A stretch of DNA of 64,000 nt from an uncultured Verrucomicrobiae bacterium (GTDB lineage Bacteria > Verrucomicrobiota > Verrucomicrobiia > JADLBR01 > CALLMV01). Location: contig CALLMV010000024.1 of the NCBI GenBank assembly GCA_938005615.1, forward strand, positions 1 through 64,000. Direction: 5' to 3'. Made by a program: the position numbers and the translations under genes. Under the pieces are notes generated by a model that searched no databases, was not told where the DNA came from, and saw only the letters and a list, made by a program, of their open reading frames with translations. This document shows, piece after piece, positions 1-64,000 of this stretch; the stretch's first letter is position 1; each line of letters opens with the position of its first letter.

Positions 1-914
1 ACATGCTGCGGGCCGTGACCGCCATGCACCGGCACGGTAATGTCCCACACAGGCGGCGTGCTAAAGCGCTCAGGTGTAGTGTGCGAAAATTTCGTCATAG
101 GCACTTCGTTGCGGAGCCAGTGGAGGCAATCATTCTCGTAAACGAGGCGGCCACGTTCTGCAGCGATCTCCAAACGGTTTGTGCCAGGAGCCTCTCCGGT
201 AGAAGTGATGAAGACGCCCGTCATTCCGTTTTTATAGGAGAAGTAAGCGGTCACATCGTCTTCCACTTCGATTTTGTGATAGCGTCCAAAAGTACAGTGC
301 GATGTTACCTTCTCTGGCATGCCAAACATCCACCACCAGAGATCAATGTTGTGTGGGCATTGGTTGAGCAACACACCTCCGCCCTCGCCGGCCCAGGTCG
401 CTCTCCAGGCTCCTGCGTCGTAGTATCGCTGACTGCGGAACCAGTTGGTGATGGTCCATTGCACGCGGCGCACTTCACCCAACTCGCCTGAGCGGATCAG
501 TTCGCGAATCTTGATGTAGTAGGGGTCGGTGCGCTGATTGAACATGGCCGCAAAAACCTGCTTTTTGTTTTTGTGCGCGGCGATCAAGCGCAGGCAGTCG
601 TTCTTGTGCACGGAAATGGGCTTTTCCACCAGCACATGGAGGCCGGCTTTGAGCGCAGCGATCCCAATTGTCGTGTGGTAGTAGTGTGGTGTAACGATCA
701 AAACCGCATCACACACATCAGACTTCAATAGCTCTTGATAGTCCTGAAAAAATTTCAAACCCGGATTCTTTTCTGCGACAGACTGATCGTGATCACAGAT
801 GGCAGTGACTTCAGAGCGCGAAACTTTGCCTTCACGGATGGAATTGATGTGAATCTGCCCCATAGAACCGGCACCAATGACGCCGATTCGTACTAACTTA
901 CTTTTCTTAGTCAT
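1..914 (-). CDS. Gfo/Idh/MocA family NAD(P)-dependent oxidoreductase (3' end cut off)
   Basis: The first 304 codons of a nucleotide-dependent oxidoreductase run from an ATG at 914 to the left window edge, so the C-terminus is missing. An N-terminal Rossmann fold is visible, with the dinucleotide-binding loop GAGSMGQIH at residues 14-22. The family signature EKP lies at 97-99 and a second-domain segment GGGVLLNQCPHNIDL at 178-192, whose His188 matches the usual catalytic histidine region. Members act on sugars, inositols and related polyols in the cytoplasm; the substrate cannot be told from sequence. Family members are usually 330-400 residues, so little is missing. No clear Shine-Dalgarno precedes the ATG. 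It lies downstream of priA on the same strand with a 93-bp gap, so an independent promoter is possible. Confidence 0.9.
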   Translation of the reverse strand, partial: MTKKSKLVRIGVIGAGSMGQIHINSIREGKVSRSEVTAICDHDQSVAEKNPGLKFFQDYQELLKSDVCDAVLIVTPHYYHTTIGIAALKAGLHVLVEKPISVHKNDCLRLIAAHKNKKQVFAAMFNQRTDPYYIKIRELIRSGELGEVRRVQWTITNWFRSQRYYDAGAWRATWAGEGGGVLLNQCPHNIDLWWWMFGMPEKVTSHCTFGRYHKIEVEDDVTAYFSYKNGMTGVFITSTGEAPGTNRLEIAAERGRLVYENDCLHWLRNEVPMTKFSHTTPERFSTPPVWDITVPVHGGHGPQH

Positions 915-1007
915 GAATTGTTCTGAGTAGATTGGATCCTGAAGTGCGAAAAGAAGAATTTAAAATACAGGCTAAAATCAAAGCACGGACTAAGGATTGC
1001 GTAGCTG

Positions 1008-3215
1008 CTACAGTAAAAAAACTGGATCAACGTCGCACTGTAACACCGCATCACGACGCTTGGAAAAGCCAATAACCAATGGCCGCAGATGTTGCTGTAC
1101 TTTCATTCCACGAGGATACTTCAAAAAAATCTGCCAACGATAAAAATCCTTGAGCTTCGCGATAGGTGCAGGTGCAGGGCGACCTACATCACACTCATGA
1201 GGTAAAATGCTTTTTATGGAATCATATAAAGCGTTTGCCTGTGACTCTGCAGCCTTCTCACTCTGAGACCGAATTGTGAGCAAAGTGCAACGTTTGAAAG
1301 GGGGATATCCGAGTGTTTGACGGAATTCGCGTTCAGCATCGTAGAATGTTTCCCAGTCCTGCTTTCTTGCACATTGGATCGCAGTGTGGTGTGGCGCATA
1401 TGTTTGTACGAAAACTTCACCTGGCATTTCGCCTCGACCTGCCCGGCCCGCTACTTGAGTAATTAGCTGGTAAACACGTTCTGCTGCACGAAAATCAGGA
1501 AGATTTAGCGCGGTATCCGCATGTAGCACGCCAACTAGGGTCACGTTCGGAAAATGAAGACCTTTGGCAATCATCTGCGTGCCTAGGAGGATATCAATCT
1601 TTCCCGTGCGAAAGTCTTGAAACAATTGGAGATGGGAGTCCTTTCCTCGCAAAGTGTCAGAATCTGCCCGTGCGACTGTTGCCCGGGGAAAAATCTCCTT
1701 TAACACTTGCTCTGCTTTCTCAGTACCAAATCCACCATGAAAAAATTCCCCCGAGCCGCAGGCTGGACACTGCTTCGGATATTTCTCCTGATACCCACAC
1801 AAATGACACAGCAGTACGTTGCGATGTTTATGATAGACAATCGGAACGCTACAATGCGGACATTGCATGACATGTCCACAGGCAGCACATCTCACAGTCG
1901 GTGCATATCCTCGACGATTAAGAAAAAGTATCACCTGTTCGCGTTTCTGCAGTCTTTTGTGAATCTCATCGATCAATCGTCTTGAAAAAACCGGGGGACC
2001 ATGAATTCGCTTTTCCAATCGCATATCAACGAGATGAATCTTAGGCAGTAGTGCTGCGTCCGCTCTTTGAGTCAAATGCAGCAGTACATATTTACCCAAC
2101 TGCGCGTTAAACATACTTTCGAGCGAAGGCGTCGCTGAGCCTAAAACAACAACCGCGCCTTCCAAGGCTCCTCGTGCGACAGCCACATCACGCCCATGGT
2201 AACGCGGCGGATCTGCTTGCTTGTAACTCGTATCGTGCTCCTCGTCCACAACCACTATTCCGAGATTGTTCACTGGGGCAAAAACTGCTGAGCGAGTGCC
2301 AACGACAACACGTGATTGACCACGCCTGATGGCCATCCACTGTTCCGCACGCTCACCGTCAGAGAGATGGGAATGAAGCACACTAACCCGTTGGCCTAGT
2401 TGTTCAAATCGAGAGCGGAAACGCTCGATGGTTTGTGGTGTAAGTGCAATTTCAGGCACGAGAACAATCGCACTGCGGCCTGACTGCAACGCGTGAGAAA
2501 TAGCTTGCAGGTAAACCTCTGTCTTCCCGCTGCCAGTAACACCAAATAAAAGCCTTGGTTTGGGATTCTGCTCCGAGAAACCCGACACGATATTGTTAAG
2601 CGCAACCATCTGTTCAGAGTTCAATACCGCGGGACTACTGGGCACGAAACTAGGCGCAGCAAGCTGCCTTTCAACAGGTAACTCAAAAAGCTTTAGCAAC
2701 CCCTTTTTTACAAGTGAGCCGATCACAGAACGACTAACTTTGTATTTAGACTCAAGCTCAGAGACAGAGATCTCTGTGATATCATTCAAAATCTCTAGAA
2801 CGTGGGATTGCAGCGGCGTGTGCTTGCTACTTTTATTTCCTCTGTTGTTCTGCTCCTTGTTTAAAGAAACAAACAACTTTTGTTTGCTGATCTTGCGATA
2901 ACTACGGATCATGACCGGGAGCATAGTCGCTATCACAGTCTCAAGGGGAACGATGTAGTAATCAGCCACCCAAGCGGCAAGTTTTACGAGCTCATGCGTC
3001 AAGAGAGGCAAGTGATCGGATATTGCAATTATCTGTTTGAGTTTATCTGTTATCTCAGAGCTATCACAAATCTGCACGACATAGGCCGTGCACTTTTTTT
3101 TGCCGAAGGGCACACGCACACGATGCCCAATCTGAATCTCTCCCTGCAAGAAATCAGGAACCTCATAGTCAAAAACGCGGTCAATCCGGCGTTCAGTAAC
3201 GACTTTTACGATCAT
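1008..3215 (-). CDS. priA: Primosomal protein N' (replication restart helicase PriA)
   Basis: A superfamily 2 helicase of 735 residues that reloads the replisome at stalled forks. The N-terminal DNA-binding part is followed by Walker A GVTGSGKT at residues 225-232 and the DEEH Walker B box at 324-327. Eight zinc-binding cysteines sit in four CxxC pairs between residues 443 and 486, as in all PriA proteins. Length is normal for the family. The frame is open upstream to 3266, but the ATG at 3215 (protein starting MIVKVV) is preferred because a longer form would run into the preceding gene. The upstream GyrI-like gene ends at 3230, only 14 bp before this start, so the two are probably cotranscribed. 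Confidence 0.96.
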   Translation of the reverse strand: MIVKVVTERRIDRVFDYEVPDFLQGEIQIGHRVRVPFGKKKCTAYVVQICDSSEITDKLKQIIAISDHLPLLTHELVKLAAWVADYYIVPLETVIATMLPVMIRSYRKISKQKLFVSLNKEQNNRGNKSSKHTPLQSHVLEILNDITEISVSELESKYKVSRSVIGSLVKKGLLKLFELPVERQLAAPSFVPSSPAVLNSEQMVALNNIVSGFSEQNPKPRLLFGVTGSGKTEVYLQAISHALQSGRSAIVLVPEIALTPQTIERFRSRFEQLGQRVSVLHSHLSDGERAEQWMAIRRGQSRVVVGTRSAVFAPVNNLGIVVVDEEHDTSYKQADPPRYHGRDVAVARGALEGAVVVLGSATPSLESMFNAQLGKYVLLHLTQRADAALLPKIHLVDMRLEKRIHGPPVFSRRLIDEIHKRLQKREQVILFLNRRGYAPTVRCAACGHVMQCPHCSVPIVYHKHRNVLLCHLCGYQEKYPKQCPACGSGEFFHGGFGTEKAEQVLKEIFPRATVARADSDTLRGKDSHLQLFQDFRTGKIDILLGTQMIAKGLHFPNVTLVGVLHADTALNLPDFRAAERVYQLITQVAGRAGRGEMPGEVFVQTYAPHHTAIQCARKQDWETFYDAEREFRQTLGYPPFKRCTLLTIRSQSEKAAESQANALYDSIKSILPHECDVGRPAPAPIAKLKDFYRWQIFLKYPRGMKVQQHLRPLVIGFSKRRDAVLQCDVDPVFLL

Positions 3216-3229
3216 GATTGCCGAAAGAC

Positions 3230-3844
3230 TTAACGTACCGGAATCTGCAGCTCCGCCTTTTTCCAATCAGCGGGTGAGAAGCTATGTAAATCGTAAAGCA
3301 AAATCCGCGGCTTGCCAGTGGGCACTGTGTTGTTTTCGCGCATCCACTCTTCAAGTTTCAGAAAAGCTGGGCCAAATGTATCCCAATTGTAAGGGCCTCT
3401 GACAGCAATACACAAAGTCGGACGAGCCTCTCTGGTGACCAAAAAATACTCGGGCAAACCCGAGATGCGAATACTCTGCTCCTCCGGAAGCGGAAGTCCG
3501 TATGTCAGGGGGCGATTATCTAATGGCTTCCAATTTAAGTCTGGCAACTCCACGACCATCGGCTTGATCCTTCCAAAGCCTCGACTCGTCACCAATCGTG
3601 CAAGCAACACATCCATCTCCCGAAGGCGACTCAAATCCGGATCGACGACAGAACGTGCCACGAGTCGGAAAGACTGCACTTGTTTCATCTCAATTCGATC
3701 AAATGCTCCGATTGGGAAAACTGTTCCGCTGCGCTCGTTGTTTTTGCGCTGTTCTTCGGTGCAAGAGTACATTTGAAAACCCACAACACAAATCAACACA
3801 AAACCGATAACCGAAAATACGGAATTGACGATCTTTTCATACAT
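3230..3844 (-). CDS. Membrane-anchored GyrI-like (AraC effector-binding type) domain protein
   Basis: 204 residues. A single hydrophobic segment at about residues 7-26 should anchor the protein in the inner membrane or serve as an uncleaved signal. The C-terminal half carries the hallmarks of the GyrI-like small-molecule-binding fold: a RGPYNW segment near 149-154, a following amphipathic helix ending LEEWMREN, and the terminal ELQIPV strand at 198-203. That ending is characteristic of the family, which normally occurs fused to AraC or MerR DNA-binding domains or as free cytoplasmic SbmC. Here there is no DNA-binding part. It is upstream of priA with a 14-bp gap. The ligand is unknown. Confidence in the coding region is high; the domain assignment is by eye. 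Confidence 0.7.
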   Translation of the reverse strand: MYEKIVNSVFSVIGFVLICVVGFQMYSCTEEQRKNNERSGTVFPIGAFDRIEMKQVQSFRLVARSVVDPDLSRLREMDVLLARLVTSRGFGRIKPMVVELPDLNWKPLDNRPLTYGLPLPEEQSIRISGLPEYFLVTREARPTLCIAVRGPYNWDTFGPAFLKLEEWMRENNTVPTGKPRILLYDLHSFSPADWKKAELQIPVR

Positions 3845-3936
3845 CCTCAGATTTTGTTACAGAATCTTTGCTCTTCTGCTAGATTTCTCTTTGCAGAAAT
3901 CACAAGTATTTTACAATCAGGTGCGATTTTCCGGTT

Positions 3937-4251
3937 ATGCCCAACAAAACTAAAAAACCCTGCCCGGAGCTGGAATTACTGGACTCAGAACTCTCGGAAT
4001 TAAAAATCTTGCTCGCAGAAATACTCAAGAATTTCCAAAGCAGAATTGTCGAAGATATCGACAGGATACGAGAAACGATTAAACAAATTTCTGCTCAAGC
4101 TTCCGTGCCAAAACAAATTCGTGAAGATCTCTTTTTGATTCTTAACTCCATAAAAAACCTCTCTACAAAACCAGAACGCGGCAGGCGTAAAGATATAAAA
4201 AAAATTGAGGATCTCATATGCGAAATTCAAACAACCACAGAACGCTGGTAG
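3937..4251 (+). CDS. Small helical protein of unknown function, upstream of ppx
   Basis: 104 residues, rich in Lys, Glu, Ile and Leu, with a heptad-like pattern that suggests two or three long helices and perhaps a coiled coil. No signal peptide, membrane segment or recognised motif is visible. I do not recognise the family. The stop codon lies 4 bp before the ppx start, so the two genes are almost certainly one transcription unit. It is divergent from the GyrI-like gene across 92 bp that should hold both promoters. A role linked to polyphosphate or (p)ppGpp turnover is only a guess from the neighbour. Confidence 0.65.
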   Translation: MPNKTKKPCPELELLDSELSELKILLAEILKNFQSRIVEDIDRIRETIKQISAQASVPKQIREDLFLILNSIKNLSTKPERGRRKDIKKIEDLICEIQTTTERW

Positions 4252-4255
4252 CCCC

Positions 4256-5167
4256 ATGAAAGTTGGCGCTATAGACATCGGCTCCAACACCATAAAATTA
4301 CTCGTCGCACAACGTTTTCGTGAGGAAATCCACCCCATACTCAACTCCACCATACCCGTTCGGCTGGGCGAAGGCACCTTTGAAACCGGTATACTCCCCA
4401 CAAATGGAATCCATGCTGGTGCAAAAGCTGTTTCCGACCTCTGCAAAGAAGCAACTAACGCAGGTGCCCAACACATAGAGATATTCGCCACTAGTGCCGT
4501 GCGCAGCGCCTCAAACGCAGGCGAATTTCAAAAACTCGTCAAAGATTTATGCGGACGGGACATTCACATCCTCAGTGGCGAAGAGGAAGCGGCACTCATT
4601 TTCCGCGGAGTCTCCACGGACCCTGTATTAAGACAAAAGGAATTGATCGTTGTGGATGTCGGAGGCGGAAGCGTAGAAATCATTTGTGGCCAGAACCGTA
4701 AAATTACCCAAAAAAGAAGCATGGAAATCGGAGCTGTTCGCCTAAATACAAAATTCATTCCCCGCTTTCCTGCCCCAAAAGAGGCGGCTGAAAAGATTCA
4801 AACCTTTATAACCCAAGCACTCCAACAAGAGCTCGGAGGCTGGCATATCTCGCACCGGACACCCGTGGCCACAGGCGGCACGATTATTTGCCTCTCTCAC
4901 TGGACCGGCCAAGAAAATCCGGAAAAAATCTCTATCCAACAACTTCAAGAAATCCTCTCTGAAATTGCTCCAATGACGCACGAAAGTTTGATGAACGACC
5001 CTCGAATACCCACAGGCCGAGGAGAGGTACTCCTCGCCGGTACAGCTACGTACCTTGCTGCTTTACGTTTTTTTAAGCAAGACCATTACATCGTCAGCCG
5101 CAGAAATCTGCGGTACGGACTCGTCGATGCTTTACTTGAAGGTGAGTTCCTCAATATTATCGGCTAA
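4256..5167 (+). CDS. ppx: Exopolyphosphatase / guanosine pentaphosphate phosphohydrolase (Ppx/GppA family)
   Basis: 303 residues of the actin-like ASKHA fold. The phosphate-1 loop DIGSNT is at residues 7-12, the catalytic SGEEEA segment at 107-112 and the phosphate-2 loop DVGGGS at 134-139. The family releases phosphate from long-chain polyphosphate or converts pppGpp to ppGpp. At this length only the catalytic domains are present, without the C-terminal HD extension of Escherichia coli Ppx, like the short Ppx2/actinobacterial and Aquifex forms. The ATG at 4256 is chosen because it gives a protein starting at the conserved MKVGAIDIGSNT; the frame is open further upstream but would overlap the preceding gene. 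The last 11 bp overlap the convergent desaturase gene. Confidence 0.9.
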   Translation: MKVGAIDIGSNTIKLLVAQRFREEIHPILNSTIPVRLGEGTFETGILPTNGIHAGAKAVSDLCKEATNAGAQHIEIFATSAVRSASNAGEFQKLVKDLCGRDIHILSGEEEAALIFRGVSTDPVLRQKELIVVDVGGGSVEIICGQNRKITQKRSMEIGAVRLNTKFIPRFPAPKEAAEKIQTFITQALQQELGGWHISHRTPVATGGTIICLSHWTGQENPEKISIQQLQEILSEIAPMTHESLMNDPRIPTGRGEVLLAGTATYLAALRFFKQDHYIVSRRNLRYGLVDALLEGEFLNIIG

Positions 5168-6605
5168 CTCCTGCAACAGCTCGCGCTACTATTTTTCCGG
5201 ATAGCAAAACAAGTGGAATACCTCCACCAGGGTGTGTGCTGCCGCCGCAAAAAAAGACATTTTTAAAAGTAGGATGGCGCATGGGCGGACGTAACGCAGC
5301 CGACATCGGGCTATGACTTGCCCAGCCATAAAGGGCCCCCCGCCAAGAATTATCCCTATCACGCACGTAACGCGGACCAAACTTGTAAAAGTGCAAAATT
5401 TTATCCTGCTTCACCTCAACCCCAAATTTTTGCAACCTCTCTAAAACAACATTTTCATAACCCGAATCATTTAATTCTGGTTCTGCAGGTGCATTCACTA
5501 GGACAAACCAATTTTCGCACCCATTGGGAGCATCGCCTGGCACATGTCGAGAAGTGACAGAAATATAAATCGTCGGTTCTTCGGGCAGCCTACCGCGTAA
5601 GAAAATATGTTCGAACTCCCTATGATAATTATCACTAAAGAAAATATTGTGATGCGAAAGCGACGTATACGACCCGCGCACAGCCAGCAACATCACCCAC
5701 GCAGAGCACGAAAGAGGTCTTTGTCTGAGCCGTTTGGTTCGAGCTTCTTGGCTTGGCAACCAACCCTCAGCACTTAACACATCCGCGTTACAAACAGTAG
5801 GCGTTACACCGTCCCCGACCAAATCGCGAACTTCGTGGTTAAAGTAAAACTTAACCCCGAGAGACTGAGCTGCATTATATAAAACCTCCGGCAATCGGGC
5901 CATGCCGCCTTCAGGCAGCCACGAACCAAACGCATGTTCGATGTAAGGAATAATTGCGAAAGTTGCCGGTGTAACATACGGCGAGGATCCGTTGTAAGTT
6001 GCAAATCGATCAAACAACTGAACGAGCTTAGGATCATGAAAAAATCGTGTATTCAGGTCGTGCAGAGTGCAAAAAGTTGCGATCTTGGGGAAATGTCTGA
6101 GTGCCCCCCAGGTGTTTAAATTAAATAGAGCACGCCACCATTCTTGCGGTCGCGAACGCAAATAGACCTCACCAGAGAGCTTATAAATTCCTTCGGCATA
6201 GTTGAGATATTTGCGGACATCTTCTCTCGACCAAAACACATCATCTTCATCAACCACAGTTCCATCTGACCAAAAATAACGGCATGTCGGTGAGATTCTC
6301 AGCAAAGGACAACTCTCAACGTATTGTTCACCTGCTAAGGCCAGTATCTCGCGTAACACGTCCGGCATCGTTAATAAGGAAGGCCCAACATCCCAGCGGA
6401 AATTCCCCGCGCGAGTCTTAGCATGGTACTCAGCCGCTTTGCCGCCTACCGTGGAGTTTTTTTCAAAAACCTCTACGTGAAAGCCTGCATTGGCCAGGTG
6501 GATTGCCGCAGATAACCCTCCCAGACCTGCTCCCACCACTCTCACACTTTTTTTACCTCCAGCCTTCACACTCAAACAATTGACAGAAACAGCGCTCCTA
6601 TCCAC
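5157..6605 (-). CDS. CrtI-type FAD-dependent phytoene/carotenoid desaturase
   Basis: 482 residues, standard for the CrtI/CrtN/CrtD/CrtO family of carotenoid dehydrogenases. The N-terminal dinucleotide fold carries GAGLGG at residues 25-30 with the acidic ribose-binding segment VEVFEK following. The C-terminal family signature [12 protein letters not shown] is at 454-465 and closes the FAD site. The enzyme introduces double bonds (or oxidises, in some subfamilies) in C30 or C40 carotenoid backbones at the membrane. No phytoene synthase or cyclase gene lies in the window, so substrate and subfamily are open. The chosen start is a GTG at 6605; a later in-frame start is possible because the first 20 residues precede the fold. 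It is divergent from the CobW gene. Confidence 0.88.
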
Positions 6606-6653
6606 AAAAAACGAGCCCCTTTCCAGATTGGCTCAATCGCGATATTAATAAAT

Positions 6654-6675
6654 GCAATTTACTTGCATAAATTGC
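6654..6675. promoter_or_regulatory. Perfect 8-bp inverted repeat, candidate operator before the CobW gene
   Basis: GCAATTTA (6654-6661) and TAAATTGC (6668-6675) are exact reverse complements around a 6-bp spacer. The site lies 23 bp before the CobW start and 48 bp before the divergent desaturase start. Its size and AT-rich symmetric shape fit a dimeric repressor such as a Fur/Zur protein, and CobW GTPases are often zinc-repressed. The regulator is inferred, not shown. Confidence 0.45.
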
Positions 6676-6698
6676 TTGTACGGCAACTTATTAGGAGT

Positions 6699-7919
6699 AT
6701 GGCAACAAATCGTAGACTTCCGATTACTGTTCTGTCTGGTTTTCTTGGCGCTGGCAAAACAACCTTGCTAAATCACGTGCTCAACAACCGCGAAGGCAAA
6801 AAAGTCGCCGTGATCGTCAACGACATGAGCGAAGTAAACATCGATGCCGCTCTTGTGCGCGATGGTGGAGCCCAGCTCTCTCGTAGCGAAGAAAAGCTTG
6901 TGGAGATGACCAATGGCTGCATCTGCTGTACCTTGCGCGAAGATTTGCTGATTGAAGTCCGTCGCCTCGCCGAACAAGGACGCTTCGACTACCTGCTAAT
7001 CGAAAGCACCGGAATTTCAGAACCATTGCCTGTTGCGCAAACTCTGACGTTTACCGACGAAGTCGGTCGCGGCCTGCCTTCAATCTCCCGCCTTGATACC
7101 ATGGTCACCGTTGTAGATGCTTCCGAATTTCTCAAACATTACTCTTCTTCCGATCTGCTTGCTGATCGTGAGATGAGCCTTGGCGAGGACGACCAGCGGT
7201 CGGTTGCCGAACTGCTTGCAGATCAGGTTGAATTTGCCGATGTCATCGTCATCAATAAAACTGACCTGGTTTTACAACAAGAGCTTGAAAACCTGCGTGC
7301 CATTCTTCACAGGCTCAACCCACGTGCTGAAATACTCACCTCAACACGCGGGCAGGTGCCGCTTGAGAAAATCCTCAACACCCAACGCTTCGACATCGAG
7401 GCCGCCTCATCTTCAGCCGGCTGGCAAAAGGAATTAACGACGACACACACGCCAGAGACAGAGGAATATGGCATCTCAAGCCTGACATTCCGCGCACGAC
7501 GACCTTTCCACCCCCAACGCTTCTGGGATTTTATCCATCAGCCGCGCCCTTGGTTACTCCGCTCAAAAGGGTTCTTCTGGCTGGCCACACGTCACGACCT
7601 CATCGGTGCCTGGTCCCAGGCCGGAGGCAGTGCAGAACACCGCGTCGCTGGTTACTGGTGGGCAGGTGTCCCCAAACATCGCTGGCCCGATGATGAAGAC
7701 ACCATCCGCGAAATCCTTAAAGAATGGCAAAAACCTTACGGAGACAGGCGCCAGCTCCTTGTTTTCATCGGTCAGAATTTTGATCGTTTACAACTTGAGT
7801 CAGAACTCCAAGCCTGCCTTCTCACGGATGAAGAGCTCGCCAAAGGCCCAGGCATTTGGCGCGATTTTCCAGATCCTTTTCCTGATTGGATTGAGGAATC
7901 ATCCAGCGTTGTGAATTGA
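6699..7919 (+). CDS. CobW/ZNG1-type metallochaperone GTPase (COG0523)
   Basis: 406 residues. The G3E GTPase Walker A loop GFLGAGKTT is at residues 14-22, the metal-binding GCICC motif at 73-77, and the nucleotide-specificity motif NKTD at 186-189. The C-terminal CobW_C domain includes the [11 protein letters not shown] segment. COG0523 proteins insert or traffic metals, mostly zinc, and some serve cobalt for cobalamin; no cobalamin genes are nearby, so the zinc role is favoured. The ATG at 6699 is preferred because AGGAG lies just upstream and the conserved domain begins soon after. An inverted repeat 23 bp upstream may be its operator. The long C-terminal region with RRQLLVFIG and [10 protein letters not shown] segments is typical of the YciC/YjiA-like branch. 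Confidence 0.9.
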
Positions 7920-7935
7920 TCATTGTTCGAACTCA

Positions 7936-7969
7936 GAGAGACCATACTAATTCATTTAGTAAATCTCTC
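7936..7969. terminator. Possible bidirectional stem-loop between convergent genes
   Basis: GAGAGA (7936-7941) pairs with TCTCTC (7964-7969), and inside it ACTAA (7946-7950) pairs with TTAGT (7956-7960) around a 5-base loop. It fills the 58-bp gap between two convergent genes. There is no clear U-tract on either side, so termination is only a suggestion. Confidence 0.3.
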
Positions 7970-7977
7970 AACAGTTC

Positions 7978-9831
7978 TCAGTCCTTCGCATGGTGATAAA
8001 TGAGGTCAAGATTTCTCTTCCCTTGGCGGCCAGCCAATCGAACGCTGAATGTGCTGCGTGGTGGCGACCATTGAAAATCTACACGACCAGTCTCAGCATC
8101 GTAATCACGAAAACTTTTTGCTAATGCTTTAACCGCTTCACGATTTAACTCCGGCCAATCTTCGGGCAAATTATTCAGGAATTCATCTAGAGCAAGAATA
8201 CTGATCCTCGCAGGGCCAACCAACTGAAACTCCCCACCAAATTTTTCAAAATTATTTGACTGACCATTAGCAATTATCTTGCCCTCACCTGTGGCACGCA
8301 CTTTGGCCTGCGCCGGGGCTAACGCTTCAATGATGGGGCCCAAGCGCACATCTTTGGCGCTGATCCAGCCGTCCCAGTCCAGTTTATCATTAAAGTAAAC
8401 GTTCAGTCCCGCATTTAGGTAGCCGCTATAAGCCTCACCCCCAAAACTGGCGTAAATGCCACTGGGATCGAAGGTAAGCGAGAGCCAAAGATTGGTGGCT
8501 ACAAGTCTCTGCCAGCGCAACCGCTCGATCTTAAGCACGTTCACCACATTATTTGCATTTTCCGCTGTGCGCGGCAGCGCAAACTCCAACTGCCCCCGTA
8601 AATCGCGGATATTTAGATCGTATTCTGGAAAATCTCGGGATGTTGAAGGTATGGTTATGTTGCTTCTTAGGTGCAACTCATCAAACGATGCAATGACAAG
8701 ATCTTTTTGCTCTGCCGTGAATATTACAGGTAACGTAAAAGACTCATCCTGACCGGGAGGCAAAACCGTGAGGCGTCCTGCCCGCACTTGAAAAAAAGAA
8801 ATACTCCAAGGCTGGGCGCTGTCACTCTCCTGCGGGCCTTGTTGTATCTGCAGCTCTTGGATTTGTTTCTGAACAAATGTTGTAAACCAAAACAGCTCCT
8901 CACTAAGCACAATCTCCGGACCCACAATTTCTAGAGATTGAAGTCTTCGCTGCGACAGACCGTTTATTGTAAATGTCACGCGAATTTGATCGATTCGCAG
9001 TATCTCCTGAAAGGGGTTATCACGAGAAACAAGATGGAAATTTTTTAGTTCAGCAGTTTGTAGCATATCCGCCTGCTCGGACGTCGTATCACCTCCCAGT
9101 AACAGTTGTTCAAAGTTCGTTTCGATAGGCAGGTCAATTGGTGGGATGCCGGGCCCCAAATCTGTCAGGCGCAAGCGTCCAGCCGTAATGTTCATCCGGC
9201 GAATCAGCCAAGGCTGTGGCGAGCGAGGACGGTTTACGGCAGATGATGCGCCTGCTTGTACGTCGGTCGCACTGCCCGAAGATGCTGAAGAATTTTGTGG
9301 TTCACTCTCCACATCACCCTTCTTGCTTTGTACAGTTCCTAGCTGGGTATTGCTCCGTGACTGTGAATCGCCCGAAGTCGCGTTCGGATTTTGAAAAGGC
9401 AGTGCATCTCGCCAAGAGATTTCCAGTGTGGGACGGTCCACATCAATACTCTCGATTTCTGAACGCAACAAGCCAGCTGGGCTCACACGGACTCTAGCTG
9501 ACCCAATTGAACCCCGGTCTCCGATTTTGATATCTTCCACGTAAAGATCGAGTTTCTGATTCCAGTACTTAGCCAAATCCGTCCAATCAAGATCGATAAC
9601 CTCGTTTGTAGTGATGTCCCTCCACTCAACAGTTCCGACATGTACAGGCTCGGGCGCAAATTGGCGTTCTAGCGCATGCCTTAGGAGCACATCTGGACGA
9701 TATACAACAAAATAAACGACAGTTCCTAATCCACCTAGAACGACAACAACGAGCAGTCCGCAGAAAATAAAGAACAACGGCCAGAAGCAGCCCTTTTTTC
9801 TGCGCCTTTTGTTGGAATGTTCGTTGGCCAT
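7978..9831 (-). CDS. AsmA-like inner-membrane anchored protein
   Basis: About 617 residues. A highly basic N-terminus is followed by one strong membrane helix at about residues 15-42, after which the protein should lie in the periplasm. A low-complexity Ser/Asn/Gln-rich stretch at about 150-200 is followed by beta-rich repeats such as VRATGEGKIIANGQSNNFEKF near 545, the style of AsmA/YhdP/TamB-type bridge proteins. Those proteins are linked to lipid transport between membranes and outer-membrane assembly. The assignment rests on topology and repeat style, not on a sharp motif. The ATG at 9831 is chosen over a TTG two codons earlier. It is convergent with the CobW gene and divergent from upp. 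Confidence 0.6.
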   Translation of the reverse strand: MANEHSNKRRRKKGCFWPLFFIFCGLLVVVVLGGLGTVVYFVVYRPDVLLRHALERQFAPEPVHVGTVEWRDITTNEVIDLDWTDLAKYWNQKLDLYVEDIKIGDRGSIGSARVRVSPAGLLRSEIESIDVDRPTLEISWRDALPFQNPNATSGDSQSRSNTQLGTVQSKKGDVESEPQNSSASSGSATDVQAGASSAVNRPRSPQPWLIRRMNITAGRLRLTDLGPGIPPIDLPIETNFEQLLLGGDTTSEQADMLQTAELKNFHLVSRDNPFQEILRIDQIRVTFTINGLSQRRLQSLEIVGPEIVLSEELFWFTTFVQKQIQELQIQQGPQESDSAQPWSISFFQVRAGRLTVLPPGQDESFTLPVIFTAEQKDLVIASFDELHLRSNITIPSTSRDFPEYDLNIRDLRGQLEFALPRTAENANNVVNVLKIERLRWQRLVATNLWLSLTFDPSGIYASFGGEAYSGYLNAGLNVYFNDKLDWDGWISAKDVRLGPIIEALAPAQAKVRATGEGKIIANGQSNNFEKFGGEFQLVGPARISILALDEFLNNLPEDWPELNREAVKALAKSFRDYDAETGRVDFQWSPPRSTFSVRLAGRQGKRNLDLIYHHAKD

Positions 9832-9979
9832 AGTCAACTGCTCTGTGTTTACGATCGGGTAATAATAACGAGAATCTGTTTGACAAAGACTTTGACTGCA
9901 AAACTCATTTTATTAATCATGGCATAGAAGATCTTTAAAAGTTCATACTTCCAGGAGAAAGTTTCCTATTGCTGCAAGA

Positions 9980-10000
9980 TTTAAGAAGTCCTTTCTTAAA
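9980..10000 (+). other. Stem-loop in the upp leader
   Basis: TTTAAGAA (9980-9987) and TTCTTAAA (9993-10000) form an 8-bp perfect stem with a 5-base loop, 52 bp before the upp start. A second short palindrome, TTTCTAGAAA, is at 10033-10042. Whether this acts as RNA structure or a protein site cannot be decided. Confidence 0.3.
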
Positions 10001-10052
10001 AGAAACAACCCGCCCCCTTGTTCGGGATGAATTTTCTAGAAACAATTCGTCT

Positions 10053-10706
10053 ATGAGTAAATCCAAGCGATCCACAGATCCTGCGCAAAAAGTTTACGTC
10101 ATTAACCACCCTTTGCTTCAAGATCGGCTCACTCGGCTACGGAATAAGAATACATCTACAGCCGAATTCCGTTTCACGCTCGAGGAAGCGGGATTACTAC
10201 TCGCTGCAGAAGCCACGCGCCATCTTCCCACTCGTTCAGTCAGAATTCAAACTCCTCTGGCATCACATAAAGGCGTATGTCTAGCACATCCCACTGTGCT
10301 TGTACCTGTATTGCGAGCGGGTCTTAGCCTATTACCCGCTTTTCAACGCTTGCTACCTTCTGCTGCGATTGGATACATCGGCCTTGCCAGAAATGAGACA
10401 ACCCTTGCCCCCGAGGCCTACTATCAAAAACTTCCCAAAATCACCCTGAACACTCAGGTCTTCCTACTCGATCCCATGCTTGCGACTGGTGGCAGTTCAC
10501 AAGCTGCATTGGACTTGCTTCGCAAACACGGCGCGCACTGCATTACACTCGTCTGTCTCGTGGCTGCACCCGAGGGCTTAAAAAAAATTATCGAGAGCCA
10601 TCCTGATATTTCGATTTACACGGCGGCGATAGATCAGAAACTCAATCCTCGCGGGTTCATCACACCGGGTCTGGGCGATGCCGGAGATCGCCTCTTTGGC
10701 ACCTAG
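10053..10706 (+). CDS. upp: Uracil phosphoribosyltransferase
   Basis: 217 residues. The enzyme salvages uracil by joining it to PRPP to give UMP in the cytoplasm. The PRPP-binding signature LDPMLATGGSS is at residues 139-149, and PVLRAGL at 85-91 is the second conserved segment. The C-terminus GLGDAGDRLFGT contains the uracil-binding loop of the family. The usual length is 205-215 residues, which supports the ATG at 10053; the open frame reaches back to 9969 but that part has no conserved sequence. It stands alone on the plus strand with convergent genes downstream, so it is monocistronic. Confidence 0.95.
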   Translation: MSKSKRSTDPAQKVYVINHPLLQDRLTRLRNKNTSTAEFRFTLEEAGLLLAAEATRHLPTRSVRIQTPLASHKGVCLAHPTVLVPVLRAGLSLLPAFQRLLPSAAIGYIGLARNETTLAPEAYYQKLPKITLNTQVFLLDPMLATGGSSQAALDLLRKHGAHCITLVCLVAAPEGLKKIIESHPDISIYTAAIDQKLNPRGFITPGLGDAGDRLFGT

Positions 10707-10726
10707 TTGATTTGTATAATTGCCAC

Positions 10727-11728
10727 TCAGTAGAGTTTGCTGGCTCTTTGCTTCAGTTCACCAACCACAGCGCCTAGTTGGGGAAATCGACCGACTGCAG
10801 AAACTGCCAGAGACAGATTCTCCAGTGCCGGAGAGAAGTAATTCAGGTATTCTGTTTTGCCGAGATTTAAGCCTAAGTTGCCATAAGCACCCAGGGCCTG
10901 CATCAGCCTCTGCACCCCGGCAGTATGGAATTCATCTTCGCAAGTTTTGCCCTGAGTGGGTAAGATACCAGTTGTTTGAATGTAAAAGCGGAGCAGATCA
11001 TCGCGCTCTGCAGAATCCAAGCTCACATAGGGGTCGTACAACAAAGAGGCAACATCGTAAAAAGGATTACCTAACCGCAAACCTTGAAAATCAATTAACC
11101 ATGCTTCATTCCGGAACCACATCACATTTTGGCTCTGAAAATCACGATGCACAAAACACCGCTCCCTTGCACAAAGACGAGAAGAAATTACCTCAAATTC
11201 CGCACATAATTTCTCCATAAGGCTGTCACTGAGCTCAAGTCGCATGGCGCACTTTACACAATGTTCTAAGAAATAGTTTTGCTCCCAACGATAAAGTGCT
11301 TCGTCAAAACCAGGCATCAGCTCCAGATCCGGAAAAAGCGCGAAAACATCTTCTGGACGCAGGCTATGAAGACGGGCCACCTGGCCGAGAGCTTTTTTAT
11401 AAGCATCTATTTTCTCTGGAGCGTTCTGGTGACAAAGTGAATGCAAATCGACTTCACCAAGGTCATACATCCAAATAATTCGTTGCTGTGCATCGTGATG
11501 TAAAATTTTGGGGACATTTAGACCCCAGTGGTCCAACATCTCAGCAACGCGAGCAAACCGCGAATTTTCTGCGCGCTGCTCGGAATAAATCATCTTAATC
11601 GCAGAATTCCCATGAGAGTCGGAAACACGCTCAAAAATGCGATCTGAACCGCCCTTCATCAGCGGTGAAGACACCGTCCCCCCGACAAGTTGAACAGGGG
11701 AAAAATCGGCAAGCGTGCTCGGCAGCAT
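10727..11728 (-). CDS. APH-fold phosphotransferase, probably an AmgK-like sugar kinase
   Basis: 333 residues of the aminoglycoside phosphotransferase fold. The Brenner-type catalytic motif HRDFQSQN is at residues 194-201 and the metal-binding DFQG at 213-216, followed by the family's DVASLLYDPY segment. The DFQG/LGNPFYDVASLL pattern is that of AmgK, the cell-wall-recycling kinase acting on N-acetylmuramate and N-acetylglucosamine at the anomeric carbon, rather than of antibiotic resistance enzymes. The usual MurU nucleotidyltransferase partner is not next to it. It starts 3 bp after the lipoprotein gene stops and is the last gene of the long minus-strand run. The substrate is inferred. Confidence 0.75.
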   Translation of the reverse strand: MLPSTLADFSPVQLVGGTVSSPLMKGGSDRIFERVSDSHGNSAIKMIYSEQRAENSRFARVAEMLDHWGLNVPKILHHDAQQRIIWMYDLGEVDLHSLCHQNAPEKIDAYKKALGQVARLHSLRPEDVFALFPDLELMPGFDEALYRWEQNYFLEHCVKCAMRLELSDSLMEKLCAEFEVISSRLCARERCFVHRDFQSQNVMWFRNEAWLIDFQGLRLGNPFYDVASLLYDPYVSLDSAERDDLLRFYIQTTGILPTQGKTCEDEFHTAGVQRLMQALGAYGNLGLNLGKTEYLNYFSPALENLSLAVSAVGRFPQLGAVVGELKQRASKLY

Positions 11729-11731
11729 GCC

Positions 11732-12049
11732 TTATTCCAAGCCCGGCCGCAGTCTGCGTGCACTGCGATTGACCCACGCATCAGGTGGAGGCGGCGTCAC
11801 AGCCGGCAGAGGTTCGGAACGAGCTGCTCTCAACTCACTTTCTGTGACCGGATTTGCAACAGTGGGCAAAGGTTCTTCAACACCACTCAAAGACCATCCC
11901 TCTTCAGCAGGTAGAACTTCCATGTCAGCGACAGGGGTGCTACTCGTTGCTGAAGACTCCGGGCCTGTAGTAGTATCACCTGTTCTTGAGCAAGAATTCA
12001 ACAACAGCCCAGCTACAACAAATCCAGCAAATATTTTCGGGGAGAACAT
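11732..12049 (-). CDS. Small lipoprotein of unknown function
   Basis: 105 residues with a type II signal peptide: a hydrophobic stretch ends in the lipobox LLNSC with Cys20 as the lipidation site. The mature part is Pro, Thr, Glu and Ser rich with no recognised domain, so it looks like an unstructured envelope lipoprotein. It is followed after 3 bp by the phosphotransferase gene and preceded by the SH3/CarD-like gene with a 45-bp gap. I do not recognise the family. Confidence 0.65.
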   Translation of the reverse strand: MFSPKIFAGFVVAGLLLNSCSRTGDTTTGPESSATSSTPVADMEVLPAEEGWSLSGVEEPLPTVANPVTESELRAARSEPLPAVTPPPPDAWVNRSARRLRPGLE

Positions 12050-12094
12050 GAAAAACTATCGTTTGCTTAGGGCCTTTTATCAAGCGCAAAGGAG

Positions 12095-12625
12095 TCAAAA
12101 ACCATCTGCCGAGGCGTCATGAAATAAGATGTTGAACGACGTCATCGAGCCATAACACCTGGTGATGTAGCTTTGGAGCTCCACTTTCTCCGCATCGGAA
12201 AGCTTATCATGAGCGTTAATCTTCTGTTCGAGAATACGAAGCTGGTTGCGCATCATAACAATTTTATGAAAGAAAATATCTAGATCTATTTCCTTGGGCT
12301 GAGAGTCGTTGGCCGTCTTGAGGATGAGTTTGCCACCCTGCCATCGTCGTGCTAAAAGATCACGGTAAGACTCCGGTTTCTCCAAACCCAACTCAGTAAT
12401 GACAGCCGCAACCGTGCGACGCACCAAGACATCCAGAGGCTCTTGCAGACCACTGATCTCGACCTTTGGCTCGGAAGGGGACAGGTCTGAGTTTTCCGGG
12501 CAGAGTAGTTTCGTGCCTTCAGTAAAAAGAATCTCAGCTTGTCCAGCAGCAAGTCGGCGGACCTCACCAAGACCATAAACCGGATGAAGAACCTTTATGC
12601 CGATGCGTAGTTCTTCTGTTCGCAT
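12095..12625 (-). CDS. Hypothetical protein with SH3/CarD-like N-terminal segment
   Basis: 176 residues. The N-terminal segment (residues 5-40, GIKVLHPVYGLGEVRRL followed by short beta strands) resembles the SH3-like RNA-polymerase-interacting domain of CarD/TRCF or the related DUF3553-type barrels. The rest is mostly helical, with a long predicted helix around 125-150 containing MRNQLRILEQKIN. No zinc site or enzyme motif is visible. It begins 4 bp after the DUF4912 gene stops, so the two are likely translated from one message. A regulatory role is a guess from the N-terminal similarity. Confidence 0.6.
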   Translation of the reverse strand: MRTEELRIGIKVLHPVYGLGEVRRLAAGQAEILFTEGTKLLCPENSDLSPSEPKVEISGLQEPLDVLVRRTVAAVITELGLEKPESYRDLLARRWQGGKLILKTANDSQPKEIDLDIFFHKIVMMRNQLRILEQKINAHDKLSDAEKVELQSYITRCYGSMTSFNILFHDASADGF

Positions 12626-12629
12626 AAAC

Positions 12630-13919
12630 TCAATCTACAACCTGCCGACCCAAAGGCTCAGTTAAATGTCCTGGCTGACCTGTGTTGTCCACGCCTCCGG
12701 ATTTTTCCGTCAAACGCAGAAAACTAAGCAGAGCCTCACGTGTCTCAACCCCATCAGGCGATGTCGCACTGATAGGTATGTGAAACGCCCCGTCGGGGAA
12801 TACAAAATGGTAATAAAATGTACCATCTTTTGAGATTGTAATTTCTTCGCCATCCACACGCACCTTGGCAGCCGGATCAGTACCACCATAGATGATCAAC
12901 TCTGCATTGACATGCATGAAAAATCCTCGCGGCTTAAATGCTGACTCCGAACCACCCCAGGAAGTTGGCCAGCTTGTTGGTGGAATGCTCGACGGGGCCT
13001 GACCCCGAGCGCCCTCCAGCTCGTGCTGGAAGCGCCCATGACGCACCCTCCAAGTCTTGACGACGTCTTCCGAACCTACGCGAATAACTCGCCGGAACTC
13101 CTCTTCCCACTCTTCCACGAGTTTCGCCCACTTTGATTCCGGCATGCTCACTCGTCTGGGGACTTCAAATGGAAATACGAAACCTTCGTCCTGCAATCTT
13201 GCCACTGTCTCAAGCAGTCGCTCCCCTGGTAGCCGATGAAATTCTATGAGCCTCGCCAACTCTTCAAACGATATGGAGACAGGCACGGTTACATATCTGA
13301 TAGCCCCGGGTGCTGCGCTCATCCGCGGAATTTCGCTTTGAGCGGAGCGTGCAGCAGTTTGGAAGCTCCCATTAACGTACACACCAAGCTCTGCAAAAAC
13401 ACGCATTCCAGGTGATCGTTGATGAAAGAACCAATCTCGTACACCGCCGTCTATTAATGCCTGTTGCAACACTTCACCGTTATCACTAAGCAATCTTACA
13501 AAAACTTTGTGCTCAGGTGTGCTATGACGCAATTGATCCAACTGCTCCCAAGACCAATCCCAGTAAACAAAGACCCACTCCGGATCGCGTGCCAAAGCAA
13601 AAATACGTCGTGTTCCATAACTCTCTGCGAGCTCCCCCAAATTATCTAGAGGATCGGCTTCGCTTGCAGCAGCGGGCAAACCAACTACCAGTCTGGCAAC
13701 CTCAGGCTCGTCAGCCCCCAAACTCAAGCGAAGTTTTGAGCGTAGTGAGGTTTTGCCGGGCAGATTCTTTCTACTGGCTATCGTGGATTTGCCGCCGACC
13801 GGTCTTTTTCTCTTGCCACTTGATTTTTTAGAAGAGGAAACACTCAGCGCCCTACGAGATGAGGTGTCAGTTTTCTTAGTAATTTTTTTGCCCGTTTTTT
13901 TTCTTTCGTTTTCTGCCAT
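12630..13919 (-). CDS. DUF4912 domain protein with basic N-terminal tail
   Basis: 429 residues. Residues 1-65 are Lys/Arg/Ser rich and probably disordered or nucleic-acid binding. Residues about 100-205 match DUF4912: DPEWVFVYW at 112-120, then VFVRLLS and the GVRDWFFH segment. DUF4912 is a domain of unknown function with a predicted immunoglobulin-like or carbohydrate-binding beta fold. A second beta-rich region at about 330-405 contains a YGGTDPAAKVRVDGEEIT segment that looks like a repeat of a bacterial Ig-like fold. The gene starts one base after the small membrane protein gene stops, so translation is coupled. The function is unknown. Confidence 0.8.
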   Translation of the reverse strand: MAENERKKTGKKITKKTDTSSRRALSVSSSKKSSGKRKRPVGGKSTIASRKNLPGKTSLRSKLRLSLGADEPEVARLVVGLPAAASEADPLDNLGELAESYGTRRIFALARDPEWVFVYWDWSWEQLDQLRHSTPEHKVFVRLLSDNGEVLQQALIDGGVRDWFFHQRSPGMRVFAELGVYVNGSFQTAARSAQSEIPRMSAAPGAIRYVTVPVSISFEELARLIEFHRLPGERLLETVARLQDEGFVFPFEVPRRVSMPESKWAKLVEEWEEEFRRVIRVGSEDVVKTWRVRHGRFQHELEGARGQAPSSIPPTSWPTSWGGSESAFKPRGFFMHVNAELIIYGGTDPAAKVRVDGEEITISKDGTFYYHFVFPDGAFHIPISATSPDGVETREALLSFLRLTEKSGGVDNTGQPGHLTEPLGRQVVD

Positions 13920-13920
13920 A

Positions 13921-14076
13921 TCAGCTCCGTACTTCAGTTGATTTGTTCCTGTAGCTGCAAATTTTTGTTTTCGAATGCGAAGAAGATCGGGTTAAAGTCA
14001 ACCAGACACACATTACGAAAAACAGGGTCGTACCACCCACGCAAAGCAGCATCAGAATCCATCCGCCCGGCGTCAT
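13921..14076 (-). CDS. Small membrane subunit paired with the NSS symporter (MetS-like)
   Basis: 51 residues: a short N-terminus MTPGGW, one strong membrane helix at about 6-28 and a basic C-terminal tail. The start ATG overlaps the symporter stop as TAATG and has AGGAG 7-8 bases upstream. Single-helix proteins of this type directly downstream of NSS-family transporters are known from the MetPS methionine/alanine importer, where the small subunit is needed for uptake. The size, topology and gene position fit that model; sequence identity to characterised MetS cannot be judged by eye. It is easily missed because a longer frame starting at 14142 lies inside the symporter gene. Confidence 0.6.
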   Translation of the reverse strand: MTPGGWILMLLCVGGTTLFFVMCVWLTLTRSSSHSKTKICSYRNKSTEVRS

Positions 14077-15656
14077 TATTTTCTCCTGTCCTCTTGCTTC
14101 CAGCGTTCTACAGCCAAGTGGATACAGAGCGCTAGGATACAAACTACAAGAATGATCCAGCCAAACGCAATTTGCACAGTGCGATCATTCGCAAGCTGGG
14201 TCAGACGCCCCAAATGTAAACCTTCTGTGCCGAAGTTAAAAAATTCCTGATGTACCCAGAGTAAAAACACAGCAATGAGCACTAGAGGTGTGATAAATTT
14301 GAGCACAAAGAGAAGCACTCTTGGCACTTTGAGAGCTGCACCACGGCGCAGCTCTTTCCAAGCTCGCTTACTGCCCAGCACCCAACCAAAAACAATCGTC
14401 TGAATCAGTGCGAGCAGAAATATACAGAAGGTGCCGACCCAGAAATCCATAGTGTCAAGTGCCTTGAGATCGCCGCTGAAATAGATCACAATTCCTGTGC
14501 CCGCACTGCATATCGCACAAACCAGCACAATAGCCACTTTACGAGACACACCAAGTCCCTCCTCGAAAAAAGCCACCGCTGGCTGGATCATCGAGAGCGA
14601 GCTCGTGAGAGCAGCCAGAAATAACAGCAGAAAAAACAATCCTCCAAAAATATGGCCCATCGGTAACATCGCAAATAGCCCGGGCAGTGCCACAAACCCC
14701 AGTCCCATCGCACTACCAAGCGGTACGGCTGCCCCTAAAAACAGAAAAGCTGCTGGCAACGTCAACATTCCACCAAGAGCCACCTCACAAAATTCATTTC
14801 CTGCCACGGCTGTCGTTCCGCTGAGTACAATGTCCTCATTGTGCCGCACGTAACTTGCGTAAGTGATGACCACACCAAAGCCTACCGACAGCGAGAAAAA
14901 AATCTGACCTGCGGCTGACAGCCACATACCAGGATTCATCAGCGAATTCCAAAAAGCCTCCGTGCCTCCAGGGTTCCACATCCTGCCGAGAGCATTCATC
15001 ACGTTGCGTTCCGGAAATTCAGGATTCGGCGTACCCAAAGTTAAAATCCGAACAACTAGCACAATAGACAGCAACATTAGCAGCGGCACGCCGACTTTGC
15101 ATGTCAACTCAATCCCGCGCCGAATTCCAAAATAAACTAATCCCAAATTCAGGACAAAACATGCGACCACCAGCCACAGCAAAGGACTACCTCCACCGAA
15201 AAGCAAACCATCCCCCGCCTGCCCTGTGAACTTCACGAAGTGGTCCTTCGCTATATCCGACGTAATTACTTGGCCAGAAAAGTAACGCAATGCATAACCT
15301 AAACACCAAGCCTCGATCACCACATAATACTGAAAAATCACCATCGGAATCAGCACACCCAACAATCCGAGATAAGCCCCACCCGGGCGACCGGTAATCA
15401 CACGAAACACCCCGGGTGCCGAGCAAAATCCCCGCACACCTCCGTACCTTCCCATCGCCCACTCAGCAAGAGCCAAGGGCAAGCCCATTATCAAAAGCGA
15501 AATAAAATACGCTACCATAAAGGCCGCGATATCGTGCTGAGCTGCTTGGCCGGGGAAGCGCAAAAAATTTCCCAATCCGACCGCACTGCCCATCACCGCG
15601 AAAATCACCCCAATCCGGGAAGACCACAACTCACGGTTTAAGTTACCATGGCTCAT
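14076..15656 (-). CDS. Sodium:neurotransmitter symporter (NSS/SNF) family transporter
   Basis: 526 residues with 11-12 membrane helices. The first helix has the sodium and substrate site segment SAVGLGNFLRFP at about residues 24-35, unwound in LeuT and MhsT. Family members couple sodium entry to import of amino acids or related compounds. The ATG at 15656 is preferred to a GTG three codons upstream because AGGA lies about 10 bases before it. Its stop overlaps the ATG of a 51-residue membrane protein, suggesting a two-component transporter. The substrate is unknown. Confidence 0.92.
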   Translation of the reverse strand: MSHGNLNRELWSSRIGVIFAVMGSAVGLGNFLRFPGQAAQHDIAAFMVAYFISLLIMGLPLALAEWAMGRYGGVRGFCSAPGVFRVITGRPGGAYLGLLGVLIPMVIFQYYVVIEAWCLGYALRYFSGQVITSDIAKDHFVKFTGQAGDGLLFGGGSPLLWLVVACFVLNLGLVYFGIRRGIELTCKVGVPLLMLLSIVLVVRILTLGTPNPEFPERNVMNALGRMWNPGGTEAFWNSLMNPGMWLSAAGQIFFSLSVGFGVVITYASYVRHNEDIVLSGTTAVAGNEFCEVALGGMLTLPAAFLFLGAAVPLGSAMGLGFVALPGLFAMLPMGHIFGGLFFLLLFLAALTSSLSMIQPAVAFFEEGLGVSRKVAIVLVCAICSAGTGIVIYFSGDLKALDTMDFWVGTFCIFLLALIQTIVFGWVLGSKRAWKELRRGAALKVPRVLLFVLKFITPLVLIAVFLLWVHQEFFNFGTEGLHLGRLTQLANDRTVQIAFGWIILVVCILALCIHLAVERWKQEDRRK

Positions 15657-15724
15657 CGATGCCACATCCTAGCCACTCAATTTCGCTAAGGTCAATAACC
15701 CTTGACGAAGAAATCAAAACTTGG

Positions 15725-16174
15725 TCAACGCACTTCAACATCGGGCGGCCCGCAAACTGCATCCAACTCAGCCTGTAAAAGCACCGCTGCCGATTCAGAA
15801 TCCACAAGCTCACGAACAGCATGCTCTCTTTTTCCACTCTCCTTCAATTGGCGTCTCGCAGCCACTGTGCTCAATCGTTCATCCACCAAACGGCAAGCCA
15901 AACCCAACTTCTCCAGTTCGCGGGCCAGCGCCTCCGACTTTTGCGCGCTCTGCGCATCTCCCCCGTGCATGTGTCTAGCGCGGCCGACAAACACGAGAGC
16001 TACGTCGTACCCAATTAAAGCGTCGTGCACGCGCTTGGCGGTCGCTGACAAGCCTTCCGCGTTCACGTAAGGCAGTGGACGCGCGATCATCCTCATTTCG
16101 TCACTTACGGCGATGCCCACTCGTCGGGTTCCCGGATCAATCGCCGCCAGCCTGCCAGCAGGGGGTAAATGCAC
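15725..16174 (-). CDS. ruvX: Putative Holliday junction resolvase / pre-16S rRNA nuclease YqgF
   Basis: 149 residues of the RNase H-like fold. The first catalytic aspartate is in AIDPGTRRVG at residue 13, a central FVGRARHMHGG segment follows, and the last acidic residue is in LVDERLS. YqgF matures the 5' end of 16S rRNA and has been linked to Holliday-junction processing. The start is a GTG at 16174 with AGGAG 7 bases upstream; an alternative GTG at 16210 overlaps the trxB stop as GTGA. The choice affects only the first 12 residues. It follows trxB and precedes the symporter gene in the same direction. Confidence 0.85.
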   Translation of the reverse strand: MHLPPAGRLAAIDPGTRRVGIAVSDEMRMIARPLPYVNAEGLSATAKRVHDALIGYDVALVFVGRARHMHGGDAQSAQKSEALARELEKLGLACRLVDERLSTVAARRQLKESGKREHAVRELVDSESAAVLLQAELDAVCGPPDVEVR

Positions 16175-16206
16175 AGAGGAGCTCCTATTTTTCAGCGATG
16201 AAAATA

Positions 16207-17157
16207 TCACAGAGGCAGTGAAGCGAGGTACCGCTCGCAATCAATCGCGGCTGCACAACCGGAACCTGCTGCCGTCACTGCTTGCCGATAGGTGTGGTCC
16301 ACCACATCACCACAGGCGAACACGCCCTCTATATTCATGCGAGTACTACCCAGCTCGGGAAGCAAGTAGCCGTTGGCATCTTTGTGCAAACGATCTTTGA
16401 AAAGCCCTGTGTTGGGTGCCAAGCCGATCGCTACAAACACACCTGCACAAGGTAATTCCTTTAATGAGCCATCCTTCGTATTCTCCAATTGAACACCCGT
16501 GACGCGGCCGAGAGCAACATCGCGTATCTCCCGCACCACTGCATTCCAGTGAAATTGGATTTTTTCGTGCTGCAATGCCCGCTGCTGCATCACCTTTGAG
16601 GCCCTCAATGTATCACGGCGATGAACGACATGCACCTTCGAAGCAAAGCGTGTGAGATACAAAGCCTCTTCCATCGCCGTATCGCCACCGCCTACCACAA
16701 CCAGTGGCTGGTTGCGAAATATCGGTAGCGCGCCATCACACGTGGCACAATAAGTCACGCCTTTTTTATCTAAAAGCTTTTCACTTTCAATCCCAAGATG
16801 TTTGTGGCTGGCACCGGTAGCCACGATCAGCGTACGCGTGAGCACCTCTCCTGCACCGTGTCGCAGACGAAAAGGCCGTGCGTCAAAATCCACTTCCGTC
16901 ACTTCCTCCATAAGCACCTCCGCCCCAAAACGTACAGCTTGCTGCTCCATGCGCTGCATCAGTTCGTTGCCATCCACTCCCTCAGGAAATCCGGGAAAGT
17001 TTTCCACAATCGTAGTAGTAGTAAGAAGTCCTCCAGGCATCCGCCCGGTAATAAGTAAGGGCGCCAGACCAGCCCGCGCCGTGTATATGCCGGCAGTCAG
17101 ACCTGCGCAACCCGTGCCGAGTATAACAACATCACGAATGTTTTTAGATTCAGCCAT
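16207..17157 (-). CDS. trxB: Thioredoxin-disulfide reductase
   Basis: 316 residues, the family length. The FAD-binding loop GTGCAG is at residues 14-19, the redox-active disulfide CATC at 137-140 followed by Asp141, and the NADPH-binding GGGDTAMEEA near 155. It transfers electrons from NADPH to thioredoxin in the cytoplasm. The C-terminal segment GVFACGDVVD is also standard. No thioredoxin gene lies nearby. The stop overlaps an alternative start of ruvX, so the two are probably one unit. Confidence 0.97.
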   Translation of the reverse strand: MAESKNIRDVVILGTGCAGLTAGIYTARAGLAPLLITGRMPGGLLTTTTIVENFPGFPEGVDGNELMQRMEQQAVRFGAEVLMEEVTEVDFDARPFRLRHGAGEVLTRTLIVATGASHKHLGIESEKLLDKKGVTYCATCDGALPIFRNQPLVVVGGGDTAMEEALYLTRFASKVHVVHRRDTLRASKVMQQRALQHEKIQFHWNAVVREIRDVALGRVTGVQLENTKDGSLKELPCAGVFVAIGLAPNTGLFKDRLHKDANGYLLPELGSTRMNIEGVFACGDVVDHTYRQAVTAAGSGCAAAIDCERYLASLPL

Positions 17158-17247
17158 AAGTTGTCTATTAAAAATAAAAACAAGACCGAGTCGAAATAAA
17201 ATTCTGCTCAGCGGTAGTGATGTGAACGCAGCGCTGTTGAGTACACA

Positions 17248-18951
17248 TTACTCATCCAGCGCATCCGTCTCTGTTGCAGTAACGCGCAGAACTTCTTCTA
17301 CCGATGTAACGCCTTTGATCACCTTGCGCCAACCCGCCTGGCGTAAGGTGATCATGCCTTCTTCCAGCGCCACTTTACGCAGCTCAGCAGCCGGACGCCG
17401 CTGGGAAATCATGTCCTGAAGACGTTGGGAAATCACGACCAACTCCAGAATAGCCGTACGACCTTGGTAACCTGAACCGCGGCAATGGTCGCAACCAACT
17501 GGTTTGAAAATTTTATCTCTGTACTGAAGAGGAAAGCCGATCGCCTGCAACTCAGCGGTGCTGAAATCCGCCGGCGTTTTGCAGTGAGGGCACAACGTAC
17601 GAATTAATCGCTGGGCAAGAAACGCACGAACTGAGGCACTCACCAGGAAAGGCTCCACTCCCATATCCACCAGGCGAGTAATCCCGCCAATGGCATCGTT
17701 GGTATGCAGAGTAGAAAAGACAAGGTGTCCTGTGAGGGCCGCACGGATCGCAATTTCTGTGGTCTCCAAATCTCGCATCTCACCAATCATCACGACATTG
17801 GGGTCACCACGTAAGATAGAACGCAGAGCCGCTGCAAACGTCAGGTTGATCTCTGGCTTGACCGCGATTTGAATGACCCCAGGAATTTTGTTCTCTACAG
17901 GGTCTTCCACAGTTACGATTCTTCTGTCTTTTGTGTTGATGGCAGAGAGTAGGGTGTAGAGTGTCGTTGATTTACCCGAACCAGTGGGACCAGTTATAAG
18001 AATAATACCGTTGGGCAGCTTGAGCAGATCGCGTACAGTTTTCTCCACGTCCGGATCGAGGCCCAGCGTATCGAAGGTAAATTGTTTTTGCCCAAGGAGG
18101 CGCAGAGAGATGCTCTCACCTGTGACAGATGGGATCGTGGCAATACGCACGTCAACTGGCTTACCCTCAAATTCCAGATTGATTCGCCCATCCTGGGGCA
18201 GCCGCCTTTCAGCGATATCTAGATTGGCCATGATTTTAATGCGGGAAATAACCGAGGCTTGTAACAGTTTGATTTGTGCGGGCACGGGCACTTCTTGGAG
18301 CATTCCGTCGATCCGGTAGCGTATCTGCAGATCATTCTCCAGCGGCTCGATATGAATGTCTGTGGCACGCTCAGCAAGAGCTTCACGCAGGATCTGATTA
18401 ACAAACTTCACCACTGAGGCTTCAGAGTCCTCAGCATCTAACACGGTAGTCTCTTGTTTGAGGCTTTCCAAGATGTCCTCGTCAAGGCGGCCTTCCATGA
18501 TTTGATCAAAGACTTCGGCCCCAATTCCGTAGCCTGTTCTTAGCCCAGCAAGAATCTGCCTGCGCGTGCACATGTTCCATCGCACCTTGGACTGAACAAC
18601 CTGCATGATCGCTTGGCGGGCCATGAAATCAAAAGGATCATACGTCAGAACACACAGAGATTCCTCATCCTGCTCCAGTGGCAAAATATGGTAACGTAGC
18701 GCCACAGCAGCGGGGAACTGTTCACGAATATTTGCAGGCACAGTAGGCGAAGGTTCAGTACTCCAAGGAATGCTGTATCGCTCACTCACGTTCATAAGGA
18801 ATTTGGGCTCGTCCACCAATTTCTCATCGAGGAGACTGGAGATGAGAGAGCGCTGCTGTTCGGCTGCCTCCAAAAGGGTGGAGCGACATTTGTCCGGATC
18901 CATCGCTCCAGAATCACGGGCGATCTCTACGAGTTCTTCGATTAGACTCAT
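17248..18951 (-). CDS. PilB/GspE-type secretion or pilus-assembly ATPase
   Basis: 567 residues. The order is an N-terminal GspE/MshEN domain (about 1-150), a linker with RATDIHIEP at 195-203, Walker A GPTGSGKST at 321-329 and Walker B VVMIGEMRD near 386-394. The His box GHLVFSTLHTND lies near 408-419, and a zinc site has CPHC at 454-457 and CDHC at 487-490. Such hexameric ATPases drive type IV pilus extension or type II secretion at the inner membrane. No pilin, PilC, PilT or secretin gene is in the window, so which machine it serves is unknown. It follows the TPR protein gene by 104 bp on the same strand. Confidence 0.9.
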   Translation of the reverse strand: MSLIEELVEIARDSGAMDPDKCRSTLLEAAEQQRSLISSLLDEKLVDEPKFLMNVSERYSIPWSTEPSPTVPANIREQFPAAVALRYHILPLEQDEESLCVLTYDPFDFMARQAIMQVVQSKVRWNMCTRRQILAGLRTGYGIGAEVFDQIMEGRLDEDILESLKQETTVLDAEDSEASVVKFVNQILREALAERATDIHIEPLENDLQIRYRIDGMLQEVPVPAQIKLLQASVISRIKIMANLDIAERRLPQDGRINLEFEGKPVDVRIATIPSVTGESISLRLLGQKQFTFDTLGLDPDVEKTVRDLLKLPNGIILITGPTGSGKSTTLYTLLSAINTKDRRIVTVEDPVENKIPGVIQIAVKPEINLTFAAALRSILRGDPNVVMIGEMRDLETTEIAIRAALTGHLVFSTLHTNDAIGGITRLVDMGVEPFLVSASVRAFLAQRLIRTLCPHCKTPADFSTAELQAIGFPLQYRDKIFKPVGCDHCRGSGYQGRTAILELVVISQRLQDMISQRRPAAELRKVALEEGMITLRQAGWRKVIKGVTSVEEVLRVTATETDALDE

Positions 18952-19055
18952 CTACTATCTTTTAGCCTCACAGTGATTTTTGCAAACCTCCTAAAAATGT
19001 ATATGAAGAGCGTTTACTACTGTGGGAATTAATCTGCGGCTACTTGTGAGCTGGG

Positions 19056-20918
19056 CTAGAGTAATTCGCGGCGTAACTGCTCAAGAAGTTCCTGTTCTTC
19101 GCGAAATAAATCTTTGGAATTTATGGGCTGAATAATCTGCCAAGCCTCATCCCGCTTACCTGCCAAACTGAGTACTCTTGCAAGGTGCAGACGAATCGCA
19201 GGATTATCGAGAGCATTGATTTGTACAGTACTGTAGATTTCCAACGCCTCCGCGACACGTCCATTAAGCGCCAATGCGAGAGCGTAAGTGTCAGCAATTT
19301 GCGGTATCCGTTGGTTGGCTTTGTTGGCCAAATAAACTTGCTGGATGAGATCCAAAGCACGAGGCAAGTCCTGATTTCGCATTAGGAGGAGAGCAGCCAG
19401 GTTATTTAAAACCAACGCGTTGTTTGGCTGTATTTTGTAGAGCATCTCATAAATTTCCATCAACTCGCTCGAATTGCGTTGGAATTGTGCATAGCGAGCC
19501 ATGTTGTTTAGGGCTAGCAATTGCGCAGGCCCACCTAGTTTAGCTGCTTGGCGATAAAAGATCTGGGCCTCTGTATTCATATTCCAAGACTCGAGTTGCT
19601 GCGCGCACAACAGGAGTAGTTGGGCTGAATCACCTGCTTTCTGTGCCGCATTTCTCAAGCTGGTGCTAACAACATCATCGTTGCCCAACATACGCTGGGC
19701 GCGTGCCATCCATAGCCAGCCAACAACCTGCTGATGTGTAGGTGCTTCTTGGTTTTGAGAAAGTTCGCGCGCTGTGTGTAAGACTTCTGGCCACTTTTGC
19801 TCACTGGCATCTAAGGTGATTTGTAGGAGCATGGCTGGAGGAGTGACACGGTCCACAGCAGGTAAGCGATCAAGTAATTCGCGGGAGCTACTTACACCTA
19901 AAAGACTCAGAGCACGGATAATAATTTGGAGTCTGTCAGGCAGTTTGTTAAACTGTGCCCAGAGACGATCGAGTTCGGGACGGGTCAACTCAGGATTGAT
20001 GTTGTGCTGAACAAGAATTTTCTTGATTCGCAAATCGAATTCGTCGGGATGCTTTTGAATCAATTCTTCCCAAAGCTCCAACGATCTCTGCTTGTTGTTT
20101 AGTGAATAAATTTCCGCAAGGGAGTTCGTAGCTACTTTGTAAAACTCAGGATCTTGGCGGGCTTCTAGTAAAATCTTTATTCCGCGCTCAGCGACCTCAA
20201 CGTCTTTAGACAAAGCTTCAATCGTGCCTAAAGATAATTTAATTGCTTTTTTATCAGGTGCCAGATCAAGCGCTTTCTTGAGGGTGTTGTAACCAGCATC
20301 GAGCTCTCCACGCTCGAGCAACATAATTCCTACCAAATGAAGAACTTCAGGGTTTTCGGAAAAATTTTGCAGCACTAATGGCACAATTAAATTGGCCAAT
20401 TCTTGACGCTGAGATTCTATTACTGCGCGGATTGTGCGTACAGCGAGCTGCTCATCCTTTGGATCTAGTTCCAATGCCATTCCCATAAAAACCGGATAAT
20501 CTGTATCCCCGGTCTGCCGTGATGCCTCAGACATAAGAATCAGCAGGCGTTTTAATACCGTTTTTCTTCGTTCGTCCGTCGGTGGAAGATTTGTGGCATG
20601 GCGGTAGGCGTTGCGGAGCATGATCTGGGCTGAACGCCCATCTGAACTATTTAGTAAGTTTTCCGCTTGTTGAAGCTGTTGCTCTACGCGCCAAAAAGAA
20701 TACAAAGGTAGTGCCGCAGGAACGCCAAAAAATGCAACCAGACCAATGACTGCTCCAATCGCAAACAAAATCAAAAATGCTAAAGGCCCAAAAGATTTTG
20801 GGCGTTCCAAGTCCTGCGTGTCTTCATGTTCCAGCGAGCCATTGTTCGCCGTCTCAAAGGCTGATGGATCGGCTGCATCGTGTTCACGATTGTCTTCGGA
20901 TTCAGTATGACTGGGCAT
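19056..20918 (-). CDS. Membrane-anchored TPR protein
   Basis: About 620 residues. A charged N-terminus rich in Glu and Asp is followed by a membrane helix at about residues 44-68 and then a mainly helical body with many TPR-like repeats, for example around ALDLAPDKKAIKLSLGTIEAL and ALVLNNLAALLLMRNQDLPRALDLI. The body should face the periplasm or cytoplasm as a scaffold; the direction is not certain. The ATG at 20918 is chosen because residues upstream of it show no conserved pattern. It is the first gene of the minus-strand run leading to the PilB-like ATPase, so a pilus or secretion accessory role is possible. The function is unknown. Confidence 0.7.
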   Translation of the reverse strand: MPSHTESEDNREHDAADPSAFETANNGSLEHEDTQDLERPKSFGPLAFLILFAIGAVIGLVAFFGVPAALPLYSFWRVEQQLQQAENLLNSSDGRSAQIMLRNAYRHATNLPPTDERRKTVLKRLLILMSEASRQTGDTDYPVFMGMALELDPKDEQLAVRTIRAVIESQRQELANLIVPLVLQNFSENPEVLHLVGIMLLERGELDAGYNTLKKALDLAPDKKAIKLSLGTIEALSKDVEVAERGIKILLEARQDPEFYKVATNSLAEIYSLNNKQRSLELWEELIQKHPDEFDLRIKKILVQHNINPELTRPELDRLWAQFNKLPDRLQIIIRALSLLGVSSSRELLDRLPAVDRVTPPAMLLQITLDASEQKWPEVLHTARELSQNQEAPTHQQVVGWLWMARAQRMLGNDDVVSTSLRNAAQKAGDSAQLLLLCAQQLESWNMNTEAQIFYRQAAKLGGPAQLLALNNMARYAQFQRNSSELMEIYEMLYKIQPNNALVLNNLAALLLMRNQDLPRALDLIQQVYLANKANQRIPQIADTYALALALNGRVAEALEIYSTVQINALDNPAIRLHLARVLSLAGKRDEAWQIIQPINSKDLFREEQELLEQLRRELL

Positions 20919-21182
20919 AGGCAGGATTATGTTCTCTCTTTGGGTAGTAGTCAAATTTATGTGAAAAATCAAGTTACCAACAACGCAGCATCGAATGATT
21001 AGTTTGCTTACGGTCAGGACAGAATAACATATTCCCAAAAATTAATCTTCATCTATTGTCTTAGAATAATTGTTTTTGTTTTGCATTTGTTAGGAGCCGC
21101 CTGAATACCTCGAAATATTTCAAATGGAATTAATTAAGATTCATACCCCGAGCACAAATTTGTTTACTGAATCAACTCGTAA

Positions 21183-21215
21183 TAGATAAGCCTTAGATAA
21201 GGCTTAGATAAGGCT
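21183..21215. repeat. Three tandem 11-bp repeats (TAGATAAG-N-CT)
   Basis: TAGATAAGCCT, TAGATAAGGCT and TAGATAAGGCT follow one another with an exact 11-bp period. A fourth GATAAG is at 21221-21226. The same bases also make an 18-bp palindrome (21188-21205). One-helical-turn spacing is typical of cooperative protein-binding iterons. Confidence 0.7.
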
Positions 21216-21852
21216 CAGCTGATAAGAACATTTTTCGTTCAACTCCAATTAAGCCAAAAGCTGATTGTTTATTCTTATCAATGTTATAATCATCATCAGA
21301 TACAGGTTTAATTTACTTCTCCGGATTGAGAAAATAGTCAGGAGGAGTTACATAAAATTGTTTTCTTATAATCCAAATCTAATTCCGATTTAAACTAGAT
21401 TTGCAAACAAATCTACATACAAACTGCACCTTTAATGTAGCGGTATGGTGACTCAATGGCATCGGCTACGGCTGACAAAACGTAAATGTCCTGAACTAGA
21501 TCAACATACAGACCCCTTGCTCTTGGGATCAGGTACAAGAAATTTAGCAAATTATAATGGACTTATTCGGGCAAGAAAGTTCTTTGTATTATTAAATTCA
21601 TAATTACTTACCCCCGCGCGCCTAGTGTTTTACAAGCGTTCGTAAGAAAATCTCACCCTTGCCCCATTAAATCTGCATGAATGAGAGCCAAAACTAAAAC
21701 AACCTCAAATAACGTCGGTATATTTTTTTTGAGATTAATTTTGCGAAATTAAAGTGGATATGAGATTGGCAGGCGAATAATAGTTGGTTAGCGCCCAACC
21801 TTGTAAACAGCACGCAAATACCATTAGGATGTGCCTTGTACGGAATATACAG

Positions 21853-21919
21853 AATCCTCCACGCATCACTAAGTTGACAGATAAATTCTGCTCGCACTGA
21901 TTATCTCAGTAGGAGGATT
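21853..21919. repeat. Nested inverted repeat, possible structured RNA or protein site
   Basis: The outer arms AATCCTCC (21853-21860) and GGAGGATT (21912-21919) are exact complements. Inside them AGATAA (21879-21884) and TTATCT (21901-21906) also pair. No gene overlaps this element convincingly. Confidence 0.4.
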
Positions 21920-22061
21920 TTACGAAGCTCGGCTGCTTGCTGTAGCTGCCTTAAATTTAGAGAGACACAATGTGATTTGCTATTGCTGACACCGAGGCAG
22001 TTGCCTCAACTAAAAAATTATGTCGACAGTTTTAGTCTAATCGAAAAAGAGCTCTAATTAC

Positions 22062-22090
22062 TTGTAATTTTTGTCATTCCAAAGAATACT
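22062..22090 (+). promoter_or_regulatory. Candidate sigma-70 promoter of tRNA-Lys
   Basis: TTGTAA (22062-22067) and AATACT (22085-22090) are spaced by 17 bp, and the predicted transcript start falls about 5 bases before the tRNA. The match is partial. Confidence 0.4.
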
Positions 22091-22101
22091 ACCGCCATTA
22101 A

Positions 22102-22173
22102 GGGTCGGTAGCTCAGTGGTAGAGCAGTTGGCTTTTAACCAATTGGTCGTGGGTTCGATCCCCACCCGACCCA
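22102..22173 (+). tRNA. tRNA-Lys (anticodon TTT)
   Basis: A 72-nt cloverleaf. The acceptor stem GGGTCGG pairs with CCGACCC (22166-22172) and the discriminator is A22173. The D-arm is AGCTCAGTGGTAGAGC, the anticodon loop CTTTTAA reads TTT, and the T-loop is GGTTCGATCCC. CCA is not encoded. A T-rich run follows directly (22174-22180) and may aid termination. The gene stands alone, before a decayed regulator gene. Confidence 0.97.
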
Positions 22174-22182
22174 TTTTTTTGA

Positions 22183-23009
22183 GTGAAAGAATATCGCCCT
22201 CTGCACATCCAAGACATCGGGTTGAGATTACCGTTCCTGGAGTTAAGGCATTTCCAGATCAACAAAGATTTGGTTGAACGTAAAACCATCACCGCAGGTG
22301 TACACAAACATGCCAAAATACTTCTGTATCTTGTGGGCCGCGGTGCTCAAGTCTTCCCTAAACAACCGGAAATTCCTGTGAGAAGCGGCACAGTCGTCTG
22401 TAATTCCCGCAGGAGTGCGTCATGCTTTCCGTGAGACATACCAGATGCGTCCTGTCTGTTCCACTTGGGATGTTTTGCTCAATTCGGTGCCAGCGCTTCC
22501 GATCTATTCGCAACTCACACGCACACAGCTTAGCGATGTGCGCCGCCTACCCTCTGGTATGTTGCGATACCCACAACCCAAAGACCCTACTCAAAGCCCC
22601 AGGATCACAGCCCTTCTGCCGCTCATACTGGATCAACTGCTCTGCTCGCTTGGCTTGACAACACCCGCTCAGCCCCGTGGACCATCGATGATAAAAGCGC
22701 AAGGTGCGCCAGCTCATGAATGATCCGTTACGCCAAAATGAAAGTTTACCCGAGATCGCCACTGCCTGTGGCCTGCAATTTGATTGCCTCAACCGCTTAG
22801 TCAAATAGCAGTGCGGCCTCACGCTTGGTCAGCTACGCAACTCCCTGCGTATCGAAAAAGCAAAAAAACCCCTATCGGCTGGTCATCGAGTGGCTGATGT
22901 TTCCCACACAATAGGTTTCTCAGAACCAAGCTACTTTTGCCGTTGGTTCAAGGTAGACACTGGGAAAACTCATCTGCTAGGGCACCGTAACTTGTTAAAT
23001 CAAAAATAA
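22183..23009 (+). pseudogene. Decayed AraC-family transcriptional regulator
   Basis: Three reading frames together rebuild one AraC protein. Frame one (22183-22434) has a cupin-like sensor segment, VHKHAKILLYLVGRGAQVFP. Frame two (from 22415) continues with RHAFRETYQMRPVCSTWDVLLN. Frame three (about 22704-23009) carries both helix-turn-helix halves: LPEIATACGLQFDCLNRLVK and then VADVSHTIGFSEPSYFCRWF. The third part is further broken by an in-frame TAG between the two helices. At least two frameshifts plus a stop mean no functional product. It begins 9 bp after tRNA-Lys, and no target operon is nearby. Confidence 0.85.
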
Positions 23010-23101
23010 TCCACTGACATCAACGAAAGTGGTGAAATTAAATAAAACTAGTTTCGAGTAGTGCTGTTGACCAGACATAATTACTAACATAATATTTATA
23101 A

Positions 23102-24100
23102 ATGTTAAAAACTTCACTCCACCAACTCGCGCTTTTCACATTCTTACTTTTCATAACGCTTCTTCTCAGTGGTTGTGCTACTTTCAGTGACAACTTTAGC
23201 AGCAGCAGCAGCTCTTTTTCTGAACCAAAGCACGATTACAAGGTCGGGCGTCCCTACACCATCCGCGGACGCACCTACGTCCCCGCGGTTGATTGGAATT
23301 ATGACGAAATCGGTCTGGCCTCCTGGTACAGTGAAGGCTTCCACGGCAAACCCACAGCCTCGGGAGAACGTTACAACCATAACGACATGACGGCCGCCCA
23401 TCCCACACTGCCCATGCCAACAGTCGTGCGCGTGACGAGACTCGACAACGGCAAATCGGTCATCGTTCGCATCAATGATCGTGGTCCTTTTGTTGAAGGC
23501 CGCATCATCGATCTTTCCCGCAAAGCCGCACAACAACTTGATATGAAAGCGCAGGGACTCGCACGAGTGCGTGTACAAGTGCTGGAAACAGAAACCCGCC
23601 AGCTCCTGGCCCGTATGGGCGTACCCGCAGATGTCCAACGAATGGGTCAAACCGCAGCAGCACCCGCACGGACCACTGCTGCAGGCGCAGATCAGGCTTC
23701 GCGTCAAATCTCTTCCACGACAACTGCAAGCGTTGGCAACGTCAATCGGCAAATTGCACACACAACGACATCCGCAGACAGAACAATCCAACGCACAACG
23801 ACCTCCGCCGCACAAACCGTTAACTCAGCGGCAGCGGCCGCCACCGACAGGCTTGCAGGCGATGCGAACCTCTGGGTCGTGCAACTAGGTTCATTTAGCA
23901 ATTCCGATGCCGCAAAAAAAGTCCTCAATCAACCCTTCATTAACGGACCAACCCGCGTCCAACAAGCAGAGGTGGGTGGACGCACATTCCACAGAGCACA
24001 ACTCGGACCCTACAACACACGCGCTGAAGCCGAGCGAGTCTTGAGGGAAATGCATAGCGCAGGTATCACTGGGGCCGCCGTTATGGTCGCTAACCCGTAA
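23102..24100 (+). CDS. rlpA: Septal ring lytic transglycosylase RlpA (DPBB and SPOR domains)
   Basis: 332 residues. A lipoprotein signal ends in the lipobox LSGC with Cys25, so the protein should sit in the outer membrane. The double-psi beta-barrel domain (about 70-160) contains ASWYSEGFHG at 73-82 and INDRGPF at 124-130, which hold the acidic catalytic residues of RlpA. A Thr/Ala/Ser-rich linker (about 185-255) with repeated TTTSA units leads to a C-terminal SPOR domain starting near NLWVVQLGSF, which binds denuded septal glycan. RlpA cleaves peptide-free glycan strands during cell separation. It is convergent with the gcv operon. Confidence 0.93.
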   Translation: MLKTSLHQLALFTFLLFITLLLSGCATFSDNFSSSSSSFSEPKHDYKVGRPYTIRGRTYVPAVDWNYDEIGLASWYSEGFHGKPTASGERYNHNDMTAAHPTLPMPTVVRVTRLDNGKSVIVRINDRGPFVEGRIIDLSRKAAQQLDMKAQGLARVRVQVLETETRQLLARMGVPADVQRMGQTAAAPARTTAAGADQASRQISSTTTASVGNVNRQIAHTTTSADRTIQRTTTSAAQTVNSAAAAATDRLAGDANLWVVQLGSFSNSDAAKKVLNQPFINGPTRVQQAEVGGRTFHRAQLGPYNTRAEAERVLREMHSAGITGAAVMVANP

Positions 24101-24158
24101 GGGACAAAGCGTACAAGTAAGCAATTATTTCAGTAGGTGTGGCTGTGCTAAAAAATGC

Positions 24159-27086
24159 TCAGCTCTCGCTCGTTATAGCTGCTAGCTCTTCGACACTTGC
24201 ACAAGTGCAGATTACATTCCTGTCGCCCCACACATTGTCTATTCGACGCACTGGTGGCCAGAATTTGCGCTGATGGACCCATGGCAGGGGATATGCAGCG
24301 CGTTGGCGAGAATAAGGATGTGTCCAGTCCTCAGTAAGCAACTGAGCAGCCGTGTGCGGGGCATTTTTCAGAGGATTGTCATCGGGAGGCAATTTACCCT
24401 GGATGATCTCTTCGATTTCTTGGCGAATCGCAATCATTGCTTCGCAGAAACGATCCAACTCATCCAACGGCTCACTCTCTGTAGGTTCAATCATCAAAGT
24501 GCCTGGCACTGGCCATGACATTGTGGGCGCATGAAATCCGAAATCCATTAACCTTTTGGCTACATCTTCCGCCTCAATTCCTGCGATTTTCTTGAACTGG
24601 CGTAAATCTAAAATGCACTCATGCGCGACCCGGCCATTTCGCCCGGTGTACAGGACGGGGTAGTGCGTAGAGAGACGCTTTGCAATATAGTTTGCAGAAA
24701 GTATTGCGACTTGGGTGGCACGCTTAAGGCCTGTTGCACCCATCATCCGAATATACATCCAAGGAATCACCAAGAGGCTGGCACTTCCCCAGGGGGCTGA
24801 GGCCACTGCATTCACAGAGCCAGCACCGTTATTTATCAAGCAGTGGCCGGGGAGGTAAGGGCGCAGTTTCTTGGTCGCACAAATCGGCCCAACACCAGGA
24901 CCTCCCCCTCCGTGCGGTATGCAGAAGGTTTTGTGCAAATTAAGATGGCAAACATCCACACCAAAATCTCCTGGACGGCAAAGTCCCACTTGCGCGTTCA
25001 TGTTTGCACCGTCCATGTACACAAGCGCCCCGGCTTTGTGCACCATCCGGCAAAGTTCCCGGATGCCGCTTTCAAAAACTCCGTGCGTTGATGGATAAGT
25101 GACCATGATTGCGGCAAGCTCATCACTGTGGGCTGAGATTTTTTCCTTCAAATCGGCATGAGAGATATTTCCCTGCTCGTCGCATGTAACGGGAACCACT
25201 CTCAACCCCGCCATTACTGCCGAGGCCGGGTTAGTACCATGCGCAGATACAGGAATCAGACACACGCGACGGTGATCCTCTCCGCGGGCTTGGTGATATT
25301 TTCTGATGGCTTGAAGCCCGGCAAACTCGCCTTGGGAACCCGCATTAGGCTGGAGGGATACGGCCGGCAGACCAGTGATTTCACCGAGCCATTTCTCTAA
25401 ATCACGTACGATTTCTCGGGTGCCCTTGGCTTGCTCAGGCGGACAGAGTGGGTGAAGAGAGCAGTTCTCTGGCCACGTCAGCGGGATCATCTCCGAGGTG
25501 GAATTGAGTTTCATAGTACATGACCCGAGAGGAATCATGCTGTGTGTGAGTGAAATGTCTTTGTTCTCAAGCCTCTTAAGGTAACGCAGCATCGCATGCT
25601 CGCTGTGGTAGGAGTTGAAGACGGGATGGGTTAAATAGTCCGTCGCAGGCCGTAGCGATGTATTGATAGCCGCACAATCTGCCTCAAGTGCTTTTCTGAG
25701 AGAATGCAATGATTCGTTACAAGGTTGACCTGTGAGTATTTCCGCAAGAAGGAGTACTTCCTCGGCGGAGGTTTTCTCGTCAAGAGTCACAGTCAGCTTA
25801 CCCGTCAGGAAATGATTTAAGTTAATTTTGTGCTTTGCTGCTCGTATTCTGATCTGTTCGGATTCTTCGGGGGTGACATCCCAGCACAAGGTATCAAAAA
25901 ACTCGCTGTGTAGAGTTTTCTTCCATGTAGCAGTCAGCCTAGCGAGTTGACGCGCCAGCCCATGAATCCGCAGAGCAATATTTCGCAAACCATGTGGACC
26001 ATGATAGATAGCCGTCATCGCAGCTATGACGGCTAGCAAAACCTGTGCGGTGCAAATGTTGCTCGTCGCTTTGTCTCGACGAATGTGCTGCTCGCGCGTC
26101 TGCATAGCCAATCGGTAAGCCGGCTGCCCATCTGCATCGCGCGAAATGCCCACAACTCTGCCTGGCATCAACCTTTTAAATTCATCGCGAGTCGCAAAAA
26201 AGGCCGCGTGGGGTCCACCATATCCCATGGGAACACCAAACCTCTGAGCGCTACCGACCACCACATCAGCTCCTCGCGAACCAACTTGGCCGGGAGGTTT
26301 AAACAATGTGAGAGAAAGCAGATCAGCAACCACAATCACACGGGCACCGGCTGTCTGAGCACGTTCTGTGATCTCCTCAAGTTTTTTTAACTTTCCGTCC
26401 GCGGCAGGGCATGAGATGAGAACTGCAAAAGCATTTTTGGATTCAAACTGCACAGTTTCCAAATCTGCTTGCTCAAGAGCTATACCTAAGAGTTGACAGC
26501 GTGTTGTCACGACAGCAGCGGTTTGCGGAAGAACGCCTGAATCCACTAATAGTAAATTCGATTTCTCAGGGTTGCGTCTTGCAAAGCACATGGTTACTGC
26601 CTCAGCCGCGGCGGTCCCCTCATCCAAGAGAGAAGCATTTGCCACATCCATACCAGTGAGGTCAGTCACCATGGTTTGGAAGTTGAGCATTGCTTCCAGC
26701 CGACCCTGCGAAATTTCAGCTTGGTAAGGCGTGTATGATGTGTACCAACCTGGATTCTCCAAAATATTTCGAAGAATAACCGTTGGCGTAATACAGTCTG
26801 AATAACCCATCCCGATGAGTGAACGGTAGCATTTGTTTTTCGTAAGCCTGAGCTTCAGTTCTTCAAGGGCCTTCATTTCATCGGATGGCTCAGGCAATTG
26901 AAGCCTCTCTACACTGGGGATTTCTTCAGGAAGGATTTCTGCGGTGAAGACATCGAGATTTGATGTACCACAGGTTTGCAACATTAACTGGATATTTTCA
27001 GGGTTGGGGGCTGTATGCCTAGGTTCAAAATCCGAGGGTCTCGGCTCCTCTGAAGAACTCACAACAGGTTCGAGTGGTGCGTGCAT
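24159..27086 (-). CDS. gcvP: Glycine dehydrogenase (decarboxylating), P protein
   Basis: 975 residues, the single-chain form in which the two homologous halves are fused (two-gene GcvPA/GcvPB forms are about 450-490 each). The PLP lysine is in LHKTFC at about residue 719, followed by the glycine-rich PHGGGGPG. The enzyme decarboxylates glycine and passes the aminomethyl group to lipoyl-GcvH. The ATG at 27086 is used; a TTG at 27107 would overlap the gcvH stop. A hydrophilic Pro/Ser-rich N-terminal extension of about 40 residues precedes the conserved region. It is the last gene of the gcvT-gcvH-gcvP operon. Confidence 0.97.
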   Translation of the reverse strand: MHAPLEPVVSSSEEPRPSDFEPRHTAPNPENIQLMLQTCGTSNLDVFTAEILPEEIPSVERLQLPEPSDEMKALEELKLRLTKNKCYRSLIGMGYSDCITPTVILRNILENPGWYTSYTPYQAEISQGRLEAMLNFQTMVTDLTGMDVANASLLDEGTAAAEAVTMCFARRNPEKSNLLLVDSGVLPQTAAVVTTRCQLLGIALEQADLETVQFESKNAFAVLISCPAADGKLKKLEEITERAQTAGARVIVVADLLSLTLFKPPGQVGSRGADVVVGSAQRFGVPMGYGGPHAAFFATRDEFKRLMPGRVVGISRDADGQPAYRLAMQTREQHIRRDKATSNICTAQVLLAVIAAMTAIYHGPHGLRNIALRIHGLARQLARLTATWKKTLHSEFFDTLCWDVTPEESEQIRIRAAKHKINLNHFLTGKLTVTLDEKTSAEEVLLLAEILTGQPCNESLHSLRKALEADCAAINTSLRPATDYLTHPVFNSYHSEHAMLRYLKRLENKDISLTHSMIPLGSCTMKLNSTSEMIPLTWPENCSLHPLCPPEQAKGTREIVRDLEKWLGEITGLPAVSLQPNAGSQGEFAGLQAIRKYHQARGEDHRRVCLIPVSAHGTNPASAVMAGLRVVPVTCDEQGNISHADLKEKISAHSDELAAIMVTYPSTHGVFESGIRELCRMVHKAGALVYMDGANMNAQVGLCRPGDFGVDVCHLNLHKTFCIPHGGGGPGVGPICATKKLRPYLPGHCLINNGAGSVNAVASAPWGSASLLVIPWMYIRMMGATGLKRATQVAILSANYIAKRLSTHYPVLYTGRNGRVAHECILDLRQFKKIAGIEAEDVAKRLMDFGFHAPTMSWPVPGTLMIEPTESEPLDELDRFCEAMIAIRQEIEEIIQGKLPPDDNPLKNAPHTAAQLLTEDWTHPYSRQRAAYPLPWVHQRKFWPPVRRIDNVWGDRNVICTCASVEELAAITSES

Positions 27087-27096
27087 ATTGTTGGAA

Positions 27097-27477
27097 TTAT
27101 CCGCCAAGCAAATTTTTATAGGATTCGGCAGTCAATAAACTCTGCATATCTTGAGTTTCGGTCATCTTCAACTTGAAGAGCCAACCCTCAGTGTAAGGTG
27201 CAGCATTTACTAAGGACGGCTTGTCTTTGACAGAAGCGTTCGTCTCAATAACCTCGCCCGAAACAGGTGTATATATATCTGAAGCCGCTTTAACTGATTC
27301 AATCACAGCCACGGGCTCCTTACGCTTAAGTTTCTTGCCTATCTGCGGCAAATCCACAAACACCACGTCGGTCAACTCAGCTTGCGCATGGTCAGTAACA
27401 CCGACTGTTGCTACATCACCTTCAATACGCACCCACTCATGAGTTTCTGTGTACTTCAAGTCGTTCGGTATGTTCAT
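27097..27477 (-). CDS. gcvH: Glycine cleavage system H protein
   Basis: 126 residues, the family length. The lipoylated lysine is Lys63 in the ESVKAASDIY motif. H protein shuttles the aminomethyl intermediate between P, T and L proteins. It starts 5 bp after the gcvT stop and ends 10 bp before gcvP, so all three are one operon. The L component could be supplied by the lpdA gene at 54.4 kb, the only dihydrolipoyl dehydrogenase in the window. Confidence 0.97.
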   Translation of the reverse strand: MNIPNDLKYTETHEWVRIEGDVATVGVTDHAQAELTDVVFVDLPQIGKKLKRKEPVAVIESVKAASDIYTPVSGEVIETNASVKDKPSLVNAAPYTEGWLFKLKMTETQDMQSLLTAESYKNLLGG

Positions 27478-27482
27478 AGTTT

Positions 27483-28559
27483 TTACTTAGCTTTATAGAG
27501 AGGTTTTTTAAAGATTGAAACACTAGACCTGCGACCGCGCACTTCCATATCCAATTGGGACTCTGTAGAGAAGTAAGGGGAATTTACAATAGCCATGCCT
27601 ACACCGCTGCCGACGGTGGGGCCAAAAACACCGCTTGTGACATACCCTACTTGCTCATCCGCATTAAAAAGTTTGTATCCTTCCCTAGGTATAGCCGATT
27701 TGTCTGTGGAAGTGAGATAAACTAACTTTTTAGATACACCCTTTTGCTTCTGCCCAGATAAAGCTGTTGACCCAAGCCATTCTTTCTCTTTAGTAAAGTC
27801 CACAGCCCAACCTGCACCTGACTCTAGAGCCGTCAGTTCTTCGCTCAATTCGTGACCATAGAGCGGGTACCCTGCTTCTACGCGCAGTGAATCCCTAGCC
27901 CCTAAGCCGCACGGTGCAGCACCCCGGCTTAGTAGTGCTTTCCAAATATCAACCACATCCTGCGACGGCACAATGATCTCCACACCATCTTCACCCGTGT
28001 AACCAGTCCGTGCTACAAGCAGATTGACCTTTCCAAGTGCTAACGAAGCGATTCCAAACCTGGCAGGAGCCGCATTTTGGGAGTAGCTTTCCCATAACTT
28101 AACAGCCACAGGCCCTTGTAAGGCCAATGCCGACCAGCTGTTGCTTTGATTTTCAAACCAATCAGTCCCGCAATAACGCTGAATGTGTGCAACATCAGCC
28201 GAAATGCGCGACGCGTTCACTACAGCAAAAAACTCCTCAACGTCAGTTCTGTAGATGATGAGATCATCTACTACGGTGCCCTGCTCAGTCAACAGTAGAC
28301 CATATCTGCCGGCTCCGATGTCCAAGTCGCTAACACGTCTTGAAAAAACCTTCTCCAACTTCTCAGCCGCGTTAGGTCCGCGAAAAACCAGTTCACCCAT
28401 GTGGGATATGTCAAAAATCCCCGCTTTCTCGCGCACAGCACGGTGTTCATCAATGATACTCCCAAAGCTGACGGGCATCTCCCAACCAGCAAAATCCACC
28501 ATTTTCGCGCCACTAGCAATTTGAGATTCGTAAAGAGGAGTTCGCAATAGTTTTGACAT
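27483..28559 (-). CDS. gcvT: Glycine cleavage system aminomethyltransferase (T protein)
   Basis: 358 residues, the usual length. The folate-binding N-terminal domain contains the segment VDFAGWEMPVSFG and DISHMGELVF, and the ARDSLRVEAGYPLYGHEL signature is present near 215-232. It transfers the methylene group from the H protein to tetrahydrofolate and releases ammonia. It is first in the operon and divergent from speA across 151 bp. I looked for a tandem glycine riboswitch in that gap and did not see one. Confidence 0.97.
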   Translation of the reverse strand: MSKLLRTPLYESQIASGAKMVDFAGWEMPVSFGSIIDEHRAVREKAGIFDISHMGELVFRGPNAAEKLEKVFSRRVSDLDIGAGRYGLLLTEQGTVVDDLIIYRTDVEEFFAVVNASRISADVAHIQRYCGTDWFENQSNSWSALALQGPVAVKLWESYSQNAAPARFGIASLALGKVNLLVARTGYTGEDGVEIIVPSQDVVDIWKALLSRGAAPCGLGARDSLRVEAGYPLYGHELSEELTALESGAGWAVDFTKEKEWLGSTALSGQKQKGVSKKLVYLTSTDKSAIPREGYKLFNADEQVGYVTSGVFGPTVGSGVGMAIVNSPYFSTESQLDMEVRGRRSSVSIFKKPLYKAK

Positions 28560-28710
28560 AAAAGCCTAAACGAACAAAAGCACAACATTAACAATTCATC
28601 AACAATATCAAGCCAAATAAAATTTGCACGATTGTCCTGCACAAGAAACAAAACAATTTTACTGCAAACTTGTTTGACATCACAGAAAGCTCGATATCCA
28701 ATTTTTAAAA

Positions 28711-30726
28711 ATGCAGAACATCGCGGAATTTCCCCCAAGCTCTCACACTTCGTTCATTCCCACTCTCGATGAAAATACGTCCCCGCAGCAAACATGGACG
28801 GTGGAAGACTCCGCAGCCCTTTACAATATTCACAACTGGGGCGCCCCTTACTTTTCTATCAACGAGAAAGGTAACATCGCCGTTACTCCACTTCCTGAAG
28901 AAGGCCCTGCGTTAGATCTCGTCAAAGTCATCGAAGCTGCACGTGCCCACGAACTCAGCTTCCCGTTGGTGATACGCTTTCAAGATATTTTGAGACACAA
29001 AGTCCGCACCCTCAATCAAGCCTTCCTCAAAGCCATAGAAGACCATAACTATCAGGGCAGATACCTCGGCGTCTTCCCTATCAAGGTTAACCAACTTCGA
29101 GAAGTGGTTGAAGAAATCCTCGATGCTGGTCAGCCATACAACTTCGGTCTAGAGGCGGGTTCCAAACCTGAACTAATTGCCGCCCTCGCCCTGCACAAAG
29201 ATCCTGAAAGCCTGATCATCTGTAACGGCTACAAAGATTCCGATTTCGTACGCCTAGCCCTCATGGGCCGTAAACTCGGAAAAAAAATCATCCTCGTCGC
29301 TGAAAAAGCCTCAGAGATTCCTCTCATCATTCGGACCTCCGAAGAAATGCAAGCCGATCCTCTCATCGGCATCCGTGTCAGACTCCAATGCCGAAGCGCT
29401 GGTAAATGGGCCACCTCCTCCGGCGAAGATGCTAAGTTTGGTCTTTCCTCTACAGAACTCATGGAAGCAGCTAACTTCCTAAAGTCCACCGGCCGCACTG
29501 ATGCACTTCGCCTCGTCCACTTCCATGTTGGCTCGCAGATTCCTGATATCCAGATCGTAAAAAAAGCCGTTCGCGAAGCTGCACGTTACTACGCCCAGCT
29601 CCGCCACCTTGGCTTTCCTGTAGAATACCTCGACGTCGGCGGAGGTCTCGGTATTGACTATGACGGTTCACATTCTCCCTCAGAATCCTCGGCCAATTAC
29701 TCTACCCAAGAGTACTGCGCCGATGTCACCTATCACCTTGCTGAAGTGTGCAACCAAGAAAAAGTTCCTCACCCGCACATTGTCAGCGAGAGCGGCCGCG
29801 CAATCGTCTCGCAGCACTCACTGCTCGTCGTCGAAGCATTCGGTACACTTCAAAAAACGCGTGCCTCACGCCCACTACCTCAACCCGACGGCCTCCACCG
29901 CCATGTGAGAGACCTTCTCGAAATACTCCAAAACACTGTCACAGATAACCCCCGCGAAGCCCTCCATGATGCTATGCAAATCCGCGAGGAAGCCGACACC
30001 ATGTTCCAACTCGGCATCCTCGACCTTCCTTCCAAAGCCGCAATTGATGACCTCTACTGGCGCATCTGCACAGAAGTCACAAAAACCTACGAAACAGACC
30101 CCTCGCCACCCGAAGAAATCCTCTCCCTGCGTCGCTCCCTGGCTGAACAGTACACCTGCAACTTTTCTGTTTTCCAATCCCTGCTTGACCACTGGGCTCT
30201 CAAACAACTTTTTCCCGTCCTACCCATCACAGGCCTCGACCGCCAGCCGATTACCCGCGGCACACTTGTGGACATTACCTGCGATTCAGACGGCAAAGTC
30301 TCTACCTTCGTCAACCACGAAGGCATCACCTCCACACTCCCACTACACGCCATCCCAGAACACCCCCTGCAAAACGGCTCACCTTACCTCCTTGGTTTTT
30401 TCCTCATCGGAGCTTACCAGGACGTCATGGGTGACATCCACAATCTCTTCGGCACAGTTGATGAAGCCCACGTCTTCCTCGACCCAGATGAAGACGACGG
30501 CTTCTACATCGAAGAAGCCATCCCCGGCTCAACCAACGCGGAAGTCCTGGCCAACGTCCAGTACAACATCCACCAGATTACGGAGGAGATGAAAGCACAT
30601 GTGGATGCTGCTATCCGCGCCGATCGCCTTAAACCCAACGAAGGCATCCGCCTGCTCAAAGACTACGAAAAACTCCTTAAACGTCCAACATACCTTCGTT
30701 TCAACGGCCAATCACATCAGGTCTAA
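28711..30726 (+). CDS. speA: Biosynthetic arginine decarboxylase
   Basis: 671 residues, matching the long SpeA type (about 630-660). Arginine is decarboxylated to agmatine, the first step of polyamine synthesis. The PLP lysine is Lys125 in FPIKVNQ, the phosphate-binding glycine stretch DVGGGLGIDYDG is near 310-321, and SESGRAIVSQHS near 359 is also conserved. The catalytic cysteine region lies near the C-terminus (FLDPDEDDGFYIEE). No agmatinase or agmatine deiminase gene is in the window. A TTGACA hexamer is at 28674-28679, but the -10 match is poor. There is no Shine-Dalgarno. Confidence 0.95.
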   Translation: MQNIAEFPPSSHTSFIPTLDENTSPQQTWTVEDSAALYNIHNWGAPYFSINEKGNIAVTPLPEEGPALDLVKVIEAARAHELSFPLVIRFQDILRHKVRTLNQAFLKAIEDHNYQGRYLGVFPIKVNQLREVVEEILDAGQPYNFGLEAGSKPELIAALALHKDPESLIICNGYKDSDFVRLALMGRKLGKKIILVAEKASEIPLIIRTSEEMQADPLIGIRVRLQCRSAGKWATSSGEDAKFGLSSTELMEAANFLKSTGRTDALRLVHFHVGSQIPDIQIVKKAVREAARYYAQLRHLGFPVEYLDVGGGLGIDYDGSHSPSESSANYSTQEYCADVTYHLAEVCNQEKVPHPHIVSESGRAIVSQHSLLVVEAFGTLQKTRASRPLPQPDGLHRHVRDLLEILQNTVTDNPREALHDAMQIREEADTMFQLGILDLPSKAAIDDLYWRICTEVTKTYETDPSPPEEILSLRRSLAEQYTCNFSVFQSLLDHWALKQLFPVLPITGLDRQPITRGTLVDITCDSDGKVSTFVNHEGITSTLPLHAIPEHPLQNGSPYLLGFFLIGAYQDVMGDIHNLFGTVDEAHVFLDPDEDDGFYIEEAIPGSTNAEVLANVQYNIHQITEEMKAHVDAAIRADRLKPNEGIRLLKDYEKLLKRPTYLRFNGQSHQV

Positions 30727-31012
30727 CTCACAAACTCATCCCGCACTACACCAGCCGTACTTTCAAATCGACCTCCCCCTTCAAATCGCACTTCATTCAT
30801 TAATAGAAAAGAATATTTTAATATTGGCATATTTTAATATAATTATACGCAAATTTTTTGTTGTTGTATAAAGCACTGCCTCAACAACCTGTAACCCTTT
30901 CTCTCAGCCACCAATATTCCCCTAAGCAACCGACCGCTCAAAGCTGAAAAAGGCGTACAAAAATGTTGTCCCCAGAGCGACTCTCCCATAACCAAAATCA
31001 CAAACCAAATTT
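30727..31012. other. AT-rich gap upstream of tkt with duplicated 12-mer
   Basis: 286 bp between speA and tkt. ATATTTTAATAT occurs twice, at 30813-30824 and 30829-30840, and a perfect TATAAT is at 30838-30843 with only a weak -35. TATAAAG at 30867-30873 is another possible -10 element. The gap probably holds the tkt promoter with an AT-rich upstream element. No gene is visible. Confidence 0.45.
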
Positions 31013-33037
31013 ATGAACACCACAACCCAAGCTGACACCGCCACACTCAACCTCGTTGCAAACACGATCCGCACCCTCACCCTCGATGCCGTTGAAAAAG
31101 CCCAATCCGGCCACCCCGGCCTCCCCATGGGCTGCGCCGACATCGCCGCCATCCTCTTTAGCGAATACCTCCGCTTCAACCCCGCCAACCCCGCCTGGCG
31201 CAACCGCGACCGCTTCGTCCTTTCCGCCGGTCACGGCTCCATGCTCATCTACTCCCTTCTCCACCTCACGGGCTACGAAGCCGTCACCCTCGATCAACTG
31301 AAAAACTTCCGCCAGTGGCACAGCCTCACCCCCGGCCACCCCGAGTTTCACGAAACCCCCGGCGTCGAATGCACCACCGGCCCCCTCGGCCAAGGCACCG
31401 GCAACTCCGTCGGCATGGCCATCGCCCAAAAACACCTTGCCGCCACCTTCAACACGCCTGAACACCCCATCTGCGACCACCACATCTACGCCATAGTCTC
31501 CGACGGCGACCTTCAGGAAGGCGTCTCCCACGAAGCCGCCGCCCTCGCCGGCCACCTCGGCCTCGACAACCTCATCTGGATCTACGACGACAACCAAGTC
31601 TCCATCGAAGGCCGCACCGAACTCGCCTACTCCGACGACGTGCCTTCCCGCTTCCGTGGCTACCACTGGCACGTCATCCAGATTGACGGCCACAATCACG
31701 ACCAAATTCGCGCCGCCATCAGCGAAGCCCGCGTCACCAAAGGCCAGCCCACCCTCATCATCGCCAAAACCAAAATCGGCTTTGGCTCCCCCAAACTCCA
31801 AGGCCAACCCAAAGCCCACTCCGACCCCTTTGGCCCCGAAGAAGTCGCCGCCACCAAACGCAACCTCGGCTGGCCCGAAGACGCCCAATTCCTCGTGCCC
31901 GACGAAGTGAAAGCCCACTTCGCTGCCCTTCGCCCCCGCTGGGCCGCCGACGAAGCCGCTTGGAACGACCTCCTCGCCCGCTACACCGCCGCCCACCCCG
32001 AAAAAGCCGCCCTCTACCAATCCTTCTGGCGCAAAGACATCCCCGCCGACATCGCTGCCCGCCTCCCCCAATGGCCCGCCGACGCCAAACCCCAAGCCAC
32101 ACGCAACTCCGCCGGCGAAGCCCAGAAATTCCTCATGGGCGAAATCAAAAACATCTTCGGCGGCAGTGCCGACCTGGCCCCCTCCACCAAAACCTGGCAC
32201 AAAGACTACGGCTCCTTCCAGAAAAACTCCTACGCCGGCCGCACCGCCCACTTTGGCATCCGCGAGCACGGCATGGGCGCCATCGTCGCCGGCATCGGCT
32301 ACTACGGCGCACTCATCCCCTACGGCGCCACCTTCTTCGTCTTCACCGACTACATGCGCCCGCCCATCCGCCTCATGGCCCTCTCCAAAGTCCAAGGCAT
32401 CTTCATCATGACGCACGACTCCGTCTTTGTCGGCGAAGACGGCCCCACCCACGAACCCGTCGAAACCCTCGCCACCGTCCGTGCCATCCCCAACTGCTCC
32501 GTCATCCGCCCCAGCGACGCCAACGAAAGCGCCCTGGCCTGGCTCATGGCCTGCGAACGCAAGGACGGCCCCACCATCCTCGTCCTTACCCGCCAAAACA
32601 TTCCCGTGCTCGACCGCACCAAATGCGCCCCCGTCGAACACATGCGCCGCGGTGCCTACATCCTCTGGGAAAGCCAGCCCGGCAAGACCCCCGAACTGCT
32701 GCTCCTTGCCACCGGCTCCGAAGTCCACATCACCCTCCAAGCCGCCGAACAACTCGGCCAAGAAGGCCGCGCCGTGCGCGTCGTCGCCATGCCCTCCTGG
32801 GACATCTTCGAACAACAACTCCAGACCTACAAAGATCAGGTGCTCCCCCTCGCCGTCAAAAAACGCCTCGCCGTCGAAGCCGGCATCTCCCTCGGCTGGC
32901 ACAAATACCTTGGCGAACATGGCAGGATGATCGGTATCGATCGCTTTGGCGCCAGTGCCCCCTACCAACGCATCGCCAAAGAATTCGGCATCACCGCCGA
33001 AAACGTGCTCGCCCAAGCACGAAATCTTATTTGCTAA
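31013..33037 (+). CDS. tkt: Transketolase
   Basis: 674 residues, the family length. The thiamine-diphosphate motif SDGDLQEGVSHEAA is near residues 163-176, followed by the conserved DDNQVSIEG. The substrate-binding GHGSMLIYSLLHLTGY lies near 80-95, and the C-terminal pyrimidine-binding domain has IREHGMGAIVAG. It exchanges two-carbon units in the pentose phosphate pathway or Calvin-type cycles. Codons end in C far more often than in neighbouring genes, which are much more AT-rich, consistent with high expression or another local bias. A 672-codon frame on the opposite strand is an artefact of this bias. Confidence 0.97.
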   Translation: MNTTTQADTATLNLVANTIRTLTLDAVEKAQSGHPGLPMGCADIAAILFSEYLRFNPANPAWRNRDRFVLSAGHGSMLIYSLLHLTGYEAVTLDQLKNFRQWHSLTPGHPEFHETPGVECTTGPLGQGTGNSVGMAIAQKHLAATFNTPEHPICDHHIYAIVSDGDLQEGVSHEAAALAGHLGLDNLIWIYDDNQVSIEGRTELAYSDDVPSRFRGYHWHVIQIDGHNHDQIRAAISEARVTKGQPTLIIAKTKIGFGSPKLQGQPKAHSDPFGPEEVAATKRNLGWPEDAQFLVPDEVKAHFAALRPRWAADEAAWNDLLARYTAAHPEKAALYQSFWRKDIPADIAARLPQWPADAKPQATRNSAGEAQKFLMGEIKNIFGGSADLAPSTKTWHKDYGSFQKNSYAGRTAHFGIREHGMGAIVAGIGYYGALIPYGATFFVFTDYMRPPIRLMALSKVQGIFIMTHDSVFVGEDGPTHEPVETLATVRAIPNCSVIRPSDANESALAWLMACERKDGPTILVLTRQNIPVLDRTKCAPVEHMRRGAYILWESQPGKTPELLLLATGSEVHITLQAAEQLGQEGRAVRVVAMPSWDIFEQQLQTYKDQVLPLAVKKRLAVEAGISLGWHKYLGEHGRMIGIDRFGASAPYQRIAKEFGITAENVLAQARNLIC

Positions 33038-33236
33038 TCATCCTTGATAGGCACTTGAAGTTAAGGCAAGAGGAATCTGAATATACTACTTACTGGTCTC
33101 AAAGGCGTATATAAGTTACAACTGACTAACAGTAAGTTATGCTGATGCTTCTAATTATCTTAATCTACTCAAGAATTTCTAAATTCAGTTTTTTTAGTAA
33201 TATGAGTTACATGAATCAAAAAAATTTACATACTTA

Positions 33237-34160
33237 CTAAAAATTACTAAGTTTTGTCACTACTTCCGTGATTTGCGTAAAATCCTCGCAGCTAAAAGTA
33301 GTAAGTTCTGGATCTATCCGTTTGTTGAGGCCTGTGAGCACTTGGCCCGGGCCAATCTCGAGGAAAACACGCACGCCCAAATCGCGCATACGACAGATAG
33401 ATTCATCCCAGCGCACAGATCCAGTCACCTGCCGCTCCAACAATTCAGAAATCTTTGATGGTTCAGTGACAGGCTCCGCAGTCACATTCGCTAGCACTGG
33501 ACATGACGGCGTGCGCCAGTTGGTCGATTCAAGAGCAGTGCGAAGGCGCTCTGCCGCAGGTTGCATCAGGCGGGAGTGAAATGCACCAGAAACTTTCAGC
33601 GGGATCGCACGTTTTATCCCACGTTCTTTTGCAAGCTCGGGTACACGCTCGAGCCGGGTCGACTCACCTGAAAGCACTATCTGGCCTGGGCTGTTGTAGT
33701 TGGCTACATCCACATCACAGATCTTGGCGATCTCGCGTGCTTGATCGGATGTGGCACCGATTAAAGAAATCATCCCTCCTTGGGTTTGCCGGCAGGCATC
33801 TTGCATCGCGCGGGCACGCTCTGTAACGAGTCGCAATCCATCCTCAAACCCGATACTGCCTGCTGCATGGTGCGCGGTGAATTCCCCTAGAGAGAGACCG
33901 GCACAGAAAGCCGGCTTCAAGCCGGAAAGTGCAAGGATTTCCCTGAAAATTGCTGCGCCCTGAGTATAGAGAGCCGGCTGGGCGGCGGCGGTTTGATTGA
34001 GATCTTCTTGAGGCCCCTCGCTACAAAGTTTCAATAATGGCAAGCCGGTAATCTGGCCCGCAGTTTCAAAGAGGCTCTGAGCTGCTGGATAGGCTTCGAT
34101 GCCCTTGCACATGCCCACGCATTGTGCTCCTTGTCCAGCAAATATGACGGCAATGTCCAT
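33237..34160 (-). CDS. fabD: Malonyl-CoA:ACP transacylase
   Basis: 307 residues, the family length. The GQGAQ motif is at residues 9-13 and the catalytic serine is Ser90 in GLSLGEF; the active-site histidine is in GAFHSRLM. It loads malonyl groups on acyl carrier protein for fatty acid synthesis. The ATG at 34160 places GQGAQ at the usual position; the frame is open to 34301 but the added residues look non-coding. No other fab gene is adjacent, which is unusual as fabD often sits with fabH, fabG and acpP. It is divergent from the carboxypeptidase gene. Confidence 0.95.
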   Translation of the reverse strand: MDIAVIFAGQGAQCVGMCKGIEAYPAAQSLFETAGQITGLPLLKLCSEGPQEDLNQTAAAQPALYTQGAAIFREILALSGLKPAFCAGLSLGEFTAHHAAGSIGFEDGLRLVTERARAMQDACRQTQGGMISLIGATSDQAREIAKICDVDVANYNSPGQIVLSGESTRLERVPELAKERGIKRAIPLKVSGAFHSRLMQPAAERLRTALESTNWRTPSCPVLANVTAEPVTEPSKISELLERQVTGSVRWDESICRMRDLGVRVFLEIGPGQVLTGLNKRIDPELTTFSCEDFTQITEVVTKLSNF

Positions 34161-34254
34161 CACAACATTTTGCTGAAAAAGTTGAACAAACTCACGAAAA
34201 AAACGCCTGATAAGATTTGATTTACACTCGCGAGGCGTGCTAAGTTCACATGCC

Positions 34255-35241
34255 ATGTGTGTTCGTGTGAACATCTTTCTGTTTGCTGGTATTTTATGCA
34301 CTCTGCACCTTCTGCCGAATCTTCACGCATTATCAGTAGTGGATGATTCACTCCAGGCCAGTGCGGCTCTGCTTGTGGACGGTTCTACAGGTCGGGTACT
34401 CTATGCTCGTAATCCCGACCAACAATACCAGCCGGCCAGCACGATCAAGCTACTTACCGCGTTAGTTGTTGCCGAACAAACGGCCCTCCAGGGCCATGCC
34501 CGTGTTAATACCCAGGATATTCGCATCAGTACACCAGGCGCAAGCATGGCAAACCTCCGAAATGGATCCAGCCACTCGGTGATGGATTTAACGCGTGCCC
34601 TGCTGGTACGCTCATTCAATGATGTTGCATCCGTCCTGGCCGCGCACGTGGCAGGCACTGAGCAAGATTTTGTGCGTATGATGCAGGCGCGAGCTCGCGA
34701 GCTGGGAGCTCGCAATACTACGGTGACAAATCCCCACGGCCTTCCTGATGCCGCACAGCTCACAACCGCTCGCGACCTGATGCTCATTTTTCGTCGTGTG
34801 ATCGCCAACCCCACACTCAGGCAGCTCTGTGAGACGAGTTCTGGCACATTGCAAACTTTGCAGGGACCGATCCGATACACGACCACCAACCGGCTGCTGA
34901 GCAGCTATGCTGGAATGGGGCCTGCCAAGACGGGTTACACCCGCGCAGCTCGTCACACCTATGCCGCAAGCGCTACACGCGGTGGACGTGAACTGCACCT
35001 TGTACTGCTCGATTCTCCCAACAAGTGGGCGGATGCACGTTTGTTGTTCGACCATGGATTTTCTCTCTTAGGTGTGGATCCCAGCAGATCAACTGGCGCA
35101 CTCGCCAACTCATCGGTTGGCCAGCCATCGGAAGTTGTGCGCCGTGCCACTCTCGTGCGCAAGCCCAAGCCCGACGAAGTCATCCCTTTTGAGGAGTATG
35201 TTCAAAACACTCAGAGGAACCGAAATAACACGATCCCTTAA
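34255..35241 (+). CDS. D-alanyl-D-alanine carboxypeptidase (peptidase S11, PBP5-like)
   Basis: About 328 residues with an N-terminal signal peptide (hydrophobic stretch about 5-25 after the ATG at 34255). The three penicillin-binding motifs are present: STIK at 62-65 with the catalytic serine, SFN at 120-122 and KTG at 225-227. It trims the terminal D-alanine of peptidoglycan stem peptides in the periplasm. At this length it carries the catalytic domain and a short C-terminal part; the classical membrane-binding helix of PBP5 is not evident, so it may be soluble. A GTG six codons earlier is a possible alternative start. moxR follows after 23 bp. Confidence 0.92.
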   Translation: MCVRVNIFLFAGILCTLHLLPNLHALSVVDDSLQASAALLVDGSTGRVLYARNPDQQYQPASTIKLLTALVVAEQTALQGHARVNTQDIRISTPGASMANLRNGSSHSVMDLTRALLVRSFNDVASVLAAHVAGTEQDFVRMMQARARELGARNTTVTNPHGLPDAAQLTTARDLMLIFRRVIANPTLRQLCETSSGTLQTLQGPIRYTTTNRLLSSYAGMGPAKTGYTRAARHTYAASATRGGRELHLVLLDSPNKWADARLLFDHGFSLLGVDPSRSTGALANSSVGQPSEVVRRATLVRKPKPDEVIPFEEYVQNTQRNRNNTIP

Positions 35242-35264
35242 CACTTCCTCCCATATTCCCTTGC

Positions 35265-36335
35265 ATGAGCGCAGCCAACACATCAATTGGATTTCCTGAA
35301 CCCCCAGCATCAACAAAACTTCCCCCCACATTTCCCACGCCTCCTCAGCCCGCATTCGGGCAGCTCTGGGCCACTCGGCTCTCCCAAGAGATCAGCAAAG
35401 CAGTAGTCGGCCAGAACAAAATCATCGAGCGTCTCCTCGTAGCGCTGCTGGCAAATGGTCATGTCCTGCTCGAAGGTATGCCCGGTTTGGCCAAAACACT
35501 CCTGGTTCGCTCCCTAGGTACTGCGCTGGGTGTCAAGTTTGAGCGGGTCCAGTTCACTCCCGATCTCCTTCCCTCAGACATCGTGGGGACGATGATCTTC
35601 AACCAAAAAAACGGCGAGTTTACCACACACATCGGGCCGATCTTCGCCAATCTCGTGCTAGCTGATGAAATCAACCGTGCCCCGGCCAAGGTGCAATCCG
35701 CCTTGCTCGAGGCCATGCAGGAACGGCAAGTGACGATAGGCGGTGTTTCTCATAAACTGCCCGCTCCGTTCTTTGTGATGGCTACCCAAAACCCTATCGA
35801 GCAGGAGGGTACTTACCCCCTGCCCGAGGCGCAGACCGATAGATTTCTGTTCAAACTACAACTGGACTACCCCTCGGAAGTGGAAGAACGCGAGATGATG
35901 GGGCGCTGGGGTCAGGTAACGCGTGCTCCTCAACTCCAAGCTGTGACGAGCAGCGAAGAGCTTCTCTCCTTGCGAGCAGCGGTTGACCAAGTGTTTGTAT
36001 CTCCGGCTGTGCAAGATTATATCTTAGCGATCGTCAGGGCCACACGTGCCGCGGCCACACCTGCGCCCGGGAAACCGGCCACGCTTTCTTTTGGAGCCTC
36101 GCCCCGCGCAAGCCTAGCGCTGTACCAATCTGCTAAAGCTCTTGCATGGATCCGCGGGGAGAATCACGTCCTGCCTGCGCATGTGCAGGAACTCGTCCCG
36201 GACGTGTTGCGACACAGAATTGGCCTGACTTACGAGGCAGAAGCTAATGAACAGACCCCCGATTCGATACTCAAAGATCTCATCAACACCACACGTATTC
36301 CGCAAGAGGCTTCTGCAGCCCGCTTCAAGCTTTGA
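35265..36335 (+). CDS. MoxR-family AAA+ ATPase
   Basis: 356 residues. Walker A is GMPGLAKT at 71-78, preceded by a Pro/Thr-rich N-terminus. Walker B LVLADEINRAP and the sensor-1 ATQNPIEQEGTYPLPEAQ segment are typical of MoxR ATPases. Such proteins act as chaperones that mature metal- or cofactor-containing complexes, almost always with DUF58 and von Willebrand A domain partners encoded next door. Here no such partners follow: the next gene is convergent def. It shares a likely transcript with the D,D-carboxypeptidase. Confidence 0.93.
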   Translation: MSAANTSIGFPEPPASTKLPPTFPTPPQPAFGQLWATRLSQEISKAVVGQNKIIERLLVALLANGHVLLEGMPGLAKTLLVRSLGTALGVKFERVQFTPDLLPSDIVGTMIFNQKNGEFTTHIGPIFANLVLADEINRAPAKVQSALLEAMQERQVTIGGVSHKLPAPFFVMATQNPIEQEGTYPLPEAQTDRFLFKLQLDYPSEVEEREMMGRWGQVTRAPQLQAVTSSEELLSLRAAVDQVFVSPAVQDYILAIVRATRAAATPAPGKPATLSFGASPRASLALYQSAKALAWIRGENHVLPAHVQELVPDVLRHRIGLTYEAEANEQTPDSILKDLINTTRIPQEASAARFKL

Positions 36336-36358
36336 GATCATCAACTAGCACGGGACAT

Positions 36359-36937
36359 TTACTTTCTCGCAGCCAATTTCTTCAACAGAGTCTGAGTTTC
36401 GTTCTCGATTTGCTGGATGGCGCGGGCCAGTCTTGTTCTGGCGCCGGGTGTCATACGGTCTATGAAAAGCACTCCGCGCAAGTGGTCCACCTCGTGCTGG
36501 ATGGCCCGTGCGAGCAGTCCTCGAGCGTCGAATGCCACTGGCCCCTCCAAAGTCTGTGCCCGAACTTGGACGCCAGCCGGTCGTGTAATATCCGCTCGAA
36601 TCTCTGGGAAACTGAGGCAGCCTTCCTGAGCCGTCTCCCTATCCCGAGTAGGCGTAAGAATAGGGTTTATCAATACCAGTGGCATGTGTGAGGCGATATC
36701 TGCCTCCATTCCGTTGACCATCATGTCGCCGGGGTTGCTAGCCTGCGGGGGGATCTCAATTACGCAAAGCTGGATGGCGCGGCCAATTTGGTGGGCAGCA
36801 AGCCCCACACCATCGGCTTCACGCATCGTTTCAATCATGTCTGCAGCCAGCTCGCGGATATCTGGTGTGACTTCGACAACCGGTTTGCCTGGAATACGTA
36901 GCACGGGATTGCCGTATTTAACAATGGGAAGGACCAT
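36359..36937 (-). CDS. def: Peptide deformylase
   Basis: 192 residues. All three metal-site motifs are present: GVGLAAHQ at 43-50, EGCLS at 105-109 with the metal cysteine, and HEVDH at 148-152. It removes the formyl group from nascent N-termini, using Fe(II) or another divalent metal. The third position glutamine in motif 1 is kept. It starts 5 bp after yjbQ, and fmt, its usual partner, is not adjacent. Confidence 0.96.
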   Translation of the reverse strand: MVLPIVKYGNPVLRIPGKPVVEVTPDIRELAADMIETMREADGVGLAAHQIGRAIQLCVIEIPPQASNPGDMMVNGMEADIASHMPLVLINPILTPTRDRETAQEGCLSFPEIRADITRPAGVQVRAQTLEGPVAFDARGLLARAIQHEVDHLRGVLFIDRMTPGARTRLARAIQQIENETQTLLKKLAARK

Positions 36938-36942
36938 AGTAG

Positions 36943-37359
36943 CTATTGCCCGATAATTTTTATCAATACACGTTTCTTCCTCATCCCGTCAAACTCGCCG
37001 TAAAAGATGCACTCCCAGGGCCCGAAGTCTAAAGCCCCGTTTGTCACTGCCACCACGACTTCGCGCCCCATAATTGTGCGTTTGAGGTGGGCGTCTGCGT
37101 TGTCCTCTCCCACGTTATGCCTGTATTGGGAGTGAGGCTTCTCCGGAGCGAGTTTCTCCAACCAAACTTCGAAGTCTTGGTGGAGTCCACTTTCGTTGTC
37201 GTTGATGAACACCGAGGCGGAAATGTGCATGGCATTGACGAGACAAAGGCCTTCCCGAATGCCGCTCTCCTTGAGAGCCTGCTCGACCTGCGGGGTGATA
37301 TTGATGAAGGCGCGCCTTTGCGGAACTTCAAACCACAATTCCTTTCTGAAGCTCTTCAT
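36943..37359 (-). CDS. yjbQ: YjbQ/UPF0047 family protein (thiamine-phosphate synthase-like activity reported)
   Basis: 138 residues, the family length. Conserved segments are [31 protein letters not shown] near 40-70 (His and Asp rich), and [18 protein letters not shown] near 80-100, which holds the family's histidines and aspartates. The E. coli protein has a weak secondary thiamine-phosphate synthase activity, but the main physiological role is not settled. It sits between hmuS and def on the minus strand. The domain and length are clear; the function is open. Confidence 0.85.
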
Positions 37360-37438
37360 GGGGCAAGCGGCTATGCTGTGCTGGATTTTTTTGAGAAGAC
37401 CTTTCTAAAAACCCAATTTATTGAGCAGCTTCATTTGT

Positions 37439-38497
37439 TCATGCCCGGCTCAACTCCGCGCACAGTGCGCGCCAGTCCTCACGCTCTGGAAGGCCGGGCT
37501 TGCGTTTGCCAAAGAACTGCACGATCAACCCGCCTTTGGTGTCAAAGGCTTCAACCGAAGTGATGAGGCCGTCTGTTGTCGGTTTGCGGACCAGATAGAG
37601 TTTATGAATGTGGTCGGCACGCAGATGGAGATTGAAGTCTGGATCCATCACGTTGATCCAAGGGCCATAAGCTTGAATGTTTTTTACTGGGCCGGTGTGA
37701 ATTTGTACGACACCATCGCTACTCACGAAGCACATGATCTCGATGTTTCTTTCTGCCGCCAAGCGCAGCATTCTTTCGGCTTGGTCAGCCCGCAGTTCCT
37801 CTACCATCTCAGGAGCTGCAAGACGCATGGCTTGAAGGCGGCCAACTCGGAATTTTCCAAGCAGCATGTAGAAGTCGTGAGTATCTTTGAGTTCAGCCCA
37901 CGCCTTGCGAAAACCTTGCACATCGATCATCTCATCCTGCATTTCACCACGAGGCGGGCTAGGGGGGGTAACACTCTGCTCGGGCGATTGATCTTCAGAA
38001 GCGAATTCTTTGGTCAATGCATCGAAAATCGGTGCTCTGGCTTCGTCTTCAAGGTAGACCTTGTGCACCGCAACGCCTGCTGCGTTGAAAAACTGAAACG
38101 AACGCCGGAAGCTTCCGTCATTCTGAGGCTCGCAAACAGAAAAGGCAAGTGCCCACTCTTTAAAAAAAATGCGCAGGTCAATGTCAGCACCCAGAACCAA
38201 CCCTACTCCGTGTTGCTCTGTGATTTGCTCGTAAGAACCCTTGCGTTCGTGGACGCAGGAATCATTGCGCGTGAGCACCATCACACGTCCAAGCTCTTTG
38301 AAGCGGCTGTAGAATTCGAACCAGTTTTTAACTTCAAGCCGCGTAACTGTGTCGCCGCAATCTGTGGCCAAAAGCTGCGCTTCAGACACACCTAACTCGG
38401 CTGCGGCATCTCGGATTCGCAACTTGTTGTTTTGGGCAAGTAACTTTTCCCATCGGACTTTAAGATCAGGTTTTTGGCGAGTCGTCGTTTGCGTCAT
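37439..38497 (-). CDS. hmuS: Hemin-degrading factor HmuS/ChuS family
   Basis: About 352 residues, the two-lobe HmuS/ChuS/PhuS length. Both halves carry the family pattern: the first has VMVLTRNDSCVHERKGSYE around 90-110 and the second IMCFVSSDGVVQIHTGPV around 250-270, consistent with the internal duplication of the fold. Members bind cytoplasmic heme and either open the ring or hand heme to a heme oxygenase. The ATG at 38497 is chosen over an upstream one at 38551 because the family starts near there. No heme receptor, TonB or ABC transporter genes are in the window, so its partners are elsewhere. A possible leaderless promoter precedes it. Confidence 0.9.
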   Translation of the reverse strand: MTQTTTRQKPDLKVRWEKLLAQNNKLRIRDAAAELGVSEAQLLATDCGDTVTRLEVKNWFEFYSRFKELGRVMVLTRNDSCVHERKGSYEQITEQHGVGLVLGADIDLRIFFKEWALAFSVCEPQNDGSFRRSFQFFNAAGVAVHKVYLEDEARAPIFDALTKEFASEDQSPEQSVTPPSPPRGEMQDEMIDVQGFRKAWAELKDTHDFYMLLGKFRVGRLQAMRLAAPEMVEELRADQAERMLRLAAERNIEIMCFVSSDGVVQIHTGPVKNIQAYGPWINVMDPDFNLHLRADHIHKLYLVRKPTTDGLITSVEAFDTKGGLIVQFFGKRKPGLPEREDWRALCAELSRA

Positions 38498-38503
38498 CCA
38501 GCC

Positions 38504-38531
38504 ATTATGCGCACCACTGAGTCGAGCGCAA
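38504..38531 (-). promoter_or_regulatory. Candidate promoter of hmuS, possibly leaderless
   Basis: On the minus strand TTGCGC (38531-38526) and CATAAT (38509-38504) are spaced by 16 bp. The predicted transcript start falls on or next to the hmuS ATG at 38497. The hexamers are imperfect. Confidence 0.35.
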
Positions 38532-38667
38532 GCGGTGATGTTTGGTGCCAAACAAATGTTCGCAGAGAGCTTTATCTTACCGAAAATAAGTTTGAGAGTT
38601 AGTGTTTGAGAGATACTTCACTGCCTCAGATGCGTTCTGTGGAAAGGTGTATTTTTTACAAAAGTCG

Positions 38668-38696
38668 TTGGAAATTGTGAAAAACTCTGTTAAATA
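38668..38696 (+). promoter_or_regulatory. Candidate promoter of the PDZ-ftsK cluster, possibly leaderless
   Basis: TTGGAA (38668-38673) and TAAATA (38691-38696) are spaced by exactly 17 bp. The expected transcript start is at about 38703, the A of the ATG. No Shine-Dalgarno lies upstream, which fits a leaderless message. Confidence 0.45.
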
Positions 38697-38702
38697 CACA
38701 AC

Positions 38703-39440
38703 ATGAAGTGTATCGCAGGCATTTTAATATGGAGTCTTGCGGCACATTTTGTGTTGTCTGCTAACCTCGACGGACCTGCCCCCACTTTAGGAGTGATCTT
38801 CCCCGCGCAGGAAAGCGACTCATTAATTTTCACGACAAGTCACTTGTGGTTGTCACCTGGTAACGTGCTGCCCGAGGGTGTCCAAATCGTAAATATTTTC
38901 ATGATGCCACGCAGTACAGATTCAGACGTCCAAAAGGCTAAAGCTAGAAACCGTTTTGCTCAAGCCACAGCGGAAAAACGTGGAGTAAAATCCACAGAAA
39001 CCGCCGAACAAACTGCTTTGCGCTCTCGTGTAGAGAGAGGCACGCTGAAAAATATCAATCACCTCCGCGGCATACTCCAGGCAGCGGATAGAATGCGGGA
39101 AGAGGTGTTTATTGTTTACAAAAGTAGCGGTGACAAAAACACAACACAGGTCCCACTGGCCCCTCCTTATGGTGCTCTTTTTGCACAGAAAGGGTCTCAA
39201 GCACCCACACTCATCTGGTTGCGAGCTGCCAGTCAGGCAGAATCCAAAGCACTGCAGCTCGGCGATAAGCTAACCGCAGTTAATGGAAAAAAAATCACGA
39301 GCCTCGCGCAGGCAGATGTTGCCTGGCGCTCACGTCTTTCTGATCGCCTCACTTTAGAAGTTTCTCGCAACGGGAGGATGATCAGTGTGGATTTCGGGCC
39401 AGCGGTCAACCTGATGCAAAGCGCGGTAGACTCTTGGTAA
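38703..39440 (+). CDS. Secreted protein with C-terminal PDZ-like domain
   Basis: 245 residues with a cleavable signal peptide (about 1-19, hydrophobic run LIWSLAAHFVLS). The middle is a helical, Lys/Arg and Glu-rich stretch around residues 75-125 that could form a coiled coil. The end (about 175-240) resembles a PDZ domain: an ALQLGDKLTAVNGKKITSLAQ segment, which is the usual GD.I..ING strand pattern, then LTLEVSRNGRMISV. It is likely periplasmic and binds a C-terminal peptide or scaffolds an envelope complex. No protease domain is present. It stops one base before the ftsK start, so it may serve in cell division. The family is not recognised beyond the PDZ part. Confidence 0.7.
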   Translation: MKCIAGILIWSLAAHFVLSANLDGPAPTLGVIFPAQESDSLIFTTSHLWLSPGNVLPEGVQIVNIFMMPRSTDSDVQKAKARNRFAQATAEKRGVKSTETAEQTALRSRVERGTLKNINHLRGILQAADRMREEVFIVYKSSGDKNTTQVPLAPPYGALFAQKGSQAPTLIWLRAASQAESKALQLGDKLTAVNGKKITSLAQADVAWRSRLSDRLTLEVSRNGRMISVDFGPAVNLMQSAVDSW

Positions 39441-39441
39441 G

Positions 39442-42045
39442 ATGAGTAACTCTAAGAATAGACTGCACATGCCGCCGAAAAAATCCTCCAGCCCAAGTGC
39501 TCGTCGGACAGTGCCTGCCTCCCCAAAGCTCCTTGATATCAACCCCTATCGCGATCAGCACACCAAGGTCAAATCACTTCAGGTCTCTTCTGTGAGTGTT
39601 CCCACACGACCCCAACGCGGCGGCTCCCCCTCCGCAGGAAGCAGCACCACCGGATGGCGCGAACTAGGCGGCATACTCTGTGCTTTTCTCAGTGCACTTA
39701 CCATGCTTGCTCTACTGAGCTACGACAGCAATGAAGACCCTCTGCTGAATGCTACACCGGGTATTACAACCAATTGGCTGGGCCAGCTCGGACTGATTTT
39801 CGCTTCGTACTCCACCTTGGTCCTTGGTGGGGCGTCCTTTCTGCTACCGCTTTTGTTTTTTGCAGGTGCAATTTACTCTTTGAACAACAAACTATTTTCA
39901 CACAAGTTATTCGTTGCACAGCTCATCGTAGCTGTACTGGCTGGTGCTGCACTCCTTAACTGGTGGACAGGGCTAGACATAGAAAAATCCCTCAAACTTA
40001 CCACCCAAGAACGGGGAGGACTCGCCGGGGAAGCAATCGCAAGCTGGATGCTGCCCTACCTAGGTGTCCCTGGCACTGGCATTATTCTTGGGACACTCGT
40101 TTTGAGTCTGTTAGTTTTAATTGCACAAGTCAGTCCCATAAAAGTTATCCTCGCTATACCAGAATTGATCTCAAATCTGATCTATCAATATCAAATTTCG
40201 CGAGCTGACAGAATCAAACGTATTGAACTTGAAGCCAAGCGTCTTGAAAACGAACGCAAGAAATACCAGCGTGAACTTCGTAAAAGCGGACTCTTACTTC
40301 AAGACATCGATGACCCCAAAATCCGTCCGCAGCCCCGGATCATAGACACCGCACAATCTACAAGAACTGAAGACCTTCCCTCCAAATTAAACCAAGACTC
40401 AGAAAACCCCGCGGTGCAAGTTCCGCCAAAAAATATAACAAACACATCCGCAACCAAACCGCTCACGGCATCACACAAACAACATGATATTGCCCAGCTT
40501 TATAAAGATTACACCCCACCGCCTGTGAATTTGCTTAGACTTCCACCCCCCGCAGCGAAGCCAGCCACCAGCGCAGACGAGCTTGCCGCACGACAGGAAT
40601 TGCTGCTCGAAACACTCGCGGAATTTGGAATCATCGCTACCAGAGGTGACATCACGCGCGGCGCCACCATTACACGATACGAAATCTACCCCGCCAAGGG
40701 CGTACGTGTCGATAGAATCACCAGCCTTAACCGCGACATCGCTCGCGCCATGAAGGCAGAAAGCGTCAACATCCTGGCTCCTGTCCCCGGTAAGGATAGC
40801 GTTGCCATCGACCTGCCCAACGAAACAAAAACCCCTGTCGCCCTGCGCGACCTGATCGAGTCTCACTACTTCCGAAAATCAGAGGCACGCATACCGCTCG
40901 CCCTTGGCAAAGACGTGTACGGAGAAACACTCGTGGCAGATCTCGCGGCAATGCCCCACCTGCTGATCGCCGGTACCACAGGATCAGGAAAATCAGTTTG
41001 TATAAACTCTATCATCCTTAGTCTCCTCTACAAATTCCATCCCGATGACCTTCGGATTATCCTCGTTGACCCCAAAGTTGTGGAAATGCAGTGCTACAAC
41101 GGCCTACCCCATCTTGTTGTCCCTGTCGTCACAGATCCTAAGAAAGTCCTCTTAGCTCTGCGCTGGGTCGTCAACGAAATGGAGCGACGCTATGAATTTA
41201 TGGCACGACTCGGTGTGCGAAATATCACTGCTTACAACGCTAAACAAAAAAACATACAGCAAAACACAAGCTCGTCCGCCATCGCTCAAGAAGTAGAAGA
41301 ACCTAGTGACGATACCGAAGATTCCCAAGAAAAAATAACCCAACACTTTGCCGAACTACCCGATGAAGAAGCCAACGAAGAAACACCTCCACCACCCAAA
41401 CTTCCCTACATCGTCGTCATCATCGATGAGCTCGCAGATCTCATGCAAACCGCTCCCAAAGACGTCGAAGCGGCCATCGCTCGCATTGCACAGAAAGCCC
41501 GTGCCGCGGGCATACACCTGATCCTTGCCACGCAGACTCCACGCGCCCAAGTCATCACAGGGGTCATTAAAACGAACATCCCCTGCAGAATCGCTTTCCA
41601 AGTGCCTTCATCACTAGATTCTCGCGTTATCCTCGATGACTCCGGCGCTGAAAACCTCCTCGGCAAAGGCGACATGCTCTACCTTCCACCAGGCTCCTCG
41701 AAACTTAGCCGCGCCCAGGGAGCCTTTGTCTCTGACGAAGAAGTTCTCGAAGTCGTTGGCCATATCACCCAAAAATACCAGCCGAGTTATGAACCGGATG
41801 CACAAACTAAAATCATGACACCCGGTAAGGGCGCCGCCGACGAGGAAGGTGAAGAGGACGAGGAGCTCATCGAGCGCTGTATCGAGCTGGTTATCACCGA
41901 GAAAAAAGCCTCTACTTCACTACTGCAAAGAAAACTTCGGCTCGGCTACACACGTGCCGCAAGAATCATGGATATTTTAGAAAACCGTGGTATAGTAGGC
42001 CCTGAAAATGGAGCCAAAGCCAGGGAAGTACTAGTCCAAGGCTAA
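39442..42045 (+). CDS. ftsK: DNA translocase FtsK
   Basis: 867 residues. Four membrane helices lie in the first about 235 residues, including GILCAFLSALTMLALLSY near 73-90. A charged Pro-rich linker follows to about residue 370. The motor domain has Walker A GTTGSGKS at 511-518 and Walker B IVVIIDELADL. The C-terminal gamma winged-helix domain, starting DEELIERCIELV and ending with LENRGIVG, recognises KOPS-like sequences. FtsK pumps chromosome DNA through the septum and activates XerCD. An insert rich in Glu/Asp/Asn/Ser (about 595-650, EEPSDDTEDSQEK) interrupts the motor between conserved blocks and is longer than in E. coli. Confidence 0.96.
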   Translation: MSNSKNRLHMPPKKSSSPSARRTVPASPKLLDINPYRDQHTKVKSLQVSSVSVPTRPQRGGSPSAGSSTTGWRELGGILCAFLSALTMLALLSYDSNEDPLLNATPGITTNWLGQLGLIFASYSTLVLGGASFLLPLLFFAGAIYSLNNKLFSHKLFVAQLIVAVLAGAALLNWWTGLDIEKSLKLTTQERGGLAGEAIASWMLPYLGVPGTGIILGTLVLSLLVLIAQVSPIKVILAIPELISNLIYQYQISRADRIKRIELEAKRLENERKKYQRELRKSGLLLQDIDDPKIRPQPRIIDTAQSTRTEDLPSKLNQDSENPAVQVPPKNITNTSATKPLTASHKQHDIAQLYKDYTPPPVNLLRLPPPAAKPATSADELAARQELLLETLAEFGIIATRGDITRGATITRYEIYPAKGVRVDRITSLNRDIARAMKAESVNILAPVPGKDSVAIDLPNETKTPVALRDLIESHYFRKSEARIPLALGKDVYGETLVADLAAMPHLLIAGTTGSGKSVCINSIILSLLYKFHPDDLRIILVDPKVVEMQCYNGLPHLVVPVVTDPKKVLLALRWVVNEMERRYEFMARLGVRNITAYNAKQKNIQQNTSSSAIAQEVEEPSDDTEDSQEKITQHFAELPDEEANEETPPPPKLPYIVVIIDELADLMQTAPKDVEAAIARIAQKARAAGIHLILATQTPRAQVITGVIKTNIPCRIAFQVPSSLDSRVILDDSGAENLLGKGDMLYLPPGSSKLSRAQGAFVSDEEVLEVVGHITQKYQPSYEPDAQTKIMTPGKGAADEEGEEDEELIERCIELVITEKKASTSLLQRKLRLGYTRAARIMDILENRGIVGPENGAKAREVLVQG

Positions 42046-42053
42046 AGGAAAAT

Positions 42054-43757
42054 ATGAGTCAGAATACAGAAACAATAGCAGTTGGTCAGGAACTTAAACG
42101 CATACGCGAACAGCGAGGATGGACACTGGAGGCTGCAGCGAAAGTGACACGCATCCGTGCAGATCAACTTGAACTGATCGAGCAAGACAGGCTTGACGAG
42201 TTCCCCAGCCAAAGCTACGTCCGCGGTTTCATTCGCATTTACTCCAAAGCACTCGGACTGAACCCCGACATCGTAATGAGCCACGTAGAAAAACGGCCAG
42301 ATGCACCCCGTTTCACCGAGGATGAGGAGACCAACCTCTTCCTGGACATCCCCAACCGCCCCCGAGAAATGGAGGCTGTCGTTGGTCTGGACGATCGTGC
42401 CCAGGAATGGGGTTCCAAGCTCATGGCCGGTCTCGTCGCTCTGGTGCTTATAGCGATTGTGGTGGTCGTTTACAACACCATGCAAAACTCCAGCCCCAGA
42501 TCCATCACCATTGCTCGTGATGCCACACTCCCTCAAGAAGATTTACCAGTTGTGCCTCGCGAAAAACTACACACCCCAGTGCGTTCAAATCCTGCGAGTC
42601 TTAATCAAAACCCAATGAACAACACAACGGCAGACAACCCTGTTGTCGTACCTCCAGCTGCCGTCATCAAAATTCCTACCCAAGACCCCAATCTCACACA
42701 GAAACCCCAGACGAATGAAAGTACGCTAAATTCTCTAACTCCGACGACAAACACCGCATCGCCGCAAATGATCATTGCAAGACCTCCTCTGGTGCGTCTT
42801 ACAACCACATCCCCTGACAACTCGACCGAACCCACTAACTCGTCCGCACAAGAACAAACAGCATTTTCTAGTACTCCTCCCGAAACAAACATCCAAACAC
42901 TTCCCAACATCGAAGAGCCTGTTGTACTGCCAGAGAATTTCCCCGTAAACACAACAGCAGTTGCCACACCAGTTAACCGCAATGTTGAGGTTATAAATGT
43001 TGTTAACGGTCGCGTCGTGAGAGTACCAAGCCAACCTAGCGACCAAATGGAATATCCCGAAAGCCTGGCACGGAACGATACAGCTTCCCGGACTCAGAGT
43101 GTCCCCGACATCAACTCCTCCGTCCTCGACGAAGATTTCGTTGTGCTTGATGAAGTCGTCATCCCCGAGGAAGAAGTCACTCTCGAAGGCGATCGCCTGG
43201 ACGCTTACCAAGCCAGAATTGGAGCAGCCCTCCGTTCGACGAGTTCCTCGCAAAACGGTCAAGTTGTCCTGCCCGCCGTCCGAGTCAATGGCACACGCGG
43301 AGCCATCCCTCGCGCTGTCCCCGTTACACGCACAAATCTCCCAAACACCCAAAGTATCACCTCCCAAAACTCTCCCATAACACCCCTAGAAGTCTCCACA
43401 CTTACCGTAGGGCCGGATGAATTTTTAAACGAGACCCATGTCGCTCCTGCGGGTCCTACAAACACTGACCATTACCCTCATCACCAAACACAAAATCACC
43501 CACATCCTTCACAACAGGAAGAAAACCTCCTTCGCATGGAATTAAACCGCGAAGCATTCGTCCGCGTATTTGTTAACGACACCGCATCCCAACCCGCTTT
43601 GGATGAAGTGCTCCCTGCTGGTTCTGCCGCGAGCTGGCAGGGCCGCAGATTTACCGTTACGATCCGGCCTGCAGATGCAGCCGTCTTCTACCTCAACGGC
43701 CAGCGCTACGATTTCTCCGATCGCGGCTCAGAGAACATTACACTCCAGTTTCCATGA
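42054..43757 (+). CDS. RodZ-like protein: helix-turn-helix, membrane helix and DUF4115-like C-terminus
   Basis: 567 residues, clearly longer than the usual about 300. The N-terminal RodZ-type helix-turn-helix occupies about 10-75 with ELKRIREQRGWTLEAAAKVT and the SYVRGFIRIYSKALGL motif. A membrane helix is at about 121-143. A very long, low-complexity Thr/Asn/Pro/Val linker fills residues about 150-480. The last about 80 residues (NREAFVRVFVND to the end) form a DUF4115-like beta domain for the periplasmic side. RodZ tethers MreB to the elongasome. AAAGGA lies just before the ATG, and thiE overlaps the stop by 4 bp. mreB is not in the window. Confidence 0.8.
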   Translation: MSQNTETIAVGQELKRIREQRGWTLEAAAKVTRIRADQLELIEQDRLDEFPSQSYVRGFIRIYSKALGLNPDIVMSHVEKRPDAPRFTEDEETNLFLDIPNRPREMEAVVGLDDRAQEWGSKLMAGLVALVLIAIVVVVYNTMQNSSPRSITIARDATLPQEDLPVVPREKLHTPVRSNPASLNQNPMNNTTADNPVVVPPAAVIKIPTQDPNLTQKPQTNESTLNSLTPTTNTASPQMIIARPPLVRLTTTSPDNSTEPTNSSAQEQTAFSSTPPETNIQTLPNIEEPVVLPENFPVNTTAVATPVNRNVEVINVVNGRVVRVPSQPSDQMEYPESLARNDTASRTQSVPDINSSVLDEDFVVLDEVVIPEEEVTLEGDRLDAYQARIGAALRSTSSSQNGQVVLPAVRVNGTRGAIPRAVPVTRTNLPNTQSITSQNSPITPLEVSTLTVGPDEFLNETHVAPAGPTNTDHYPHHQTQNHPHPSQQEENLLRMELNREAFVRVFVNDTASQPALDEVLPAGSAASWQGRRFTVTIRPADAAVFYLNGQRYDFSDRGSENITLQFP

Positions 43758-44398
43758 ACCCCTTGGCCGCGCTTGCCCAAGCCCGGCTCTACGGCATCTT
43801 TGACTGCGCCTACGCTGAGCCCACGAGGCTGGAATCCGTACTCGAACAAATGATCGCAGGGGGAGTGGATATCATCCAACTCCGCGCAAAAACCTTAACA
43901 CCATCAAAAATCGCCGAACTCGCCAAGAGAGCTATAACTTTGCTCAAGGAATCTGGAGTTCCCTTCATCATCAACGACTATCCTCAAATAGCCGCCGATA
44001 TCGGAGCCGACGGATTCCACGTCGGTCAGGACGACGGGGATCTGCCCGCGCTGCGCGTACAACATCCCGGCTTAATTATCGGTCGGAGTACTCACTCCCC
44101 GGCCCAAGCTGCCAAAGCCGCAGCACAGCAAGCCGACTACATTGGCTTTGGCCCCCTCTATCCCACACCCACCAAGCAAGGCCGTCCTGCAATCGGCCTT
44201 ACCGAAGTGCCCGAGGCTCATAAAAAGTTTTCTGGACCAGTTTTTTGCATCGGCGGGATCAAACTGCACAACCTCTCTGAAGTCATTCGAGCCGGAGCCA
44301 GTCGCGTCGTTGTCGTCTCCGGCATACTCACTTCTACGGATATTGTTTCCACTTGCCGAGAGCTCCGTCGCACCCTTGATCAAACGCCGCTTTCATGA
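43754..44398 (+). CDS. thiE: Thiamine-phosphate synthase (ThiE/TenI-like)
   Basis: 214 residues, a TIM-barrel of the family length. The motifs QLRAKTL near 37-43, NDYPQIAADIGADGFHVGQDD near 74-94 and GRSTHS near 112-117 match ThiE, which joins HMP-PP and the thiazole phosphate into thiamine phosphate. TenI-like paralogs share parts of this pattern, so ThiE is favoured but not certain. The start ATG overlaps the rodZ stop (ATGA at 43754), and its own stop overlaps the next start (ATGA at 44395). No other thi gene or TPP riboswitch was found. Confidence 0.85.
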   Translation: MNPLAALAQARLYGIFDCAYAEPTRLESVLEQMIAGGVDIIQLRAKTLTPSKIAELAKRAITLLKESGVPFIINDYPQIAADIGADGFHVGQDDGDLPALRVQHPGLIIGRSTHSPAQAAKAAAQQADYIGFGPLYPTPTKQGRPAIGLTEVPEAHKKFSGPVFCIGGIKLHNLSEVIRAGASRVVVVSGILTSTDIVSTCRELRRTLDQTPLS

Positions 44399-45585
44399 GC
44401 GGCTCCCAATACCCTGAATGGCTGGAGCAAAACCTCAAAGACCATCTCCGCATCCTCTCTCGAGCAGGCCCCATACCCACAGATCAGTTCATACACGCCT
44501 GCCTTTATCATCCCAACGGCGGATACTACACACGCACAGATACACAGCCCGGCAGAGCAGGGGATTTTTACACCAGCGTGTCTGTAGGTCAGCAGTTTGG
44601 ACAACTCCTTGCCGAGCACATCTGCAAGGTAGAACGAGAGCTCAACATCATTGATAAAACAGGCCATTTCGACCTCATCGAGCAAGGAGCTCACAGCGGC
44701 CAACTAGCAGCCGACATCCTTCGCAAACTACCAGAAGTTAACCCCGATTTCCCCCTCAACAAACTACGCCTCACACTCATTGAACCCCAAGCCCATCTCC
44801 GCCAACACCAAATCCATGCGCTATCCAACCTGCTGCCACCAAACCAAATCCGCCACCTGGAACACGAAGAACAACTTCCCCACTGGCAAGGCGTCTTCTA
44901 CTGCAACGAACTCATCGACGCGTTCCCCGTGCGTCGTTTCATTCAACACGGCGAATATTGGTATGAGCTCGCCCTTGCACCTGTTGGCGACACCTGGCAG
45001 GAAGTCTCAATAACCGCAAAGCACTACCACCTCTTAGAACTCCTCGAAATCTCTACAGGGCAACCAGTGCACAGCTCTATACAAAATGGTATTCCACATC
45101 ACAAAAATAATGTAGAAAATATTTCAACATATTTTGAACATTTAAAATATACAAAAATTCTTGAAATACGACCTATGGCCACCCGCTGGCTCAGAACTAT
45201 CACATCGCGCCTCTGCACTGGAGAAATCCTCATTTTTGACTACGGCAAACCAGACGGTCCGCCTGGTGATACACTGCGCGCCTTTCGCACCCACAAACAA
45301 ATCACCCCCTGGTACAGCACTCCGGGCCTGTGCGACATCACGGCAGATGTTGACTTCTCTTCACTTTGCCTGGCCTTGTGCCAACAACCCGAGCTTCATA
45401 TTTCGCTCCAAACCCAAGGTTCGTTCCTCACCTACATCTTTACCGCGATGGACCACGAGCGCCTCCGCTCTGGCATGACAAACGAAGCTTGGACCAAGTG
45501 GTGTTCTGCCTTCAACACCCTCACCCATCCCGCGCACATGGGAACAAGATTTCTGGTCCTCCGCATACGGCGATCAGCAGAATAA
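44395..45585 (+). CDS. SAM-dependent methyltransferase, MidA/NDUFAF7 family
   Basis: 396 residues, close to the family length (DUF185). The N-terminal signature GGYYTRTDTQPGRAGDFYTS is near 42-61, followed by the SAM-binding segment FDLIEQGAHSGQLAADIL. In mitochondria the homolog NDUFAF7 dimethylates an arginine of a complex I subunit; bacterial homologs are common, with unknown substrates. A stretch at about 45,085-45,175 is markedly more AT-rich than the rest of the gene and encodes an Asn/Lys/Ile/Tyr-rich loop. The ATG overlaps thiE by 4 bp. Confidence 0.88.
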   Translation: MSGSQYPEWLEQNLKDHLRILSRAGPIPTDQFIHACLYHPNGGYYTRTDTQPGRAGDFYTSVSVGQQFGQLLAEHICKVERELNIIDKTGHFDLIEQGAHSGQLAADILRKLPEVNPDFPLNKLRLTLIEPQAHLRQHQIHALSNLLPPNQIRHLEHEEQLPHWQGVFYCNELIDAFPVRRFIQHGEYWYELALAPVGDTWQEVSITAKHYHLLELLEISTGQPVHSSIQNGIPHHKNNVENISTYFEHLKYTKILEIRPMATRWLRTITSRLCTGEILIFDYGKPDGPPGDTLRAFRTHKQITPWYSTPGLCDITADVDFSSLCLALCQQPELHISLQTQGSFLTYIFTAMDHERLRSGMTNEAWTKWCSAFNTLTHPAHMGTRFLVLRIRRSAE

Positions 45586-45828
45586 GCATGCTAGATCAAT
45601 GTTGCCGGCGTGTGTAAATACATTTTTGAAGAAATCATGCTCGAAATGATATTTCTCTCCCGGCAACTCGCATACATTCCCATGTCCACATCACTCCAGC
45701 AGCCGCGCGTCGGGAGAAATCATCGCTCATCGGCAAAATCAAAAAACTCAAAAAGCTGCAACAATGAAAGTCTCACCTGCGGCGTCTTTCCAGTTGAGCC
45801 ACAGCACAAACCGCGTAGTTTAATCCAT
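45586..45828. other. Gap between midA and ftsH, ftsH start undecided
   Basis: 243 bp. The ftsH frame is open through it from 45610, with in-frame ATGs at 45646 and 45682, but the encoded residues are basic and show no family similarity, so I treat it as non-coding. A TTTAAT hexamer lies a few bases before the chosen ATG. Confidence 0.4.
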
Positions 45829-47988
45829 ATGTCAGACACTAAACCGCCGGAACCGCCAAAGTACCCCGACGACTCCGAAAACAAAAAAGGTAATCCCAGC
45901 GAAAAGTTCGGCTCAGAAAATTCCGGCGGCCCAAATTGGCGCAGTATCATTCTCTTTGGCTCCATCCTCATGATGGTCGCAGTGCTCTTCTACAGCCGCC
46001 AGCAGTCAGAAGCCAACATTACCACACTCAAATTCCGTCCCGACTTCGAAGACCTCCTAGCTCTAGGCCGTATCAAAAGCGCCAGCTTCGTCACAGACAC
46101 CTCCACCACAGAGCAAACCCTCGTCGGAAAATACCTCGCGGATGCCCCCAAAAGCACCGTGCAGCCTACCAGAAACTCAGCCGAACAACAAACCGACGCC
46201 AATCTTGAGGCAGAACAAAGCGAACAAGTTGCTAAACCCGCCTTCATTGAGCGCGACTACCGTGTCGTCGTCAACACCACCCTCATTCCTGACCTTGAAG
46301 AACGTCTCAAAAAAGCCGGCGTCCAAACCCTCGACGTAAAATACACTCAAAATGTTCTCGGGGCACTCTTCATGACCCTGCTGCCCCTTCTCATTTTGCT
46401 GCTTGTGCTCTTCCTAATCTTTCGCCACCAACTGCGGTCCGCCGGCAAGGGTGCTTTTAACTTTGGCAAATCCCGCTCCAAACTCATCTCTAAAGACAAA
46501 AACCGCGTACTCTTCAAAGACGTCGCCGGCATCGAAGAAGCCAAGGAGGAGGTCACTGAAATCGTGGAATTCCTACGTGACCCTAAAAAATTCCAAAGAC
46601 TCGGTGGTCGCATCCCCAAGGGCGTACTCATGATCGGCCCGCCGGGCACGGGCAAAACTCTGCTGGCGCGCGCCATTGCTGGCGAGGCTGATGTCCCTTT
46701 CTTTTCAATCTCCGGCTCGGACTTCGTGGAAATGTTTGTCGGCGTGGGTGCCTCGCGCGTCCGCGACCTTTTTGAGCAAGGCAAAAAAAACGCGCCCTGC
46801 CTCATCTTTATTGATGAGATCGATGCCGTCGGCCGCGCTCGTGGGCACGGCATCGGGGGTGGTAACGACGAACGTGAGCAAACACTCAACGCACTGCTCG
46901 TGGAGATGGATGGATTTGACACCCAGGAAGGCGTCATCATCATCGCCGCTACCAACCGCAAAGACGTATTGGACCCTGCTCTATTGCGCCCCGGACGCTT
47001 TGACCGCGAGGTCAACGTCAACCTTCCTGACGTCAAGGGCCGCGAGCAAATCCTCAAAGTGCACGCTAAAAAAGTCAAACTTGCCGCTGAGGTTGACCTT
47101 GCCCTCATTGCCCGCGGCACCCCCGGCTACTCCGGCGCAGAACTGGCCAACGTGATCAACGAAGCCGCCCTACTCGCTGCCCGTCGCAACAAAGAAGCCA
47201 TCGGCCAAGCTGAGCTAGAAGAGGCTCGCGACAAAGTCCGCTGGGGCCGCGAACGCCGCAGCCTCGCCATGACCGAAGAGGAAAAACGCAACACTGCTTA
47301 CCACGAAGCGGGTCACGCCCTGCTCAACGTACTGCTGGAACACACCGATCCTCTGCACAAAGTTTCCATCATCCCCCGAGGCCCCGCGCTTGGTGTCACG
47401 ATGTACCTGCCCGAAAAAGACCGTTACTCGATGTATCAAAAGCAACTTCTGGATTTGATCTGCGTCATCATGGGCGGGCGCGTCGCCGAGGAACTCTTCA
47501 CGGGCGACATCTCCTCTGGCGCCAGTGGCGACATCCGCCAGGCCTCCTGGTACGCCCGCAAGATGGTCTGCGAATGGGGCATGAGCAGCCATCTCGGCAT
47601 GGTCCTTTACGACGAAGAGGGCGAGACTATCTTCCTCGGTCGCGAAATTGGCCGGCCCCGTTCCCATTCGGAAAAAACGCAGCAGCAAATTGACGCCGAG
47701 ATCAAAGCCCTGATTGATGGAGCCTATCAGCGCGCCAAAGACCTTATCCAACAACACCGCGAAGCCCTCATCAAAATTGCCGAAACACTTTTGGAGTTTG
47801 AGACGCTCGACGGCGACCAAGTCACTGACCTCGTCAAACTCGGCTACATGCGCCGCCCCCCCACCCCGCGTCCGCCCTCTGCTCCCGATACCCAGTCCAA
47901 ACCTGTAGAACCTAAAACCCGGCCGGCAGGCGAAGAGGGCAAACCCGAATTCCCAGGCGGCCTGACACCCAGCCCCATCCCCTCATAA
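45829..47988 (+). CDS. ftsH: ATP-dependent zinc metalloprotease FtsH
   Basis: 720 residues. Two membrane helices at about 38-56 and 180-200 flank a periplasmic domain. The AAA module carries Walker A GPPGTGKT at 270-277, Walker B LIFIDEID and the [13 protein letters not shown] pore segment. The zinc motif is HEAGH at 492-496. It degrades membrane and short-lived cytoplasmic proteins as a hexamer. The C-terminus ends in an unusually long Pro/Arg-rich tail. A Pro/Asp/Lys/Asn-rich stretch precedes the first helix. The ATG at 45829 is the likeliest start, as upstream residues look non-coding. Confidence 0.96.
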
Positions 47989-48055
47989 GGCGCTTGCATC
48001 CCGTAGGCCCCTAAAGCCACTTGCTTACGCAGTAGGTTTTTGAAAACATGCCCAT

Positions 48056-49210
48056 GTGGCACTGCGCAGAAAAGAGAGACATCTCCGAAATCTCGCCCTC
48101 CATTTGCTATGCATCGTCACCATTATAGCCTGCATCAGCATTCTGCTCTGGGGCTTGGCCCGGGTCTTCTCTTTTCTCCAACCGTTGCTCGTCCCCATTG
48201 CTGTAGCAGGTATTTTTGCCTTCTTGCTTGATCCCCTCGTCACCCTGCTGATGCATCGGCTCAAGTGGCCGCGGCTAGGGTCGGTACTCGCAGTCCTAGG
48301 CTCGTTTCTGCTTGTGGCCACGCTTGTGCTTATCTGGCTGGTCCCTGTGGTTTGGGAACAAGGCGGACGTCTTATTAGCCAGGCTCCTGAATTCATCGGC
48401 AAGGCGCGCACCTTTGCAGAAGCTCTGCTAAAAAACTATCAGGAAAAATATGCGGGCAACCCATTAGTGAACGAACTGGAAATTGAGCTGCGTAATCGTA
48501 TTCCAGAGCTGTCCAACGCTGTCATCGGCTGGGTACAGCGCAGCTTGGGCGGTGTGTTTGGCGCGGCCGGTTTTGTACTGAGCTTTGTCCTAGTGCCCGT
48601 GTATCTATTTTATTTCCTTAACGGCGCCGCCGTCATCAAAAAACGTTGGCACGAATACCTGCCTATGCGCTCCTCGGGATTCAAAACGGAGATCGTTTCC
48701 GTGATGGGAGAGATTAATGACTACCTTGTTTCATATTTTCGCGGACAGGTACTCATCAGCTTTCTAAACGGCTTGCTTACCTGGATTGGCCTGCAGATGA
48801 TTGGTTTAGATTTTGCACTTTTCATTGGGGTGCTGCTATCCGTGGTGGGGTTGATCCCCTTTCTTGGTATAGTGATTTCGGCCATCCCCGCACTTCTGAT
48901 CGCCCTGGCACAGGGCGGAGGGGGGTGGGAACTGCCTGCCCTGGTCATCCTGGTTTACGCTGTGGTGCAGACGCTTGATGCTTTGTTCATCACGCCTAAA
49001 ATTGTAGGCGACACTGTGGGTTTGCATCCTATGACGGTCATGGTGTCCATTGTCTTTTGGGGATTGTTATTTGACGGTTTAATTGGTGCGCTTCTGGCCG
49101 TACCACTAACAGCTACCTTCAAAGTATTGCTCAAACGTTACATTTGGCAGAAAACCGCCTTAGTTGCGGAGGAGTCTATTGAAATTTCTGCGAATGCAAC
49201 CTCAGAATAA
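48056..49210 (+). CDS. AI-2E family transporter (PerM-type permease)
   Basis: About 384 residues with seven or eight membrane helices: an N-terminal pair (about 12-55), a soluble alpha segment (about 100-155), then a C-terminal bundle with the family segment VGLIPFLGIVISAIPALLIAL near 265-285 and the TPKIVGDTVGLHP motif near 316-328. The name comes from TqsA, an exporter of autoinducer-2; most members have other or unknown cargo, and some act as sodium/proton antiporters. The start is a GTG at 48056 whose Shine-Dalgarno is poor; it may begin later. It follows ftsH by 67 bp. Confidence 0.88.
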   Translation: MALRRKERHLRNLALHLLCIVTIIACISILLWGLARVFSFLQPLLVPIAVAGIFAFLLDPLVTLLMHRLKWPRLGSVLAVLGSFLLVATLVLIWLVPVVWEQGGRLISQAPEFIGKARTFAEALLKNYQEKYAGNPLVNELEIELRNRIPELSNAVIGWVQRSLGGVFGAAGFVLSFVLVPVYLFYFLNGAAVIKKRWHEYLPMRSSGFKTEIVSVMGEINDYLVSYFRGQVLISFLNGLLTWIGLQMIGLDFALFIGVLLSVVGLIPFLGIVISAIPALLIALAQGGGGWELPALVILVYAVVQTLDALFITPKIVGDTVGLHPMTVMVSIVFWGLLFDGLIGALLAVPLTATFKVLLKRYIWQKTALVAEESIEISANATSE

Positions 49211-49400
49211 AGACCGTGGCAGTGAGGATCACGTTACCGTTGCTGCCTCTCGGCCCTGGCGGGGTTGGCGCGTCATCACTCCACGGCCTACCAATGTAGA
49301 TTCGCGTCAACAAATGTACAAGGATTTAGAAAAAGGAATTTTTGATTGGCGCACTAGTCAGCATGAGAATAAGTTCAAGAATGCTACGCCCGGGTGGTGA
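49179..49400 (+). CDS. Small hypothetical protein overlapping the permease end and tRNA-Leu
   Basis: 73 residues if read from a TTG at 49179 that has GGAGGAG (49168-49174) 4 bases upstream, one of the best ribosome-binding sites in the window. It overlaps the last 32 bp of the permease gene in another frame and runs 13 bp into the tRNA-Leu gene. The sequence is Arg/Trp/Gln rich (GWRVITPRPTNVDSRQQ) with no known motif or membrane helix. It may be real or a chance frame. I do not recognise it. Confidence 0.35.
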   Translation: MKFLRMQPQNKDRGSEDHVTVAASRPWRGWRVITPRPTNVDSRQQMYKDLEKGIFDWRTSQHENKFKNATPGW

Positions 49401-49471
49401 AATGGCAGACACAAGGGACTTAAAATCCCTTGCCAGTTTTTGGCGTGCGGGTTCGAGTCCCGCCCCGGGCA
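49388..49471 (+). tRNA. tRNA-Leu (anticodon TAA)
   Basis: An 84-nt cloverleaf with a long class II variable arm. The acceptor GCCCGGG (49388-49394) pairs with CCCGGGC (49464-49470), with discriminator A49471. The anticodon loop CTTAAAA reads TAA, decoding UUA and UUG leucine codons. The T-arm has GTTCGAGTCC. CCA is not encoded. Confidence 0.96.
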
Positions 49472-49501
49472 GATTGTTTGACTGCTCAATGTGTTGAGAA
49501 A

Positions 49502-50425
49502 TTATTGCTTCACTCGGTTACCGAGCGGAGAGCGTGTATTGGCTTCGCGCTGAGCGAGTTGATCCATAGACCACCCCTCCTCGATCGGGGCGACATCAGC
49601 AAGAACTGCAGGACGTGTAGCATTTGTGTGATGAGTGGTGGGTAAGGGCGACGTCGCAGTAGAGGATTCCGTGTGTTTGGCTGTATTTGATGAAAACGGG
49701 TTGGCCGCACCATCGTCAGCACGCAGGATGGTGGGTGACTTGGCGCCACGTTCTGAGGCTGAAGCCACCAGAGTCGCATTCGACGCGACTACAGGTGGAG
49801 GCGCAGGAGCCGACTCGCTGGTAGCGGCAAGCTGGGAAGAGGTATCGCGCTTTTGCCTTTTGGCTTTTGGCAACGGGTCGACCTGAATCACCAGTTTGCT
49901 GCCTTCTGGCAACAGCTCAAAAACCTCCACAACGTCTGAGTTTTTCATTCGGATGCAGCCATAAGACACAGGCTTGCCCACGGATGATTCCTGATTCGTG
50001 CCATGTATGTATATGCCGCGATGGTAAGCGTTTTGATTTTGCGGGTCGAGGCCGCGCAGCCAGATGATTCGTGAGAGTATGCTGTCGCGCTCCCTTTTTT
50101 CAATGCTTGAATCACGAACGTTATAAACAATGCCCGTAAAGTTTCTGCGGTAAAATTTGCCACCGATTGGGACGTTGTGGCCGATGCGCTGCGCAACTTC
50201 GAAGCGGCCAAGCGGGGTGCGATATGAGTTAAAACGATCTCCCAAGCCAAACTTGGAAGTGGATACTGGGAACTCCCGGATCATTTGGTCACCACGAAGG
50301 ACGCGCATTTTTTGATCCGCAATGGAAATGATGGCAGATGACTCGGAGCTGGCTTCAGCGCAGGCAAGATGTTGTGCGGCATATCCCAAACATAAAACCG
50401 TCAGGATATTAAAAAATCTCCGCAT
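49502..50425 (-). CDS. L,D-transpeptidase (YkuD family)
   Basis: 307 residues. An N-terminal signal peptide (about 1-23) precedes the catalytic domain. The YkuD signature is complete: HGTNQESSVG from His141 and SYGCIRM with the catalytic Cys157. Such enzymes form 3-3 crosslinks in peptidoglycan or attach Braun-type lipoprotein. The C-terminal part from about 185 is Pro/Ala/Ser/Thr-rich and looks disordered, ending with no second domain; it may tether the enzyme to the envelope. Convergent with tRNA-Leu and upstream of nothing coupled. Confidence 0.92.
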   Translation of the reverse strand: MRRFFNILTVLCLGYAAQHLACAEASSESSAIISIADQKMRVLRGDQMIREFPVSTSKFGLGDRFNSYRTPLGRFEVAQRIGHNVPIGGKFYRRNFTGIVYNVRDSSIEKRERDSILSRIIWLRGLDPQNQNAYHRGIYIHGTNQESSVGKPVSYGCIRMKNSDVVEVFELLPEGSKLVIQVDPLPKAKRQKRDTSSQLAATSESAPAPPPVVASNATLVASASERGAKSPTILRADDGAANPFSSNTAKHTESSTATSPLPTTHHTNATRPAVLADVAPIEEGWSMDQLAQREANTRSPLGNRVKQ

Positions 50426-50528
50426 GAGACTTTATTAGTTTTTTTTGTAAAGGATAGCAAGTTATTATTTCACCAATGGGAAAAAAAGATGCTAGTTTGC
50501 AGATATCCAACTAAAGGGTTAATTAAGT

Positions 50529-51338
50529 TCAGTTCTCTAAAGACCTCCTGCGAAGACGCAAGTACGTGAATAGAGCTCCGAAGCACAACACAAAAACCAA
50601 GGTGCTTAACTTTGGCTCCGGCACATAAAAAAGCATGTCGTCAACATCCAATCTAAGTGTTGTACTTTTGGGGTTCCCGTTCAGTTCATTGATTTCAAAA
50701 AATACCTGGTGCCCTGTTGGATTGTTGAGGATGAAAGGCGTTGCAGCAGCAGCAAAGGGGTTCGGCGCCCAACCAGGTTCAGCCAAGTTACCGCTGAAGG
50801 TGATCCATGTATTTGGTGCTGTAATATTAAACCATTTTCTATAAGAGCCGTTAATGTTACCAACAGAATCAAGAGTGTTGAATTGGACATAGATTTGCAT
50901 GGGATTATTCACTCGCAACCTGAAACTATACATGTAGCTTGCGTATGTTGTTGCAGCGGTAATAGGCGTAGAGATGGGATTCATCCAAAATTGTGTTCCC
51001 CAATAATCCATACGGTTGGGTCCCGACGTGGGAACATTATCAAAGGTGGTCGTGATTGTTGCAAAGCGATTTCCGGGTTCCGTATCGATTCCTGCTGTGG
51101 TGTAGTTAGTAATTGTTGTAGGGTTATGTAAAAAAGCCGCTGGTGTTACTCGACCAGAATAGGCTTGGAAGCGCCAGTTAACTGGATTGCTGGCAGTGGG
51201 GTTTGTAACAATGCTTGTAGCAGTAGCTGTGGGGTAGCTCTGCATATCGTCATCGTAAATGATCTGTAGCTTTGCAAAACTGCTTTCGATCAAAAAGCAA
51301 GCGATTAGTAGCAAATTAATAATAAATTTTATTTTCAT
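50529..51338 (-). CDS. PEP-CTERM sorting-domain protein
   Basis: 269 residues. An N-terminal signal peptide ends near Ala22. A beta-rich, Asn/Thr-rich body without Cys motifs follows. The C-terminus has the sorting signal: VPEP at 239-242, a hydrophobic helix, then an Arg-rich tail (RLRRRS). Exosortase (XrtA-type) systems recognise this and anchor or release the protein at the surface, often with exopolysaccharide. No exosortase or polysaccharide genes are in the window. The gene is much more AT-rich than its neighbours and is flanked by a very AT-rich gap. Confidence 0.88.
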   Translation of the reverse strand: MKIKFIINLLLIACFLIESSFAKLQIIYDDDMQSYPTATATSIVTNPTASNPVNWRFQAYSGRVTPAAFLHNPTTITNYTTAGIDTEPGNRFATITTTFDNVPTSGPNRMDYWGTQFWMNPISTPITAATTYASYMYSFRLRVNNPMQIYVQFNTLDSVGNINGSYRKWFNITAPNTWITFSGNLAEPGWAPNPFAAAATPFILNNPTGHQVFFEINELNGNPKSTTLRLDVDDMLFYVPEPKLSTLVFVLCFGALFTYLRLRRRSLEN

Positions 51339-51664
51339 AACCGAATTTTATCAGAACAAGCCATTTTATCAATATTTTTTAAAAAAAATTTTAAAATTAT
51401 TATTAACTTAAATATAAAAATCCTCTTATCATCTTTTAAATGACTTGTTAATTAATTTAAATAATAATTAATGAAGTTTATTATTTATACTTTAGACCAG
51501 AAATAAGATTAAAGGACATCAAAATTCAATTTTTCTTCTGCTCTCAGTTTGACTTTGAAAGGTTAGCGTAAACTTAAGCTAAAAGCGATAATACGGTCAT
51601 ATTTTCAATGCACGCTCAAAATTTGTATGATACTGTATCCTAACTAGATGCACCTGATTGCATC
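51339..51664. other. Very AT-rich gap between PEP-CTERM and M48 genes
   Basis: 326 bp with no gene. The part around 51370-51500 is almost only A and T. It lies upstream of the PEP-CTERM gene and downstream of the M48 gene, so it should hold the PEP-CTERM promoter; I could not pick one element. No repeat or RNA motif was recognised. Confidence 0.5.
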
Positions 51665-53656
51665 TTATTGCTGTATCAATAACGGCGGTAGTGGGCTATC
51701 AATCGCATCGGCAAAAGCGCGGATCAGCTCCCACTCTTGAAGGGATGTGTTCTGGTTACTCAAAACCACCTGTGCCGCACAGAAAAGCACGTTCTTCTTG
51801 ATAATCGGAGAGGCCGCACCCAACTCATCAAGCGCGGCGTGAAGTGCAGGCCAAGTGCATTCCTGCCGAGAAAAGAAAACCGGCGTGCCCGCGATATAAT
51901 CCACACCCCCAAGGGCTGCTTGGAATGCCACCCGTGCCTCCTCATCGTTTGCACAATCCGCATGAGCCAAAGCCGAGAAAACAAGCCCATATTCGCGGGC
52001 CAGCAGGGCAGCCGGCGGGCGATGTCGGATCACCGCCGGAGGTATTAAACGATGGTAAGCAAGAAGGTGTCGGCGCATCATCTGTTGCAGAGCAAACTCC
52101 AACAAATCCGTGATGCCATCCATACCGGCAAGCTCATCGAGCAATTCCACAAAACTTTTCGCCTGATTGGGGCTCATCCCGCGCAGACCAGGCACCGCCA
52201 AGTCCGCCATGCAAAGATACTTTTCCCGGGGCAAGGCCTCCACAAATGCGCGAAGCCTGCCCATCTCCAAGAATACTGACTTCGCAGCCTTTGTAGCGAT
52301 GAGATCCATCTGATTTTTCGCGGTGGTTGGCTCCCTTGAACACACCAACAAAAAACACACCGCACTCGCGCCAGCAGGGTGAGTGACCGCCTCGCGCAAC
52401 ACCGGAGGGAAGCCCTGGCTCATCGCTCGCATGTAATACACATGCCGGGAGCGTGGAAGCACCATTTCCCCCTCGAATTGTGCCAGAGGCATGGCTGCTG
52501 GCATGACCTGCGATGGCTGCGAATCTGATGACGTTGGCCCTTGTTTATCAGAAAAGCCCAAAGCCATCGCATCCTCCCTACTGATTGCGGGTGTGAACTT
52601 TTTCCGATCAATCTCCCCTGTGAAGCTGGGATCAAGTTTTTTAATCCGCAGATGCAGCGGCGGATGACTTGCCAAGAGATTGCCAAACCAGTGGGTAATT
52701 GGATCCGCAAACATCATGTGGGCTGAATCCTGCGCGTGACCTGAGAGTCTGGCCTTCGAGGAGAATCCTCCGACTTTTTTTAACGCACCGGCAATGCCCT
52801 CCGTTTGCCTTGTGTATTGCACAGCAGCGGCATCTGCCAGGTATTCTCTTTGGCGATTAATAGCGGCCTGGAGAATGCGACCAAAAAACACAGAGACGTA
52901 ACCAACCACGATAAGAGTCATCCCCGTCACAAATAACGCCAACATCAGCGAGAATCCGCCGCGTCCGCGACTAGAGCGAAACCCGATCTCAATCAGTATC
53001 CGACCCATAATCGTCAACGCCAAAATCCCAAACACAAGTGAGATCATCTGCACATTGAGTCGTGAATCGCCATGCACGAGGTGACTCATCTCATGAGCCA
53101 TCACACCCTGCAACTCCTCGCGGGAAAGCTTCTCCAAAGCCCCGCGTGTCACGCCCACTACGATATCGCGCGGGCTGGTGGCTGCCGCAAATGCATTGAT
53201 CGCAGCCTCGCCTGGCAAAACAAATATTCGCGGCGTGGGATGTCCGGCGGCCAGCGCCATTTCCTCCACGACGTTGCGCAGCACAATCTCGCGGAAATTT
53301 CGTGTATCGGGCATTACCTCCACCCCACCCATGCTTTGGGCCACATGCGCGGCACCGCCTGCCGTCAACTCGCGCGATTTCCAGAATGTCGCAATCGCAA
53401 TCGTGCCGCCCACAAACAAGGACACCGCCATGAACAACTCGGGATGAAACCAGGGTTTTTTCCAAAAATCCTGCGCGGAGTAATTTTCATCACGGTAGAG
53501 GGGGATTGTTGCCCGGCCGTCCTGCCCCTCAACCACCAAAAAACTCGCCGCCAGAAGATAAACCACCGCGACCACTCCGATCACGCACAGGATAAAGATC
53601 AGGAACAAACCCCTGCTCCGTTTAAGCGCACGTTCTTGTTCGGCGAAAAAATCCAT
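51665..53656 (-). CDS. M48-family membrane metalloprotease with long C-terminal extension
   Basis: 663 residues, against about 290-400 for HtpX-type proteins. Two N-terminal membrane helices (about 17-41 and 72-91) are followed by the catalytic part with the zinc motif HEMSH at 188-192. A second pair of helices lies near 205-270, and the third-ligand segment REYLADAAA follows. From about 340 to 663 there is a soluble extension without a known motif. The upstream gene is lemA; in many bacteria this LemA plus M48 pair is linked to stress or envelope function. The start ATG is 24 bp after the lemA stop. Confidence 0.92.
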   Translation of the reverse strand: MDFFAEQERALKRSRGLFLIFILCVIGVVAVVYLLAASFLVVEGQDGRATIPLYRDENYSAQDFWKKPWFHPELFMAVSLFVGGTIAIATFWKSRELTAGGAAHVAQSMGGVEVMPDTRNFREIVLRNVVEEMALAAGHPTPRIFVLPGEAAINAFAAATSPRDIVVGVTRGALEKLSREELQGVMAHEMSHLVHGDSRLNVQMISLVFGILALTIMGRILIEIGFRSSRGRGGFSLMLALFVTGMTLIVVGYVSVFFGRILQAAINRQREYLADAAAVQYTRQTEGIAGALKKVGGFSSKARLSGHAQDSAHMMFADPITHWFGNLLASHPPLHLRIKKLDPSFTGEIDRKKFTPAISREDAMALGFSDKQGPTSSDSQPSQVMPAAMPLAQFEGEMVLPRSRHVYYMRAMSQGFPPVLREAVTHPAGASAVCFLLVCSREPTTAKNQMDLIATKAAKSVFLEMGRLRAFVEALPREKYLCMADLAVPGLRGMSPNQAKSFVELLDELAGMDGITDLLEFALQQMMRRHLLAYHRLIPPAVIRHRPPAALLAREYGLVFSALAHADCANDEEARVAFQAALGGVDYIAGTPVFFSRQECTWPALHAALDELGAASPIIKKNVLFCAAQVVLSNQNTSLQEWELIRAFADAIDSPLPPLLIQQ

Positions 53657-53680
53657 CGCGGCTAGTTTCCGCGCTCCGGC

Positions 53681-54286
53681 TTAGGAGAAAGAGACTTTCG
53701 GAGCTTCTTTTTCTGCAGCGTTGGCTATCTCAAAGAGCTGGGCTTCGTTGAAGCTGAACATGCCCGCAAAAATGTTGTTCGGGAAAACCTCGCGTGCCGT
53801 GTTGTAAGCCATGACTGCGTCGTTGTAAGCCTGTCGGGAGAAAGCCACGCGATTTTCCGTGGTAGTAAGTTCCTCGCTAAGTTGCATCATGTTTTGATTG
53901 GCCTTCAGGTCGGGGTAATTTTCCGAGAGCGCGAAGAGCCGCCCAAGGGCCCCAGTCAGTGCTGTTTCCGCTCCGGCCAGACCGGCAATCACGCCTGGAG
54001 CCGTGGGATCAGACAACGCACGCTGTTGGGCTTGCATCGCTGCGGCGCGCGCCTGAGTCACAGCTTCCAAAGTTCCCCGTTCATGGCTCATGTAGGCCTT
54101 GGCCGTCTCGACTAAGTTAGGGATCAAGTCGTATCTGCGTTTGAGCTGCACATCAATTTGGGAAAACGCGTTTTTGAAGCGATTTCTTAACGCGACAAGG
54201 TTGTTATAGATTCCGATTACGCCCAAACCGAGCACAACCAAAACCAACAAAATAATGCCAATCACCACGAGTGCCGTAATGTCCAT
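53681..54286 (-). CDS. lemA: LemA family protein
   Basis: 201 residues, the family length. One N-terminal membrane helix (about 5-27) is followed by a helical domain with the conserved segments RFKNAFSQIDVQLKRRYDLIPNLVETAKAY near 36-65 and RVAFSRQAYNDAVMAYN near 147-163. LemA proteins have unknown biochemical function. It is followed by the M48 protease gene after 24 bp, a known pairing, and lies 73 bp after lpdA, on the same strand. Confidence 0.95.
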   Translation of the reverse strand: MDITALVVIGIILLVLVVLGLGVIGIYNNLVALRNRFKNAFSQIDVQLKRRYDLIPNLVETAKAYMSHERGTLEAVTQARAAAMQAQQRALSDPTAPGVIAGLAGAETALTGALGRLFALSENYPDLKANQNMMQLSEELTTTENRVAFSRQAYNDAVMAYNTAREVFPNNIFAGMFSFNEAQLFEIANAAEKEAPKVSFS

Positions 54287-54359
54287 AGCGCAAGGTCTAA
54301 CCCAGCCTTAATGTTGCGCAATCCCAAAAAACGATCCGGTGGGAGTTTTTTGCGATTGC

Positions 54360-55772
54360 CTAACGTTTTCTTGTAATAAAGTGCGTAGCTGTGCCGTGGA
54401 GAAGCTCGGCGCTTTCCATGAGCGTTTCCGAGAGCGTCGGATGCGCGTGGATCGTGCCGCCGAGGTCGGTGGCCGTCATCGCCGTCTCAATGGCCAGCGC
54501 GCCCTCGGCGATTAACTCCCCTGCCCCGGCTCCTACAATTCCCACACCGATGATGCGTTCCGTCTTGCGATCAAAGATGACTTTAGTAATGCCCTCGGTG
54601 CGCGCGATTGAGAGTGCACGGCCCGAAGCGGCCCAAGGAAATTTGATGACCTCGGCGTCAAGGTTGTCGCGTTTCACGTCGGCTTCCGTCACTCCGGCCC
54701 AGGCCAGCTCCGGATCAGTGAACACCACTGCAGGAATGCAGATCGCATCAAACTCCGCAGGCTGTCCGAGCAAAGCTTCGATCGCCACGCGCCCTTCTCT
54801 TGACGCTTTGTGGGCCAACATCGGCTCGCCGGCGATATCGCCGATCGCCAGGATGTGTGGATCATCTGTGCGAAATTTTTTATCCACGCGCACGAAGCCT
54901 TTTTCGGTCACCTTCACCTTGGTGTTTTCCAAGCCAATGTTTTCCGAGTTAGGACGGCGACCTGTGCTCACCAGCACACGGTCATAGACCTCTGTGGTCT
55001 GATTTCCTGCGGCATCTTCCAACGTTACATGAATCCCGTCCTTCTCCGCCTTAAGCGCGAGCACTTTTGTCTTGCACCGGATGTCTTTAAAAGCGGCACG
55101 AAGTCGCTTCTCCAAGGGCGCCACCAAATCGCGATCGGCGGCCATCAAGATGCCCTCTAGAAACTCCACGACTGTGACTTCGCTTCCCAGCGCCGCATAC
55201 ACGCTGCCCATCTCCAAACCGATGTATCCTCCACCAATCACCAGCAGGCGCGGGGGAATATCTGCCAGAGCAAGTGCCCCTGTGGAGTCCATCACGCGAT
55301 CGTCCCCTATCTGAAACGCCGCAGGCACTGCCGGACGTGAGCCAACAGCAAGAATCGTGTTCGGGCTTTCAATTTTCTGAGTGCCTTGGGCCGTTTCGAC
55401 TTTTATAATCGTGGAGCTTTCAAATGATGCACGGCCCTGAATGACTTTTACTTTGCGCGCCTTGGCGAGAGCTTCCACACCCGAGCGCAGCTTTTTGATG
55501 ACCCCGTCCTTATGGGCGCGTATCGCGTCCAGGTTAATTCGTGGCTTATCAAAGATTAGCCCGTGGTCGCCGGCTTCGTGAGCCTCGTTCATGAGCTTCG
55601 CAAAATGCAGCAACGTCTTGGAAGGAATACATCCCTTGTTCAAGCAAACCCCGCCGAGCACGGGCTCCTGTTCGATCAATGTCACATCCATACCGTGGTC
55701 TGCAGCTAAAAACGCTGCCGCATAACCGCCCGGCCCCGCTCCGATGACTGTGAGTTTTTGTGTTTCTGCCAT
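54360..55772 (-). CDS. lpdA: Dihydrolipoyl dehydrogenase
   Basis: 470 residues. The FAD loop GAGPGGYAA is at 11-19, the redox disulfide CLNKGC at 43-48 and the active-site HAHPTLSE near 442-449. It reoxidises the lipoyl arms of 2-oxo acid dehydrogenase complexes and the glycine cleavage H protein, the latter encoded at 27 kb. No E1/E2 gene is adjacent. It is divergent from the photolyase gene across 101 bp, and lemA follows. Confidence 0.97.
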   Translation of the reverse strand: MAETQKLTVIGAGPGGYAAAFLAADHGMDVTLIEQEPVLGGVCLNKGCIPSKTLLHFAKLMNEAHEAGDHGLIFDKPRINLDAIRAHKDGVIKKLRSGVEALAKARKVKVIQGRASFESSTIIKVETAQGTQKIESPNTILAVGSRPAVPAAFQIGDDRVMDSTGALALADIPPRLLVIGGGYIGLEMGSVYAALGSEVTVVEFLEGILMAADRDLVAPLEKRLRAAFKDIRCKTKVLALKAEKDGIHVTLEDAAGNQTTEVYDRVLVSTGRRPNSENIGLENTKVKVTEKGFVRVDKKFRTDDPHILAIGDIAGEPMLAHKASREGRVAIEALLGQPAEFDAICIPAVVFTDPELAWAGVTEADVKRDNLDAEVIKFPWAASGRALSIARTEGITKVIFDRKTERIIGVGIVGAGAGELIAEGALAIETAMTATDLGGTIHAHPTLSETLMESAELLHGTATHFITRKR

Positions 55773-55873
55773 GTGTTCTGGTTATGTGATCTCTTTAAGT
55801 AAATCAAACGACAATGTGAAAAGTTGGATTTTCCCAAACTGCATTTTGACACCTCATAACTCGTGCGCAAAGA

Positions 55874-57442
55874 ATGCTTATGGCTGAACGTCTGCATGTG
55901 GTGTGGTTCAAACGGGACCTGCGCCTTCGCGACCACCAGGCACTTCACGCGGCCTGCAGCAGCAGCCGCAACGTGTTGCCCCTCTTCATCATTCAACCCT
56001 CCGTCATCTCTGGTGATGATTTTGATGCGCGGCATTGGGAGTTTCAGCGGCAATGTCTGTTGGAGCTGCGTGAAAAGTTAGCACAGCTCGGTGCGCCTTT
56101 GGTTGTCCGTCAAGGAGAGGCTGTGGAGGTGCTCCACGATATTCATCGCTCTGTCGGCATTGCTGCCATCTATTCTCATGAAGAGACGGGCAACCTCGCG
56201 ACTTACGCGATAGATCAAGCTGTTGCTCGATGGGCACATGAACACGCTATCCGCTGGCATGAGTTTCCGCAAAATGGAGTCATCCGCCGACTACGCACGC
56301 GCACAGGGTGGGCAGCTCGCTGGGAAAAACGCATGGCCCAACCGCTCATTCCCGAGCCAACCGTGACTTTGCTCCCTCACGGACTGGACGCGGGAAACAT
56401 TCCTGCCGCAACAGAACTGTCTCTCCCTCAACTCAGTAGCGGTCCGTTTCAGGCCGGCGGCGAAAGCGAGGCCTGGAGCACGCTGGAAAGTTTCCTCCAA
56501 CACCGAGGGGGCAACTACAGCCGCGCACTCTCCAGCCCGGTCACGGCCTGGGAAGGATGCTCGCGGCTCAGCACGCATCTTGCCTGGGGCACGATCTCGA
56601 TGCGCAGTGTTGTGCAACACGCGCGAAATCGGCTTCTTCAGTTGCGAGAACTTCGTGCCCTCGGTCGCTTAGACAACTTTCGCCTCAGTGCGCTCAGTTC
56701 CTTCATCTCACGGCTTCATTGGCGATGTCACTTCATGCAAAAGTTAGAGGATTTCCCGGAGATGGAGCTCCGCAACCTTTGGAGTGCTGCTGATGGCCTG
56801 CGCCCTAATGATCCTGACTGCCCAAAACTTACTGCATGGAGAGAAGGCCGCACTGGGTATCCTTTTCTCGACGCCTGCCTACGAGCCGTGCGCGCTACAG
56901 GCTGGATGAACTTCCGCATGCGAGCCATGATGATGTCATTCGCCGCCTACGACCTCTGGCTGCATTGGCGCGAGCCTGGGCTGCATCTAGCACGCTGCTT
57001 TACTGATTACGAACCAGGCATCCACTGGCCCCAGGTGCAAATGCAAAGCGGAACCACAGGCATCAACACCCTGCGAATTTACGACCCCGTCAAACAAGGC
57101 CTCGACCATGATCCCCAAGGGGAATTCACACGTCGCTGGGTTCCTGAGTTACAGCACGTCCCGCTACCCTATGTGCATCGCCCTTGGCTCATGTCTCCAC
57201 TCCTCCAGGCAGAGTGTGGAGTCGTCATTGGCCGCGATTATCCCTCACCTATCGTTGACCACACCCTCGCGATACGCACGGCAAAAGAACTCCTCTACAA
57301 CCTCCGCAAAAAAGACTCTGCCCGTCGGGAAGCCGACGCCATACAACAAAAGCACGGCTCCCGCAAAAGCGGACTTCCCCCCACGACTGCGAAACGCCGA
57401 CGATCAACTGCTAGCGACGCTGCGCAGCCCCTGCTGTTTTGA
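55874..57442 (+). CDS. Cryptochrome/DNA photolyase family protein
   Basis: 522 residues. The N-terminal antenna domain starts HVVWFKRDLRLRDHQ. The FAD-binding domain shows WREGRTGYPFLDACLRAV near 317-334, the GWMNFRMRAMMMSF helix, and TTGINTLRIYDPVKQG. The protein is either a photolyase repairing UV damage or a light-sensing cryptochrome. The segment after WPQVQMQSG differs from the AGTGTDAAPYFR loop of E. coli PhrB but is known from other bacterial photolyases. The C-terminal 30 residues are Lys/Arg-rich. The last 39 bp overlap the convergent gluQ gene. An ATG two codons downstream is an equal start choice. Confidence 0.88.
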   Translation: MLMAERLHVVWFKRDLRLRDHQALHAACSSSRNVLPLFIIQPSVISGDDFDARHWEFQRQCLLELREKLAQLGAPLVVRQGEAVEVLHDIHRSVGIAAIYSHEETGNLATYAIDQAVARWAHEHAIRWHEFPQNGVIRRLRTRTGWAARWEKRMAQPLIPEPTVTLLPHGLDAGNIPAATELSLPQLSSGPFQAGGESEAWSTLESFLQHRGGNYSRALSSPVTAWEGCSRLSTHLAWGTISMRSVVQHARNRLLQLRELRALGRLDNFRLSALSSFISRLHWRCHFMQKLEDFPEMELRNLWSAADGLRPNDPDCPKLTAWREGRTGYPFLDACLRAVRATGWMNFRMRAMMMSFAAYDLWLHWREPGLHLARCFTDYEPGIHWPQVQMQSGTTGINTLRIYDPVKQGLDHDPQGEFTRRWVPELQHVPLPYVHRPWLMSPLLQAECGVVIGRDYPSPIVDHTLAIRTAKELLYNLRKKDSARREADAIQQKHGSRKSGLPPTTAKRRRSTASDAAQPLLF

Positions 57443-58207
57443 AGCGCGAGCCGCACCGTCGCGCTTGGAGAGGCGTGCCCCGGATTCATCACACAACAGC
57501 GGACAGTGATAAAACTCCGGCGGCTCCCAGCCTAATGCCTCATACAACAAAATCTGCCGCGCTGTAGAGAGCAGCAAATCTTCGCCGCGCACCACCTCGG
57601 TAATGCCCATTGCATGATCATCTGCTACTACCGCGAGCTGGTAAGCGGGCACTCCATCCCTGCGCCACACCGGAAAGTCCCCGAAATCTCGCCCCGCTAC
57701 AAAACGACACTCTCCCAAAGCACGATCCACAAAGCTCACTTCCCGCCCATCCGGCACACGGAAACGCCACGCCACCTCATCGGCCGCGCCAGATATTTTT
57801 CGCGCGCGACACGTGCCCGGATACACCGGTTCCTCCTCACCCGCGTGGGGCGCGTTGGCCAACATGCGCAAATCACGCCGTGTGCACACACACGGAAACA
57901 AATGCCCGCCGGCCTGCAACCGTTCAAACACCTCACGATACCACTCCGTGCGCTGGCTTTGAAAATACGGCGCATGCGGCCCGCCCACATCCGGCCCCTC
58001 GTCCCAGTCGAAACCAAAATACCGAAAATCCACCAAAGCTGCCTCGACAAACTCCGCCCGACACCGCTGCGGGTCCAAGTCCTCGATACGCAACACCACC
58101 TGTCCGCCGCGTTCCCGTGCTCGGCGATGAGCAATCCCAAAAGTCGCAATATGCCCCGCGTGCAAGTAACCGCTCGGCGTTGGCGCGATGCGTCCCCGAT
58201 AACTCAT
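57404..58207 (-). CDS. gluQ: Glutamyl-Q tRNA(Asp) synthetase
   Basis: 267 residues, a truncated glutamyl-tRNA synthetase fold without an anticodon-binding domain. The class I signature is SGYLHAGH near residues 14-21 and the KMSKS-like loop RLSKRDG lies near the C-terminus. Zinc ligands CVCTRRD with YPGTCR between about 107 and 135 match the family. It attaches glutamate to queuosine of tRNA-Asp. The ATG at 58207 is chosen, as a TTG four codons earlier would overlap thyA. It lies 8 bp after thyA on the same strand. Confidence 0.93.
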   Translation of the reverse strand: MSYRGRIAPTPSGYLHAGHIATFGIAHRRARERGGQVVLRIEDLDPQRCRAEFVEAALVDFRYFGFDWDEGPDVGGPHAPYFQSQRTEWYREVFERLQAGGHLFPCVCTRRDLRMLANAPHAGEEEPVYPGTCRARKISGAADEVAWRFRVPDGREVSFVDRALGECRFVAGRDFGDFPVWRRDGVPAYQLAVVADDHAMGITEVVRGEDLLLSTARQILLYEALGWEPPEFYHCPLLCDESGARLSKRDGAARASKQQGLRSVASS

Positions 58208-58215
58208 CGGCTGCC

Positions 58216-59034
58216 TCAAACAGCAATCGGCGCCTTAATCGCCGGATGTGGATCGTAGCCCACCAACTCAAAATCCTCGTAAACAAAATCCTCCAGCCTT
58301 CTTCGCGCAGGATTTAGCCGCATCTGCGGATACGGCCGTGGCTCGCGCGCCAACTGCTCCCGCGCCTGCGCCACATGATTCTGATACAAGTGCAAATCCC
58401 CAAATGTGTGAACAAACTCCCCGGGGCGCAGACCCGTGACCTGCGCCACCATCATCGTGAGCAGCGAGTAACTGGCGATATTAAACGGCACACCCAAAAA
58501 CAAATCCGCACTACGTTGGTAGAGCTGACAACTCAACTCCCCGTCGCACACGTAGAACTGAAACAGCGCGTGGCAAGGAGGCAGCGCCATGCGTGGCACA
58601 TCCGCGGGATTCCACGCACTCACAATCAGGCGGCGACTCGTCGGATCACGGCGAATCAATTCTACCACCTCCGCGATCTGATCAATCCTGCGCCCGTCCG
58701 GTGCCTGCCAGGCGCGCCACTGCGCACCATACACCGGCCCGAGCTCCCCGTGTTCATCGGCCCACTCATCCCAAATCGTCACGCCCGCCGCTTGCAGCGA
58801 GCGGACATTCGTCTCCCCGCGCAAAAACCACAACAACTCGTGAATGATGGATTTGAGGTGCACCTTCTTCGTCGTGATGAGCGGAAACGACTCTCGCAAA
58901 TCGTAGCGGCACTGCGCCCCAAACACAGAGAGCGTGCCCGTGCCCGTGCGGTCCTCGCGGGGGCGTCCCCGCTCCAGCACATACCGCAGTAAGTTCTCGT
59001 AGGGGTGCTCGACTTGTTTCACGACACTCAGCAT
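58216..59034 (-). CDS. thyA: Thymidylate synthase
   Basis: 272 residues. The catalytic cysteine is Cys154 in [10 protein letters not shown]; the dUMP-binding RTGTGTLS is near 29-36. It methylates dUMP to dTMP with 5,10-methylenetetrahydrofolate, the product of the glycine cleavage system at 24-28 kb. The length and the ATG at 59034 match the family. dfrA (folA), its usual partner, is not adjacent. Confidence 0.97.
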
Positions 59035-59063
59035 GGGGGATGGATTCCCCTTTGGCAACAACA

Positions 59064-59081
59064 CCAGCGCTGTTACGCTGG
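59064..59081. other. Hairpin between transglutaminase and thyA
   Basis: CCAGCG (59064-59069) and CGCTGG (59076-59081) form a 6-bp GC-rich stem with a 6-base loop, 30 bp before the thyA start in the direction of transcription. On the minus strand no T-run follows the stem, so it is a weak terminator candidate; it may be part of the thyA leader. Confidence 0.3.
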
Positions 59082-59092
59082 GAAAAAACTAA

Positions 59093-59971
59093 CTATATCT
59101 TTTCAACTTCGACTTTGATCTCCAAGCGACAATGAGCAGTTCCCCGGTAGGTGCCTTCCACAGGAGCAACATCCTCGTAATCCCGACCCACAGCCACCTT
59201 TACATAGCGCTCATCGGCGAGTGTGTTATTTGTCGGATCAAACCCAATCCAACCCGCGGCGGGAAGATACACTTCGCACCAGGCATGCGATGCTTGTGCA
59301 CCTACGAGTTTGTCGCGGGGCCCGTTATACAAGTATCCGGAAGCATATCTTGCAGGCAGATTCACCGATCGGCATAAGCCCAGCATGATATGAGTAAAAT
59401 CTTGGCAGACCCCGCGTCTCAGCGCAAATGATTCGGCCACTTCTGCCTTCACGTTGGTTGAACCAGGTTCGTAACGAAAGTTTGTGTGAATCCACTGCAT
59501 GATTGCCAAAGCCTGCCGATATACAGGAACAATACCATCGGTTAAATCAACCGCCTGACGCCAGATTTCTGGCGTTCGGTATACACGCGGGCTGTCATTT
59601 AAATAAGGCCAAGTGCGTTCCCTTACCGCCGGGGCCTGATATATATCTATGCCACCCAGGTAGGCTTCTTCGGGAAGAATCAGTGGGAGATTGTGCACCT
59701 TGATTTGACTTTCGATCTCCAATTTGGAATGCGGCTGACTGATTTCGAAGTGGTGGTTAATGTTTTCGAATAAATCCGTAAATCGATAGAGCCGAGTGGC
59801 AGGAACAACACGAATCAAACTAGACAACGTCCGTTGGTAGGGAAATGTGCGCGGCTCCAGACGCACGGTGTTACTACTCTCACGAACAGGCGCGCCGTAA
59901 AGAAAAGTTGTGCGATGAACTACAGAAAGCTTCGTGCCAGTAGCAGAGTCTGGAATTGGAGAGTTACTCAC
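59093..59971 (-). CDS. Transglutaminase-like cysteine peptidase family protein
   Basis: 292 residues. The catalytic triad of the transglutaminase core is visible: Cys189 in GVCQDFTH, His229 in SHAWCEVY and Asp245 in GFDPTNN. The preceding segment, RTTFLYGAPVRESSNTVRLEP, is the N-terminal beta domain usual for this subfamily. Such proteins may act as peptidases or amidases instead of crosslinking enzymes. The start is a GTG whose last two bases lie in the alpha-E stop (GTGA), so translation is coupled. It is the third gene of the ATP-grasp/alpha-E/transglutaminase cassette. Confidence 0.9.
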   Translation of the reverse strand: MSNSPIPDSATGTKLSVVHRTTFLYGAPVRESSNTVRLEPRTFPYQRTLSSLIRVVPATRLYRFTDLFENINHHFEISQPHSKLEIESQIKVHNLPLILPEEAYLGGIDIYQAPAVRERTWPYLNDSPRVYRTPEIWRQAVDLTDGIVPVYRQALAIMQWIHTNFRYEPGSTNVKAEVAESFALRRGVCQDFTHIMLGLCRSVNLPARYASGYLYNGPRDKLVGAQASHAWCEVYLPAAGWIGFDPTNNTLADERYVKVAVGRDYEDVAPVEGTYRGTAHCRLEIKVEVEKI

Positions 59972-60999
59972 TGCTGCTGCTGTTGCTGCATCTGCCAATT
60001 ACTCGTGCTGTAAGCTGAGCGCAATTCAGTCGGCTGATAACTCTTTATTCGGTCCGGCATCAGCACGTAGCATTCAAACACCGCATCACCAATCGCATTA
60101 AAACGAGCCTGAAGATTATCCAGGAAATGGTGAAGACCAACGGAGAAAGCAACCGAGGTCAACCCATAATTTAAATCTGCGAGCAACTTGCCCGATTCAC
60201 GCTCAGCTCGATTACAAAAGGTGCCCCGTTCACTGCCGGAGATCCTGTGAATACAGACATCCACGCGATCTATGCAAAAACGAACCGACCGCGGAAAATT
60301 CCTCGAGAAGATCAAAAAATTCACCACGCTGGGAGCCGTAACTGAACGCTCAGATGAACGAAATGCCCCCAGTGCACCGCAGGAACGAAGTATGGCCGGC
60401 CAGTGCACCGTTCCCGTGGCAGCCTCCTCATCACCGTCCGAAAGATACGTTACTACATCAAGAAAACGTGTGGTCTTATCTGCGCGCTCCAAGTGGCGTC
60501 CGAGTTCCATGAAGTCCCATTGCTCGCCCCGCATCGTCGTAGATGAAGCAATACCTAGAAACGTCACAGCCGAGCGGCGGATGTTCTCGTAGAAACGCTG
60601 GGGATTACTTACTCTGAGCCATTTGGCTTCCTCAGAGCGAATGTACAAAAATAACCCGTTTAACTCCTCCCACAAATCTTCTGAGAGCTGGTCGCGCACT
60701 GTGCGAGCGTTCTCCCTAGCTTGCAAAATACAAAAAACGATACTATTAGGGTTGCTTTCGTCGTCTGTTAGAAATCTGACGACTTCGCTACTCCCGGCGT
60801 TGTCATAAAGTCTGTTGAAGAGTTCTTCGTCACCTGTGCTAAGAATAATCGGTCTCCAAAACGCGCGCAACCTCTCGCTGTCTAGACTTTCGTTGTCTAG
60901 CAGCATCTGCTGGTTGACATCAATCAACCGGGCTAGATTGTCCGCACGCTCCACGTAGCGCACCATCCAGTACAGTGAGTTAGCTACACGGGAGAGCAT
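59968..60999 (-). CDS. Alpha-E domain protein
   Basis: 343 residues, mostly helical. The start MLSRVANSLYWMVRYVERADNLARL is the family signature, in which the helices form an alpha-E bundle. It is almost always encoded beside a circularly permuted ATP-grasp and a transglutaminase, as here, and may be a scaffold or the substrate-side partner. The last residues form a poly-Gln tract encoded by CAG/CAA repeats (59972-59991). The start ATG is 3 bp after the ATP-grasp stop. Confidence 0.9.
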   Translation of the reverse strand: MLSRVANSLYWMVRYVERADNLARLIDVNQQMLLDNESLDSERLRAFWRPIILSTGDEELFNRLYDNAGSSEVVRFLTDDESNPNSIVFCILQARENARTVRDQLSEDLWEELNGLFLYIRSEEAKWLRVSNPQRFYENIRRSAVTFLGIASSTTMRGEQWDFMELGRHLERADKTTRFLDVVTYLSDGDEEAATGTVHWPAILRSCGALGAFRSSERSVTAPSVVNFLIFSRNFPRSVRFCIDRVDVCIHRISGSERGTFCNRAERESGKLLADLNYGLTSVAFSVGLHHFLDNLQARFNAIGDAVFECYVLMPDRIKSYQPTELRSAYSTSNWQMQQQQQQ

Positions 61000-61002
61000 G
61001 GC

Positions 61003-62544
61003 CTATTTTCGGGTTAATACCCAGGTATCTTTGCTGCCACCGCCCTGAGAAGAGTTGACGACAAGAGAGCCTTTTTTTAAAGCAACACGAGTTAACCCGC
61101 CCGGAACTATTTTTACTCCGTCACCGTAAATAATATACGGCCTTAAATCCACATGGCGCCCCTCCATTTGTCCCTCGCACCAGGTCGGCGCACGTGACAG
61201 CGACATGACGGGCTGGGCGATGTAGTTTCTGGGGTCGCTGAGGATACGTTCGCGAAAATTCGCAATTTCCTCACGCGTCGCGCAGGGTCCAATTAACATG
61301 CCGTAGCCTCCCGATTCATTCGCCGCTTTTACGACCAACTCCGGCAAATGCTCAATGATGTATTTCAGATCTTGCTCCTCACTGGCCAGATATGTCGGCA
61401 CATTCGGCAGTATTGGTTCCTGGCCGAGGTAGTATTCAATCATTTTGGGCACAAAATAATACATTACTTTATCATCGGCCACACCTGTGCCAACTGCGTT
61501 AGCTAGGGCTACGTTACCCGCTCGATAAGCATTCATCAACCCGGCTACTCCCAGGACGGAGTCCTTCCGAAAAACAACCGGATCCAAAAAGTCATCATCA
61601 ATCCTTCGATAGATCACATCCACACGCTGGAGACCGCGTGTCGTGCGCATGTATACTGCCCTGTCGAGCACAATCAGATCACTACCCTCCACGATCTGAA
61701 TGCCCATTTCACGTGCGAGATAACAATGCTCAAAGTAAGCGCTGTTGTAAAAACCAGGCGTTAACAAGACACACACCGGATTCTCATCGCGTCTCGGGGA
61801 GATATACTCCAGCATCTCGAGCAGATCATTAGGATAAGAATCCACGGGGCGCACTCGCATCTCCTGAAAAAGGCCAGGGAAGGCCCGCTTCATTGCATTT
61901 CTGTTTTCCAAAAGGTAGGAGGCGCCAGAAGGGCAGCGTCCATTATCTTCTAGCACGTAGAATTTCCCATCTTTATCACGGATGAGATCAGTGCCGCAGA
62001 TGTGGATGTAAATATCTTTAGGAACATCAAAACCGCGAAACTCAGGTCGATAATGCTTGGCATGTTCCACATAGAATCGCGGAATCACACCATCATTGAG
62101 GATCTGCTGATCGTGGTAAATATCGTAAAGAAATAAGTTCAGCGCTGTGATGCGCTGTGTAAGTCCCGTCTCGATATGCTCCCATTCAGCTGCATCAATC
62201 ACTCGTGGCACGGGATCGAAAGGAAAGATACGCTCCGTTCCGCGTTCATCATGATAAACGTTGAACGTAATCCCCTGGCGCAAGAAGTATAACTCGGCAG
62301 CTGCCTTGCGGTTCTGAAAATCTTTCCTGTCTAGGGATTGCAGCTTTCTGTAAAGTTCCTGACAATGCGTACGCACGGTAAGGTCGTCGGCAAACATCTC
62401 ATCATAAAACTCCCCTGTATCATAATTCGTAAATAGCCCGTTGTGGAAACGAGTGTTCGCTGGCGTTGCTCGATCGCCTGTTGTATCATTGCGGCCCGAT
62501 TCTTGAGAGCTAGAAGTGCTTGAAGAAGGCGAATTATCCACCAA
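61003..62544 (-). CDS. Circularly permuted ATP-grasp protein (DUF404/DUF407 family)
   Basis: 513 residues. The N-terminal part (about 55-110) has the family's [21 protein letters not shown] helix, and the later ATP-grasp core has [22 protein letters not shown] and [13 protein letters not shown]. Comparative genomics has suggested that these form amide or peptide bonds on an unknown acceptor. The start is uncertain: a TTG at 62544 or GTG at 62541 extends the conserved region by about 40 Ser/Asn/Thr-rich residues, so the true start may be downstream. First gene of the cassette, with a 253-bp gap upstream. Confidence 0.9.
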
Positions 62545-62797
62545 GTAACACTGGATTATTCCAACATTTCAGTAAATGATTCTGACTGAAGTCGTAAGAA
62601 TCGAAGCTTACTGAGCAGCTTCGTCATTAGAACAAACACTTGGCCTTTTGGTTATTCACGTTTATCTTAGCTCACGGACATTTGAGACTGGCCTTTCAAT
62701 CGTCTTCTTGCCAAACTCTTGTTAATCATCATCCGGCAGTTCACTGCGTCAATTTGCCGCATTCACGAATTTTTCCAGTTGATCTAAAAATCTAATT
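62545..62797. other. Gap between divergent genes, probable promoter region
   Basis: 253 bp between the ATP-grasp gene and the CydA-like gene. No gene, repeat or RNA was found. It should hold both promoters, but I could not select one element with confidence. Confidence 0.5.
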
Positions 62798-64000
62798 ATG
62801 GACTTTCCGATCTTTTTCCTCGATGGCATGGGCACACGGCTTCTCATCGGCATCATTGCCGGGATGCACGTGCTGATCAATCACCCGCTGGCAGTTGGCA
62901 TTTACCCGCTGCTGGTGCTGATCGAGTACGTGGCTTTTAAAAAAAACTGGCCCGCACTGGATGAGGTGGCGCGCAAAATTACTTTCGTTGTCTTTATCAT
63001 CACGACCACGGTAGGTGCGCTTAGCGGAGTGGGGATATGGTTGAGCACTTCGCTTGCGGCCCCTTTCGCGATAGGCAGTCTGTTGCGTGTGTTCTTCTGG
63101 GGGTGGTTTGTGGAGTGGCTCGTGTTCATCTCCGAGGTTATTTTGATCATGATTTACTTCCTGACTTGGAAACGTTGGAGAGAAGGGCGTTTAAAAATTT
63201 TGCACATGCGTTTTGGCATCGCGTTGGCTGTGATGAGCTGGCTGACGATGGCATTGATCGTAGCCATCCTTGCCTTCATGATGGATTCAGGCGGCTGGAC
63301 TCAGAATAAAAACTTCTTCAGCGCGTTCTTCAATCCTTTGTATATCCCGCAGTTGATTTTCCGCACATTTTACGCGCTCATGGCAGCGGGGTTCTTTGCA
63401 CTGTTTTGCACGTTCTTCTTCACCAAGAAGGGCACGGAGGAGCGCCGCACGATGGTGACGACCTGCTCGGGGTGGGCGCTTTTTAGCGGGTTGGCTTGCC
63501 TGTTTGGTGGTATCGTTTACATGGCGTTTATCCCCCCGGCGATGAAGGCGCAGATTGATGTGGGCTTGCTCACTATGCAGTTCGCGCAATGGCAGGATAA
63601 ATTTAATGTGCTCTTGTTCGTTACGTGTGTTGCTTTTGTTGTGATCGGATTCTGGGGCTTTCTTGAACCCAAGCATCTGCCCCAATTGGCAATGGTGCTT
63701 CCGTTATTTCTCAGTGTGTGGCTGCTAGGCCACTTCGAACGCGTGCGCGAGTTTATCCGCAAGCCATATGTGATCGCTGATTACATGTATTCCAACGGAT
63801 TCCGCCCTGATGAGCTGGAGTTCTTCCAATACAACGGCATCCTCAAATATGCCACTTACGCCCGCCATTCCGAGGTGACTGAGGATAACTTGATCGACGC
63901 CGGGGAGGATGTGTTCATGCTAACGTGTTCCCGCTGCCACACGACAGGGGGAATTAACGGGGTGCTCAACAAATTCACCGCAATGTATGGCACGGGGGCA
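62798..64000 (+). CDS. CydA-like (cytochrome bd oxidase subunit I) membrane protein with c-type heme motif, cut at the right edge
   Basis: 401 codons from the ATG at 62798 run into the window end. At least eight membrane helices fill the first about 330 residues. The first helix has two histidines (MHVLINHP, His24 and His29) where CydA carries a heme ligand. The third helix pair with GSLLRVFFWGWFVEW resembles the CydA FFLEST region, so the CydA fold is inferred. At 377-381 there is a CxxCH c-type heme motif (CSRCH) in a soluble tail, which classical CydA lacks. Some divergent CydA families carry such a domain. It would face the periplasm and could take electrons from a quinol or cytochrome. 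Confidence 0.7.
   Translation, partial: MDFPIFFLDGMGTRLLIGIIAGMHVLINHPLAVGIYPLLVLIEYVAFKKNWPALDEVARKITFVVFIITTTVGALSGVGIWLSTSLAAPFAIGSLLRVFFWGWFVEWLVFISEVILIMIYFLTWKRWREGRLKILHMRFGIALAVMSWLTMALIVAILAFMMDSGGWTQNKNFFSAFFNPLYIPQLIFRTFYALMAAGFFALFCTFFFTKKGTEERRTMVTTCSGWALFSGLACLFGGIVYMAFIPPAMKAQIDVGLLTMQFAQWQDKFNVLLFVTCVAFVVIGFWGFLEPKHLPQLAMVLPLFLSVWLLGHFERVREFIRKPYVIADYMYSNGFRPDELEFFQYNGILKYATYARHSEVTEDNLIDAGEDVFMLTCSRCHTTGGINGVLNKFTAMYGTGA

Follow-up and report, generated by a model that had tools for sequence, protein, structure and literature searches.

The locus analyzed here lies at the right end of a 64,000-base stretch of DNA (the window), which comprises bases 1-64000 of a contig of 64615 bases, with 615 more bases up to the contig end. 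The source assembly is a 1.67 Mb draft genome that is 75.7% complete. Gene I starts with the ATG at 62798 on the forward strand, and its reading frame was open up to the window edge. On its own contig, the full gene encodes 488 amino acids and stops at position 64264, and 10 bases after it a second open reading frame, gene II, starts at 64275; its first 113 amino acids are encoded before the contig ends. The preliminary description had stated that the right edge hides the rest; only the end of the cytochrome c domain and the second gene lay beyond it. The gene just upstream of gene I is on the opposite strand. A promoter and terminator scan of the upstream region yielded a single promoter-like site, which is on the minus strand; 0.6 such sites were expected, and the hit was given no weight. 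At 59093-62544 on the minus strand, the window contains a row of three genes, possibly a single operon, whose products we take by their look to be transglutaminase-like, alpha-E-like and ATP-grasp-like proteins. The features of gene I within the window are listed below, with conservation counted in an alignment of 111 homologues (115 minus 4 identical sequences).

62798..64000, forward strand: gene I, subunit of the CydA superfamily that ends in a cytochrome c domain, truncated here at the window edge (full gene to contig position 64264)
62867..62869, forward strand: H24, at E. coli CydA H19, aligned by profile (the structural match starts with residue 11 at chain residue 6)
62882-62884, forward strand: H29, second histidine of helix 1, 104/111 homologues
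63113..63115, forward strand: E106, at E. coli CydA E99, by profile alignment of the helix, 111/111
63134..63136, forward strand: E113, at E. coli CydA E107, by profile alignment, 111/111
63359..63364, forward strand: F188-R189, at the place of E. coli CydA H186; no His in the F188 column (0/111), R189 in 111/111
63749..63769, forward strand: E318-x-x-R321-K-P-Y, at E. coli CydA E445-x-x-R448-Q-P-W; E318, R321, K322 and P323 in 111/111
63926..63940, forward strand: CSRCH, c-type heme attachment motif, residues 377-381; C377, C380 and H381 in 111/111

Residues 13-237 of gene I matched the Geobacillus CydA (5doq_A) with an E-value of 6.8e-7 in a phmmer search of PDB sequences, and the gene I profile matched a canonical CydA profile, built from 29 class sequences and the E. 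coli protein, with a probability of 96.6 and an E-value of 5e-10. The Pfam CydA family (PF01654) gave no match to the window protein itself and matched 26 of the 36 aligned family members with an E-value of 0.01 or better. A nucleotide search of E. coli genomes gave no match. In the AlphaFold2 model of gene I (mean pLDDT 84.5, pTM 0.82), eight long membrane helices were observed, which agrees with the many membrane helices noted before; canonical CydA has nine. Foldseek matched the model to 8b4o_A with 4.2e-7. After re-ranking of the Foldseek hits by VIA-align, from which only the presence of a match was taken as evidence, the top ten were all CydA chains (Z 27.8-29.9, about 3 A rmsd, 306-322 residues), the best with a Z of 29.9 and an rmsd of 3.0 over 315 residues, and the next fold was that of alternative complex III subunits, with a Z of 17.4. 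Sequence homology and predicted fold, together with the active-site residues, show that the membrane part of gene I belongs to the CydA (cytochrome bd) superfamily, as the label CydA-like in the preliminary description had anticipated.

Comparison of the heme ligands indicated that the two sides of the CydA membrane domain have had different fates in gene I. H24 was kept in 110/111 homologues, the remaining one having a gap at this position, and together with H29 it accounts for the two histidines reported in the first helix. E318 was equated with E445 by the shared motif and by the structural end points (residue 334 at chain residue 462) and not by residue-level alignment, the E445 region being left unaligned in the profile comparison between gene I and canonical CydA. 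H19 is the axial ligand of an active-site heme, and the residue numbers of the ligands are those of E. coli CydA, in part as given in the preliminary description. According to excerpts of PMC8951039, the active-site ligands of bd oxidases are a conserved histidine and glutamates, and the b558 ligands are a histidine and a methionine. In canonical CydA, H186, M393, K252 and E257 were conserved at 95% or more in the 29 class sequences and E. coli. Among the 111 gene I homologues, His was absent from the H186 column, no Met was conserved at 90% in helix 7, so that an equivalent of M393 is absent, and between helices 6 and 7 no Met, Lys or Glu reached 90% conservation, Lys and Glu conserved to that degree being confined to other parts of the protein. 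The Q-loop region is about 15 residues long in the model, lying between the end of helix 6 at 244 and the start of helix 7 at 260. Of the three ligands proposed earlier for alignment, H19 therefore has its counterpart in H24, and H186 and M393 have none. The retention of H24, E106, E113 and E318 and the loss of H186, M393 and the Q-loop suggest that the oxygen-reducing centre was retained and the quinol side was lost.

The C-terminal part of gene I is a cytochrome c domain. Residues 366-438 matched the Pfam family Cytochrome_CBB3 with 39.9 bits (cut-off 27; 5.5e-10), and residues 363-446 of the model fold as cytochrome c6 (VIA-align, Z 7.8), which confirms the heme motif that had been recognized in the tail. 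M421, located just past the window edge, is invariant (111/111) and is likely the axial (sixth) heme c ligand. Within the window, all open reading frames of 100 amino acids or more contained a total of 2 CxxCH motifs in 28,122 amino acids, and the conservation of CxxCH and of the two helix-1 histidines among the 111 homologues shows that these features are not due to chance. More heme motifs past the right edge had been considered, and the remainder of gene I contains no further CxxCH. The loops after helices 1, 3, 5 and 7 contain 2, 4, 2 and 1 Lys or Arg residues, and those on the opposite side contain 1, 1 and 1. With eight helices and the richer loops on the former side, the C-terminus and the heme c domain would be periplasmic, the side on which heme c is attached; the counts behind this predicted topology are small.

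Downstream of gene I, where the preliminary description had suggested looking for a CydB-like gene, a second and divergent CydA paralogue was found instead. The fragment of gene II visible on the contig scored 25.8 bits against PF01654 (cut-off 26.2), and 26.4 bits in the search of the genome. Profile comparison matched gene I with gene II (E-value 4.4e-11), indicating that they are paralogues, and the predicted model of gene II from a relative (locus L047; pLDDT 79.6) has the CydA fold with a Z of 26.9. The kinship of gene II to CydA was based on this predicted fold and on the match to gene I, because the profile of gene II matched canonical CydA only weakly (probability 7, E-value 0.005). 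CydB was considered as the downstream partner and rejected, since the next gene matches PF01654 and not CydB and the relative's model is nearest to CydA chains; 17 second subunits were searched for family matches, and none of these was to a CydB family.

To compare gene I loci across genomes, we surveyed the best 80 of 164 relatives; some metagenome-assembled genomes (MAGs) were counted in more than one set, so the sets overlap. Gene II, counted over all open reading frames of the 80 loci, was found in 77, and in 72 it was within 700 bases of gene I. Two of the three loci without it are at contig ends. The third (L164), a true exception, has gene I without gene II despite the 3.9 kb that follow, in a MAG that is titled Rickettsia typhi and probably mislabelled. 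CxxCH was present in 55 complete second subunits and absent from 16, with 6 more second subunits being cut, and those without the motif in the 80 loci were mostly alphaproteobacterial. Judging by these relatives, the closest of which is 70% identical, the gene II next to the window, of which 113 residues are visible, would also carry heme c. In an alignment of 84 second subunits, from which those under 330 amino acids and identical ones were removed, H41 (84/84), which stands where CydA has H19, and two arginines do not vary, and at the position of E445 there is a His, H323, in 73/84. Our guess is that gene II binds a b-type heme, and the products of the two genes may form a heterodimer.

The nearest gene I protein, 70% identical, is from a Spartobacteria MAG (L090), in which the pair stands alone, with an unrelated gene after it that runs on the opposite strand. 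In a tree of the gene I homologues, the window sequence pairs with this protein (support 99), and both fall inside a set of 25 sequences (support 99), 17 of which are titled Verrucomicrobiota; the tree was a quick one with long-branch warnings, and as evidence we took from it no more than the starred sets that surround the window sequence. Judged by these nearest relatives, the organism is probably a verrucomicrobium. The family also has cultured hosts, namely Xanthobacter, Flavobacterium sp. CYK-55, Hydrotalea, Kaistia and Pannonibacter.

Gene-neighbourhood analysis of the relatives showed that a RegB-type redox sensor kinase was frequently located near the pair, in 37 of the 80 loci and at a distance of 2 kb or less in 34 of these 37. 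The rate was 35/74 where a flank of 3 kb was available on one side or more and 22/48 where both flanks were that long, and the kinase was found in 8/9 loci of the clade of the same class versus 0/9 distant-clade control loci. RegB-type kinases are regulators of oxidases, and GGxxNP[FV], which we take to be the quinone-sensing motif of RegB, was present in 35 of 39 kinase sequences. In one representative kinase and regulator pair, Pfam identified HATPase_c and, in the regulator, Response_reg with HTH_8. The 64-kb window contains no RegB-type kinase; the neighbours in relatives suggest that the gene pair may be under redox control by RegB/RegA. Copper genes (SCO, PCuAC, YcnI/DUF1775) were found near the pair in 15/80 loci, canonical cydA in 6/80, and CCP_MauG (di-heme cytochrome c peroxidase) in 6/80. 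In a distant sister clade, cytochrome b adjoins gene I in 16 of 25 loci, often with Rieske, and among the 80 close loci no adjacent cytochrome b or Rieske was found, the cytochrome b of L107 being about 6 kb off; the contig of the window can be followed for only 615 bases past its edge. The order at L057:925-11108 is CydA paralogue, Rieske, cytochrome b and heme-c CydA, and by eye this operon continues with ActA-like (5 CxxCH), ActB-like and ActC-like genes of an alternative complex III. At L058:9123-10832, on the minus strand, a 569-amino-acid open reading frame next to a heme-c CydA encodes a CydA-paralogue second subunit to which a Rieske domain is fused at the C-terminus (residues 413-564).

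To place the pair among known enzymes, we compared it with the families of the cytochrome bd superfamily. One of these, the OR-C family, was reportedly described by Murali, Gennis and Hemp in 2021, and we take a heme c motif on a CydA-like subunit to be its mark. In excerpts of the published texts, OR-C is named in PMC13189123, PMC10839748 and PMC11707229, superfamily members with a quinol site are called the qOR subfamily (PMC13189123), and OR-C and OR-N are named beside the quinol-oxidising family (PMC13189123, PMC10839748); in the literature searched, OR-C received a passing mention only. Gene I resembles OR-C in that the CydA active site is kept without a quinol site and in that CxxCH is present on a CydA-like subunit in 111/111 homologues, and it is probably an OR-C member, assigned by described features and not by placement in a tree. 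With canonical CydAB (E. coli bd-I and bd-II and the Geobacillus bd; PDB 6rx4, 7ose and 5doq), gene I shares the fold and the equivalents of H19, E99, E107 and E445, but it has no b558 ligands and no Q-loop, it has eight helices and an added c domain, and its partner is a CydA paralogue and not CydB. OR-N, compared here through its description, is the CydAA' of Nitrospirota and Nitrospinota, with two CydA paralogues and putative cytochrome c oxidation, according to excerpts of PMC10839748 and PMC12342949. The pair is like OR-N in that two CydA paralogues replace CydA and CydB and in the putative oxidation of cytochrome c, and unlike OR-N, as described, in that the subunits themselves carry heme c. 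The gene pair seems to belong to a family that is already named, widespread and apparently uncharacterised. For OR-C, descriptions of heme c on both paralogues, of the RegB link or of the bc-linked sister clade may already exist.

We consider it likely that the pair encodes a copper-free cytochrome c-oxidising oxygen reductase of the cytochrome bd superfamily. The gene pair, the predicted fold, the conserved residues, the heme c motifs and the losses were observed, and from them oxygen would be the acceptor and cytochrome c the donor, and the heme types of the pair would follow in the same way. Gene I would be the catalytic subunit, with the two-heme oxygen-reducing centre of CydA kept in its membrane helices and with neither quinol site nor low-spin heme b558 remaining. 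The C-terminal c domain, which follows helix 8 where the ninth helix of CydA is missing, would be periplasmic, would take electrons from a c-type cytochrome and would hand them on to the active-site hemes. The gene I product would pair with the CydA-fold product of gene II, which would have its own heme c in the clade of the window. Entry of electrons from cytochrome c agrees with the attached heme c domain and with the absence of H186, M393 and the Q-loop, and the earlier suggestion of an acceptor reductase linked to a c-type cytochrome, and not to quinol alone, is supported by the c domain and the loss on the quinol side.

The pair is unlikely to be a bd oxidase that uses quinol, with the c domain serving only as an extra electron store or exit and quinol entering the membrane part elsewhere. 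Every solved CydA chain that was matched is, by its title, a quinol-type bd oxidase, but in the 111 homologues the absence of His from the H186 column and the lack of 90% conservation for any Met, Lys or Glu from helix 6 to helix 7 argue against this explanation, as do the loci of the sister clade, in which gene I adjoins the cytochrome b where quinol would already be oxidised. An enzyme that is not an oxidase at all but a quinol dehydrogenase resembling bc or ACIII, with gene I as its cytochrome c subunit on a CydA-like anchor that no longer reduces oxygen, appears similarly improbable. The best PDB matches of the c domain are cytochrome c subunits of bc1 complexes (8.6e-6), gene I of the sister clade has cytochrome b and Rieske as neighbours, and the second subunit of L058 is fused to Rieske, all of which speak for such a dehydrogenase. 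However, invariant active-site glutamates and an invariant histidine are needless for an anchor, and in the 80 close loci no adjacent cytochrome b was found, the pair being accompanied instead, in 37 of them, by a RegB-type kinase.

Bd enzymes have been linked to NO and peroxide defence, and CCP_MauG genes occur near some of the pairs, which would suit an enzyme that reduces or detoxifies some other small acceptor, for instance NO, peroxide or superoxide. This explanation seems very improbable, since the active-site residues are those of the oxygen-reducing CydA and no NO-specific neighbour was seen by eye among the gene clusters common to at least three loci. Within the preferred reading, a copper-free cytochrome c-oxidising oxygen reductase, we put forward a more detailed arrangement only tentatively: both subunits would be CydA paralogues with heme c, gene II would also bind a b-type heme, gene I would hold the oxygen site, and in the sister clade the heme c of gene I would replace cytochrome c1, giving a copper-free fused Rieske/cytochrome b/bd machine that runs from quinol to oxygen.

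The gene pair bears on the question of whether a bd-type enzyme that lacks the quinol site reduces oxygen and which donor would feed it, and the cultured hosts of the family make this question directly testable. No biochemistry of the gene I subfamily was found in the literature searched, and a 2024 paper (PMC10839748, in excerpt) still calls experimental confirmation of the OR-N complex lacking. If the pair is a cytochrome c oxidase that needs no copper, it would be relevant to respiration where copper is scarce. According to excerpts of PMC12914433, Bordetella pertussis could not grow without its copper-free CydAB when copper was limiting.

In the organism's own genome, the cytochrome c assembly protein PF01578 was not found in the 75.7% that the assembly covers, which the missing quarter may explain. 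The genome contains an NrfD/ActC gene, five further CBB3-type cytochrome c stretches and two COX1 genes, one in a cbb3-type set (C14) and the other after an alternative complex III set (C17), the layout being judged by eye; these make it plausible that the organism has a cytochrome c pool. Among the relatives, L043:8313-8837 contains a putative extra cytochrome c-like piece between genes I and II, with one TAA in the frame of gene I. Distant gene I homologues at L005-L009 and L036 have two CxxCH motifs instead of one, and some of these genomes also have the one-heme type of gene I.
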